From Deltaproteobacteria bacterium (lineage in GTDB: Bacteria > Desulfobacterota > Desulfobulbia > Desulfobulbales > Desulfurivibrionaceae): 36,265 nt of DNA. The notes below the pieces were generated by a model that was not told the DNA's origin, ran no database searches, and was given only the letters and a program-made list of their open reading frames with translations. How positions within the stretch are numbered: position 1 is the stretch's first letter; each line of letters starts with the position of its first letter. Made by a program: the position numbers and the translations under genes. Shown piece by piece: positions 1-36,265 of the stretch. The DNA lies in NCBI GenBank assembly GCA_021811385.1, contig JAJZPC010000022.1, forward strand, positions 1 through 36,265, read 5' to 3'.

Positions 1-1
1 G

Positions 2-316
2 ATGATCACGGTGGGACTGCTCCTCCTGATCGTTCCGGGGATCTATCTGATCTTCTCGTACCTGCTTGTCATGCCGCTCATCATTGAGAAAGGGATGAGC
101 CCGTGGCAGGCCATGGAAGCATCCCGGAAAGCCATTCACCGGTGCTGGCTCAAGGTGTTCTGGCTGCAACTGCTCCTGGGGTTTACGGTTATCGGCAGCG
201 CGCTTCTCTTGGGGATCGGCTTGATATGGACCATCCCCATGTGCCTCCTGGCGGCAGCGATTCTGTACCGAAAAATCTTTGGCGCCGAGAATGGGCCTGA
301 ATCCATGGCGGTCTGA
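2..316 (+). CDS. C-terminal part of a multi-pass membrane protein (5' end outside the window)
   Basis: The frame holds about 104 residues with three strongly hydrophobic stretches (roughly residues 3-30, 53-75 and 78-90), separated by a short basic loop with an EASRKAIHRCW-like segment. This pattern, including a final short Leu-Tyr-Arg-x-Ile-Phe-Gly stretch after the last membrane segment, resembles bacterial integral membrane proteins of the glycerophosphodiesterase-membrane-domain/DUF975 kind. That assignment is only a resemblance. The gene is probably cut by the window edge: the first Met lies at base 2 and there is no room for a promoter or ribosome site. The last six or so codons overlap, in another frame, the surviving 3' tail of a HigB-like toxin, so the present C-terminus may be a fusion product. 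No function is assigned. Confidence 0.6.
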   Translation: MITVGLLLLIVPGIYLIFSYLLVMPLIIEKGMSPWQAMEASRKAIHRCWLKVFWLQLLLGFTVIGSALLLGIGLIWTIPMCLLAAAILYRKIFGAENGPESMAV

Positions 317-375
317 AACAAGAGACCCGCGATATCGAACAGGCGAAACGCATCACTCAAGAGTGGAGGGATTAG
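301..375 (+). pseudogene. 3' remnant of a HigB/RelE-type toxin gene
   Basis: Frame 1 from 301 to the TAG at 373-375 reads Gly-Gly-Leu-Lys-Gln-Glu-Thr-Arg-Asp-Ile-Glu-Gln-Ala-Lys and ends Thr-Gln-Glu-Trp-Arg-Asp. The family of small toxins paired with the antitoxin found next door characteristically ends GGDK..Q.RDI..AK.LA. Only about 24 codons remain: an in-frame TGA lies at 298-300 and the 5' part is replaced by the end of the membrane protein gene. The stop is 3 bases before the antitoxin start, the usual toxin-antitoxin spacing. The interpretation as a decayed toxin is inferred from motif and position. Confidence 0.55.
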
Positions 376-378
376 ACC

Positions 379-669
379 ATGGCTGAAAAATTTACCCGGT
401 ACGACACTGCGGAATACCTGAAAACCGATGCGGACATGGCCGCCTACCTCGATGCCTGCTTGCAGGAAGCGGGAGACGACCCGGCCTTCATCGCCCACGC
501 CCTGGGGGTGATTGCCCGCGCCCGCGGCATGACTCAGCTGGCGCGGGACACGGGCCTGGCGCGGGAAAATCTGTACAAGGCGCTCTCCGCCGACGGCAAC
601 CCGGAATTCGGCACGATCCTGAAAGTAGTCAAGGCCTTGGGCCTGAAACTGCACGCCGAGCCGGCTTAA
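379..669 (+). CDS. HigA-like addiction-module antitoxin (Xre-type HTH), apparently orphan
   Basis: The 96-residue protein matches the family of 'probable addiction module antidote proteins': an N-terminal segment (MAEKFTRYDTAEYLKTDADMAAYL) followed by a helix-turn-helix with the hallmark run A-R-x-x-G-L-A-R-E-x-L-Y-K-A-L-S at about residues 55-75 and G-x-I-L-K-V-V-K-A-L-G-L-K-L near the end. Such antitoxins bind their toxin and repress their own promoter. A GGAGG sequence lies 8-9 bases upstream of the ATG. The toxin gene normally precedes it, but only a 3' scrap of one remains (301-375), so this antitoxin may be a leftover, a free regulator, or a neutraliser of a toxin encoded elsewhere. Confidence 0.85.
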   Translation: MAEKFTRYDTAEYLKTDADMAAYLDACLQEAGDDPAFIAHALGVIARARGMTQLARDTGLARENLYKALSADGNPEFGTILKVVKALGLKLHAEPA

Positions 670-684
670 AATAGAAGCATACCC

Positions 685-1047
685 ATGACCCCACCGAACA
701 AACCGGATATGCTGTCCGATGCCCAGCGCGAGCGGGAGAAGAGGGCCCAAACCTACCGGGAAAAAGCGCTCAAGATCTATCCCTGGATCTGCGGCAGGTG
801 CGGGCGGGAATTCAGCGGCAAAGCGTTGCGCGACCTCACGGTGCACCACAAGGACCACAACCACGAAAACAATCCTCCGGACGGCAGCAACTGGGAGCTG
901 TTGTGCATCTACTGCCACGACAACGAGCACGACCGTCAGAGCGTTGCCGACGCCTACGCATCCCTGAAGCCGGAGGGGAAACAGGAGGCGATTGCCACCT
1001 CGAACCCCTTTGCCGCTCTCGGGGCCTTGCTGAAGGATAAAAAATGA
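685..1047 (+). CDS. HNH nuclease, YajD-like
   Basis: This 120-residue protein has the layout of the YajD family of small HNH proteins. A basic N-terminal helix is followed by a CGRCGREF zinc knuckle near residue 36, the HNH core V-H-H-K-D-H-N-H-E-N-N at about 53-63, an Asn-Trp-Glu-Leu turn, and a second C-I-Y-C-H-D-N-E-H knuckle. The two CxxC pairs would hold a structural zinc and the His-His/Asn/His set the catalytic metal. The C-terminal 35 residues are polar and end in a lysine-rich tail. Family members are usually annotated as putative nucleases of unknown role. It follows the antitoxin gene by 15 bases, so the two may be co-transcribed. The ribosome site is weak. Confidence 0.85.
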   Translation: MTPPNKPDMLSDAQREREKRAQTYREKALKIYPWICGRCGREFSGKALRDLTVHHKDHNHENNPPDGSNWELLCIYCHDNEHDRQSVADAYASLKPEGKQEAIATSNPFAALGALLKDKK

Positions 1048-1056
1048 CGAATAAAT

Positions 1057-1152
1057 CCGTTCGGCCTGAGCCTGTCGAAGGCCCGCTGTGGCAATGGAAC
1101 TGCGGCTCGACAGGGTTCTCCTGAGCAAAATCGAAGGGCTCACCGCGAACGG
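1057..1152. repeat. REP-like imperfect inverted repeat between convergent genes
   Basis: The left arm starts CCGTTCGGCCTGAGCC and the right arm, read on the opposite strand, starts CCGTTCGCGGTGAGCC. The inner parts hold further GAGC/GCTC and TCGAC/GTCGA complementarity. It fills the space between two converging genes, a common place for REP-like palindromes that limit read-through. Transposition history cannot be judged from one copy. Confidence 0.6.
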
Positions 1153-1155
1153 AGA

Positions 1156-2256
1156 TTACCCCTTGGCCAGCAAGCGCCCCGTGTTGCCACTGGAAGCGCC
1201 CACCCCCTTGTGGATAATGAGCTGTTTCCCCTCCTGCTGCCCGGCCTGATAGGGATCTCCATACACCTGGGGCCCGTTGTGCTGCACGGTGCGCAGGCGC
1301 GGGTAGCGGGCCCGGTAGTAGCGGATCAACCCCGGATCGGAGGCGCAGATCAGGCTGCTTTCGGTTTCATTGCCTGTGGTGCGCATGGCCTCTTGCTCCT
1401 GGATCCTGAGCTTTTCCCGGAAGCCGTTGAGCACCCCCAGCCAGTAGGAATTCTTCTCCCTGCCCGCGGCCCCCGTGCTTTTGCGGTACTCCTGCCAGAG
1501 ATACTCCAGCCGGTGGCTGAGAAAATGATAGACATGGTCGGCCACGGCCAGGTTCTCCTTGGCCCCGGTCAGCTCGATCACCCGCAGGGTTTCCCCGCTG
1601 GCCGCCTCGAACTGCCGGGCGATGACCACGTTGACATAGAAAAAATCCTTGAGCAGCGCGGCAATGAGACGCTGGTGGGCAGCGATCCGCTTCCCGCCCG
1701 GCTTGATGATCAGATAATCGTAATCCGTGGCCGTACGGCGATCGAACCGTTCGAGGTTGTAGCGGCGGAGGATGGCGTTGGCCTTGGCCATGGCCAGGGC
1801 GGCCTCGTGCTCGTTGGCGCTCTGGGCCAGGGCAAAAAGCTTTTCCACCTTGCCGAGCATGGTCCCGGACCTCTCCCCCTCTCCGTTGAGCAAGCGCGGG
1901 ATCGCCCCCTGGGCAACGCGGAACTCCGGGTGCACCCCCAGCCGGTCGCACGCCTCCTGAAAGGCCGGGCCGTGCGGCAACTCATCCCCCCGTCCCATGA
2001 CCTGCTGGACGAACTGGTGGCTCATCTCATGCTTCAACACCTCCAGCACCACGTCCCAGGAATGGTCCCGGATCAGCCAGGAGGCCAGGCTGAGGGTGTC
2101 CAGCCCAGGCGACCACGATCCGGCCCTACCCTGGCCCTCGCTGATCTCAAAGAGCGGCAGCCGGAGCTGCACCCGGTACAGCCAGCAGAGATGGCGGTAC
2201 TCCTGGGCCAGCTGCCTGCGCCAGGACTCCATGAGCCGGTTCTCTTTTTCGTTCAC
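1156..2256 (-). CDS. SprT-like metalloprotease / DUF2786 domain protein
   Basis: From the GTG at 2256 the protein has about 366 residues. The first part is SprT-like, with the zinc-binding helix H-E-M-S-H at about residues 76-80 inside VVLEVLKHEMSHQF. The middle part (about 125-250) has the DUF2786 pattern, beginning KVEKLFALAQSANEHEAALAMAKANAILRRYNL. The C-terminal part is basic and unassigned. Proteins with DUF2786 plus a SprT-like domain are common in proteobacteria and lack a known role; SprT relatives act on protein-DNA cross-links or are metal-dependent peptidases. A longer frame continues upstream to 2418, but only through a low-complexity palindromic repeat starting with TTG, so it was rejected. 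GTG 2256 has a weak GGGG upstream; ATG 2232 is the alternative. Confidence 0.8.
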   Translation of the reverse strand: MNEKENRLMESWRRQLAQEYRHLCWLYRVQLRLPLFEISEGQGRAGSWSPGLDTLSLASWLIRDHSWDVVLEVLKHEMSHQFVQQVMGRGDELPHGPAFQEACDRLGVHPEFRVAQGAIPRLLNGEGERSGTMLGKVEKLFALAQSANEHEAALAMAKANAILRRYNLERFDRRTATDYDYLIIKPGGKRIAAHQRLIAALLKDFFYVNVVIARQFEAASGETLRVIELTGAKENLAVADHVYHFLSHRLEYLWQEYRKSTGAAGREKNSYWLGVLNGFREKLRIQEQEAMRTTGNETESSLICASDPGLIRYYRARYPRLRTVQHNGPQVYGDPYQAGQQEGKQLIIHKGVGASSGNTGRLLAKG

Positions 2257-2308
2257 CCGCAAGCCCCTTTTTGCATCGTTGTTCGGCTGTTTTTTTTTTG
2301 CAGCAACT

Positions 2309-2430
2309 CCCCCTCCCTCGCCACTAACACTGCTGACGGGAGGGGGCTGGGGGGTGGGTGAAGATGCCGACCGGCCGGACCCATAGCTGTTCCCCCTCTC
2401 CCTCGCCCTCCCCCCCAAGGGGGAGGGAAC
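2309..2430. repeat. G/C-run palindromic intergenic repeats (two hairpins)
   Basis: Two perfect inverted repeats lie close together: CCCCCTCCC at 2309-2317 with GGGAGGGGG at 2338-2346, and CCCTCCCCC at 2406-2414 with GGGGGAGGG at 2419-2427. They sit between two minus-strand genes. The second hairpin is followed on the plus strand by AACTTTTTCT, so it could stop antisense transcription. Repeats of this composition are common intergenic elements in proteobacteria. Confidence 0.6.
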
Positions 2431-2442
2431 TTTTTCTACCCT

Positions 2443-3147
2443 TTAGCCCTTGTACCCGACATCCACCGGCAAATCCGCCTGCCGGGCCGAGGCCACGGCC
2501 AGTTCATCGCAGCGCTCGTTAAAGGGATTGCCGTTGTGGCCCTTGACCCAGTTGAAGGTGATGTTGAGCCCCTCGACGAGGTCCAGCAACTCCCCCCAGA
2601 GATCGGGATTGATGGCAGGCTGCCGGTCGGCCTTGACCCAGCCCCGTTTCCGCCACCCCTTGGCCCACCCCTTGCTGATCCCATTCACCACATAGCTGGA
2701 ATCGGAATAAAGCGCCACCGGCTTGTCGCGGTATTCCAGCTCGCGCAGGGCCACGATGCAGCCCATCAGCTCCATCCGGTTATTGGTGGTCAAGCGATAG
2801 CCGCCGCACAGCTCCTTGCGCTGGCCGTTGTAAACCTGCACGATGCCGTAGCCGCCAGGGCCTGGATTGTAACGGGCGCCGCCGTCGGTGTAGATGGATA
2901 CCACGCCCTCCTTGGGGGAGGTGCCCGATCCTGCCGCAGACCCGGATGTAACCGTGCTCTTGGCGCTGCTTGGCCTGCCCTGGCCCGAGGTGGGGTTTTG
3001 CAGCCACGCCTCGGCCTCACCCCGGGTGGCAAACCCCTTGAACCTGGCGCCCTGAAAGCCGATGACCTGGGCCTGGGCCTTGGGCCAGTTATCGTAGATG
3101 CCAGGCACTCGCCCGGCCAGGATTGCGTAGAATTTCTTTGCCGCCAT
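2443..3147 (-). CDS. rnhA: Ribonuclease HI with N-terminal viroplasmin (hybrid-binding) domain
   Basis: The 234-residue protein begins with a viroplasmin/RNase H1 N-terminal domain (about residues 5-50: KKFYAILAGRVPGIYDNW, then FQGARFKGF and EAEAWL), which binds RNA-DNA hybrids. A Ser/Gly/Thr-rich linker follows (52-80). The RNase H fold spans about 83-230, and the catalytic carboxylates are visible as Asp88 (YTDGG), Glu126 (MELMG), Asp149 (YSDSS) and Asp214 (RCDELA), with the His loop G-H-N-G-N-P. It removes RNA from RNA-DNA hybrids in the cytoplasm. The start was set at ATG 3147 because AAGGA lies 11 bases upstream; the in-frame TTG at 3177 has no better site. This two-domain form is typical of eukaryotes and a minority of bacteria. 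Confidence 0.92.
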   Translation of the reverse strand: MAAKKFYAILAGRVPGIYDNWPKAQAQVIGFQGARFKGFATRGEAEAWLQNPTSGQGRPSSAKSTVTSGSAAGSGTSPKEGVVSIYTDGGARYNPGPGGYGIVQVYNGQRKELCGGYRLTTNNRMELMGCIVALRELEYRDKPVALYSDSSYVVNGISKGWAKGWRKRGWVKADRQPAINPDLWGELLDLVEGLNITFNWVKGHNGNPFNERCDELAVASARQADLPVDVGYKG

Positions 3148-3215
3148 GTTTGGATTATTCCTTGTTTTTGTTGCCAAGCTATTTCAGCAGCCAGAGGGAT
3201 ACACTTTATTTTGCT

Positions 3216-3597
3216 GTTCATTTCTTTGCTTGCCCAAAGAAACGAACCAAAGAAAAGGCACCCGTGTCCCTTGTCCCGCCGTGGGCGGGATACCCTGCGC
3301 TCCTCGATGCTGCCGGGGCTTTGCAAACTCGCTTCGCTCAAACAGTGCAAAGCCCTTTTTCGGCAGCCTCTCCGGTGCTCGGCTGCGTGCCAATGGGATT
3401 TTTCCTCTCCCCCCCCATTTGTCCTGCCGCGCCTCGCAGACGGGGCGGGAAAAAACGCTAAAACTGTCTGAGGGCGAAGCCCGAGTTTTTTAGCGTCCCG
3501 CCCTCGTCGAGAAGCAAGGGAAGCCCGCAGGGCCAGGACTGGCTGGGGTGCCCTTTTCTTGTTTCTTCTTTTGGGCAAGCAAAAGAAGAAAAAGAAC
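3216..3597. mobile_element. MITE-like element with about 50-bp terminal inverted repeats
   Basis: The left end (3216-3264) and the right end (3546-3597, opposite strand) match over about 50 bases, sharing the core GCTTGCCCAAA and an AGAAAAGG..CACCC segment. The roughly 280 bp between them contain no credible gene: all frames are short, overlap each other and have no ribosome sites. The inner sequence is partly palindromic as well (GTCCCGCC with GGCGGGA, and CGAAGCCCG-type motifs). The size, inverted ends and lack of a coding frame fit a non-autonomous element or a large cruciform repeat. No target-site duplication was confirmed. It lies upstream of rnhA and downstream of nothing on the plus strand. 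The stretch 3598-3791 after it holds no feature I can support. Confidence 0.6.
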
Positions 3598-3791
3598 CCG
3601 GCAGAAAGGCCATCATCGCCTCCGCCCAAAAAACCATCACTCCACGGTTTCATCACAATGCGACCACCAAACCTCTTGCTCCCTCTTGCCGCATCTCCCA
3701 ATTTCAACTATGTTGCCCAAGCAAGAATACACCATCGTCGCGAAGCCGCAAATGGCGATGCGCTCATTACCCTCGCAACCAGGTGAAAAGA

Positions 3792-3959
3792 ATGAAACTC
3801 TTTGTTACGCCCCAAGGCGACCGTTGGCTCTGCTCCGAATGCGAAAAGAAGTTCGCCGAGACCATCACCAAAGAGGGGTGGCGGGTGGCCTTTTCAAAAA
3901 TCGACCCCATGCTCCGCTGCTCCGAATGCAAACATGGCGACATCGAAATCTTTGATTGA
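3792..3959 (+). CDS. Small four-cysteine (zinc-ribbon-like) protein, 55 residues
   Basis: The ATG at 3792 follows AGGTG by seven bases and opens a 55-codon frame. The protein has two CxxC pairs, W-L-C-S-E-C at about residues 12-17 and L-R-C-S-E-C-K-H at 41-48, each in the same C-S-E-C form, with a charged helix between them and an acidic end. Two CxxC knuckles about 27 residues apart fit a zinc ribbon. The stop TGA (3957-3959) overlaps the TTG start of the radical SAM gene, so the two are translationally coupled. Its role is unknown. It might assist or be modified by the neighbouring enzyme, but the Cys spacing speaks more for a metal-binding fold than for a peptide precursor. Confidence 0.7.
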   Translation: MKLFVTPQGDRWLCSECEKKFAETITKEGWRVAFSKIDPMLRCSECKHGDIEIFD

Positions 3960-4834
3960 TCCCGCTCTCCTTGAAAAAATTCAAGAAGATATACCTTGAG
4001 ATCACCAACCGCTGCAATCTTGCCTGCAGCTTCTGCCACAAAAGCAACCGGGCAAAAGCCTTCATGCCTGCGGAGGAGTTCCGCGCCATCCTCGGCGCGA
4101 TCGAGGGGCACACCGATCATCTTGCCCTGCATGTGCTGGGCGAGCCCTTGCTGCACCCGGAGTTGGGCGTTCTCCTTGCCCTCTGCCACGAGCACTCCCT
4201 CAAGGTCAATCTGACCACCAACGGCACCCTGCTCCCCCAGCGCCAGGAGCTTTTGCTGGCCAGCCCTGCCCTGCGCCAGGTCAATATCTCGTTGCACAGC
4301 TTCAGCGAACAGGATGGTGATCCAGGCCGTTCCGGCTATCTCCCGGGAATCTTCGATTTTATCCGGGCAGCCGAGGCCACGGGGCTGCTGATCAGCCTGC
4401 GGCTCTGGAATCTGCCGCCAACCGGCGCCAATCTTCCCTCCCCCAACGACCCCATCCTGAAGGCGCTTGAGGATTTTTTCGGGCTATCCGAGCCGCTGGT
4501 TTCCCGGCTCACCCCCGGCCACGGCATCACCCTGGCCCAGAAAGTATTCCTGAGCCAAAACAATCGCTTCACCTGGCCCCATGGACCGGCCCCGGACCTG
4601 GGCGACAAGGGAACCTGCCGGGGACTCAAGGATCATGTCGCCATCCTGGTGGACGGCACCGTGGTGCCCTGCTGTCTCGATGGTGAGGCGGATATCCCCC
4701 TGGGCAACATCCACGCGCAATCCTTGGCCGGGATTCTCTCCAGCCCCCGCGCCGTGGCCATGCGCACCGGCTTTTCCCAACGGCGGCTCAGCGAGCCCCT
4801 CTGCCGCCGCTGCACCTTCCGGCAATCGTTCTAG
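3956..4834 (+). CDS. Radical SAM/SPASM domain protein
   Basis: The 292-residue protein carries the radical SAM cluster motif C-N-L-A-C-S-F-C at residues 20-27, right after a KKIYLEITNRC start, and the following H-V-L-G-E-P-L-L-H-P and L-T-T-N-G-T-L-L strands of the TIM-barrel core. The C-terminal part has a short SPASM-like region with CRGLKDHVAILVDGTVVPCC at about 220-240 and LCRRC near the end, which would hold an auxiliary Fe-S cluster. The closest recalled group is a widespread family of unnamed radical SAM/SPASM proteins in anaerobes; the substrate is unknown. The start is the TTG at 3956, overlapping the stop of the four-Cys gene. TTG 3971, giving MKKFKKIYLEIT, is an alternative that fits the family N-terminus. 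Confidence 0.85.
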   Translation: MIPLSLKKFKKIYLEITNRCNLACSFCHKSNRAKAFMPAEEFRAILGAIEGHTDHLALHVLGEPLLHPELGVLLALCHEHSLKVNLTTNGTLLPQRQELLLASPALRQVNISLHSFSEQDGDPGRSGYLPGIFDFIRAAEATGLLISLRLWNLPPTGANLPSPNDPILKALEDFFGLSEPLVSRLTPGHGITLAQKVFLSQNNRFTWPHGPAPDLGDKGTCRGLKDHVAILVDGTVVPCCLDGEADIPLGNIHAQSLAGILSSPRAVAMRTGFSQRRLSEPLCRRCTFRQSF

Positions 4835-4842
4835 CCCTTGCT

Positions 4843-5003
4843 TGGTAATCGCGCACCAGTGCCGGAGATGCGCGTGTCAATTGTCGGCAGCAGTGCCGAC
4901 CAAGAGGCCTGCGAAGTGTGCTATTGCACATGAGCAGGCCGATGACAGCTAAGCGAGCGCAGCGAGACTGCGAAGCAGATCCGGTGCTGGTGCGCGATTG
5001 CCA
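4843..5003. repeat. Dispersed palindromic element, copy A
   Basis: Outer arms: TGGTAATCGCGCACCAG at 4843-4859 and, on the other strand from 5003, TGGCAATCGCGCACCAG; complementarity continues to about 29 bases per arm. The 39-base core at 4909-4947 is identical to that of the copy at 30343-30450 and contains the small hairpin TGTGC-TATT-GCACA. This copy is longer than the others because it also holds a perfect hairpin GTCGGCA-GCAG-TGCCGAC (about 4884-4901) and a GCGAGCGCAGCGAG segment. The element carries the rlmN stop codon and its last 17 or so codons. Confidence 0.85.
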
Positions 5004-6112
5004 GCCAGCTGGCCGCAGGCCGCGGAGATATCCGCGCCCCGGCTCTGGCGGATAAAGGTGTTGAACCCCGCGTCGCGCAGCACCTTCTGAAAGGCAAGGG
5101 TCTGCGCCTCGTCCGGGCAGGCGTACTCCGTATCCCCGGAGCCGTTGTAGGGCAGCAGGTTGATCCGGCTGGGGATACCCTGCAGCTTCTCCGCCAGCAG
5201 GCGGGCATCGGCCAGGGAATCGTTGATCCCCTTGAGCATGATGTACTCGAACAAAATCACCTTCTTTTTGCCCAGCGGATACCTGCGGCAGGCGGCGAGC
5301 AGCGCTTCCAGCCCATGGGTCTTGTTCACCGGCATCAGGCTGCTGCGCACCGCGTCATCGGCGCTGTGCAGCGACACGGCCAGATTGACCCGGATGTCCC
5401 GGCCCAGATCATCCATGCGCGGGACGATCCCGCAGGTGGAGACGGTGATCCGCCGTTCGGAAAAGCCGAGGCCGTGGTCGTCCATGAGGATCTTCAGTGC
5501 GGTCAGCAGGTTGTCGTAATTGGCCAGGGGCTCGCCCATGCCCATGAACACCAGATTATTGAGCAGCTCCCGGGGCGTGGCCCGCTCGATGCCGCTGGCA
5601 ACCATGTGGGTCATCACGGCCAGCACCTGGCCCACGATCTCGGCCGGACGCAGGTTGCGGGTAAAGCCCTGCCCGCCGGTGAGGCAAAACCGGCAGCCCA
5701 TGGCGCAGCCCGCCTGGGAAGAGACACACAGGGTATGGCGGCCGTCCTCGGGGATGAGCACGCTCTCGACCATGGCACCGTCGGCGAGCCGGAAGGCGAA
5801 TTTCTCGGTACCGTCCGCCGATTTCTCCACCATGGCAGGGACAAGGCTGCTCATGCAGGCATGCTTGGCCAGGAGCGTTGTCACCTCTTGACTGATGCCG
5901 AGCTGGGAAAAATCGAAGATGCCGGGACGGCACAGCCGGGCAAAGATCTGCTTGGCCCGCTTGGCAGGCAGACCCAGGGACACCACATACGCGCGCAATT
6001 GGTCGAGGGCGAGGTCGCGCAGATCGACCTGCCCGCGCTCCGGTCCGATCAACTCCGGACTGCCCGTTGCCTGTTGTTTTGACTCTATATCCATGCACCC
6101 TCTGTAACACAT
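4949..6112 (-). CDS. rlmN: Dual-specificity RNA methyltransferase RlmN
   Basis: RlmN methylates C2 of A2503 in 23S rRNA and A37 in some tRNAs, using a radical SAM mechanism. The protein has 387 residues with an N-terminal accessory domain (about 25-100), the cluster motif C-A-M-G-C-R-F-C at residues 136-143 following TLCVSSQAG, the G-M-G-E-P-L-A-N-Y-D-N SAM-binding strand, and the methyl-carrying Cys in I-S-A-A-C-G-Q-L near the end. The C-terminus after Gly-Gln-Leu-Ala-Gly does not look like the family tail: its last 17 residues and the stop codon are encoded by palindromic element copy A. ATG 6112 is preceded by GGGCGGA; ATG 6094 is an alternative start. Confidence 0.95.
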   Translation of the reverse strand: MCYRGCMDIESKQQATGSPELIGPERGQVDLRDLALDQLRAYVVSLGLPAKRAKQIFARLCRPGIFDFSQLGISQEVTTLLAKHACMSSLVPAMVEKSADGTEKFAFRLADGAMVESVLIPEDGRHTLCVSSQAGCAMGCRFCLTGGQGFTRNLRPAEIVGQVLAVMTHMVASGIERATPRELLNNLVFMGMGEPLANYDNLLTALKILMDDHGLGFSERRITVSTCGIVPRMDDLGRDIRVNLAVSLHSADDAVRSSLMPVNKTHGLEALLAACRRYPLGKKKVILFEYIMLKGINDSLADARLLAEKLQGIPSRINLLPYNGSGDTEYACPDEAQTLAFQKVLRDAGFNTFIRQSRGADISAACGQLAGNRAPAPDLLRSLAALA

Positions 6113-6272
6113 TTCCGCCCTGTTTCAAAAGATGATGCACTCGCAAAACATGGAAAAAGGGCACAGGTCCGTAACACAGGCACATGAAGTGGCGAGCAAT
6201 ACCTGTTGTAATCGCGGCTTTTTTTGCGATTTCAACAAAGGAGAGCCGGAGAGAACCCCGCCCAAAAACCCC

Positions 6273-6325
6273 TTGACTCGGCCGGGCAAATAAATCAAAT
6301 ATACATTTAACTTATCAAGCAAAGG
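6273..6325 (+). promoter_or_regulatory. Candidate promoter and operator of the TetR-efflux operon
   Basis: TTGACT at 6273-6278 and AAATAT at 6297-6302, 18 bases apart, are the best promoter match before the GTG at 6334. The AT-rich stretch 6285-6320 (AAAT..ATTT half sites) would be a natural site for autorepression by the TetR protein. It is also the region separating rlmN from this operon. AAGGA at about 6321-6325 is the ribosome site. Confidence 0.4.
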
Positions 6326-6333
6326 AACCATAC

Positions 6334-7011
6334 GTGCGAAAACAACGAAGCGACGGCCAGGAAACCCGCCGGAATCTGCTGGCGGCCGCAAGCGAAATCT
6401 TTGCCCGCAAGGGATTCCGGGACACAACCATCGCCGAGATCTGCAAGCAGGCCGGAGCCAACACCGCCGCGATCAGCTATCATTTCGGCAGCAAGGAAGC
6501 CCTGTATGTGGAGAGCTGGCGCTACGCCTTCACCCGATCGTTAAGCATCTACCCCCCGGATGGGGGCATTCCGCCCGGAGCCCCGGCACAAGAGCGTCTG
6601 CACGGGAGAATCCTCGCGATCATGCGCAGGATCATCGACCCGCAAAGCCATGATTTCGACATCTTCCACAAGGAGATGGCAAACCCCACCGGCCTCCTTG
6701 CCAAGCCCATGCAGGAATCGGTGGAGCCGATCTTTAAAGGCCTTACCCTCTTGGTCTCCGAATTGCTGGGCAAGGAACCCCAGGAGCCCGAGGTGCAACT
6801 CTGCGCCATGTCCATCCGGGCTCAATGTTTCGGCCCCTTGCTCCACGCCCGCCGCCGCAAGAGTGCGCAGGAACTGCCAACCACCTGCATTGAATCCCTG
6901 CCTGATGACGTGGAGGAGCTGGCGGACCATGTCACCCGCTTCAGCCTTGCCGGTATCCGGGCCCTGCGCCCTCAACATCCGCAACAATCCGACAATGAGG
7001 TTGGCTCATGA
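6334..7011 (+). CDS. TetR-family regulator, CecR-type
   Basis: The 225-residue protein starts with a TetR helix-turn-helix (about residues 10-55: RRNLLAAASEIFARKGF, TIAEICKQAGANTAAISYHF, then GSKEALY). The rest fits the CecR/YbiH C-terminal domain: an LHGRILAIMRRI helix, the E-M-A-N-P-T-G segment, and SIRAQCFGPLL. Such proteins repress neighbouring drug-efflux operons and are released by ligand binding. The GTG start at 6334 is supported by AAGGA nine bases upstream. Its stop overlaps the macA start (ATGA at 7008-7011), so it is the first gene of the efflux operon and probably its local repressor. The ligand cannot be predicted. Confidence 0.9.
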   Translation: MRKQRSDGQETRRNLLAAASEIFARKGFRDTTIAEICKQAGANTAAISYHFGSKEALYVESWRYAFTRSLSIYPPDGGIPPGAPAQERLHGRILAIMRRIIDPQSHDFDIFHKEMANPTGLLAKPMQESVEPIFKGLTLLVSELLGKEPQEPEVQLCAMSIRAQCFGPLLHARRRKSAQELPTTCIESLPDDVEELADHVTRFSLAGIRALRPQHPQQSDNEVGS

Positions 7012-8303
7012 AACACCCGGCCAAGAAATCCCTTGCCGCGCTGATCGCCCTGCTGCTGCTCGGCAGCCTGGCAGTCTGGCAGCTCACCCGCAACAAGGAA
7101 AAGGATGCGGCCTACCGCACCGCCGAGCTCAAGCGCGGTGATCTGCAGGTTACCATCAGCGCCACCGGCACCGTGGAACCGGAAGAGGTCATCGATGTCG
7201 GCGCCCAGGTGGCCGGGCGCATCGTCTCCTTTGGCAAGGACGCCAAGGGCAAAACCGTGGACTACGGCTCCGTGGTGGAGGCGGGTACGGTGCTGGCCCG
7301 GATCGACGATTCGCTCTACGCGGCCGACGTGGCCCAAGCCGAGGCCCAGCTTCTCTCGAACAAGGCCGGGCTGCAGAAGGCCAAGGCGGATCTTGGCCGG
7401 ACGGAACAGGATTGGAAGCGGGCCAAGCAACTCGGCCCCTCCGAGGCCCTGTCGCAATCAAACTACGACGCCTACGAATCGGCCCATAAAACCGCGCTGG
7501 CCCAAGTGGCGGTAAACGAGGCCTCGATCCGCCAGGCCGAGGCAACGCTCAAGCGCGCCCAACGCAACCTCGGCTACTGCACCATCACCTCGCCGGTCAA
7601 GGGCATCATCATCGACCGGCGGGTCAACACCGGCCAGACCGTGGTGGCGAGCCTCAATGCCCCCAGCCTCTTCCTGCTGGCCAAGGATCTCACCCGCATC
7701 CAGGTGTGGGTGGCGGTGAACGAGGCGGATATCGGCAAAATCCACCCCGGCCAGCCCGTGACCTTCACGGTGGACGCCTTCCCCGGCGAAACCTTCCGGG
7801 GCGAGGTGGGCAAGATCCGGCTCAACGCCGCCATGACCCAGAACGTGGTGACCTACACGGTGGAGATCGCCACCGACAACAGCGACGGCCGCCTTTTGCC
7901 GTATCTCACCGCCAATGTCCAGTTCCAGCTGCTGCAGCTTGGCAATGTTCTGCAGGCGCCCAACGCGGCCCTGCGCTGGAGCCCGCCCGCCAAGGAAGGC
8001 GAGAGCGAACAGGACGCGAAAAAATCCGGGATGGAGCGGGGCAAGGGGCCAGCCCCGGCCAAAGCCAAGGCTGGCGGCGCCCTCTGGGTGCTGGACGAAA
8101 AACAGAAACCCCGCAAGATCGAGGTCACGACCGGGCCCAGCGACGGGATCAACACCGCGGTGGAGAGCGCGGAGCTGCGCGAGGGCATGCAGGTTATCAC
8201 CGGGATGCTCCTGCCGGATTCCGGCAAGGGCAAGAATGGAGGAGGCAGCCCCTTCACCCCGCAGTTCGGCGCAGGCAACAAGAAAAACAGCGGAGCCAGG
8301 TAG
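7008..8303 (+). CDS. macA: MacA-like periplasmic adaptor of an ABC efflux pump
   Basis: This 431-residue membrane-fusion protein has one N-terminal membrane anchor (about residues 9-26), a biotinyl-lipoyl half motif (VEPEEVIDVGAQVAGRI), a long alpha-hairpin (about 110-185: QAEAQLLSNKAGLQKAKADL through EATLKRAQRNL), the second lipoyl half (CTITSPVKGIIIDRRV-NTGQTV), then beta-barrel and membrane-proximal domains. It links the inner-membrane ABC permease to the outer-membrane channel. The C-terminal region contains a Lys/Glu/Gly-rich insertion (about 325-350) and a Gly/Asn-rich tail, typical of MacA proteins. It overlaps the regulator gene by four bases and precedes the ATPase by six, so the operon is tightly coupled. 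Confidence 0.9.
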   Translation: MKHPAKKSLAALIALLLLGSLAVWQLTRNKEKDAAYRTAELKRGDLQVTISATGTVEPEEVIDVGAQVAGRIVSFGKDAKGKTVDYGSVVEAGTVLARIDDSLYAADVAQAEAQLLSNKAGLQKAKADLGRTEQDWKRAKQLGPSEALSQSNYDAYESAHKTALAQVAVNEASIRQAEATLKRAQRNLGYCTITSPVKGIIIDRRVNTGQTVVASLNAPSLFLLAKDLTRIQVWVAVNEADIGKIHPGQPVTFTVDAFPGETFRGEVGKIRLNAAMTQNVVTYTVEIATDNSDGRLLPYLTANVQFQLLQLGNVLQAPNAALRWSPPAKEGESEQDAKKSGMERGKGPAPAKAKAGGALWVLDEKQKPRKIEVTTGPSDGINTAVESAELREGMQVITGMLLPDSGKGKNGGGSPFTPQFGAGNKKNSGAR

Positions 8304-8309
8304 AGGGCC

Positions 8310-9038
8310 ATGGAACTCATCACCCTGCGCGGGATCGAAAAAACCTACCAGATGGGCGACATCGCCGTGCCCGTGCTGAAAGGCATCTCCCTGGCCATCC
8401 GGCAGGGGGAGCTGGTCGCGCTCACCGGCTCGTCCGGCTCCGGCAAGTCCACCCTGATGAACATCCTGGGCTGCCTGGACCGCCCGACCGCAGGCGAATA
8501 CTGGCTGGACGGCCAGGAGATCTCCACCCTCTCCGCCGACGAGCGGGCCCTGCTCCGCAACCGCAAGCTGGGCTTTGTCTTCCAGAGCTTCAACCTCCTG
8601 GCCAGAACCAGCGCCATCGAGAACGTGGCCATGCCGCTCTCCTACGGAGCCGGGCATTTAAGCGAACGCGAGGCCAGGGAGCGGGCTGCGGAGATGCTTA
8701 CCAGGGTGGGGCTGGCCGACCGGCTGGACCACCACCCCGCCCAACTTTCCGGCGGCCAGCAGCAACGGGTGGCCATCGCCCGGGCTCTGATCAACCGCCC
8801 GCCGGTGCTCTTTGCCGACGAGCCCACCGGCAATCTCGATTCCAAGACCAGCGAAGAGGTGCTGCAGATGTTCGAGCGGCTCAACACCGAGGATAGGATC
8901 ACCATCATCATGGTGACCCACGATCCCAAGGTGGCAGGACACGCCAACCGGGTGATCCGCATGCAGGACGGGGTGATCCTCGATGATGCGCCCCCCACCG
9001 CCGGTGCAAATCCAAACACCCCGGCAGGCGCGCCATGA
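8310..9038 (+). CDS. ABC transporter ATP-binding protein (MacB/LolD type)
   Basis: The 242-residue ATPase has all core motifs: Walker A G-S-S-G-S-G-K-S-T at about 40-48, a Q-loop in F-V-F-Q-S-F-N-L-L, the signature L-S-G-G-Q-Q-Q-R-V-A-I-A-R-A-L, Walker B P-V-L-F-A-D-E-P-T-G-N-L-D, and the switch His in M-V-T-H-D. This is the LolD/MacB/FtsE group that powers mechanotransmission pumps. In enterobacterial MacB this domain is fused to the permease; here it is a separate gene whose stop overlaps the permease start (ATGA at 9035-9038). The start ATG at 8310 follows a GTAGAGGG site at close range. Confidence 0.95.
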   Translation: MELITLRGIEKTYQMGDIAVPVLKGISLAIRQGELVALTGSSGSGKSTLMNILGCLDRPTAGEYWLDGQEISTLSADERALLRNRKLGFVFQSFNLLARTSAIENVAMPLSYGAGHLSEREARERAAEMLTRVGLADRLDHHPAQLSGGQQQRVAIARALINRPPVLFADEPTGNLDSKTSEEVLQMFERLNTEDRITIIMVTHDPKVAGHANRVIRMQDGVILDDAPPTAGANPNTPAGAP

Positions 9039-10402
9039 TGCTCTACACCACCGCCCGCACCGCCTTTCGGACCCTGCGCCGCAATCCCATGCGGGCCATG
9101 CTCACCACCTTGGGCATCGTCATCGGCGTGGGCGCGGTCATCGCCATGATGGAGATCGGCGCAGGCGCCTCGGCGGCGCTGAAAAAAACCATCGCCAGCA
9201 TGGGGGCCAACGTCCTGGTGGTCCGGCCCGGCACCGCCTCCAGCGGCGGGGTCTCCTTCGGGGCAGGCTCCACCACCACCCTGACCCCGGAAGATTGCCA
9301 GGCCATCCTGCGGGAATGCCCGGCCGTGCGCAACGCCGCGCCCATGGTCCGCGCCCGCACCCAGGTGGTGTACGGCAACCGCAACTGGGTGCCCAACGCC
9401 ATCTACGGCACCACCCCGGCCTATCTCGATGTGCAGGACTGGTCCATCCTGGCCGAGGGCGAGCCCTTCAGCGACCGGGATGTGCTCAACGGCAACCGGG
9501 TCTGCATCCTGGGGCAGAGCCTGGTCCGGGAACTGTTCGATAACGAATCTCCGGTGGGCAAGGAGATCCGGATCAAGAACATCGCCTTCCGGGTGATCGG
9601 GGTTCTCACCCCCAAGGGCGCCAACATGATGGGCTTCGACCAGGACGACGTCATCCTCGCGCCCTGGACCACCATCAAATACCGGGTCACCGGCGCCACC
9701 CTCTCCACCGCCAACCAGAGCACCGCCACGGCCAGCGATTCGGTCAACACCCTATCCAACCTCTACCCTGCGGTTAAACGCGGCCTCTACCCGGAGCAAT
9801 CCAGCGTCCAGCAGGCCGACAACCCCATGCCGGTGCGCTTCGCCAATATCGACCAGATCATGCTCGCGGCCAACAGCTCGGCGGAGATCCCCCTGGCCGT
9901 CGAACAGATCACCGGGGTGCTCCGGGAGCGGCACCGTATCCGCGCCGGCGAACCGGATGATTTCAATGTCCGCGACATGGCCGAGCTGACCCGCACCCTC
10001 TCCACCACCACCAAGCTGATGACCAACCTGCTGCTGGCCGTGGCCATGATCTCCCTGGTGGTGGGCGGGGTGGGGATCATGAACATCATGCTCGTTTCCG
10101 TTACCGAACGGACGCGGGAGATCGGGTTACGCATGGCCGTGGGCGCACGGGGCAAGGACATCCTCCGGCAATTTCTCGTGGAAGCGGTGGTGCTCTGCCT
10201 CACCGGCGGGGCCATGGGCATCGTCATCGGCCACGGCGGCTCCCTGCTGGTACAGGCTCTGCTCAAATGGCCGGTGGAGACCTCGCCCGCAGCCATCGCC
10301 ACGGCGGTGCTGGTCTCGGCCGGAGTGGGAATCATCTTCGGATTCTATCCGGCCTGGAAGGCCTCGCGGCTTGATCCCATCGAGGCCCTGCGCTATGAAT
10401 AA
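9035..10402 (+). CDS. MacB-type ABC transporter permease
   Basis: The 455-residue protein has the MacB topology: an N-terminal membrane helix (about residues 20-45: NPMRAMLTTLGIVIGVGAVIAMMEIGAG), a large periplasmic core domain (about 50-320), and three C-terminal helices belonging to the FtsX domain (LLLAVAMISLVVGGVGIMNIMLVSV, the helix after RQFLVEAVVLCLTGG, and the last near VGIIFGFYPAWKASRLDPIEALRYE). The conserved E-R-T-R-E-I-G-L-R-M-A-V-G-A coupling helix is present. With the adaptor and ATPase it should move substrates from periplasm or inner leaflet through the outer-membrane channel. The TAA stop is followed at once by palindromic element copy B. Confidence 0.95.
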   Translation: MMLYTTARTAFRTLRRNPMRAMLTTLGIVIGVGAVIAMMEIGAGASAALKKTIASMGANVLVVRPGTASSGGVSFGAGSTTTLTPEDCQAILRECPAVRNAAPMVRARTQVVYGNRNWVPNAIYGTTPAYLDVQDWSILAEGEPFSDRDVLNGNRVCILGQSLVRELFDNESPVGKEIRIKNIAFRVIGVLTPKGANMMGFDQDDVILAPWTTIKYRVTGATLSTANQSTATASDSVNTLSNLYPAVKRGLYPEQSSVQQADNPMPVRFANIDQIMLAANSSAEIPLAVEQITGVLRERHRIRAGEPDDFNVRDMAELTRTLSTTTKLMTNLLLAVAMISLVVGGVGIMNIMLVSVTERTREIGLRMAVGARGKDILRQFLVEAVVLCLTGGAMGIVIGHGGSLLVQALLKWPVETSPAAIATAVLVSAGVGIIFGFYPAWKASRLDPIEALRYE

Positions 10403-10512
10403 GGTAATTTTGCCCAGCAGCACCGCATCTGCGTTGTCATCGGCCAACTCGTGTGCAATAGCACACTTCATCGGCCTCTTCCTAGCATCTGCGGCCCTGC
10501 TGAACAATTACC
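10403..10512. repeat. Dispersed palindromic element, copy B
   Basis: This copy is in the opposite orientation to A and C. Arms: GGTAATTTTGCCCAGCAG at 10403-10420 and, on the other strand from 10512, GGTAATTGTTCAGCAGG, extending to about 29 bases. The centre has the perfect hairpin GTGTGC-AATA-GCACAC. It begins directly after the permease stop codon and lies inside the efflux operon, before the outer-membrane channel gene, so it could tune expression of that last gene. Confidence 0.85.
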
Positions 10513-10610
10513 GTTCTGGGATTATCCTTATTCCCCTGCTCCGAATTGGAAAATTACTGAATACAAGCACCCGGGCCAACCTCCCGGCCTCTCTTAAAAG
10601 GAGTAACCCC

Positions 10611-12062
10611 ATGCCCCGCTTAACCTACCGAACCTCCCTGGCGCTCTGCCTCTGCCTGCCCCTTGTCACCAGTTGCGCGATAGGCCCTGATTTTCTCCGC
10701 CCGGAGTCCAAGGTTTCCTCCCAATGGCTGGGACAACCGCCGACAGCCCCCGAGGGTGCGCCCTCCGCGGAACAGAACCTGGCCCAGTGGTGGACGGTGT
10801 TCAACGATGCCCAGCTCACCTCCCTGATCGAACGGGGGATGCAGGCCAATCTGGATCTGCGCATGGCCCAAAGCCGCATCCGCCAGGCCCGCGCCTCCAT
10901 GGGCATCGCCGGGGCGGATCTTGGCCCAACGGTCAATACCGATGCCTCGCTTACCCGCAGCCGGACCCCGGCCTCTTCGACCAGAAGCGAGGTGACGACC
11001 TCCAATCTCTACCAGGCAGGATTTGACGCCGGCTGGGAGATCGATCTTTTCGGCGGCCTGCGGCGCGGGGTCGAGGCGGCAGGCGCGGATCTCGACGCGG
11101 CCATGGAAAGCCGGAACGACCTGCTGGTAAGCCTGAGCGCCGAGGTGGCGAGCAACTATCTCAATCTGCGCTCCCTGCAACAGCGGCTCGCCATTGCCCG
11201 CCAGAACCTCAAGGCCCAGGAGCACACCGCCGACCTGACCCGCCAGCGTTTCAGCGCGGGCTTTGCCAGCAAACTCGATGTGGCGCGGGCGGAAGCCCTG
11301 GCCGCCACCACGGCCGGGCAGATCCCGCTGCTTGAGGCGCAGGCACGGCAAACCATCTACAGCCTCAGCCTGCTGCTGGGCGGCGAGCCTGCGGCCCTGC
11401 TGGAAGAGCTGACCCCGGACACCCCCCTGCCCACGGCCCAGGCCACGGTGCCCATGGGCTTGCCGTCGGACCTGCTCCTGCGCAGGCCGGATATCCGCAG
11501 GGCGATTGCCAAGCTCCATGCAGCCACCGCCCGGATCGGGGTGGCCAAGGCCGATCTTTTTCCCAAATTCACCATCTCAGGCGCCCTGGGCTTTCAGAAT
11601 ACCAATTCCAATGCGCTCTTCAACAGCGCCGGCAGCTTCTGGTCCATCGGCCCGGCCCTGAACTGGCCGCTCTTTGACATGGGCCGCACCCGCGCCAATC
11701 TGGAGCTGAAAAAAGCCGTCCAGGAAGAGGAACTCCTGGCCTATGAACAGACCGTGCTCAATGCCCTGCGCGAGGCGGAAAGCGCCCTGATCGCCTCGAC
11801 CAAGGAGGAGGAGCATCGCAAATCCATGGCCCAGGCCGTGGCAGCCAACCGCACCGCAGTGGAACTGGCCACCGCCCTCTACACCGCAGGGCAAAACGAT
11901 TTCCTCGCCGTGCTCGACGCCCAGCGTTCTCTCTACACTGCGGAGGACGCCCTGGCCCAGTCCAGCCGCACCGTGTCCACCAATCTGGTCGCCCTGTTCA
12001 AAGCCCTGGGCGGGGGCTGGCAGACGGAAGAGGATGCGGGCCGCGAAGGTTCGGGCTCCTAA
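10611..12062 (+). CDS. TolC/NodT-family outer-membrane efflux lipoprotein
   Basis: The 483-residue protein starts with a lipoprotein signal (hydrophobic LALCLCLPLV, then L-V-T-S-C at about residue 20) and has two outer-membrane efflux protein repeats with the family markers WWTVFNDAQLTSLIERGMQANLDL, A-x-S-x-I-R-Q-A-R-A, the Y-Q-A-G-F-D-A-G-W-E-I-D-L-F-G strand, and L-P-S-D-L-L-L-R-R-P-D-I-R. These proteins form trimeric channels through the outer membrane and periplasm. The frame is open further upstream to 10371, but ATG 10611 was chosen because AAAAGGAG sits eight bases before it and it begins the signal peptide. It completes the tripartite pump. Confidence 0.93.
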   Translation: MPRLTYRTSLALCLCLPLVTSCAIGPDFLRPESKVSSQWLGQPPTAPEGAPSAEQNLAQWWTVFNDAQLTSLIERGMQANLDLRMAQSRIRQARASMGIAGADLGPTVNTDASLTRSRTPASSTRSEVTTSNLYQAGFDAGWEIDLFGGLRRGVEAAGADLDAAMESRNDLLVSLSAEVASNYLNLRSLQQRLAIARQNLKAQEHTADLTRQRFSAGFASKLDVARAEALAATTAGQIPLLEAQARQTIYSLSLLLGGEPAALLEELTPDTPLPTAQATVPMGLPSDLLLRRPDIRRAIAKLHAATARIGVAKADLFPKFTISGALGFQNTNSNALFNSAGSFWSIGPALNWPLFDMGRTRANLELKKAVQEEELLAYEQTVLNALREAESALIASTKEEEHRKSMAQAVAANRTAVELATALYTAGQNDFLAVLDAQRSLYTAEDALAQSSRTVSTNLVALFKALGGGWQTEEDAGREGSGS

Positions 12063-12077
12063 GCGCGTTAAACCGTG

Positions 12078-12106
12078 AGCCGCCCAAGGCGGCTGCACTT
12101 TTCTTC
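12078..12106 (+). terminator. Rho-independent terminator of the efflux operon
   Basis: A perfect stem AGCCGCC (12078-12084), loop CAA, GGCGGCT (12088-12094) is followed by GCACTTTTCTT. It lies 16 bases after the stop of the channel gene. Confidence 0.75.
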
Positions 12107-12208
12107 CCCCTTTGACAAATGGGGACCGAGGGGGATTTAAAAACGCCGGAATCGTGCGCCCCGTCCGCAAATCCCCCCTCACCCCTCTTTTGCAAAGGGG
12201 GGATAAAA
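12104..12208. repeat. Inverted repeat with G/C-run arms between operons
   Basis: The segment at 12104-12138 (CCCCCTTTGACAAATGGGG and GAGGGGGATTT) matches on the opposite strand 12167-12203 (CCCCCCTTTGCAAAAG and GAGGGGGGATTTG). The arms are about 35 bases and 30 bases apart. It is a common intergenic palindrome type in related genomes; the right arm alone forms a hairpin followed by ATAAAAAA. Confidence 0.65.
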
Positions 12209-12260
12209 AATCAAGGAACGGTTGCAATCAAATCAGAAGATTCCCGCACATGACCAAGCA

Positions 12261-13220
12261 ATGATCCAAAGAAAAACCTCGGTCCTCATCCAGCCCCATC
12301 AGGCAGGACAGCCGCTCCTCGATTTTATCAGCCAACGCTTCACCTACCGGAACCGCGAAGACTGGCAGGCGGAGCTGGCAGCCCACCGCTTCCTGCTCAA
12401 CGATAGCGAGGCGCGGGGGGACACCATCCTTGCCCCACGCGACCGCCTCGTCTACCTGATGCCCGCCCTGATCGAACCTCCGGTTGACACCAACTACACC
12501 GTGCTCCACGAGGATGACGACCTGCTGGTGATCGACAAGCCCGCGCCCCTGCCCTGCCATCCAGGCGGCCGCTTTTTCGCCCACACCCTCTGGGCCCTGC
12601 TCAAGGAACAGCACGGACTTGCCGAGCCAAGGCTCATCAACCGGCTGGACAGGGAGACCTCCGGCCTCGTGCTGGTAGCCAAAAACAAGAGTGCGGCCCG
12701 TCTGTGCCAGGAGCAGTTTGCCCAGCACCGGGTGGAGAAGGTCTATCTCGTGGTGGTGGAAGGAGATTTCCCGGACACGCCTGCCCCGGTGGAAGCCACG
12801 GGCTGGATGGGGGTGGACCCGGACAGCGCGATCCGCAAAAAGATGCGGTTCTATCCGGACCACAACGATGCGCCGCCCGGAGCGGTGGCATCCAGCACCA
12901 CCTTCCGGCGCATCTCCACCGCAAGCAACGCCAACCTGAGTCTGCTGGAAGCGAGACCGCACACCGGCCGTTGCCATCAGATTCGGGCCACCCTGTTGCA
13001 TCTCGGCTTCCCGGTAGTGGGCGACAAACTCTACGGGGTGGACGAGCAGCTTTTCCTCCGTTTTCAGGAAGACCGGTTGAGCGAGGCGGACCACGCCTTA
13101 CTCCGCCTCCCCCGCCAGGCCCTGCACGCCGCCAGGTTGCGTCTCAGCCATCCGGTGACCGGAAAGAAGGTGGAGTTTTCCGCCCCCTTGCCGTCTGAAC
13201 TGCAGGGCTTGCTGGCATAG
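12261..13220 (+). CDS. RluA-family pseudouridine synthase
   Basis: The protein isomerises uridine to pseudouridine in RNA. It has an S4-like N-terminal part (about residues 8-70: PLLDFISQRFTYRNREDWQ), then the synthase core with L-L-V-I-D-K-P-A, the catalytic motif I-N-R-L-D-R-E-T-S-G-L-V (Asp in RLDRET) and the late C-H-Q-I-R-A-T-L-L-H-L-G-F-P-V-V-G-D-K-L-Y-G motif. At about 319 residues it is full length. It is not clear which of the RluA, RluC, RluD or TruC groups it belongs to; the substrate RNA is therefore open. The start at ATG 12261 is uncertain, since an upstream TTG at 12222 has an AGGAA at short range. Its last 33 codons and 80 following bases are repeated 686 bases downstream. Confidence 0.88.
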   Translation: MIQRKTSVLIQPHQAGQPLLDFISQRFTYRNREDWQAELAAHRFLLNDSEARGDTILAPRDRLVYLMPALIEPPVDTNYTVLHEDDDLLVIDKPAPLPCHPGGRFFAHTLWALLKEQHGLAEPRLINRLDRETSGLVLVAKNKSAARLCQEQFAQHRVEKVYLVVVEGDFPDTPAPVEATGWMGVDPDSAIRKKMRFYPDHNDAPPGAVASSTTFRRISTASNANLSLLEARPHTGRCHQIRATLLHLGFPVVGDKLYGVDEQLFLRFQEDRLSEADHALLRLPRQALHAARLRLSHPVTGKKVEFSAPLPSELQGLLA

Positions 13221-13300
13221 ATATCGGTTTACTTTTCCTTTGATATTCCATACCCTATCAGACAATATCGCTCTGTGTGAAAACCAGTCACAGGAAAACC
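13122..13300 (+). repeat. Direct repeat, copy 1: 3' end of the pseudouridine synthase gene plus downstream DNA
   Basis: Aligns without gaps to 13808-13986. The non-coding part (13221-13300) agrees at about 69 of 80 positions. It includes the short inverted repeat around CCATACC (TGATA..TATCA). Confidence 0.85.
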
Positions 13301-13351
13301 GAGGGATTCCCCCCATTTTCTTTTTTTCACTTATACCGACAAGAGGACTCG

Positions 13352-13666
13352 ATGAAAAACAACAAAGCAACTTGGGTCTTTCTAACTACACTTGCCTTCT
13401 TGTTTATAGTTTCTGCCTTTCGCCTCCGAATAATGTTTGGCACAAAAATCTTCCCTCTTCTTGTATTCGTTTTAGGCCTCCACACCGCGATTCAATTTTT
13501 TGAGTGGGTATGCGATCTTACTCCAACAAGTAAATGGTTTTCTGTTGCGCCAGCGCTAAAACAACTCACGGTCGGTAGGCAAGTTCCCTTTTGGCATCGA
13601 CAGTTTATTTTTTATGGCGGATTCGTCTTTGGCTACCTCTACATGCTTATGCCTAGCCAAATATAA
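13352..13666 (+). CDS. Small integral membrane protein of unknown function, AT-rich
   Basis: The ATG at 13352 follows AAGAGGA and opens a 104-residue frame. Two hydrophobic segments are evident near residues 6-24 and 30-48 and a weaker third near 85-100 (FIFYGGFVFGYLYMLM), joined by a loop containing FEWVCDLTPTSKWFSVAPALKQL. Codon use is clearly more AT-rich than in the surrounding genes, which points to recent transfer. The gene lies between two copies of the 3' end of the pseudouridine synthase gene, so it is part of an inserted or recombined segment. I do not recognise the family. Confidence 0.6.
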   Translation: MKNNKATWVFLTTLAFLFIVSAFRLRIMFGTKIFPLLVFVLGLHTAIQFFEWVCDLTPTSKWFSVAPALKQLTVGRQVPFWHRQFIFYGGFVFGYLYMLMPSQI

Positions 13667-13807
13667 CCCCCATAAACACATATTCTTAACCCCACAACTT
13701 AGGAGAATAGTGGAGACGCCCATGAAAATATGCGTTTCCATTCTTTGGATGATATAAATCCCCTTTTAGTGGCAAACGCATGAAATTATGGCGTCCCGTA
13801 AATTTAC
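13667..13807. other. AT-rich non-coding segment of the insert
   Basis: No credible frame is present. There is an 8-base inverted repeat, ATGCGTTT and AAACGCAT, about 34 bases apart (around 13732-13782), and TATTCT/AGAATA arms around 13681-13710. Together with the preceding small gene it is the low-GC region enclosed by the two direct repeats. Confidence 0.5.
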
Positions 13808-13906
13808 CTGCATGCCGCCAGACTGCGCCTCACCCTCCCAATGACCGGACAGGAGCTGGAATTTTCCGCCCCCTTACCGTCTGGAATTCAGGGTTTACTG
13901 GATTAG
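13808..13906 (+). pseudogene. Decayed second copy of the C-terminus of an RluA-family synthase
   Basis: The frame encodes 32 residues ending at TAG 13904-13906, of which 23 equal the last 32 residues of the intact synthase (for example LHAARLRL and EFSAPLPS). The rest of the gene is absent and there is no start. The divergence suggests an old duplication or import of a homologous allele rather than a recent copy. Confidence 0.8.
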
Positions 13907-13986
13907 ATATCGGTTTACTTTTCCCCTGATAGTCCATACCCTATCAGACAATATCGCTTTATGCGGAAATCAGAGACAGGGAAACC
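13808..13986 (+). repeat. Direct repeat, copy 2
   Basis: Second copy of 13122-13300 at a constant offset of 686 bases. It contains the perfect hairpin CTGATAG-TCCATACC-CTATCAG. The copy ends about 70 bases before the brnT promoter region. Confidence 0.85.
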
Positions 13987-14040
13987 AGAAAATGTCCCTC
14001 GTTTTCTCGGAAAATAAACAAAAAACCGTCCCGACGCATA

Positions 14041-14087
14041 ATGGTCAGAAGACCATGCTTGACAGCACATCAAAATGTAACTACAAT
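14041..14087 (+). promoter_or_regulatory. brnTA promoter with adjacent palindromic operator
   Basis: TTGACA (14059-14064) and TACAAT (14082-14087) are exactly 17 bases apart, close to the sigma-70 consensus. Just upstream lies the perfect inverted repeat ATGGTC-AGAA-GACCAT (14041-14056), a likely site for autoregulation by the BrnT/BrnA complex. The expected transcript start falls within a few bases of the brnT ATG. Confidence 0.65.
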
Positions 14088-14091
14088 AAAA

Positions 14092-14364
14092 ATGAAAATC
14101 GAGTATGATCGCCTAAAACGGCTGGAAAGCAGGGGACTTGATTTCGATGACGCCCCGCTGCTTTTTGCCTCAGCCCGCCGAATCACCTGGCCGGATAGCC
14201 GCCAGGATTACGGAGAGGCCAGGGAAATCACCATGGCAGAACTTGCCGGACGGCTGGTCATCATGGTCCACACCAGGAGGGGTGACGCAACCCGGATCAT
14301 TTCCATGAGGAAGGCCAATGAAAGAGAACAACGCTGGTTTGAAAAGCAATTTGAAGAAGGTTGA
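14092..14364 (+). CDS. brnT: BrnT-family ribonuclease toxin
   Basis: The 90-residue protein follows the BrnT pattern: an N-terminal I-E-Y-D-x-x-K, the G-L-D-F-D-D-A-x-x-L-F segment, R-E-I-T..L-A-G-R-L-V-I-M-V-H-T-R-R-G, and the characteristic R-I-I-S-M-R-K-A-N-x-R-E-Q. BrnT has a RelE-like fold and cleaves RNA to stop growth. The start at 14092 was preferred over the in-frame ATG at 14041 because it gives the family N-terminus and the longer version would place the promoter inside the gene. No ribosome site precedes it, which fits leaderless translation. It overlaps the antitoxin gene by 47 bases. Confidence 0.88.
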   Translation: MKIEYDRLKRLESRGLDFDDAPLLFASARRITWPDSRQDYGEAREITMAELAGRLVIMVHTRRGDATRIISMRKANEREQRWFEKQFEEG

Positions 14365-14623
14365 CAGCCACGCGATCAGCCCGGCGGAATATGCCGAAAT
14401 CCCGGAACTGCCGGAGGAGTTTTTCACCGAGGGGCAGTTGTACCGCAACGGTAAGCCCGTGGAGCGGCGGAGCCGTGGCAAACAGAAGGAGCCAACCAAA
14501 AAACAACTCACCATCCGGCTGAATTCCGAGGTGGTCGATTTTTTCAAGTCCCAGGGAAACGGCTGGCAATCACGGATCAACACAGCGCTCCAGGAGTACG
14601 TTCGCTCGCACAAACCCGCCTGA
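14318..14623 (+). CDS. brnA: BrnA-family antitoxin
   Basis: The 101-residue protein has the BrnA layout: a variable acidic N-terminal half with a PELPEEFF segment, which would contact the toxin, and a C-terminal ribbon-helix-helix with K-K-Q-L-T-I-R-L-N-S-E-V-V-D-F-F-K-S-Q-G and G-W-Q-S-R-I-N-T-A-L-Q-E-Y-V. The antitoxin neutralises BrnT and represses the operon. The ATG has GAGGAAGG a few bases upstream, inside the toxin gene, so the antitoxin has its own good ribosome site while the toxin does not. Confidence 0.9.
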   Translation: MKENNAGLKSNLKKVDSHAISPAEYAEIPELPEEFFTEGQLYRNGKPVERRSRGKQKEPTKKQLTIRLNSEVVDFFKSQGNGWQSRINTALQEYVRSHKPA

Positions 14624-14641
14624 TTGTCCATGCAAGTTAGG

Positions 14642-14670
14642 AAAAAACAGAGACACCTCCCTGTTTTTTT
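14642..14670. terminator. Terminator after brnA
   Basis: Arms AAAAAACAG (14642-14650) and CTGTTTTTT (14661-14669) enclose a 10-base loop and end in a T run, so it could stop transcription in both directions. The stem is A/T-rich and hence weak. Confidence 0.55.
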
Positions 14671-14702
14671 GAATGAACAACCAAAACCGCCGCGGAGACA
14701 CC

Positions 14703-15803
14703 ATGAACCCAAGCAGGTTGTTCGAACCCCTCTCCATCGGAAATCTCCATTTTAAAAACAGAATCGCCATGGCCCCCATGACCAGGGGCCGTGCCGGTTC
14801 GGCGCGGGTGCCAAACGAGTTGATGGCCGAATACTATCATCAGCGTTCCACGGCCGGACTGCTCATCACCGAGGCAACCGTGGTTTCAAAACAGGGCATC
14901 GGCTGGATCGATTCGCCGGGCATCTACACCGAAGAGATGGTTGCGGGCTGGCGGAAAGTTACCGACACGGTCAAACCCACCGGCGCGCACATTTTTCTAC
15001 AGCTCTGGCATTGCGGCAGGGCGTCGCACAGCGATTTCCATGATGGCGCGCTCCCGGTTTCCGCCTCTGCAGTGCAACTGAACGGCGATTATATCCACAC
15101 CCCGCTCGGCAAGAAGCAATACGAAATTCCCCGCGCCCTGACGGTTGGGGAAATCAAGGCGACCGTGGCGGATTATCGCCAGGCCGCGATCAATGCCAAA
15201 GAGGCCGGTTTCTCCGGGGTTGAGGTGCATGGCGCCAACGGATATCTGATCAATCAATTCCTCGATCCGAAAACCAATCTCCGCACGGACCAATACGGCG
15301 GCAGCCTTGAAAACCGTTTCCGTTTTTACAAAGAGGTGGTCGAGGCGGTGCTTGAGGTCTGGGCGCCGGAGCAGGTCGGCGCACGCATCTCGCCCAACGG
15401 GGTTTTCAACGATATGGGCAGCGAGGACTTCCGGGAAACGTATCTGTACGCGGCCAAGGAACTCAACACATTCAACCTCGGCTATCTCCATATCATGGAC
15501 GGGTTGGCCTTTGGTTTTCACGGCAAGGGCGAGCCCATGACCCTGGCGGAATTCAGGCCGCTTTTTCAGGGCAGGATCATCGGCAACTGCGGCTACACCA
15601 AGGAAGCGGCTGAGCAGCGATTAACCGAGTCCACTGCGGACATGATCGCCTTTGGCCGCCCTTTTATCACCAACCCCGATCTGCCCGAACGCTTCAAGAA
15701 CAATTACCCCCTCAACCCTGCCGAGGATATGTCGCTGTGGTATACCCCGGGGGCCAAAGGATATACGGATTACCTGCCGTATGCCTCTTCTGCTTCCTTG
15801 TAA
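14703..15803 (+). CDS. Old Yellow Enzyme family alkene reductase (NemA-like)
   Basis: This FMN-dependent oxidoreductase reduces activated C=C bonds or nitro compounds with NAD(P)H. The 366-residue protein shows the family blocks: LFEPLSIGNLHFKNRIAMAPMTR at the start, the F-L-Q-L-W-H-C-G-R-A-S-H strand, the substrate-binding E-V-H-G-A-N-G-Y-L-I-N-Q-F-L loop with the His and Asn pair, N-x-R-T-D-x-Y-G-G-S-L-E-N-R, and the late G-N-C-G-Y-T and A-F-G-R-P-F-I-T-N-P-D-L phosphate-binding motifs. ATG 14703 gives the normal N-terminus; an earlier in-frame ATG at 14673 overlaps the terminator. It looks like a single-gene unit. The physiological substrate is unknown. Confidence 0.93.
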   Translation: MNPSRLFEPLSIGNLHFKNRIAMAPMTRGRAGSARVPNELMAEYYHQRSTAGLLITEATVVSKQGIGWIDSPGIYTEEMVAGWRKVTDTVKPTGAHIFLQLWHCGRASHSDFHDGALPVSASAVQLNGDYIHTPLGKKQYEIPRALTVGEIKATVADYRQAAINAKEAGFSGVEVHGANGYLINQFLDPKTNLRTDQYGGSLENRFRFYKEVVEAVLEVWAPEQVGARISPNGVFNDMGSEDFRETYLYAAKELNTFNLGYLHIMDGLAFGFHGKGEPMTLAEFRPLFQGRIIGNCGYTKEAAEQRLTESTADMIAFGRPFITNPDLPERFKNNYPLNPAEDMSLWYTPGAKGYTDYLPYASSASL

Positions 15804-15936
15804 GGCGGCAAACAAAAAGAAAAAAGGGAGCCGATTTATTTAATTCCTAGCCATCAACGAATCAACCTGCATTGGCAGAGGGAAAAACCCACTCTGGGCA
15901 CCAACGCAGAAGATCTCTTTGCAAGGAGGAATTCGC

Positions 15937-17328
15937 ATGAATCTGATCTTTGTCCACGGCTGGAGCGTCACCAACACGGATACCTACGGCGGGCTGCCCG
16001 AGGCTTTGGTTGCGGCGGCCGGCGCATACCATCTCGACCTGTCGATCCAACACATCAATCTTGGCCGTTACATCAGCTTTCACGACGAAGTCACGGTCGA
16101 CGACATCGCCCGCGCCCTCGACCAGGCGCTGCGCGACCTGCCCGGAAACGCGCAGGCTATCCAGCCTTTTTCCTGCATCACCCATTCGACCGGCGGGCCG
16201 GTGGTGCGGCACTGGATCAATCGCTACTTCGGCACCGGCCGCCTCACGCAACTCCCGCTGCGGCACTTGGTCATGCTCGCCCCGGCCAACCATGGCTCGG
16301 CCCTGGCCGTGCTCGGCAAGGAACGGGTGGGCAGGATCAAGGCCTGGTTCAGCGGCGTCGAGCCGGGACAAAAGGTGCTCGACTGGCTGTCGCTCGGCAG
16401 TTATGGCCAATGGACGCTCAACGAGGATTTCCTCTCCTACGATTATGCCGACACCGCGTTTTTCCCCTTTGTCTTGACCGGGCAGGGGATCGACCGCCAG
16501 TTGTATGATTTTCTCAACAACTATCTGGTTGAACCCGGCTCAGACGGGGTGGTGCGCGTCGCAGGCGCCAACATGAATTACCGCTATCTGGCAATCGAGC
16601 AGAACAACGAACTGCTTCGCAAGCAACCGCCCACCTACCGGCTGGTCGCCGACGATCACCAGCCCGTGCGGATTGCGCCGCCGGTGCCGCTTGGCGTCTA
16701 TGCCAATTACAGCCACAGCGGCAAGAAAATGGGCATCATGGCGAGCATCACCCCGCAGGGCGCAACGGTCCAGCCGGTGGTCAACGATATCCTCCAATGC
16801 CTGCTGGTCGACAACCAGCAGAGCTACCAGCAACGGGCGGAAGCGTTGACGAAATTGACCCAGCGCGAGCAAGAAGGAAAAGAGCGCTACGCCATGTTGA
16901 TCTTCAATGTCCACGACAATCAGGGCAACCGCTTCGCCAAGGACGACTTCGACGTTTTTCTCCTTGCCGGCCGCGACTACCAGCCCCAGCTGCTGCCGAA
17001 AGGATTCTTCATGGACCGGCAGATGAACGGGATTACCAGCAATCTCGTCTACTACCTGAATGTGGACAAGATGAACCAGATCAAGGACGGCCTTTTCGGC
17101 CTCCGCATTGTCGCCCGCCCCTCCGGTGGCTTCTCCTACTACTACGCCGCGGAGTTCAGGTCGGACGGGGCCTCTTACGCCAATATCATTGCGCCCAATC
17201 AGACGACCTATGTGGACATCACCCTGAACCGCCAGGTCGACAAGAACGTCTTCCGTTTCGACCCGGCCGACCAGCCGCGCAAAAACTTCAAAAACCTGCC
17301 GGTCGCAGGGGAGCCCATTGACAACTGA
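15937..17328 (+). CDS. Alpha/beta-hydrolase, lipase/phospholipase-like, with a C-terminal extension
   Basis: ATG 15937 has an ideal AAGGAGGA six bases upstream. The 463-residue protein opens with N-L-I-F-V-H-G-W (oxyanion hole) and has a nucleophile elbow I-T-H-S-T-G-G-P with Ser84, followed by a V-R-H-W-I helix and L-V-M-L-A-P-A-N-H-G-S, all as in triacylglycerol lipases and esterases. A later S-D-G-V-V-R-V-A-G-A-N-M strand fits the acid residue region. From about residue 270 a second beta-rich domain begins (YAMLIFNVHDNQGNRF onwards) that I cannot place. There is no signal peptide, so the enzyme is cytoplasmic or exported by another route. A lipoprotein gene follows 77 bases later. Confidence 0.8.
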   Translation: MNLIFVHGWSVTNTDTYGGLPEALVAAAGAYHLDLSIQHINLGRYISFHDEVTVDDIARALDQALRDLPGNAQAIQPFSCITHSTGGPVVRHWINRYFGTGRLTQLPLRHLVMLAPANHGSALAVLGKERVGRIKAWFSGVEPGQKVLDWLSLGSYGQWTLNEDFLSYDYADTAFFPFVLTGQGIDRQLYDFLNNYLVEPGSDGVVRVAGANMNYRYLAIEQNNELLRKQPPTYRLVADDHQPVRIAPPVPLGVYANYSHSGKKMGIMASITPQGATVQPVVNDILQCLLVDNQQSYQQRAEALTKLTQREQEGKERYAMLIFNVHDNQGNRFAKDDFDVFLLAGRDYQPQLLPKGFFMDRQMNGITSNLVYYLNVDKMNQIKDGLFGLRIVARPSGGFSYYYAAEFRSDGASYANIIAPNQTTYVDITLNRQVDKNVFRFDPADQPRKNFKNLPVAGEPIDN

Positions 17329-17405
17329 GCAGATCAGGCCAACCACTTTCCTGTAAAAATCTCCCGGCGAACAACCGCATCGCCGCAACTGCTTGAGGAG
17401 GGATT

Positions 17406-17987
17406 ATGGACATGCAAAGATTGTTGATCTCATGTTTTCTCGTGATTTGTTTCGGCTTGCCGGGCTGCTCTCTGTCGCCGTCCCCGGTGGCTGGAACCGG
17501 GGTAACAGAAACCGAGCTGAGCCGCGCGATCGGAAAGATGTCCTTTGAGCGCGGACTCGCTGAACACTACGTGAGCCTGGCTCTGGCAAAAGCCAAGGAC
17601 AACCCGAACTTCGCGAAAACCGTCCAGGACAAATACGGACGCGCGGCAGCCCTGGGGAACGCCCTCATCGATAAACTCAAACTGAGCCTGACGCTTCGCA
17701 AGATCGACGCCGACGAGCTGGCTCAAGACGTCAAACGCGTCGCCGCCGCGGTCAATGAACTCCATGCCGAGGTAAATCCGCCGCCAATCGGGACAAAAGG
17801 GGATAAAATGGCCGCAGCCGCAATCAAGGAACTCCTCGCCCCGGCATCCATTGAGGCAATCGCGAATTCGGCTTTGACAATCTGGAAGGCAGCCCAAGAG
17901 CGGGACGACAAGCTCATCGAGGACATCAAGAAAGAACTCGACCAGCATCGCTGGAAGAATTGGCGTGAACTGGATACGGTAATATAG
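17406..17987 (+). CDS. Putative lipoprotein of unknown function, next to the lipase gene
   Basis: The 193-residue protein begins with a lipoprotein signal: hydrophobic LLISCFLVICFG, then L-P-G-C with the lipidated Cys at 21. The mature part is almost entirely helical and charged, with no recognised domain; short Ala/Lys-rich heptad-like runs occur around residues 95-125. GAGGAGG lies five bases before the ATG. It is expressed with the lipase-like gene upstream and the methyltransferase nine bases downstream. A role as partner, inhibitor or immunity-like protein for the hydrolase is conceivable by position only. Confidence 0.75.
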   Translation: MDMQRLLISCFLVICFGLPGCSLSPSPVAGTGVTETELSRAIGKMSFERGLAEHYVSLALAKAKDNPNFAKTVQDKYGRAAALGNALIDKLKLSLTLRKIDADELAQDVKRVAAAVNELHAEVNPPPIGTKGDKMAAAAIKELLAPASIEAIANSALTIWKAAQERDDKLIEDIKKELDQHRWKNWRELDTVI

Positions 17988-17996
17988 GAACCCAAC

Positions 17997-18545
17997 ATGG
18001 CAAAGCATGTCTGCCCCTGGTGGCTGGCCTATACCTTTGACAATCCGTTGCGGCGGATCTTCCACAAACCGGAGGAGATGTTTGCCCCGTATCTGCGGGA
18101 AGGGATGACAGCCATCGACCTCGGCTGCGGCATGGGCTACTTCTCCATAGGCATGGCAAAACTGGTTGGCGACACCGGAAAGATACTCTCCGTTGATCTG
18201 CAACAACAGATGCTGGACACCCTGATGCGGCGGGCCGGGAAAGCGGGGGTCGCCGGCCGCATCACCCCTTTGCGGTGCGAGGAGAACAACATCGGCAACC
18301 ACGACGAGGTTGATTTCGCCCTGGCGTTCTGGATGGCGCACGAAACCCCGGATGAAGGACGCTTTCTCCAGCAGGTCCAGGCGATCCTCAAAAAATCAGG
18401 CAAGCTCCTTCTGGCTGAGCCCAAGCTCCATGTCACCGGTGGGGAATTCCAAAAAACCCTGGCCATCGCCCAAAAAACAGGGCTCGAACGCATCGGTTCG
18501 CCTATAATAGCCTTGAGCCATGCGGCTCTGCTTGAGAAGCCATGA
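17997..18545 (+). CDS. Class I SAM-dependent methyltransferase
   Basis: A Methyltransf_11/25-type fold is evident: motif I M-T-A-I-D-L-G-C-G-M-G-Y-F-S at about 36-49, the acidic residue of motif II in I-L-S-V-D-L, a motif III-like V-D-F-A-L-A-F-W-M-A-H-E, and L-K-K-S-G-K-L-L-L-A-E-P. The protein has 182 residues. The N-terminal segment, C-P-W-W-L-A-Y-T-F-D-N-P-L-R-R, is typical of a group of small methyltransferases in sulfate reducers and relatives whose substrate is unknown. It is nine bases after the lipoprotein gene, with AGGAA before the ATG, and 33 bases before nfo. Confidence 0.85.
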   Translation: MAKHVCPWWLAYTFDNPLRRIFHKPEEMFAPYLREGMTAIDLGCGMGYFSIGMAKLVGDTGKILSVDLQQQMLDTLMRRAGKAGVAGRITPLRCEENNIGNHDEVDFALAFWMAHETPDEGRFLQQVQAILKKSGKLLLAEPKLHVTGGEFQKTLAIAQKTGLERIGSPIIALSHAALLEKP

Positions 18546-18578
18546 TGTTTGCAGGAGCCCCCTTGTGAGGAGTACACC

Positions 18579-19430
18579 ATGCCCCGATTCGGCGCCCACA
18601 TGTCCATCAGCGGCGGGATCGCCCTGGCCTTTGACCGATTGGCCGAGGTGGAGGGCGAGGCGTTGCAGATCTTCACCGCCAACCAGCGGCAATGGCAACC
18701 CAAGACGCCAACGCCTGCCGAAATCGAGGCCTTCAAGGCCCGGCGTCGCCGGGCCACGGGAATTCCGGTCGCCTCCCACGATTCCTACCTGATCAACCTC
18801 GCCTCGCCCAACCCGGAAACAACAGCCAAGTCCATCGGTGCCTTCCGCGACGAGTTGCGCCGCTGCGCGGCCCTGGGCGTCGAATACCTGGTGGTCCATC
18901 CCGGCTCCCATCTCGGCGAAGGGGTCGATGCAGGACTCAAAAGATTTGCCGCCAACCTGGACCTGGCCATGGGCGAGGCCGGTACCGGCCACCAGGTCAT
19001 GGTGCTCCTTGAAACCACCGCGGGCCAGGGCACCAATCTGGGCGCCACCTTCGAGGAACTGGCCACGATCATCGCCGGGTCCGCCCACCCGGAGCAGCTG
19101 GGGGTCTGCTACGACACCTGCCACACCTTCGTTGCCGGCTACGACATCCGCACCCCCAAGGCGTATGCCGAAACCATGGCCGGATTCGACCGGGTGCTCG
19201 GCCTTGAGCGGCTCCGCTTCTTCCACCTCAACGACGCCACCAAGGGGCTGGGCAGCCGAATCGACCGCCACGCCCATATCGGCCAGGGCGAGATCACCAT
19301 CGCTGGGTTTCGCAACCTGATCAACGACCCGCGCTTTGCCGATCACCCCATGGTTCTGGAAACCCCGAAGTCGGATGATCTCCACGAAGACCGGGAAAAC
19401 CTGGCGCTGCTGCGCAGCCTGCGCAACTAA
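18579..19430 (+). CDS. nfo: Endonuclease IV (AP endonuclease)
   Basis: Endonuclease IV cleaves DNA 5' of abasic sites in base excision repair, using three zinc ions. The 283-residue protein has the expected start M-P-R-F-G-A-H-M-S-I-S-G-G and the metal-binding blocks V-V-H-P-G-S-H, L-L-E-T-T-A-G-Q-G-T-N-L-G, C-Y-D-T-C-H-T-F-V-A-G-Y-D, F-F-H-L-N-D, I-D-R-H-A-H-I-G-Q-G and V-L-E-T-P, in that order. ATG 18579 has TGAGGAG at the right distance; the longer frame from 18549 adds ten unlikely residues. It is the last gene of the run that begins with the lipase-like gene. Confidence 0.96.
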   Translation: MPRFGAHMSISGGIALAFDRLAEVEGEALQIFTANQRQWQPKTPTPAEIEAFKARRRRATGIPVASHDSYLINLASPNPETTAKSIGAFRDELRRCAALGVEYLVVHPGSHLGEGVDAGLKRFAANLDLAMGEAGTGHQVMVLLETTAGQGTNLGATFEELATIIAGSAHPEQLGVCYDTCHTFVAGYDIRTPKAYAETMAGFDRVLGLERLRFFHLNDATKGLGSRIDRHAHIGQGEITIAGFRNLINDPRFADHPMVLETPKSDDLHEDRENLALLRSLRN

Positions 19431-19439
19431 GCGGAAATG

Positions 19440-19487
19440 CGGATAAAACCAACACGGGAAAACGCATTTTACCCCCGTATTTATCCG
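19440..19487. other. Inverted repeat (bulged stem-loop) after nfo
   Basis: CGGATAAA (19440-19447) and ACGGG (19454-19458) pair with CCCGT (19474-19478) and TTTATCCG (19480-19487). It is not followed by a T run, so it may act on mRNA ends or on the next gene instead of as a classical terminator. Confidence 0.5.
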
Positions 19488-19589
19488 GTATTGCCTGCGG
19501 GCTTACCCCGGTGTATGGTTAAGCGTTTACAAAAATAGCGGTCGCGCCGGAGGGCCACTGTCCGGCCTCGCTTCCTGGAGAGTACTGCC

Positions 19590-19811
19590 ATGCACTGCTG
19601 GGATTTCCACCACTGCGGAGAAAAGAAAAAAGATTGCCCAGCCTTCCCTCGCTCGGGAAAAAGCTGCGCCCTGCTGGCCGGCACCATCGGTTCCGGCCAG
19701 CCCATCTTTGTCTTCAGCCAGAAGAGCGAACGCTGCCTGCGTTGCTCCTTCTTCCACAGCGAGCATTACGTCGAGGAGTTCGAAGGCGCCATCGAGCACG
19801 AACCATTTTAA
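19590..19811 (+). CDS. Two-CW domain protein (small Cys-rich protein)
   Basis: The 73-residue protein matches the two-CW pattern: M-H-C-W-D-F-H-H-C-G at the start, D-C-P-A-F near 15-20, S-C-A-L-L-A-G-T-I in the middle, and R-C-L-R-C-S-F-F-H-S near residue 48. Seven Cys occur in C-W, C-P, CxxC contexts, probably binding a metal ion. Proteins of this family are frequent in Desulfobacterota and Geobacter-like genomes, alone or fused to signalling domains; no activity is known. A weak CTGGAGAG ribosome site precedes the ATG. Confidence 0.75.
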   Translation: MHCWDFHHCGEKKKDCPAFPRSGKSCALLAGTIGSGQPIFVFSQKSERCLRCSFFHSEHYVEEFEGAIEHEPF

Positions 19812-19883
19812 CCGTCCCGCTTCACCCCATGCCCGCCAGATTCCGGCCCAGCCATACAGCAACCGAACGATGCAAGGACAATC

Positions 19884-20423
19884 ATGAAAAAAATCAGCCA
19901 GTATTTTCTCCAAGGCCTCCTCTTTCTCGTGCCCGTGGTGGCCACGGTGTATGTAGTGTATGTCATCTTTTCCAAGATCGACGGGTTCTTCCCTTTTGAT
20001 ATGCCCGGGCTCGGGTTTCTGCTCACCATCGGGCTCATCCTGGTCGTGGGGTTCGTGAGCTCCAACCTGCTTGCCAACAGCGTCATGCTCCAGGTGGACA
20101 GGATTTTTGCCAGGATGCCCCTGGTTACCATGATCTATACCTCGATCAAGGATCTGGTTGACGCCTTTGTCGGCGACAAAAAAAGCTTCAACAAGCCGGT
20201 TCAGGTTGCCCTGGATGCGGACAACAGGATCAGCGTCCTGGGTTTCATTACCCGGGAAGATCTCAATACCCTTGGCATCGCGGACAGTGTCGCCGTCTAT
20301 CTGCCGCAGTCATACAACTTTGCCGCCAACCTCATCATCGTCGACCGGAGCCGGATCTCGCCCCTGGCCGCCGATCCGAAAGAGGTCATGAAATTCATCG
20401 TCTCCGGCGGCGTTTCCGCCTGA
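19884..20423 (+). CDS. DUF502 family membrane protein
   Basis: The 179-residue protein has two N-terminal membrane helices (about 9-31: FLQGLLFLVPVVATVYVVYVIF, and 44-64: GFLLTIGLILVVGFVSSNLL), then the DUF502 region with I-P-L-V-x-x-I-Y-T-S-I-K-D-L-V-D-A-F, the G-F-I-T-R-E-D motif, and V-A-V-Y-L-P-Q-S-Y-N-F-A-A-N-L-I-I-V. Bacterial DUF502 proteins are small membrane proteins without an assigned role. The gene follows the two-CW gene by about 70 bases. Its 3' end contains a GGCGG/CCGCC hairpin with CTTTTTT shortly after the stop, possibly a weak terminator. Confidence 0.9.
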   Translation: MKKISQYFLQGLLFLVPVVATVYVVYVIFSKIDGFFPFDMPGLGFLLTIGLILVVGFVSSNLLANSVMLQVDRIFARMPLVTMIYTSIKDLVDAFVGDKKSFNKPVQVALDADNRISVLGFITREDLNTLGIADSVAVYLPQSYNFAANLIIVDRSRISPLAADPKEVMKFIVSGGVSA

Positions 20424-20473
20424 GATCCCGGCTTTTTTGTGCCGCAACGGCGGTAACCGGCGGGAGTTGAGCC

Positions 20474-21289
20474 ATGTGCCAGTTCTGTACCCAACACGGG
20501 GAAGGGAAAAAGTGGTACGAGAACATGGCCAACTACACGGCCGGGATGTTCCATCAGGTCAATTCCCCACAAAACCTCACCCGCTTCCTGCGCGGCTTCG
20601 CCACGTCGCTCCGGGATGATGTCGCCACGGCCTCGCGCTGGCAACGCCGCTTCCCGCGCATCTACCGCTTCATCGTCTATCCCATCCTCTCCCGCAAGAT
20701 GCAAAAAACCCACTTCGGCCAGATCGTGCCCCTGGAGGACGTGGAAGCGATTCTCTCCCAAATGGAGCACATCGTCCGGCTGCCCTGCGTCTGCCGGAGG
20801 GTTTCCCTGGGCACTGAAAAACGCTACTGTTTCGGGGTGGGCATGGACCTGACCCCGATCCTCGCTCAAGCGCCGGATTTCGCCGCCTTCGAATACTGGA
20901 CCAGGGAGCAGGCAAAAGCCTTCATCCGTCGGCTCGACCAGGAGGGCAAGACCCACAGCGTCTGGACCTTCAACACCCCGTTCATCGGCGCGATCTGCAA
21001 CTGCGACCAGGACTGCATGGCCTACCGGGCCCAGATCACCCTGGGGGTGACGCGCACCATGTGGAAGGCGGAGTACGTGGCCGAGATCGACCCGCTGCGC
21101 TGCACGGGCTGCAACCTCTGCCGCAAGCGCTGCTTTTTCGAGGCCATCGCCTTTGACCGCGACAACCACAAGTGCGTGGTCGATGCCACTGCCTGTTACG
21201 GCTGCGGCGTTTGCCGCCCCGTGTGCCAACACGACGCCATCCGTCTGATCGACCGCGCCACAGTGCCTGCGGCGGCTGCGAACTGGTAG
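20474..21289 (+). CDS. Cys-rich protein with two [4Fe-4S] ferredoxin motifs
   Basis: The 271-residue protein has two typical 4Fe-4S motifs at the C-terminal end: Cys 210, 213, 216 and 220 (C-T-G-C-N-L-C-R-K-R-C) and Cys 241, 244, 247 and 251 (C-Y-G-C-G-V-C-R-P-V-C). Further Cys pairs occur at the N-terminus (M-C-Q-F-C), near 105-107 (L-P-C-V-C-R-R) and at 175-181 (I-C-N-C-D-Q-D-C), which could bind one more cluster or metal. The first 200 residues are a helical domain I do not recognise. GGGAG precedes the ATG. The DUF504 gene starts nine bases after its stop, so the two are probably translated from one message. Confidence 0.8.
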   Translation: MCQFCTQHGEGKKWYENMANYTAGMFHQVNSPQNLTRFLRGFATSLRDDVATASRWQRRFPRIYRFIVYPILSRKMQKTHFGQIVPLEDVEAILSQMEHIVRLPCVCRRVSLGTEKRYCFGVGMDLTPILAQAPDFAAFEYWTREQAKAFIRRLDQEGKTHSVWTFNTPFIGAICNCDQDCMAYRAQITLGVTRTMWKAEYVAEIDPLRCTGCNLCRKRCFFEAIAFDRDNHKCVVDATACYGCGVCRPVCQHDAIRLIDRATVPAAAANW

Positions 21290-21298
21290 GTTTCCGGC

Positions 21299-21571
21299 AT
21301 GCAACCGATCGACAAACTGCTGAGCCGTATCAAGTGGGACAAAGAGTTCGGCGACGCCGCCTTTGAGATCGGCTACCACGACCGGGTGGCCGCGATCATT
21401 GTCCGGCGGCCGCTTGGTGACCTGCTTTTTGAGCCGGGCAACAAGGATTCCTTTCTCCTCATGGATGACGAGGGCGTCTACCAGCGGATTCCCCTGCACC
21501 GAGTGCGCGAGGTGTACCGCAACGGCGAGCTGATCTGGCAGCGGCCCGGAACCGGCGAGATGCTCCGCTGA
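21299..21571 (+). CDS. DUF504 / MJ1316-type RNA cyclic-group end recognition domain protein
   Basis: The 90-residue protein agrees with the DUF504 pattern: L-S-R-I-K-W-D, the E-I-G-Y-H-D-R-V-A-A-I strand, I-P-L-H-R-V-R-E-V-Y-R-N-G-E-L-I-W at the end. The family's name comes from predicted recognition of 2',3'-cyclic phosphate RNA ends, based mainly on archaeal gene context; direct evidence in bacteria is lacking to my knowledge. Linked here to a ferredoxin-like gene, it might equally serve another purpose. Confidence 0.75.
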   Translation: MQPIDKLLSRIKWDKEFGDAAFEIGYHDRVAAIIVRRPLGDLLFEPGNKDSFLLMDDEGVYQRIPLHRVREVYRNGELIWQRPGTGEMLR

Positions 21572-21612
21572 ATCAGCAGACCATCGCCCCCCCGATCCGG
21601 GCAGGGACAGGG

Positions 21613-22653
21613 CTAGAAAAAGAAGGAAAGGATAAGAGAGCCGAAGCTGTGATTGTCGGGTTGGCCGTCGAATTCCTTGGTGCGGAGCACCTGGGTCCAG
21701 GTCAATTTGAACTGTTGAAAGTAGAGGGCTGCCCCGCCTGCCAGGTCGGCGACAAGCGGCTTCTTGCCGACGCTGTGGCTGTCGGCAAAGGTGTTGCCGT
21801 CCAGAAAGATATCCCGCAGAACAGCGCGGCTGTTCACCGCGGCAAAGAGGTACCCGCCTTGCTGCTGTCTTACGGAGAAAGCGGTGTTTCCGGCAGGCCG
21901 GATCAAGCTCACCCCGAAATCATCCGGCAGATTCCAGCCCAACCGGGTTTCAAAACCGGTATTGGCATAGGTGGCGACATTGCCCAGGGAGCAGCCCAGA
22001 TGGGAGATGGCATCCATGGCAAAGGCGCCGTTGCTGAAGAAGGGGGCAAACTGCCACTTGCGTTCGTAAATCGCGGCCAGCCCCGGCTCGTTTTTCAATT
22101 GGTGCTCCCAGCCGTTTGGCCGTTGCAGGTCGCGGAGGTCATGCACCGCCTTTTGCGTCTCATCGGCATAGGAGTTCGGCCCGATCATGCCCAGCTGCAG
22201 CTCGATGGTGTCCATCCACTCGCGGCTTCTGGCATGGAACGCCGTGGCGCAATAGGTCCAGCCCGCATAGGGGCGATCGCCGACAATCAGATCGCTGCGG
22301 GAGATGTCGGCAGGGGTGTACATGTTCTGGCCGACGGAGAATTCCACCTTGCGCTTCAAGTCCGGATCGGGATCGTTGATAAAGGGGAGCCGGGAGATGT
22401 ATGCAAGGCTCCACTCCGGCAGCTTGCCGCTCTCGACAAAGTCGGCCAGGTCCGGAGAGATGAGGGAGATCTTGACCCCGTTGGTGTAGTTGCGGTCCGT
22501 GCCGGTAAAAAGGTCGTTTTCAAAGTAGACATGCACGGTCCACGGCAGTTCCGGTTCTTCTCGGGCCAGGGAAGGCGTTGCCGCTACGAGGCAGGAAAGG
22601 CTCAAGAACAGCCCGGAAAAAAAGATCAGGGGACCGGAACGGAAAAGGGACAT
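21613..22653 (-). CDS. LpxR-like lipid A deacylase (outer-membrane barrel)
   Basis: From ATG 22653 the protein has 346 residues with a cleavable signal peptide (LIFFSGLFLSLSCLVAATPSLA). The family features are present: an N-terminal V-Y-F-E-N-D-L-F-T-G-T-D-R-N-Y-T-N-G-V-K strand that holds catalytic and calcium-binding residues, G-D-R-P-Y-A-G-W-T-Y, and I-G-P-x-S-Y-A-D, followed by beta strands and a final Phe-Phe-Phe, the usual sign for barrel insertion. LpxR removes the 3'-acyloxyacyl group of lipid A. The longer frame to 22785 adds 44 unlikely residues. GAGGT lies upstream. It follows the small His-rich gene on the same strand by about 97 bases. Confidence 0.88.
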   Translation of the reverse strand: MSLFRSGPLIFFSGLFLSLSCLVAATPSLAREEPELPWTVHVYFENDLFTGTDRNYTNGVKISLISPDLADFVESGKLPEWSLAYISRLPFINDPDPDLKRKVEFSVGQNMYTPADISRSDLIVGDRPYAGWTYCATAFHARSREWMDTIELQLGMIGPNSYADETQKAVHDLRDLQRPNGWEHQLKNEPGLAAIYERKWQFAPFFSNGAFAMDAISHLGCSLGNVATYANTGFETRLGWNLPDDFGVSLIRPAGNTAFSVRQQQGGYLFAAVNSRAVLRDIFLDGNTFADSHSVGKKPLVADLAGGAALYFQQFKLTWTQVLRTKEFDGQPDNHSFGSLILSFFF

Positions 22654-22750
22654 TGCAACCTCATGGGAGGCAACGGCAGGTGCGGGACAAACAAAGGAGG
22701 GGCAATGGCTCCGGCCGTTTCCCTGCCGCCATTGCCCCGTACACCGGAAA

Positions 22751-22879
22751 CTAGAACATCGAAATGAGATACAGGGCCGCGGCAACGCAGATAAAAATGA
22801 TGCCTACCTTGGCTGCGACATCCGATTCGTCGTGTCCGTATCCATGCGGGTCGTCGTGATGCTCGTCATGTCCACTCAT
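22751..22879 (-). CDS. Small His-rich single-pass membrane protein, 42 residues
   Basis: An AGGAGG eight bases before the ATG opens this 42-codon frame. The N-terminal half is rich in His, Asp, Glu and Gly (six His in the first 16 residues), and the second half is one hydrophobic helix (V-G-I-I-F-I-C-V-A-A-A-L-Y-L-I). The His/Asp cluster could bind metal on the N-terminal side of the membrane. Proteins of this build are annotated as hypothetical in sulfate-reducer-type genomes, as far as I recall. It may be transcribed with the LpxR-like gene. Confidence 0.65.
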   Translation of the reverse strand: MSGHDEHHDDPHGYGHDESDVAAKVGIIFICVAAALYLISMF

Positions 22880-23182
22880 GTTGCAATCCTCCTGGGGCTT
22901 TTTTTATATCGTCGGCAACGGAGAGCCGTTGCGGGTGAACAACACGGTTTTACTTTTTTCAACTTATAGCCTTTGCCGGCTTTTTCAAGCATTAAATCGC
23001 GCCGGGGCAACACACCGCTCTCCCCTCTTCCCCCGAGAAATCGGCCGTTTTTCAGGCTTTCCTTTGCGCTCATTGCCTGATAGCATGGGACCATACGGCC
23101 GGACCATCACTTTTTTCAAGGAATCGCCGTCCGAGGACACGAGAATACCGCTTTTCATTCCCCAAAACCACCGGAGAAAACG
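22880..23182. other. Divergent intergenic region with a hairpin
   Basis: It separates the minus-strand small membrane gene from the plus-strand cytochrome gene. A perfect stem GCAACGG-AGAG-CCGTTGC lies around 22915-22932. On the minus strand GATATAAAA lies about 25 bases before the small gene's ribosome site. No coding frame has both a start and a ribosome site here, and I see no further features. Confidence 0.4.
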
Positions 23183-23677
23183 ATGAAAAAGAACCTCTGC
23201 ATCGCCATGATGATGGCCATTCCGATGCTCTGGGGCTGTAGCCAGGAAGCAAAACAGGCCGAGGCTCCCACCCCGGCAACGATGCCCCCTGTCGAACAAG
23301 CCATGGACACGGCTAAAGAGGCAACCGAAGCCGTTGCCGCCCAGGCACGAAAAACAACCGGCGCGGCTGAAGAAAAGGTGGAAAAACAGGTCGCACCAGT
23401 GGAGGAAAAAGTCGCGGCCACAGCCGCCAAGCTCACCATCACGGTGGAATCCGTTGCCATAGACAACAAGAATGGCAAGGTCGTTCTCCCGCACAAGAAA
23501 CATGCCGAGGCTTACGGCTGTCCCGTCTGCCACGGCGACAAGAAACCGGGTCCGCAAAAGCTCGGCAAGGATGCGGCCCACGCCCTCTGCCAGGGTTGCC
23601 ATAAGGAAACAAAGCGTGGCCCCACGGACTGTAACCAGTGCCATCAAAAAAAGGCCAAATCCACCGAGGGATGCTGA
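23183..23677 (+). CDS. Triheme c-type cytochrome lipoprotein (class III/c7-like)
   Basis: The 164-residue protein has a lipoprotein signal with lipid Cys at 19 (M-L-W-G-C-S). Residues 25-85 form an Ala/Glu/Lys-rich helical linker with heptad character. The C-terminal 80 residues carry three CxxCH haem sites: C113/C116-H117, C136/C139-H140 and C150/C153-H154, with extra His (H104, H107, H133) to serve as sixth ligands. That is the arrangement of cytochrome c7/class III minimal domains. It would be anchored in a membrane and carry electrons in the periplasm. It is a single gene, followed by a T-rich stretch, and its partner enzyme is not in the window. Confidence 0.9.
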   Translation: MKKNLCIAMMMAIPMLWGCSQEAKQAEAPTPATMPPVEQAMDTAKEATEAVAAQARKTTGAAEEKVEKQVAPVEEKVAATAAKLTITVESVAIDNKNGKVVLPHKKHAEAYGCPVCHGDKKPGPQKLGKDAAHALCQGCHKETKRGPTDCNQCHQKKAKSTEGC

Positions 23678-23799
23678 TTATTTTCCGTTCCCGGCAACAT
23701 GGAAAGCCATTGCAGTGTTTGCCCCTTTTATTTATATAGTGAGGGTGTCTTTTTGTTGGGTCTGTTTTTCACTAACCTTGAAAATAAGGATGAGTCTCC

Positions 23800-24207
23800 A
23801 TGCTGCAAAAAATAATCAAACCCATGAGTTTCTTTTTGGTTTTTTCCTTTCTTCTCCTCGATGTTTCCGTGCACACGGCAAAGGCGCGGATGATCGACAC
23901 CGACACCGTGATCGCCGCGCAGAGGAAAGAAGCGATCCAGGCGCGGGTTACCGCCTTTTTGGGTCGCGAAGATGCGCGGAAGGTCATGGAGCAACACGGC
24001 GTCGATGCTGTTGAGGCGCAAAAAAGGGTGGCCAGCCTTTCCGATGCGGAGCTGGCGAAAATCTCCCAGGCCATGGAGCAGCTGCCTGCCGGTGGCGATG
24101 GCCTGGGGACGGTCGTCGGCGCCGCGGTTCTGATCTTTCTCGTCTTGTTGATCACCGACATCCTCGGTTTCACCCATGTTTTTTCCTTTGTTAAGCCCCA
24201 ACGCTAA
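23800..24207 (+). CDS. PA2779-family protein
   Basis: The 135-residue protein has an N-terminal hydrophobic helix (about 9-22), a mid-region with R-x-x-V-x-x-F-L-G-R-E-D-A-R-K-V-M-E-Q-H-G-V-D-A-x-E-A, S-L-S-D-A-E-L, and a second membrane segment followed by D-I-L-G-F-T-H-V-F. This is the PA2779 pattern, found as the partner of PA2778-type cysteine peptidases. Its function is not known. AGGA lies ten bases before the ATG. The next gene begins inside its last 11 codons, so the pair is coupled. Confidence 0.88.
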   Translation: MLQKIIKPMSFFLVFSFLLLDVSVHTAKARMIDTDTVIAAQRKEAIQARVTAFLGREDARKVMEQHGVDAVEAQKRVASLSDAELAKISQAMEQLPAGGDGLGTVVGAAVLIFLVLLITDILGFTHVFSFVKPQR

Positions 24208-25198
24208 GCGCCGGGAACAGTCGCGTTTTCTCCAGGCCGGCAATCGGATGATTGCCGGCCTGTTGTTTTTAACGCTGCCCCTTGTTTTGTCCGGCTGCGC
24301 CGCCCTGTCGACACGATCCCTGCCCCAGCCGCCCAACGTCCCGGGCAAGGCCCTGGTTGCCGGAGTGCCTTTTTTTGCCCAGGATGAATTGCAGTGCGGA
24401 CCGGCAGCCCTGGCCATGGCGCTTAACTGGAGCGGGGTCGCGATACAACCCTCCGAACTCACCCCCGAGGTCTTCACCCCGGGCCTCAAAGGCAGCCTGC
24501 AAAGCGGGCTGATCGGCTCAGCCCGCCGCCATGGCCGGGTCGCCTATCCCATTGCCGGCAGCGAGGCGCTGCTGGCCGAGGTTGCGGCCGGCAATCCGGT
24601 CATCGTTCTGGTCAATCTCGCCTTCTCCTGGTACCCGAAATGGCATTATGGCGTGGTGATCGGCTTTGATCAGGGGCGCGGCGAGGTTATTCTCCACTCG
24701 GGACTCATTGCCGACGAGCATCTCGGTTCGGGAGTTTTTCTCAATATCTGGCAGCGCAGCGAGTATTGGGGGCTTCTGGTCCTGCCGCCTGAACGGCTGC
24801 CCGCCACGGTGAAAGAGGAAGTTTGGCTTGAAGCCGTTGCCGGCCTGGAAAGGACCGGCCAGTGGCAGGGAGCGGCAGCCGGGTATGGCGCGGCCCTGAA
24901 GCGCTGGCCAAAGAGTTTTGCTGCCTGGATGGGGCTCGGCAACAGCCGCTACAGCCTGGACAATCTGGCCGGCAGCGCCGAGGCCTTTCGGCGGGCAACC
25001 CGGATTCAGCCGAAAAACGGCATCCCCTTCAACAACCTGGCCCAGGTTCTGGACAAACAGGGCAAGCGAAAAGAGGCCCTGGCCGCGGCGCAACGGGCCG
25101 TGGAGCTTGGCGGCCCGCTTGTTGATAATTTCCGGCACACCCTGGAAGAGATCAAGGCTCAACCCGCTCCCACCAACAAACCACGGCGCAATAAATAA
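24176..25198 (+). CDS. PA2778-family cysteine peptidase lipoprotein with TPR repeats
   Basis: After a lipoprotein signal (L-V-L-S-G-C-A-A-L) the protein has a C39-like papain-fold domain: V-P-F-F-A-Q-D-E-L-Q-C-G-P-A-A-L-A-M-A-L with the catalytic Cys, and W-H-Y-G-V-V-I-G-F-D with the His. From about residue 220 two tetratricopeptide repeats follow (W-x-G-A-A-A-G-Y-G-A-A-L-K-R-W-P and A-x-A-F-R-R-A-T-R-I-Q-P). It should act in the periplasm or at the outer membrane on an unknown substrate. The start may be ATG 24176 or ATG 24248, which would give a standard lipoprotein signal length; 24176 overlaps the partner gene. Confidence 0.9.
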   Translation: MFFPLLSPNAKRREQSRFLQAGNRMIAGLLFLTLPLVLSGCAALSTRSLPQPPNVPGKALVAGVPFFAQDELQCGPAALAMALNWSGVAIQPSELTPEVFTPGLKGSLQSGLIGSARRHGRVAYPIAGSEALLAEVAAGNPVIVLVNLAFSWYPKWHYGVVIGFDQGRGEVILHSGLIADEHLGSGVFLNIWQRSEYWGLLVLPPERLPATVKEEVWLEAVAGLERTGQWQGAAAGYGAALKRWPKSFAAWMGLGNSRYSLDNLAGSAEAFRRATRIQPKNGIPFNNLAQVLDKQGKRKEALAAAQRAVELGGPLVDNFRHTLEEIKAQPAPTNKPRRNK

Positions 25199-25251
25199 GG
25201 CGGCTGATGGGGTTGGGGTTCCACGCAACGCAGCGTTCCGGGCGCTCGCGC

Positions 25252-26520
25252 TCAGACAGTAAAGTACCGCCTTACCAATTGATTGAGCTGGGTGTCCAAC
25301 TCCTCTTCCTGCTCATTGCCGCAGAGTTGCGCATACAGATGCGGGGCAATGGCCAGAAAGGCATCGACCAATTCCGGATCAAAATGGCTGCCGGAGGATT
25401 CCTGCAGAATGGAGACTGATCGCTCGTAGGAAAAAGGCTCCTTGTAAGGCCTTCTTGAGGTGAGCGCGTCAAAGACGTCGGCAATGGCGAAGATCCGGGC
25501 GCTTTTCGGAATGGCCGCCCCCCGGCGCCCGGCCAGGTAGCCGTTGCCGTCATACTTTTCGTGATGATTTTCCACCACGGCCACCGCATCGTGCAACCAC
25601 TGGTAAGACTGAATGATATCCACTCCATGGCCGACATGGGTCTGCATCACCGCGAACTCTTCTTCGGTAAGCTTGCCGGGTTTAAGCAGAATGGCGTCGC
25701 TGATGGCAATCTTGCCGACATCGTGAAGAAAGGCGCCCTTGATCAGAGCCTGCATCTCCTTGCCGGAAAGGCCGATGGCCTCGGCCAGCCGGATGGCGTA
25801 GATGGTCACCCGATAGTTGTGGGCATTGGTGTCGCTGTCCCGCTTGGCAATGGCGCTGCCCAGCACCTTCAACATGCCGATGTTGGCCTTGGCAAGGTTG
25901 TCGGAAAGGACGATCAGATCGCGGTTCAGGGCGGTAATCACCGGATAGAGGATCAGGATGGCAAGAAAGATTGCCGCCACCACCTGAATAATCGACCAGG
26001 CCACCCGCCAGACCACCTGTTCCATCTCCTGCCCCGTAACCTGGTAGATGCCTTCGAAGTAGCCGATGATGCGCTGGTCCTCTTGATCGATGATGGGCAT
26101 CATCAGCTTCAGGTAGATGGCGTCGGCGTGGAGGATTTTCATGTATTCGATGCATTGGCCCATGAGGAAATCATGCCGTTTTTCCTCCAGGCCGGCCATG
26201 ATCTCCTGGACCTGGGGCAGGGCATATTCGACAACTTTCTCTTTCTTCCGGTTATAGATTTCAACCATCACGAAATGCCGTTCCCTGGCAAGGGATTGAG
26301 CCATCATCTCCAAATCTCGACCATTTTCCGCAGTGGGAGCATGGAAATATCTACGCGCCGCCGCAATGAGCTGGGTTGAATTGGTCTGGGCCAGGCCAAT
26401 CACATAGGCGTCGATTCGCTCGAACTCACCATAGGCGACCAGGGAGCCGATGACTGCCGAAAGGATCAGCCAGCCGAGGAACAGTTTTTTGATGATCCGG
26501 CGATGGAGGTCTTTTTGCAT
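25252..26520 (-). CDS. HD-GYP-like phosphohydrolase with membrane-anchored sensor part
   Basis: HD-GYP proteins hydrolyse cyclic-di-GMP. The 422-residue protein has two membrane helices (about 12-30 and 172-195) enclosing a periplasmic sensor domain, then the catalytic domain with H-D at 266-267 (F-L-H-D-V-G-K-I), H-V-G-H-G, the H-H-E-K-Y-D-G-N-G-Y motif at 319-328 and A-D-V-F-D-A-L-T-S-R-R-P-Y-K. The Pro of the canonical GYP is Leu here (G-Y-L), so it is a variant. The ATG has no clear ribosome site, and the start overlaps a short upstream frame, suggesting coupling. It is the last gene of the Cache-chemoreceptor cluster. Confidence 0.88.
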   Translation of the reverse strand: MQKDLHRRIIKKLFLGWLILSAVIGSLVAYGEFERIDAYVIGLAQTNSTQLIAAARRYFHAPTAENGRDLEMMAQSLARERHFVMVEIYNRKKEKVVEYALPQVQEIMAGLEEKRHDFLMGQCIEYMKILHADAIYLKLMMPIIDQEDQRIIGYFEGIYQVTGQEMEQVVWRVAWSIIQVVAAIFLAILILYPVITALNRDLIVLSDNLAKANIGMLKVLGSAIAKRDSDTNAHNYRVTIYAIRLAEAIGLSGKEMQALIKGAFLHDVGKIAISDAILLKPGKLTEEEFAVMQTHVGHGVDIIQSYQWLHDAVAVVENHHEKYDGNGYLAGRRGAAIPKSARIFAIADVFDALTSRRPYKEPFSYERSVSILQESSGSHFDPELVDAFLAIAPHLYAQLCGNEQEEELDTQLNQLVRRYFTV

Positions 26521-26732
26521 AAGTGTTGCGACATCTGTTGGGTTGTTGAGGGGGAGCGGGGAAAATCCACCCCATCGTCAAAGGACTCGCAGAACAGGGT
26601 GGCGATCCATTGCGAAAAAAGTGCCGCCGCAGGTTTTGCCGGTGGTTCGGCCGGATGAGGGGCAGGTTCTGCTCGGCCTCGGGCAAAAGCGCGGGCTTTC
26701 TCCAGCTCCGCCTGCATTTTGGCCATCTGCAA
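26466..26732 (-). CDS. Possible small protein between chemoreceptor and HD-GYP genes
   Basis: The frame (88 residues from a TTG, or 86 from ATG 26726) begins with a charged helix (M-A-K-M-Q-A-E-L-E-K-A-R-A), has an Ala/Pro-rich middle (P-A-P-H-P-A-E-P-P-A-K-P) and then S-Q-W-I-A-T-L-F-C-E-S-F-D-D-G-V-D-F. It fills the otherwise empty 258 bases between two genes on the same strand and overlaps the start of the HD-GYP gene by about 55 bases, which itself lacks a ribosome site. Its last part is therefore a different-frame reading of that gene. It could be real or a chance frame. Confidence 0.35.
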   Translation of the reverse strand: MQMAKMQAELEKARAFARGRAEPAPHPAEPPAKPAAALFSQWIATLFCESFDDGVDFPRSPSTTQQMSQHLCKKTSIAGSSKNCSSAG

Positions 26733-26779
26733 TGGTGGGGAAGGGGCGCATCACGCAAATCCATGCGCCCCCTGCCCTG

Positions 26780-28387
26780 TTAGAAGTCCTCGAACTCCTC
26801 GCCCATGGGGATGATATCCTCGGGCTTGGACGAGGCTGCCGGTTTCTTGGCTGCGGGAGGCAGAGCCTTTCGCGCGGGCGCTGTCTTTTTCGGAGCAGCG
26901 AGCTTGACCGCCGGGCGTTTAAGCCGGCTCAGCCTGGAGGAGGAGCTTTCGGCCACTGCGGCTTCTTTTCCCCCGCAGATAACCATGGCCAACAATTCCC
27001 CAACCGAACCATTCATCATCTCCGCCTGGGCGCTCAGTTCTTCCGAGGCGGAGGCGGATTCTTCCGCTGCCGCGGCGTTTGCCTGGGTCACGGTGTCGAT
27101 CTCGTGGATGGCCTTGGTGACCTGGTTGATGGCGTTGGCCTGCTGGCTTGCCGCTCCGGCAATCTCGGAGATGATCGTGCCGATGCGGGTGGTGGACTGG
27201 GAGGCAACGTAGAAGGACTCGCTGGTCTCGCTGACCAGGGTGTTGCCGGTGGTGATCTTCTGCACCGTGCCCTCGATGAGGTTCGAGGTGTTCTTTGCCG
27301 CTTCCGCCGCCCGCATGGCCAGATTGCGGACCTCGTCGGCCACCACCGCGAAGCCGGCCCCGGCCTCGCCTGCCCTGGCGGCCTCAACCGCGGCGTTCAG
27401 GGCCAAGAGATTGGTCTGAAAGGCGATCTCGTCGATGGTTTTCACGATCTTCTGGGTTTGCGAGCTGGCCGCCGAGATCTCATGCATGGAGGTGGTGAGC
27501 TTTTTCATGGATTCGTCGGCGTTCTGGATAACCTGATTGGCCTCCTTCATCAGCGCGTCCGCCTGCCGGGCATTGTCCGCATCCTGCTTGATCATGGCCC
27601 CGACCTCTTCCAGGGAGGCGGAGGTTTCTTCCACCGCCGCCGCCTGCTGGGAAGCGCCTTCGGCCAAGGTCTGACTGGAGGAGGAGACCTCCCCCGCAGC
27701 AGCGCCGACCTGATTGGCGCCCTCGCTCAGGGTGAGGCTGATCTGCCTCAGGGTGGTCGAGATACCCCGACCGAGGAAGAAGGCCAGCAGTCCGCCACCC
27801 ACCAGAACCGCAGCCCCAAGTCCCAAGGCGATCCGGGCCAAGGTGGTGGCGGAATCCTTGGCCAGCACGGTTTGTTTTCCCGCGCCGTCCTTGGCGTCAG
27901 TAAGCAGCTGATCCAACAGCGGATCAATAGCCTTGGTTGTTTTGCGCACCGCCAGGGTGGCGACCATCCGCTCGTTGCCCACCGGAGCGGCAAGCATGGC
28001 GCCGAACGCTTTCTGGTACTCATCGGCCAGAGGCAACAGCTGCTTGGCCGCCTCCATCAATTGCGGCTGCCCGGCGTTCTTGGCCAAGGCCTCGATGGTT
28101 CCCAGCTCATCCTGGAAGGAGGCAATGTAGCCGTCCGCTTCCTTGGCGAGAAGCGCGTCGTCGGCGTACAGCAACATCTTTTCATTCTGCCTGCACTGGA
28201 CCAAAACGATCTTGGCGGCGCTGGCGCGCAGGGCGATGGCCATATCCAGTTCAATGAGCCGGGTGAACTTGGTCGTGGCCGAGGTCAGCGCAAACTGATA
28301 AATTCCGGTGAGCACCATGACCAGCAGGAGTACCCCCCCGAATCCTCCCCCGATCTTCTTACATATGGTTGTCTGTTGCCTGGACAT
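26780..28387 (-). CDS. Methyl-accepting chemotaxis protein
   Basis: The 535-residue chemoreceptor has an N-terminal helix (about 15-35), a periplasmic four-helix-bundle sensor region (about 40-175), a second membrane helix ([20 protein letters not shown]) and a signalling domain. The hairpin tip is present as [22 protein letters not shown], with E-T-S-A-S-L-E-E-V methylation-type helices. The C-terminal 70 residues are a Lys/Ala/Pro-rich linker ending in a short acidic segment, unlike a CheR-binding pentapeptide. ATG 28387 follows AGGA; the frame continues upstream without reason. It lies 140 bases after the Cache gene, on the same strand, and probably senses through it. Confidence 0.93.
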
Positions 28388-28526
28388 CTCTTTCCTTTCC
28401 GCACAGTGATATTGATAAGGTCGGCAGACCGCCGACAAGGGAAAGGCCTCGCTGAAACGATGGCTGACCTCCCTTGCCGACCCATGTTTGCCTTGATTTT
28501 TCTTGCGTGCCTGGTGGTTCGCCGGA

Positions 28527-29033
28527 TTACTCCATCAGATAGCCGATGTAGTAAACCCCGATGATTTCGCCGCTTGCGTTCTTGATGGGTTCATAGCCGG
28601 TGTCGTACAGCTTGCCGAGGATGTCAACGATTCCATAAAAGACGTTGCCCTGGCGGATGGCCGCGATTGCCGGACCGCTCGGGTCCAGGGGGGTGCCGAC
28701 GGCGCGCTTGCCGTCCTTCATCACATTGGTGCTGACCCGGACGAATCCCTCGCCTTTTTTCATGAAAAAGGTGGCCGTGCAACCGAATTTGGTTTTCAAG
28801 GAATCCACCAGCGCATAGTTGTCGTTTATCTTGGTGGCGCCGAAGACCAATGAACCTCCGTCAATCTTGGGCGCGCCGAGCTTCGCGGCCTCGTCTTTCA
28901 TGGCGGCCATGGCGGTTTTGATCTTTGCGGAAGATTCCGTCGCCGCCATGGCGGTAACCGCCCCGGCCATTATCAGCCCAAGGACAAACAGCGCCAGCAT
29001 CGATTTAACAGTGTGTTTCGAAAAGACCCTCAT
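28527..29033 (-). CDS. Periplasmic Cache-domain (Cache_3-Cache_2-like) sensor protein
   Basis: The 168-residue protein has a signal peptide ([18 protein letters not shown]) and one Cache-type domain, with [30 protein letters not shown] and the late [22 protein letters not shown] motif usual for this fold. It would bind a small ligand and pass a signal to the chemoreceptor next to it. AGGAGG six bases before the ATG is an ideal site. The upstream region contains a Fur-box-like palindrome. Confidence 0.88.
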
Positions 29034-29166
29034 CGCATACCTCCTGGTTCATTGGTTTCTTGGCAAGACCGCCATCGGTGTCGTTGTGCGAGGAGCTGCA
29101 TCCTCTGCCACAACTCCATACTCTCAAAAAAAGGCGAGGAGGGTCAACAGAATTTCCGCGAGTAAA

Positions 29167-29181
29167 TGATAATAATTGTCA
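29167..29181 (-). promoter_or_regulatory. Fur-box-like operator upstream of the Cache-chemoreceptor cluster
   Basis: TGATAATAATTGTCA matches the 7-1-7 Fur site (TGATAAT-N-ATTATCA) at all but one half-site base. On the minus strand it overlaps TTGACA, a good -35 element, about 145 bases before the Cache start. Iron-dependent repression is inferred. Confidence 0.5.
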
Positions 29182-29257
29182 AAATAAGAGGGGTGGTCGA
29201 GCACGATATTCTTGTTCCACGTCAACTCGTCAGCTCCTGCCGCCAACCCGCCACGCT

Positions 29258-30268
29258 TCAGAGCCAGTTCCCCTGGGGCTCGGGCGTGGTTCTGATCCGC
29301 TCCAGCTGGTCGGCAAGATCGCGCAGCTCCCGCTGCCAGTACTCGCGGGTGCCGAAATCAGGGGCCACCCGGCTCAACCCCTCCTCGGCCACCTGATACC
29401 CGCACCAGGCCATGTAGTGGATAAAACGCATGGCCCTGAGCGGCTCGATCAGCCGCAGGCTGCGCCGGTCGAAATCGCGGAAGGTCTCGTAGCCTTCAAG
29501 GAAGAGGTCGATCTCGGCAAAGGTCTCTTCCCGGTAACCCGGCAGCAGCATCCAGAAATCCTGCACCGGCGGGCCGATGGCCATGTCGTCGAAATCAATG
29601 AGATAGAAGGATTCTCCGGGCCGGTAGATGAGGTTGGAGAAATGGCAGTCGCCGTGGATGCGGATCATCTCGGTGTCGGCAAACAGTGGGCTGATCTCAC
29701 CGATGAGCGCCTTGACCAGTTCGGCGAATTGCTTGGCAAGGTCCGCGGGCAGGAACTTCCCGGCCAGGAGATAGTCCGCCTGTTGCCGGGTTGATTGGTC
29801 CGGGATCATGGTGATCCGCCCCTCCGGGATCCGGCCCGCGCCCACGGCATGGATCCGGCCAAGCAAGCGGCCGATTTCCAGCCACTGCTCCTCGCTGTAT
29901 TCATCCAGGCTGCGGCCGCCGCACTTGGGAAAGACGGTGAAATACATCCCCTCATGCTCGCCGAGGCTGCCGTTGCCCTGCAAGGCAAGCGGGGCGATGA
30001 CCGGAATCTCCCGGCTGGCAAGCTCGAGCAAAAACTCATGCTCGTCCTGGAGCGCAGCGTGGCTCCAGCGCCCGGGCCGGTAGAATTTAACCACCAGCCC
30101 TTCGCCGTTTTCGCCTTCCAGTTCGTACACCCGGTTGATGTAGCTGGCCAGGGGCCTGCAAAGATTGGTGCAGCGGATATCCAGCCCCTTTTCCACCAAC
30201 CCGAGAACCATGTCCGGGGTCAGATGGTGAAAGGCGGAATGCGCATGGGGCGCGACAGTGCGGTTCAT
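29258..30268 (-). CDS. srkA: SrkA-like (YihE) serine/threonine protein kinase
   Basis: The 336-residue protein has the aminoglycoside-phosphotransferase fold of the SrkA family: V-V-K-F-Y-R-P-G-R-W with Lys61 for ATP binding, the P-K-C-G-G-R-S-L-D segment, the catalytic loop H-G-D-C-H-F-S-N at 205-212 and the metal-binding D-F-D-D at 225-228, then G-P-P-V-Q-D-F-W-M-L-L-P-G. In E. coli it is a stress-response kinase that limits programmed cell death. The C-terminal part W-C-G-Y-Q-V and F-G-T-R-E-Y-W is also typical. It is not obviously in an operon, lying between the Fur-box region and the ZIP gene. Confidence 0.92.
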   Translation of the reverse strand: MNRTVAPHAHSAFHHLTPDMVLGLVEKGLDIRCTNLCRPLASYINRVYELEGENGEGLVVKFYRPGRWSHAALQDEHEFLLELASREIPVIAPLALQGNGSLGEHEGMYFTVFPKCGGRSLDEYSEEQWLEIGRLLGRIHAVGAGRIPEGRITMIPDQSTRQQADYLLAGKFLPADLAKQFAELVKALIGEISPLFADTEMIRIHGDCHFSNLIYRPGESFYLIDFDDMAIGPPVQDFWMLLPGYREETFAEIDLFLEGYETFRDFDRRSLRLIEPLRAMRFIHYMAWCGYQVAEEGLSRVAPDFGTREYWQRELRDLADQLERIRTTPEPQGNWL

Positions 30269-30342
30269 GATATTTCAGTCTCGTTTTTCATTTTCTGTCA
30301 CTATTCACAACTCAATGCCGAAAAATAAAATGTTCCCGGAAC

Positions 30343-30450
30343 GATAACTGTTCAGCAGTGCCGCAGATGCGCGAAAGAGGTCTGCGAAGTGTGCTATTGC
30401 ACATGAGCAGGCCGATGACAAAGCAGATGCGGTGCTGCGGGACAGTTATC
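30343..30450. repeat. Dispersed palindromic element, copy C
   Basis: Arms: GATAACTGTTCAGCAGTGCC from 30343 and, on the other strand from 30450, GATAACTGTCCCGCAGCACC. The core at 30382-30420 is identical over 39 bases to copy A and contains TGTGC-TATT-GCACA. The element begins within the stop codon of the ZIP gene (TGA read on the minus strand) and ends before the kinase gene start region. Confidence 0.85.
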
Positions 30451-31264
30451 AGCCGAGCGCCACGTCGAGAACCATCATCACCGCGAAACCCACCAGAGTA
30501 GCCATGGTGACGATATCGATATGTTTCGGATTCTGCTGCGACTCCGGGATAAGCTCTTCCACCACGACAAAGATCATGGCCCCGGCGGCAAAACAAAGGG
30601 CATAGGGCAAAACGGACTGCATGCTCAGGACGAAATAGGCGCCCAACACCCCGGCCACCGGCTCCACCAGCCCGGAGGATTGCCCGAGCATAAAGCTCTT
30701 CGTCCGGCTCATCCCCTCGCGGCGCAGGGGCATGGACACCGCCGCGCCTTCGGGAAAATTCTGCAAACCGATGCCGATGGCCAGGGCAATGGCGCCGCCC
30801 AGGCTTGCAGAGGGGATATTGGCCGCCACCGCGCCAAAGGCCACGCCCACGGCCAGACCCTCTGGGATGTTGTGCAGGGTAATGGCCAGCACCAGCAGGG
30901 TGCTGCGCTGCCAGGAGGTTTTCACCCCCTCGCTCTTGCTGATATCCAGACCGGGATGGAGATGGGGCAAAAAGAGATCGATGAGCCGCATGAACAACCC
31001 GCCGGCCAGAAACCCCATGGCGGCGGTGCGCCAGGGGACGAAGCCCATCTGGCCGGCCATCTCGATGCCCGGGCCGAGCAGCGACCAGAAGCTCGCGGCA
31101 ATCATCACCCCTGCGGCAAAGCCGAGCATGGAATCCATGACCTTCCGGTTCACACTCTTCTGCACAAAAACCAGGGCAGCGCCCGCGGCGGTCACGCCCC
31201 AGGTAAACAGGGTGGCCAACAGGGCCTGGAGAACCGGATTCAATTCCGGGAAAAAAGTAACCAT
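30449..31264 (-). CDS. ZIP family metal transporter
   Basis: The 271-residue protein has eight hydrophobic segments and the ZIP metal-site helices: H-N-I-P-E-G at 131-136 in segment IV and Q-N-F-P-E-G at 168-173 in segment V, where the first His of the usual motif is Gln. A His-rich H-L-H-P loop lies at 101-104. ZIP proteins of this GufA/ZupT group import zinc, iron or other divalent metals; the Gln substitution may shift selectivity. ATG 31264 follows AGGA; the frame continues 48 codons upstream without support. The 3' end touches palindromic element copy C. Confidence 0.93.
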   Translation of the reverse strand: MVTFFPELNPVLQALLATLFTWGVTAAGAALVFVQKSVNRKVMDSMLGFAAGVMIAASFWSLLGPGIEMAGQMGFVPWRTAAMGFLAGGLFMRLIDLFLPHLHPGLDISKSEGVKTSWQRSTLLVLAITLHNIPEGLAVGVAFGAVAANIPSASLGGAIALAIGIGLQNFPEGAAVSMPLRREGMSRTKSFMLGQSSGLVEPVAGVLGAYFVLSMQSVLPYALCFAAGAMIFVVVEELIPESQQNPKHIDIVTMATLVGFAVMMVLDVALG

Positions 31265-31422
31265 GGTGGTATCCTGCCGCCTCTGCCTGGGGTTGCCTGC
31301 CGGAACAGCTTCACACCGCCATTGTATTCCAGAACCAAGGAAAAGTATACGCGGGAAATGGAGCGGAGCACGTCTATCAAGGCTCTGCCTGCAATCTCCT
31401 CTTTCCATTGACCCTTCTTATC

Positions 31423-31468
31423 TTTGTTGTGACTGAAGTCACAACAAACAATGACTGCGGTCATTGTT
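31423..31468 (+). promoter_or_regulatory. Two tandem palindromic operators upstream of the porin gene
   Basis: Site 1 (31423-31448) is a perfect 26-base palindrome with core TTGTGA-CTGAAG-TCACAA, equal to the CRP-class consensus TGTGA-N6-TCACA. Site 2 (31447-31468) is AACAATGAC-TGCG-GTCATTGTT. Both share TGACTG..GTCA and their centres are 22 bases apart, two turns of DNA. The likely protein is the Crp/Fnr regulator at 33665-34354. Confidence 0.7.
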
Positions 31469-31548
31469 CCCCTCTTCCTTCTCTTGCTATGAGAGACAAA
31501 GGCATTGTGCCTGAGCGTTATTTTTCAATCTTCATAAGGAGGAAAGAG

Positions 31549-32943
31549 ATGAAAAAAATGTACACGGTTCTTGCGGCAACAGCCTTCTGTTCATGCCTTG
31601 CGGGTGGACTGGCCTTGCCGGACAAGGCCATCGCCGGACCATCCATTGATTTCGGCGATGATGGTGGCTACCTGCAACTCGATGTGAAATTTCAGGGGAT
31701 TTTGGACCACACGAATTTTGGTTCCAGCACAGATGGTCAGGGAAGTCGATGGGATGCGGATCTCCGCAGGGCAAGAATAGTTTTCACCGGCATGTTTGAC
31801 GACACCTGGGGCGCCAAGTTCCAGACCTGCGGCGGCACGAGCGCCACTCGAAACTTCGGGGGCGGCGGCTATGAACTCTCCAAAAATAACAGCAAGACCA
31901 ATTCCCAGATCAGGCTGACCGACGGCTATCTCATCGGGATGATAAACGATTGGTTCAACGTAAAGGCCGGCCTAACCAAAATCCCTCTGACCCGCGCCAA
32001 TCTAGACGAGTGCTTTTCGCCGCTCAGCCACGAACGATCCGCCTTTGTTTATTCACCCTATGGCACGGACGCCACCAAAAACAGCCGAGACATGGGCCTT
32101 GTGGCAACAGGGGCTTTCGATGATAACCACCTGAAATACTTCGCCGGCATCATGGAGGGACGAGAGGGCGCGGCCAGTTTCTATAACCCTTTTGCGGACA
32201 AGACCTTTACCACCAGCACCGAGCCCAGCAGCAGCCTGGAATATGTGGCGCGACTCCACTATTCCTTTCTGGACCCCGAGACCAGCGCAAGCGCCGGCGG
32301 GTATAAGGGCACCTATCTCGGAAAACAGGGCAAGGTTTTAACCCTGGGTATTGCAGGGGCTTACGAGGCGGATGCCGCCTATAAGAACACAGCGCCTGCC
32401 GGAGCGGCCGGCACGGCGGGCTATCTGTTGCCTACAGTTACCGGTGACGAGACTGTGGATTACACGGCCTGGACTGCGGATCTCTTTTTTGAATACCCCT
32501 TTGCCGATGGCGGGGTGCTCACCGCCACAGCCCTCTACCTTGACGTCGATTTTGACGACGCTTACAAGACCGCTACTGCTGTTGGCGATTTGGGAACCAT
32601 TGTGGGTGGAGCCACCGGCCAAAGAGAGGGCTATTATGGAAAGCTTGGCTACGTTCTCCCCCTCACCGTGGGGCCAAAAGGCAAACTCCAGCCCTTTGCC
32701 CGCTATGAGCACTGGGATATTGCAAGCCTCCTGGGGGAAACCGATCAGACAGTGAAACAGTGGGGGGGCGGGATGAATTACTATGTGATGGGGAATGATA
32801 AGGTACGATTCACCTTGGAATACTACCGGACCGATTACGACAAGCCCACCAATCTTGCAGACTATACAGACACTTCACTCACAACTAACGCGAAAACTGA
32901 CAGTTACGATACGATGACAGCCATGTTCATGGTTTCATTTTAA
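31549..32943 (+). CDS. Outer-membrane porin (phosphate-selective/ExtI-like)
   Basis: The 464-residue protein has a signal peptide (residues 1-29, ending A-I-A-G), a first strand region G-G-Y-L-Q-L-D-V-K-F-Q-G, the R-W-D-A-D-L-R-R-A-R-I-V-F-T-G-M-F-D-D-T-W-G-A-K-F-Q block, many alternating strands, and a C-terminal Phe as barrel signal. This is the phosphate-selective porin O/P type. Selenite/tellurite-reduction porins named ExtI in Geobacter relatives share the layout, as recalled; I have not confirmed it. AAGGAGG five to six bases before ATG 31549 is strong. Two CRP-type palindromes stand about 100 bases upstream, so expression is probably tightly controlled. A small exported protein follows. 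Confidence 0.88.
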   Translation: MKKMYTVLAATAFCSCLAGGLALPDKAIAGPSIDFGDDGGYLQLDVKFQGILDHTNFGSSTDGQGSRWDADLRRARIVFTGMFDDTWGAKFQTCGGTSATRNFGGGGYELSKNNSKTNSQIRLTDGYLIGMINDWFNVKAGLTKIPLTRANLDECFSPLSHERSAFVYSPYGTDATKNSRDMGLVATGAFDDNHLKYFAGIMEGREGAASFYNPFADKTFTTSTEPSSSLEYVARLHYSFLDPETSASAGGYKGTYLGKQGKVLTLGIAGAYEADAAYKNTAPAGAAGTAGYLLPTVTGDETVDYTAWTADLFFEYPFADGGVLTATALYLDVDFDDAYKTATAVGDLGTIVGGATGQREGYYGKLGYVLPLTVGPKGKLQPFARYEHWDIASLLGETDQTVKQWGGGMNYYVMGNDKVRFTLEYYRTDYDKPTNLADYTDTSLTTNAKTDSYDTMTAMFMVSF

Positions 32944-32961
32944 CCCCCGCCATGATTTTTT

Positions 32962-32997
32962 ACAGGCCTTCTTGTCCGACAAGGCGGGAAGGCCTGT
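32962..32997 (+). other. Intercistronic hairpin between porin and small periplasmic protein
   Basis: ACAGGCCTTC (32962-32971) pairs perfectly with GAAGGCCTGT (32988-32997); TTGTC-C-GACAA pairs within the loop. No T run follows on the plus strand, so it is more likely an mRNA-processing or differential-expression signal than a terminator. Confidence 0.6.
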
Positions 32998-33055
32998 CTC
33001 CCAATCTGAACTTGGGGGTAAAACAAGACGGTAGAACACACCATCAGGAGAAAAA

Positions 33056-33376
33056 ATGAAAAAAATAATCCTCTTCTTCCTGCTTGGCCTGATCCCCAGC
33101 AGCACCGCCTTTGCTGAAGAGCTGGTCGTGCATTTGACCTCTGGCAATGCGGTGGTGATCCAATACACGGGGGTTATTCAGGGGGTAACCTTCCAAGGGA
33201 AGACCGATGCCATAGCCGGGCTGGACATGCCGACCACGGCCAAACCTGCGGCCAGGGCTCAACAACCTGTTGCAGAAAAACAGACTGTTACCTCTCAACC
33301 GGAACAGGTTGAAGCCAAGAACGGAAAAGAACGATGGTTTCGCTTCAAATGGGCAGAGCCGAAAGGCGAAGATTAG
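33056..33376 (+). CDS. Small exported protein after the porin (possibly ExtJ-like)
   Basis: The 106-residue protein has a signal peptide (K-K-I-I-L-F-F-L-L-G-L-I-P-S-S-T-A-F-A) and a short beta-rich part (E-E-L-V-V-H-L-T-S-G-N-A-V-V-I-Q-Y-T-G-V-I-Q-G-V-T-F), then a Gln/Pro/Ala-rich linker and a basic/aromatic end (R-W-F-R-F-K-W). A similar small gene follows the porin in selenite/tellurite-reduction clusters, but I cannot verify homology. CAGGAG lies six bases before the ATG. No other members of such a cluster, such as the cytochromes, are seen next to it. Confidence 0.7.
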   Translation: MKKIILFFLLGLIPSSTAFAEELVVHLTSGNAVVIQYTGVIQGVTFQGKTDAIAGLDMPTTAKPAARAQQPVAEKQTVTSQPEQVEAKNGKERWFRFKWAEPKGED

Positions 33377-33394
33377 AAGCCTGGCGGCAAGTAA

Positions 33395-33614
33395 CGCTGG
33401 GTGTGCTGTGAAAAAGCTCTTCAGGGCAATTACGGCCCTTTGTAGTGCCTGAATCACCTACTCGGCTGGCCATCGTGGCCAGCCGGGGCCTTTACCCAGC
33501 AAATACCGCTGGATGCATACTGAAAAAAGCTATTCAGGGCGACGGCCCTTTGTAGTACCACTTATCTCCTTCCCGGCTGGTCTCCCGCGGCCAGCCGGGG
33601 CCTTTACTCCCCAG
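33395..33614 (+). other. Tandem pair of structured repeats (possible RNA element)
   Basis: Two units of about 107 bases (33395-33500 and 33507-33614) share, in order, CGCTGG, GAAAAA..GCT, the stem AGGGC..GCCCT followed by TTTGTAGT, a 9-bp stem, and GGGGCCTTTAC. In unit 1 the big stem is CGGCTGGCC-ATCGT-GGCCAGCCG; in unit 2 it is CCCGGCTGG with CCAGCCGGG and a 10-base loop. Stems are kept although loop sequences differ. It lies downstream of the small exported gene and before the converging Crp/Fnr gene. Confidence 0.6.
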
Positions 33615-33664
33615 AGAGAAAGAATCCGCAGATACTCTTGAAAATTACGGCTCTGAAAAAAATA

Positions 33665-34354
33665 TCAGAAGGGTTCACCCAAATCCTGCAACCTGGCAGG
33701 GTCTTTCAGCATGATACGCGATACTTTCCCCGTGTTCTCCGTGTCCAGAAGCCCTTCGTTTTTAAGTTTGGTCAGGCTGCGGGAGACAACCTCGCGGCAG
33801 GTTCCCAACCGGCAGGCCAGTTCGCTCTGGGAAAGGCGACACACCGGGATTTTATCCTTACCCGGCAGGGAGTTGGTGAGGAGAATCTTAACCAGCCGCT
33901 CCTGCACATTTTTAAAGGTGAAATCCTCCAGCAGGGTCGCATAGGCTGCCAGCTTCGAAGAGATACAGGTGATAAAATGCAGGGCAAGTTCATGGTGTTG
34001 GGTCAATATCCAGTCCAGATCCTGACGCGGCAGGCAAAAAATCAGGCTGTCGTTTTGGGCCAAGGCACTGGCAAAGGCTCTGCCTGCAAACAGATTGGCA
34101 AGACAGAAAACCTTCCCCGACTCGACATGCCAGAGAGTCACCTTACGGCCATTGATATCGCTTTTATAGATCTCCACCGAACCCATCTCGACAATGTAGA
34201 GATGCTCAACGGTGTCGTCCTGATAAAAAACATGCTGGCCGCTGCGGAATTTCTTTTTCCGGCAACGGACCAGCAACTCACGGAGCACTTCATCCGGAAG
34301 GCCGGAAAAAACAGGGATCGCTTGCAAAAAATCATAATCCGGGCCTTTGATCAT
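33665..34354 (-). CDS. Crp/Fnr family transcriptional regulator
   Basis: The 229-residue protein has an N-terminal cyclic-nucleotide-binding-type beta roll (about 15-110: I-P-V-F-S-G-L-P, then F-Y-Q-D-D-T-V-E-H-L-Y-I-V-E-M-G-S-V-E-I-Y), a dimer helix, and a winged helix-turn-helix (L-S-Q-S-E-L-A-C-R-L-G-T-C-R-E-V-V-S-R-S-L). The recognition helix has Arg187, Glu188 and Arg192 in the same spacing as CRP's Arg-Glu-Arg triad, which reads TGTGA. The Fnr iron-sulfur Cys cluster at the N-terminus is absent, although seven Cys are scattered through the protein. ATG 34354 has AGGAGG upstream. Its gene converges on the porin operon, whose upstream region holds matching palindromes. Confidence 0.93.
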   Translation of the reverse strand: MIKGPDYDFLQAIPVFSGLPDEVLRELLVRCRKKKFRSGQHVFYQDDTVEHLYIVEMGSVEIYKSDINGRKVTLWHVESGKVFCLANLFAGRAFASALAQNDSLIFCLPRQDLDWILTQHHELALHFITCISSKLAAYATLLEDFTFKNVQERLVKILLTNSLPGKDKIPVCRLSQSELACRLGTCREVVSRSLTKLKNEGLLDTENTGKVSRIMLKDPARLQDLGEPF

Positions 34355-34481
34355 CGCATGTCCTCCTGAATGCACTTTTGACACATATTCCGAATAATAC
34401 TTACTCGCTTTTACAAAAAAAACTTACAAAAAATATGTATCGGCCAAACCTGACATTTAGACTACGCAAGGAGAGCCGCCC

Positions 34482-34985
34482 ATGAACAACCCAAAAAACG
34501 GACTCTACGGAAAATTCCCAAAATTCACTCCGTGCCAGGAAATGTATGTGTTTCATAATGAGGTCGGCAGGGTTCTCGAAATCAGCATGGACGGAGTCTC
34601 ATTTACATACATTGCCGACGACCGCCCTCTCAAAGAATTTCTACCGGAAGGGATGCTCTTTACGCACGGCGGCAAGTATATTCATGACATTCCCTTTGAG
34701 CGCATCAGTGATCACGTTCATGGCCGGTTTTTTCCCAGCGACTACATTAGGGAAAGACGGGTCCGCTTCGGCGAACTTTCCGCCGGTCTGGTCAAACAAC
34801 TGGAATGCTTTATTCTGGAAAACGCGCACATCCCGCAACTTTCATACGATGCGAGGTACATGGCGTACAAATCCGTTTATGCCTCCACCGGACCAGCCAA
34901 TTTTGATAACACCGTGCGGGAGCGGGTCTCCGATGACAGCACGGACCTACAGCTAGCTCGCTACGGCGAATTCCCAAGAGGATGA
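34482..34985 (+). CDS. PilZ-like domain protein
   Basis: The 167-residue protein has weak PilZ features: an N-terminal segment without a clear RxxxR motif, the D/N-x-S-x-x-G-like E-I-S-M-D-G-V-S-F motif near 33-41, and the end of the fold in R-E-R-R-V-R-F-G-E-L-S-A-G-L-V-K-Q-L-E-C-F-I. PilZ domains bind cyclic-di-GMP; since the Arg motif is not clear, binding is doubtful. AAGGAGAG lies eight bases before the ATG. It is divergent from the Crp/Fnr gene, with 127 bases between the starts. Its C-terminal 30 residues are unassigned. Confidence 0.55.
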   Translation: MNNPKNGLYGKFPKFTPCQEMYVFHNEVGRVLEISMDGVSFTYIADDRPLKEFLPEGMLFTHGGKYIHDIPFERISDHVHGRFFPSDYIRERRVRFGELSAGLVKQLECFILENAHIPQLSYDARYMAYKSVYASTGPANFDNTVRERVSDDSTDLQLARYGEFPRG

Positions 34986-35000
34986 CCGGTGCTTCCCTCC

Positions 35001-35233
35001 ATGTTTCCTGCAACCCATGATACTGGAATGATTCCCACTGCTACGGAGAGAACAAAAAAAAGAGGCTACTGCCCAAGACCAATTGTGGCCAATGCGGCCA
35101 GCCGACCTGTATTGCGTTTGCCTTTCTAGCAGCCGAGGGTGAAAAAGGCGAGAAAGATTGCCCAGCCCTGTCGTTTAAAACGCAAAAAGAGCTTGCCGCC
35201 TATCTGGGTCGTTTCCATTTTGCCGCGCAATAA
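35001..35233 (+). pseudogene. Frameshifted Fe-S (PF04060-like four-Cys) domain protein
   Basis: The frame from 35021 to TAA 35231-35233 encodes L-L-P-K-T-N-C-G-Q-C-G-Q-P-T-C-I-A-F-A, the hallmark of the Fe-S domain found in corrinoid Fe-S protein gamma subunits and related small proteins, then D-C-P-A-L and a final A-Y-L-G-R-F-H-F. It has no ATG, GTG or TTG start. An ATG at 35001 in another frame joins it if the ribosome or sequence shifts by one base in the eight-A run at 35054-35061. The gene is therefore broken, mis-sequenced or read by frameshifting. No ribosome site is evident before 35001. It lies between the PilZ-like gene and arsR and may have had an N-terminal region now lost. Confidence 0.55.
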
Positions 35234-35315
35234 TCTGCCGATTCATACGCTCAGCACGGCCAAACAATACAGAATAGACTTATGTTGTTGGAGTGCCGGA
35301 GCAGACAAATTTTAT

Positions 35316-35344
35316 TTGACCTTATCCGCATAGGCAGATATATT
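35316..35344 (+). promoter_or_regulatory. arsR-acr3 promoter
   Basis: TTGACC (35316-35321) and TATATT (35339-35344) are exactly 17 bases apart. The A/T-rich stretch overlapping the -10 is the probable ArsR operator. It is 57 bases before the arsR ATG. Confidence 0.65.
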
Positions 35345-35400
35345 AAATTCCAGATCTATTGGACGCCAAAACACCTATACTGAACGCGGCGAGGAGGCAT

Positions 35401-35742
35401 ATGCGGACAACAGCCCAATTTTTCAAAGCCTTATCCGAGGAACCCCGTTTGCGGATTCTGGCCCTGCTTCTGGGCGGCGAGCTCTGCGTCTGTGACCTGA
35501 TGGGTGTGCTCCAATTGCCGCAATCCACGATCTCCCGGCACCTCGCCTATCTGCGCAACACGGGCTGGGTAAAGGGCAGACGTCTCGGGGTCTGGATGTA
35601 TTACCGGCTGGCCGAAATGGAGACCCCGCTTGCCAGGGAACTGGTCGAGCTGCTCGGCAAGAGATTGATTGAGCTGCCGGACACGCAGCAGGACTACGCA
35701 TCCCTTGAGGACTTCAGGCGCACCAAGAAAAAATGCGCCTGA
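35401..35742 (+). CDS. arsR: ArsR family arsenic-responsive repressor
   Basis: The 113-residue protein is a winged-helix repressor of the ArsR/SmtB type. The metal-sensing motif E-L-C-V-C-D-L with Cys29 and Cys31 in the DNA-binding helix is the classical arsenite/antimonite site. The recognition helix Q-S-T-I-S-R-H-L-A-Y-L-R and the wing G-R-R-L-G-V-W-M-Y-Y-R-L follow. ATG 35401 has GAGGAGG four bases upstream; the longer frame from TTG 35359 was rejected. It should repress itself and the ACR3 exporter gene until As(III) binds. Confidence 0.93.
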   Translation: MRTTAQFFKALSEEPRLRILALLLGGELCVCDLMGVLQLPQSTISRHLAYLRNTGWVKGRRLGVWMYYRLAEMETPLARELVELLGKRLIELPDTQQDYASLEDFRRTKKKCA

Positions 35743-35779
35743 TTTTTTCCGCGCTCATCCGCCTAGTTGACAAGTGACA

Positions 35780-35843
35780 TAGGAGGTTGCCGTGCCAAAC
35801 ACCGAAAAAAATAGGAGGTTGCCGTGCCAAACACCGAAAAAAA
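35780..35843 (+). repeat. Perfect 32-bp tandem duplication of ribosome site and start codon
   Basis: The unit at 35780-35811 (TAGGAGGTTGCCGTGCC... to the A run) is repeated without change at 35812-35843. Each unit has AGGAGG, a GTG and the first five codons of the exporter. The upstream GTG (35792) opens an 18-codon frame ending at TGA 35846-35848, beyond the real GTG at 35824. Confidence 0.9.
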
Positions 35844-36265
35844 ATTGAGTTTCCTCGACCAGTACCTCACCCTCTGGATCTTCCTGGCCATGTTCATCGG
35901 GGTCATGACCGGCTGGCTCTATCCGCCCGTCACCGAGATCATCAATTCCTTTCAGGTGGGCGCCACCAATATCCCCATCGCCATCGGCCTGATCCTCATG
36001 ATGTACCCACCCCTGGCCAAGGTGCGCTACGAAAAGCTGCACGAGGTTTTCCGCAATTTCAAGGTGCTCGCTCTATCGCTGGTGCAGAACTGGATCATCG
36101 GCCCGGCCCTCATGTTTCTCCTGGCCGTCACCTTTCTTTCCGGCCACCACGAATACATGGTGGGGCTCATCCTCATCGGCCTGGCCCGCTGCATCGCCAT
36201 GGTCATTGTCTGGAACGATCTGGCCGGCGGCGACACCGAATACTGCGCCGGGCTGGTGGCCTTCA
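35824..36265 (+). CDS. ACR3 family arsenite efflux transporter (3' end outside the window)
   Basis: From GTG 35824 the frame runs open to the window edge (147 codons). Several membrane segments are visible: [50 protein letters not shown] and the signature [19 protein letters not shown]. The Cys in A-R-C-I-A-M is the conserved As(III)-transport residue of ACR3 proteins. The transporter exports arsenite across the inner membrane. AGGAGG lies eight bases before each of two GTG codons. It is 81 bases after arsR and probably in one operon. Confidence 0.95.

Follow-up and report, generated by a model that had tools for sequence, protein, structure and literature searches.

Palindromic elements at three gene ends

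The window, that is, the whole stretch of 36,265 nucleotides analysed here, contains three related palindromic elements (copies A, B, and C), each of which meets the stop codon of a gene. The elements and the adjoining genes are as follows.

4844..5002, + strand: copy A, diverged (from the sequence; nhmmer match 4846-4999)
4949..6112, - strand: rlmN-like radical SAM gene (Pfam PF04055; the name rlmN is that of the first-pass annotation)
9035..10402, + strand: MacB-type ABC permease gene, ending at copy B (Pfam PF12704, PF02687)
10396..10403, + strand: target duplication of copy B, gene side, TGAATAAG, containing the MacB stop codon (10400-10402)
10404..10557, - strand: copy B, full unit, inverted (palindrome about 10404-10511; left module about 10512-10557, GTAATTTTCC on the - strand)
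10558..10565, + strand: target duplication of copy B, far side, TGAATACA (from the sequence)
30297..30449, + strand: copy C, full unit of the class of about 151 bp (match to covariance model R1, of whose 34 rows it is one, and sequence); left module 30297 to about 30343 (GTCACTATTCA...), palindrome about 30344-30449
30449..31408, - strand: ZIP family metal transporter gene (Pfam PF02535)

Inspection of the sequence agreed with the first-pass annotation in that the three elements lie at the positions it gave and meet the stop codons of rlmN, MacB, and ZIP, that copies A and C are identical over 39 core bases while copy B is inverted, and that the frame Lys-Cys-Ala-Ile-Ala-His-Glu-x-Ala-Asp-Asp occurs in all three copies. 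Its limits for copies C and B were too short, and the actual units, 30297-30449 and 10404-10557, include a left module of about 46 nt. The 17-base core AAGTGTGCTATTGCACA, with at most two mismatches, was found three times in the window and in none of 100 shuffles, and a chance repeat was therefore rejected. In copies B and C the arms pair and form one long hairpin each (-63.7 and -65.1 kcal/mol, z about -10).

The three elements meet their genes in different ways. The TGA stop of the ZIP gene (30449-30451) overlaps the right tip of copy C, which lacks an intact target duplication. The MacB stop is one base from copy B and lies within its 8-bp target duplication, the two sides of which (TGAATAAG/TGAATACA) are equal at 6 of 8 bases. 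Copy A has additional inner hairpins and neither a recognisable left module nor a target duplication. The rlmN stop (4949-4951) falls inside it, and the last 16 or so codons of the gene (window 4949-4999, NRAPAPDLLRSLAALA) are copy A sequence, at the point where relatives of rlmN have a two-residue ending after QLAG. A conserved core peptide was considered and rejected, since the sequence and the length of the core vary, by eye, in other families of the order.

A high-copy family across the order

The three elements are copies of a high-copy, non-coding MITE family. BLAST revealed at least 40 copies in the genome to which the window belongs (43 matching pieces, three of which only complete copies that had been split in two); the search scored 40 of 57 candidates, and the diverged copy A is not among the matches. 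This genome is unfinished (2.6 Mb, 108 contigs, 75% complete). The family was found in 17/17 genomes of the host genus and is patchy outside it. By BLAST it is present in at least 44 of 58 genomes, and the covariance model R1, for which 34 of 39 candidate rows were used, has matches in at least 81 of 97 genomes of the order; both counts include the window's own genome and those of the genus, and are lower bounds because a limited number of candidates was scored per genome. In eight genomes scored in depth, 24 to 141 model matches were obtained per genome, and since palindromes may match on both strands, the distinct copies may be fewer. The high copy number that the first-pass annotation had suggested from three copies, and for which it had proposed a covariance-model search of the genome and its relatives, is thus borne out across the order.

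An exact search with a 34-base core in named genomes returned 73 stretches, whose titles name Desulfobulbaceae, Desulfurivibrio, Desulfobacterales, and unplaced Deltaproteobacteria or Proteobacteria MAGs; oddly, a taxonomy look-up placed 22 of the 73 as Myxococcia. Carriage by plasmids or phages was rejected, as no match was found in viral contigs (exact core only), plasmids, or phages. Rfam gave no match at the gathering score over the window, nor did one full copy match with E values as high as 1, and among open-licence PMC papers no title dealt with this MITE family or with MITEs of Desulfobulbales.

Limits of the unit and target duplications

The palindrome of about 108 bp that had been described earlier is the right part of a unit of about 151 bp. 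When the flanks of 132 distinct copies were aligned, a left module of about 46 nt was seen to precede the palindrome, on one side only. The left module begins with GTAAYTATYCAGC (GTAAC) and often ends with AAAACCACGGAATG, and the right end of the unit reads ...GTTAC. The ends of the whole unit are thus inverted (GTAACTRTYCAGC), with terminal inverted repeats starting GTAA (left, GTAACTATCCAGC; right, as reverse complement, GTAACTGTCCAGC). Intact copies are flanked by perfect 8-bp target duplications.

Duplications were scored in two sets. The genus set consists of 132 of 151 non-overlapping matches, after removal of those that were too near a locus end or identical; an 8-bp repeat (at least 7/8) stood beside a GTAA-like start in 27 of the 132 copies, against 0-1 in five permuted controls. 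Six shifted controls of the same scan gave 1, 8, 2, 0, 0, and 0, and the 8 at shift 2 perhaps reflects overlap with true repeats or low-complexity matches. The second set comes from four genomes of other families and holds 71 of 90 model matches, weaker ones that overlapped stronger ones on the opposite strand being omitted; it was not de-duplicated, and two of its copies are too near a locus end for a duplication to be scored. In this set 53/71 copies have a duplication (at least 7/8; the permuted control refers to the genus set only), and in 49 of these 53 it sits exactly at the limits that the model had defined in advance. Membership of the duplication-bearing class requires a recognisable left end. 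Since duplications were found directly at the palindrome in 4 of 202 copies (permuted, 0-1), the palindrome alone may sometimes move.

In G031, a genome of another family, there are 31 matches to the left-module pattern and 26 weaker model matches, and no BLAST match to the palindrome. One locus there (L172, 1493-1545; G031:C251) holds the left module alone, 37 bp in length, with the 8-mer TCACAATT on either side.

Ends shared with IS66 insertion sequences

Judged by its tips, its duplications, and its partner, the element is an IS66-type MITE, a known kind of element, because GTAA tips and 8-bp duplications are hallmarks of IS66 and because an IS66 element shares the ends of the MITE. An excerpt of PMC11946415 gives 8-bp direct repeats and ends starting GTAAGCG for the IS66 family. 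In the order, IS66 elements carry GTAA at their tips and are flanked by 8-bp duplications (L128, L137, L138), and perfect duplications were present in 11 of 30 IS66 loci of the order, L305 being L138 again. In G048, a MITE-bearing genome with 24 MITE model matches, we found an IS66 element of 1,729 bp with the duplication GAATATTT that encodes a PF03050 protein. Its ends, GTAACTATCCAGCTTG and GTAACTATCCAGCTC, are identical to the left end of the MITE (16/16 and 14/14), so that an IS66 element with the same ends resides in the same genome. The IS66 element of L138/L305 has GTAACTGTTCAG in common with the palindrome tip. Based on these sequence comparisons, an IS66-family transposase likely moves the MITE in trans.

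The MITE differs from IS66 in its length of about 151 bp, in having no transposase gene, and in its unrelated interior, in which no sequence is common to the MITE and the G048 IS66 element beyond the tips. The MITE tips are mostly GTAACT or GTAAAC, against the GTAAGC of IS66 in the excerpt of PMC11946415. A transposase with matching ends, as the first-pass annotation had proposed to look for, was thus found in G048, but none was found in the 17 genomes of the host genus, which are 75-99% complete (PF03050 and an IS66 transposase query). The IS66 partner in the genus might have been lost, might have been missed in incomplete MAGs, or might be another element.

Empty sites in relatives

We then compared the three gene ends with their orthologues, reading 200-240 nt past each stop codon. 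The ZIP end is occupied in the window genome and in G006, where a change in the tip of the copy is compensated; the other eight genus relatives that yielded a full orthologue lack the element (8/9 empty). The MacB end is occupied in the window genome and in G006, G011, and G003, while seven of 11 relatives have no insertion and G009 has a different repeat. At the rlmN end, copy A is absent from 12/12 genus relatives, 11 of which are without any element of the family; the twelfth, G009, has a different copy in the opposite orientation, with the stop inside a 7-of-8 duplication. The empty orthologous sites that had been proposed as a check are therefore present at all three genes and, together with the GTAA tips, the 8-bp duplications, and the IS66 element with the same ends, they bear out the suggestion of a mobile MITE.

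Other sequences were seen at the same gene ends. In G031 a related-looking element lies 36 nt downstream of ZIP. The repeat at the MacB orthologue of G009 (L267) is unrelated (GCGTCGCAGATAAGCGCAGACTTCG...) and stands directly past the stop codon. Past the ZIP stop in L239, L240, L242, L244, and L246, and likewise downstream of rlmN in L287, L290, and L297, other inverted repeats (for example TGAAAAGTGAAGAGTGAAAAATG...CTTCACTTTTCA) were seen by eye where the element is absent, and these are possibly different small mobile elements.

Position relative to stop codons

All stop positions rest on a simple, purpose-written gene caller that uses dicodon scores (coding fraction 0.85). In the genus, 125 of the 132 copies lie between two called genes, seven lie at locus edges, and none lies inside a gene; in the other families one of 71 copies is inside a called gene. 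A random placement of copies inside genes with no preference for stops, which the first-pass annotation had put forward as the contrary outcome, is thus not what the genus shows.

The right end of the unit faces the 3' end of a gene in 85 of the 125 copies. Among these 85, the tip's own TAA is the gene stop in 22, the stop straddles the tip in 10, and it lies 0-7 nt outside the tip, inside the 8-bp target or at its edge, in 36, while a stop 8-20 nt away was seen in only 3. Overall, the right tip is at most 7 nt from a stop in 75/132 copies, against 4.6% of random points, a null that was drawn from gaps without elements and that becomes 16.5% if each gap is weighted equally. The left tip is near a stop in 14/132. 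When likely orthologous sites were merged, the right tip was at a stop in 57-59 of 110 sites, and in the window's own genome in 27/40. The claim that the family is tied to gene 3' ends therefore holds strongly for the right end in the host genus, chiefly for copies without a duplication, but only weakly in four genomes of other families (9/71).

Hairpin structure and strand polarity

In an alignment of 34 full units, 98.1% of the paired cells are standard pairs, and both-side (compensatory) changes occur in 14 of 39 pairs, values reached by 0 of 500 shuffles, which ignore the relatedness of the copies; slid pairing partners score far lower. Non-Watson-Crick cells were counted on the + strand of 85 ungapped genus copies, on which the genus strand statistics rest, and comprised 409 G.U, 34 A.C, and 87 others. 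Three tandem G.A sites are kept in 74, 78, and 78 of these 85 copies, and by eye two other families have Watson-Crick pairs in place of the second site. Of the two strands, the + strand gives the better fold in 85/85 genus copies and in 71/71 copies of the other families (156/156). Since the tandem GA and G.U mismatches help one strand only, they suggest selection on a single-stranded form, either RNA or ssDNA, with part of the pattern being shared ancestry. At stop codons, the mRNA of the adjacent gene carries the weaker-folding strand, so that a hairpin role for that gene is not the simplest reading.

Copies at the same site in different species could be compared in 15 pairs. Compensatory pairs were present in five of these (11 in L103/L069, 4 in L025/L060, and 1-2 in three others) and absent from ten, and 13 had at least one broken pair. 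In some same-site pairs the core is nearly unchanged and the arms differ, with optional inner hairpins coming and going, which would follow from exchange between copies or from repeated insertion.

Insertion and retention at gene ends

Duplication-bearing copies should show a near-insertion pattern, and copies without a duplication what is kept. In the genus, 7/27 copies with a duplication are at a stop, compared with 68/105 of those without (p = 0.0004). In the four genomes of other families the corresponding values are 8/53 and 1/18. Because the duplication-bearing copies exceed the nulls of 4.6% in the genus and 5.7% in the other families, insertion looks mildly biased toward stops in both sets, whereas the strong stop pattern is so far confined to the duplication-less copies of the host genus. 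This difference between old and young copies was observed in a single genus and might reflect lineage, because duplication-less copies of the other families are at stops in only 1/18 cases. The pooled comparison (15/80 with and 69/123 without a duplication, p = 1e-7) mixes age with lineage and is not to be relied on. For tandem gene pairs, the antisense:sense ratio in the genus is 9:6 with and 52:17 without a duplication, and in the other families 16:15 and 5:4 (pooled comparison, p = 0.05). Whether orthologous sites were shared or empty had no link with stop status (19:8 at stops, 6:3 at others).

Retention of the stop-codon copies in the genus is the reading that we favour. We consider it probable that a MITE of about 151 bp is moved by IS66, and that the genus copies with the right tip at a stop are those that survive. 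The unit, its tips and duplications, the polymorphic sites, the IS66 element of the order with the same ends, and the stop-codon excess in the genus are established. On this account, an IS66-type transposase would bind the GTAACTRTYCAGC tips and place the unit chiefly in intergenic DNA. At a gene end this would do no harm, because a stop codon is provided either by the duplicated target or by the tip, which reads G-TAA-C from outside. Insertions elsewhere would be lost, as would those oriented such that an operon mRNA contains the strand that folds more strongly. At gene ends the palindrome would thus survive as a strong hairpin right after the stop, perhaps stabilising or ending the transcript.

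The excess at stops might instead arise at insertion, if the transposition machinery, perhaps an unseen partner of the genus's own, favours gene ends; we regard this as possible but rather doubtful. The enrichment of young copies at stops in both sets and the low value for old copies of other families argue for it, as do the sharp drop in stop positions past the 8-bp target, the different insertions at the rlmN end in the window and in G009 (the duplication of the latter, GCTAGAAC/GTTAGAAC, contains the stop), and two loci (L006 and L095) that hold different copies at apparently the same 8-bp target. Yet among duplication-bearing copies, 20/27 in the genus and 45/53 in other families lie away from stops, and the target 8-mers appear diverse by eye. 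The first-pass annotation's proposal that the elements target gene ends may thus be part of the answer, with retention after insertion favoured. It had also named REP-associated tyrosine transposases as a possible source. Genes for Y1 transposases are indeed present in 16 of 19 genomes searched, including the window's own, but the family has 8-bp target duplications, and to our knowledge neither these nor terminal inverted repeats are expected of HUH Y1 enzymes. Moreover, the element is absent from 12/12 Y1 loci inspected, which are part of the matches listed, and the only copy seen next to a Y1 gene, in L113, adjoins an end that by eye resembles the IS200 type. REP-like elements moved by such enzymes are accordingly a very improbable explanation.

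A different reading is that the palindrome is a functional RNA or ssDNA element that has been domesticated as a gene 3' end and persists through selection on its structure and exchange between copies, its transposon origin being only history. The compensatory changes, the excess of G.U over A.C pairs (409 to 34), the preservation of the three tandem G.A sites in 74-78 of 85 genus copies, and same-site copies with divergent co-varying tips and near-identical cores, as in L103/L069, are all consistent with this reading. We nevertheless consider it unlikely. The mRNA at stops carries the weaker-folding strand, A.C cells are more frequent in copies at stops (29 in 53 copies) than elsewhere (5 in 32), the same-site pairs mostly lack a compensatory pair (10/15) or contain at least one broken pair (13/15), no Rfam match was found in the searches described above, and template switching can keep palindromes paired without selection. 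In view of the co-varying pairs and the strand bias of folding, the mRNA 3'-end structures that the first-pass annotation offered as an alternative are nevertheless a possibility. A combination of these ideas, which we put forward as speculative and slightly less likely still, is that a lineage of transposons now serves as a movable end for genes. Its tip would bring a stop codon, followed by a strand-polarised hairpin with tandem G.A sites; selection would favour copies that have replaced the 3' end of a gene, and the cores would be exchanged among copies, with co-varying, locus-specific outer arms.

Relation to other repeats and to gene ends

REP/BIME elements are palindromic, occur in high copy number, and lie near gene 3' ends, and the present family resembles them in all of this; it differs in its target duplications and in that no RAYT link was found at the 12 inspected Y1 loci. 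The integron attC site was also considered and rejected, as by eye the tips do not fit its core-site consensus.

Excerpts of PMC2229807 list ERIC, NEMIS/Correia, RUP, and YPAL as bacterial MITEs, with effects of ERIC and NEMIS on flanking mRNA shown or proposed, and an excerpt of PMC6382973 describes a copy of MITEAba12 that terminates a gene within its own sequence. As far as these excerpts go, the present family shares with them a size of 100-200 bp, a long stem-loop, and a mostly intergenic location, and it differs in the IS66-type ends, the 8-bp duplications, the extra one-sided left module, the position of the right tip at stops in the genus, and the strand that folds consistently better. 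Rickettsia palindromic elements, as described in the same part of PMC2229807, are likewise palindromic and can join a protein, which recalls the rlmN C-terminus here; unlike them, the MITE is not as a rule found in frame inside genes (0/132, 1/71).

Three features are new here, namely a left module on one side only, the pattern at stop codons in the host genus, and a hairpin with strand polarity. If the copies at stop codons work as gene endings, a transposon supplies stops and 3' hairpins to many genes in these hosts, which are uncultured relatives of sulphate reducers.

MITEs are usually portrayed as leftovers between genes. This family may allow insertion bias and later survival to be told apart, since its copies fall into the two classes contrasted above, and in the host genus the difference between these classes points at stop codons.

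Two further loci are of note. In L113 (1890-2480; G000:C96), a Y1 transposase gene directly adjoins a MITE copy at the latter's left edge and has an end hairpin that looks like the IS200 type. L006 (copy at 339-442) and L095 (copy at 4381-4484) apparently represent one gene end in two species with the same target, GTTTACTT, and apparently reflect repeated insertion or replacement.
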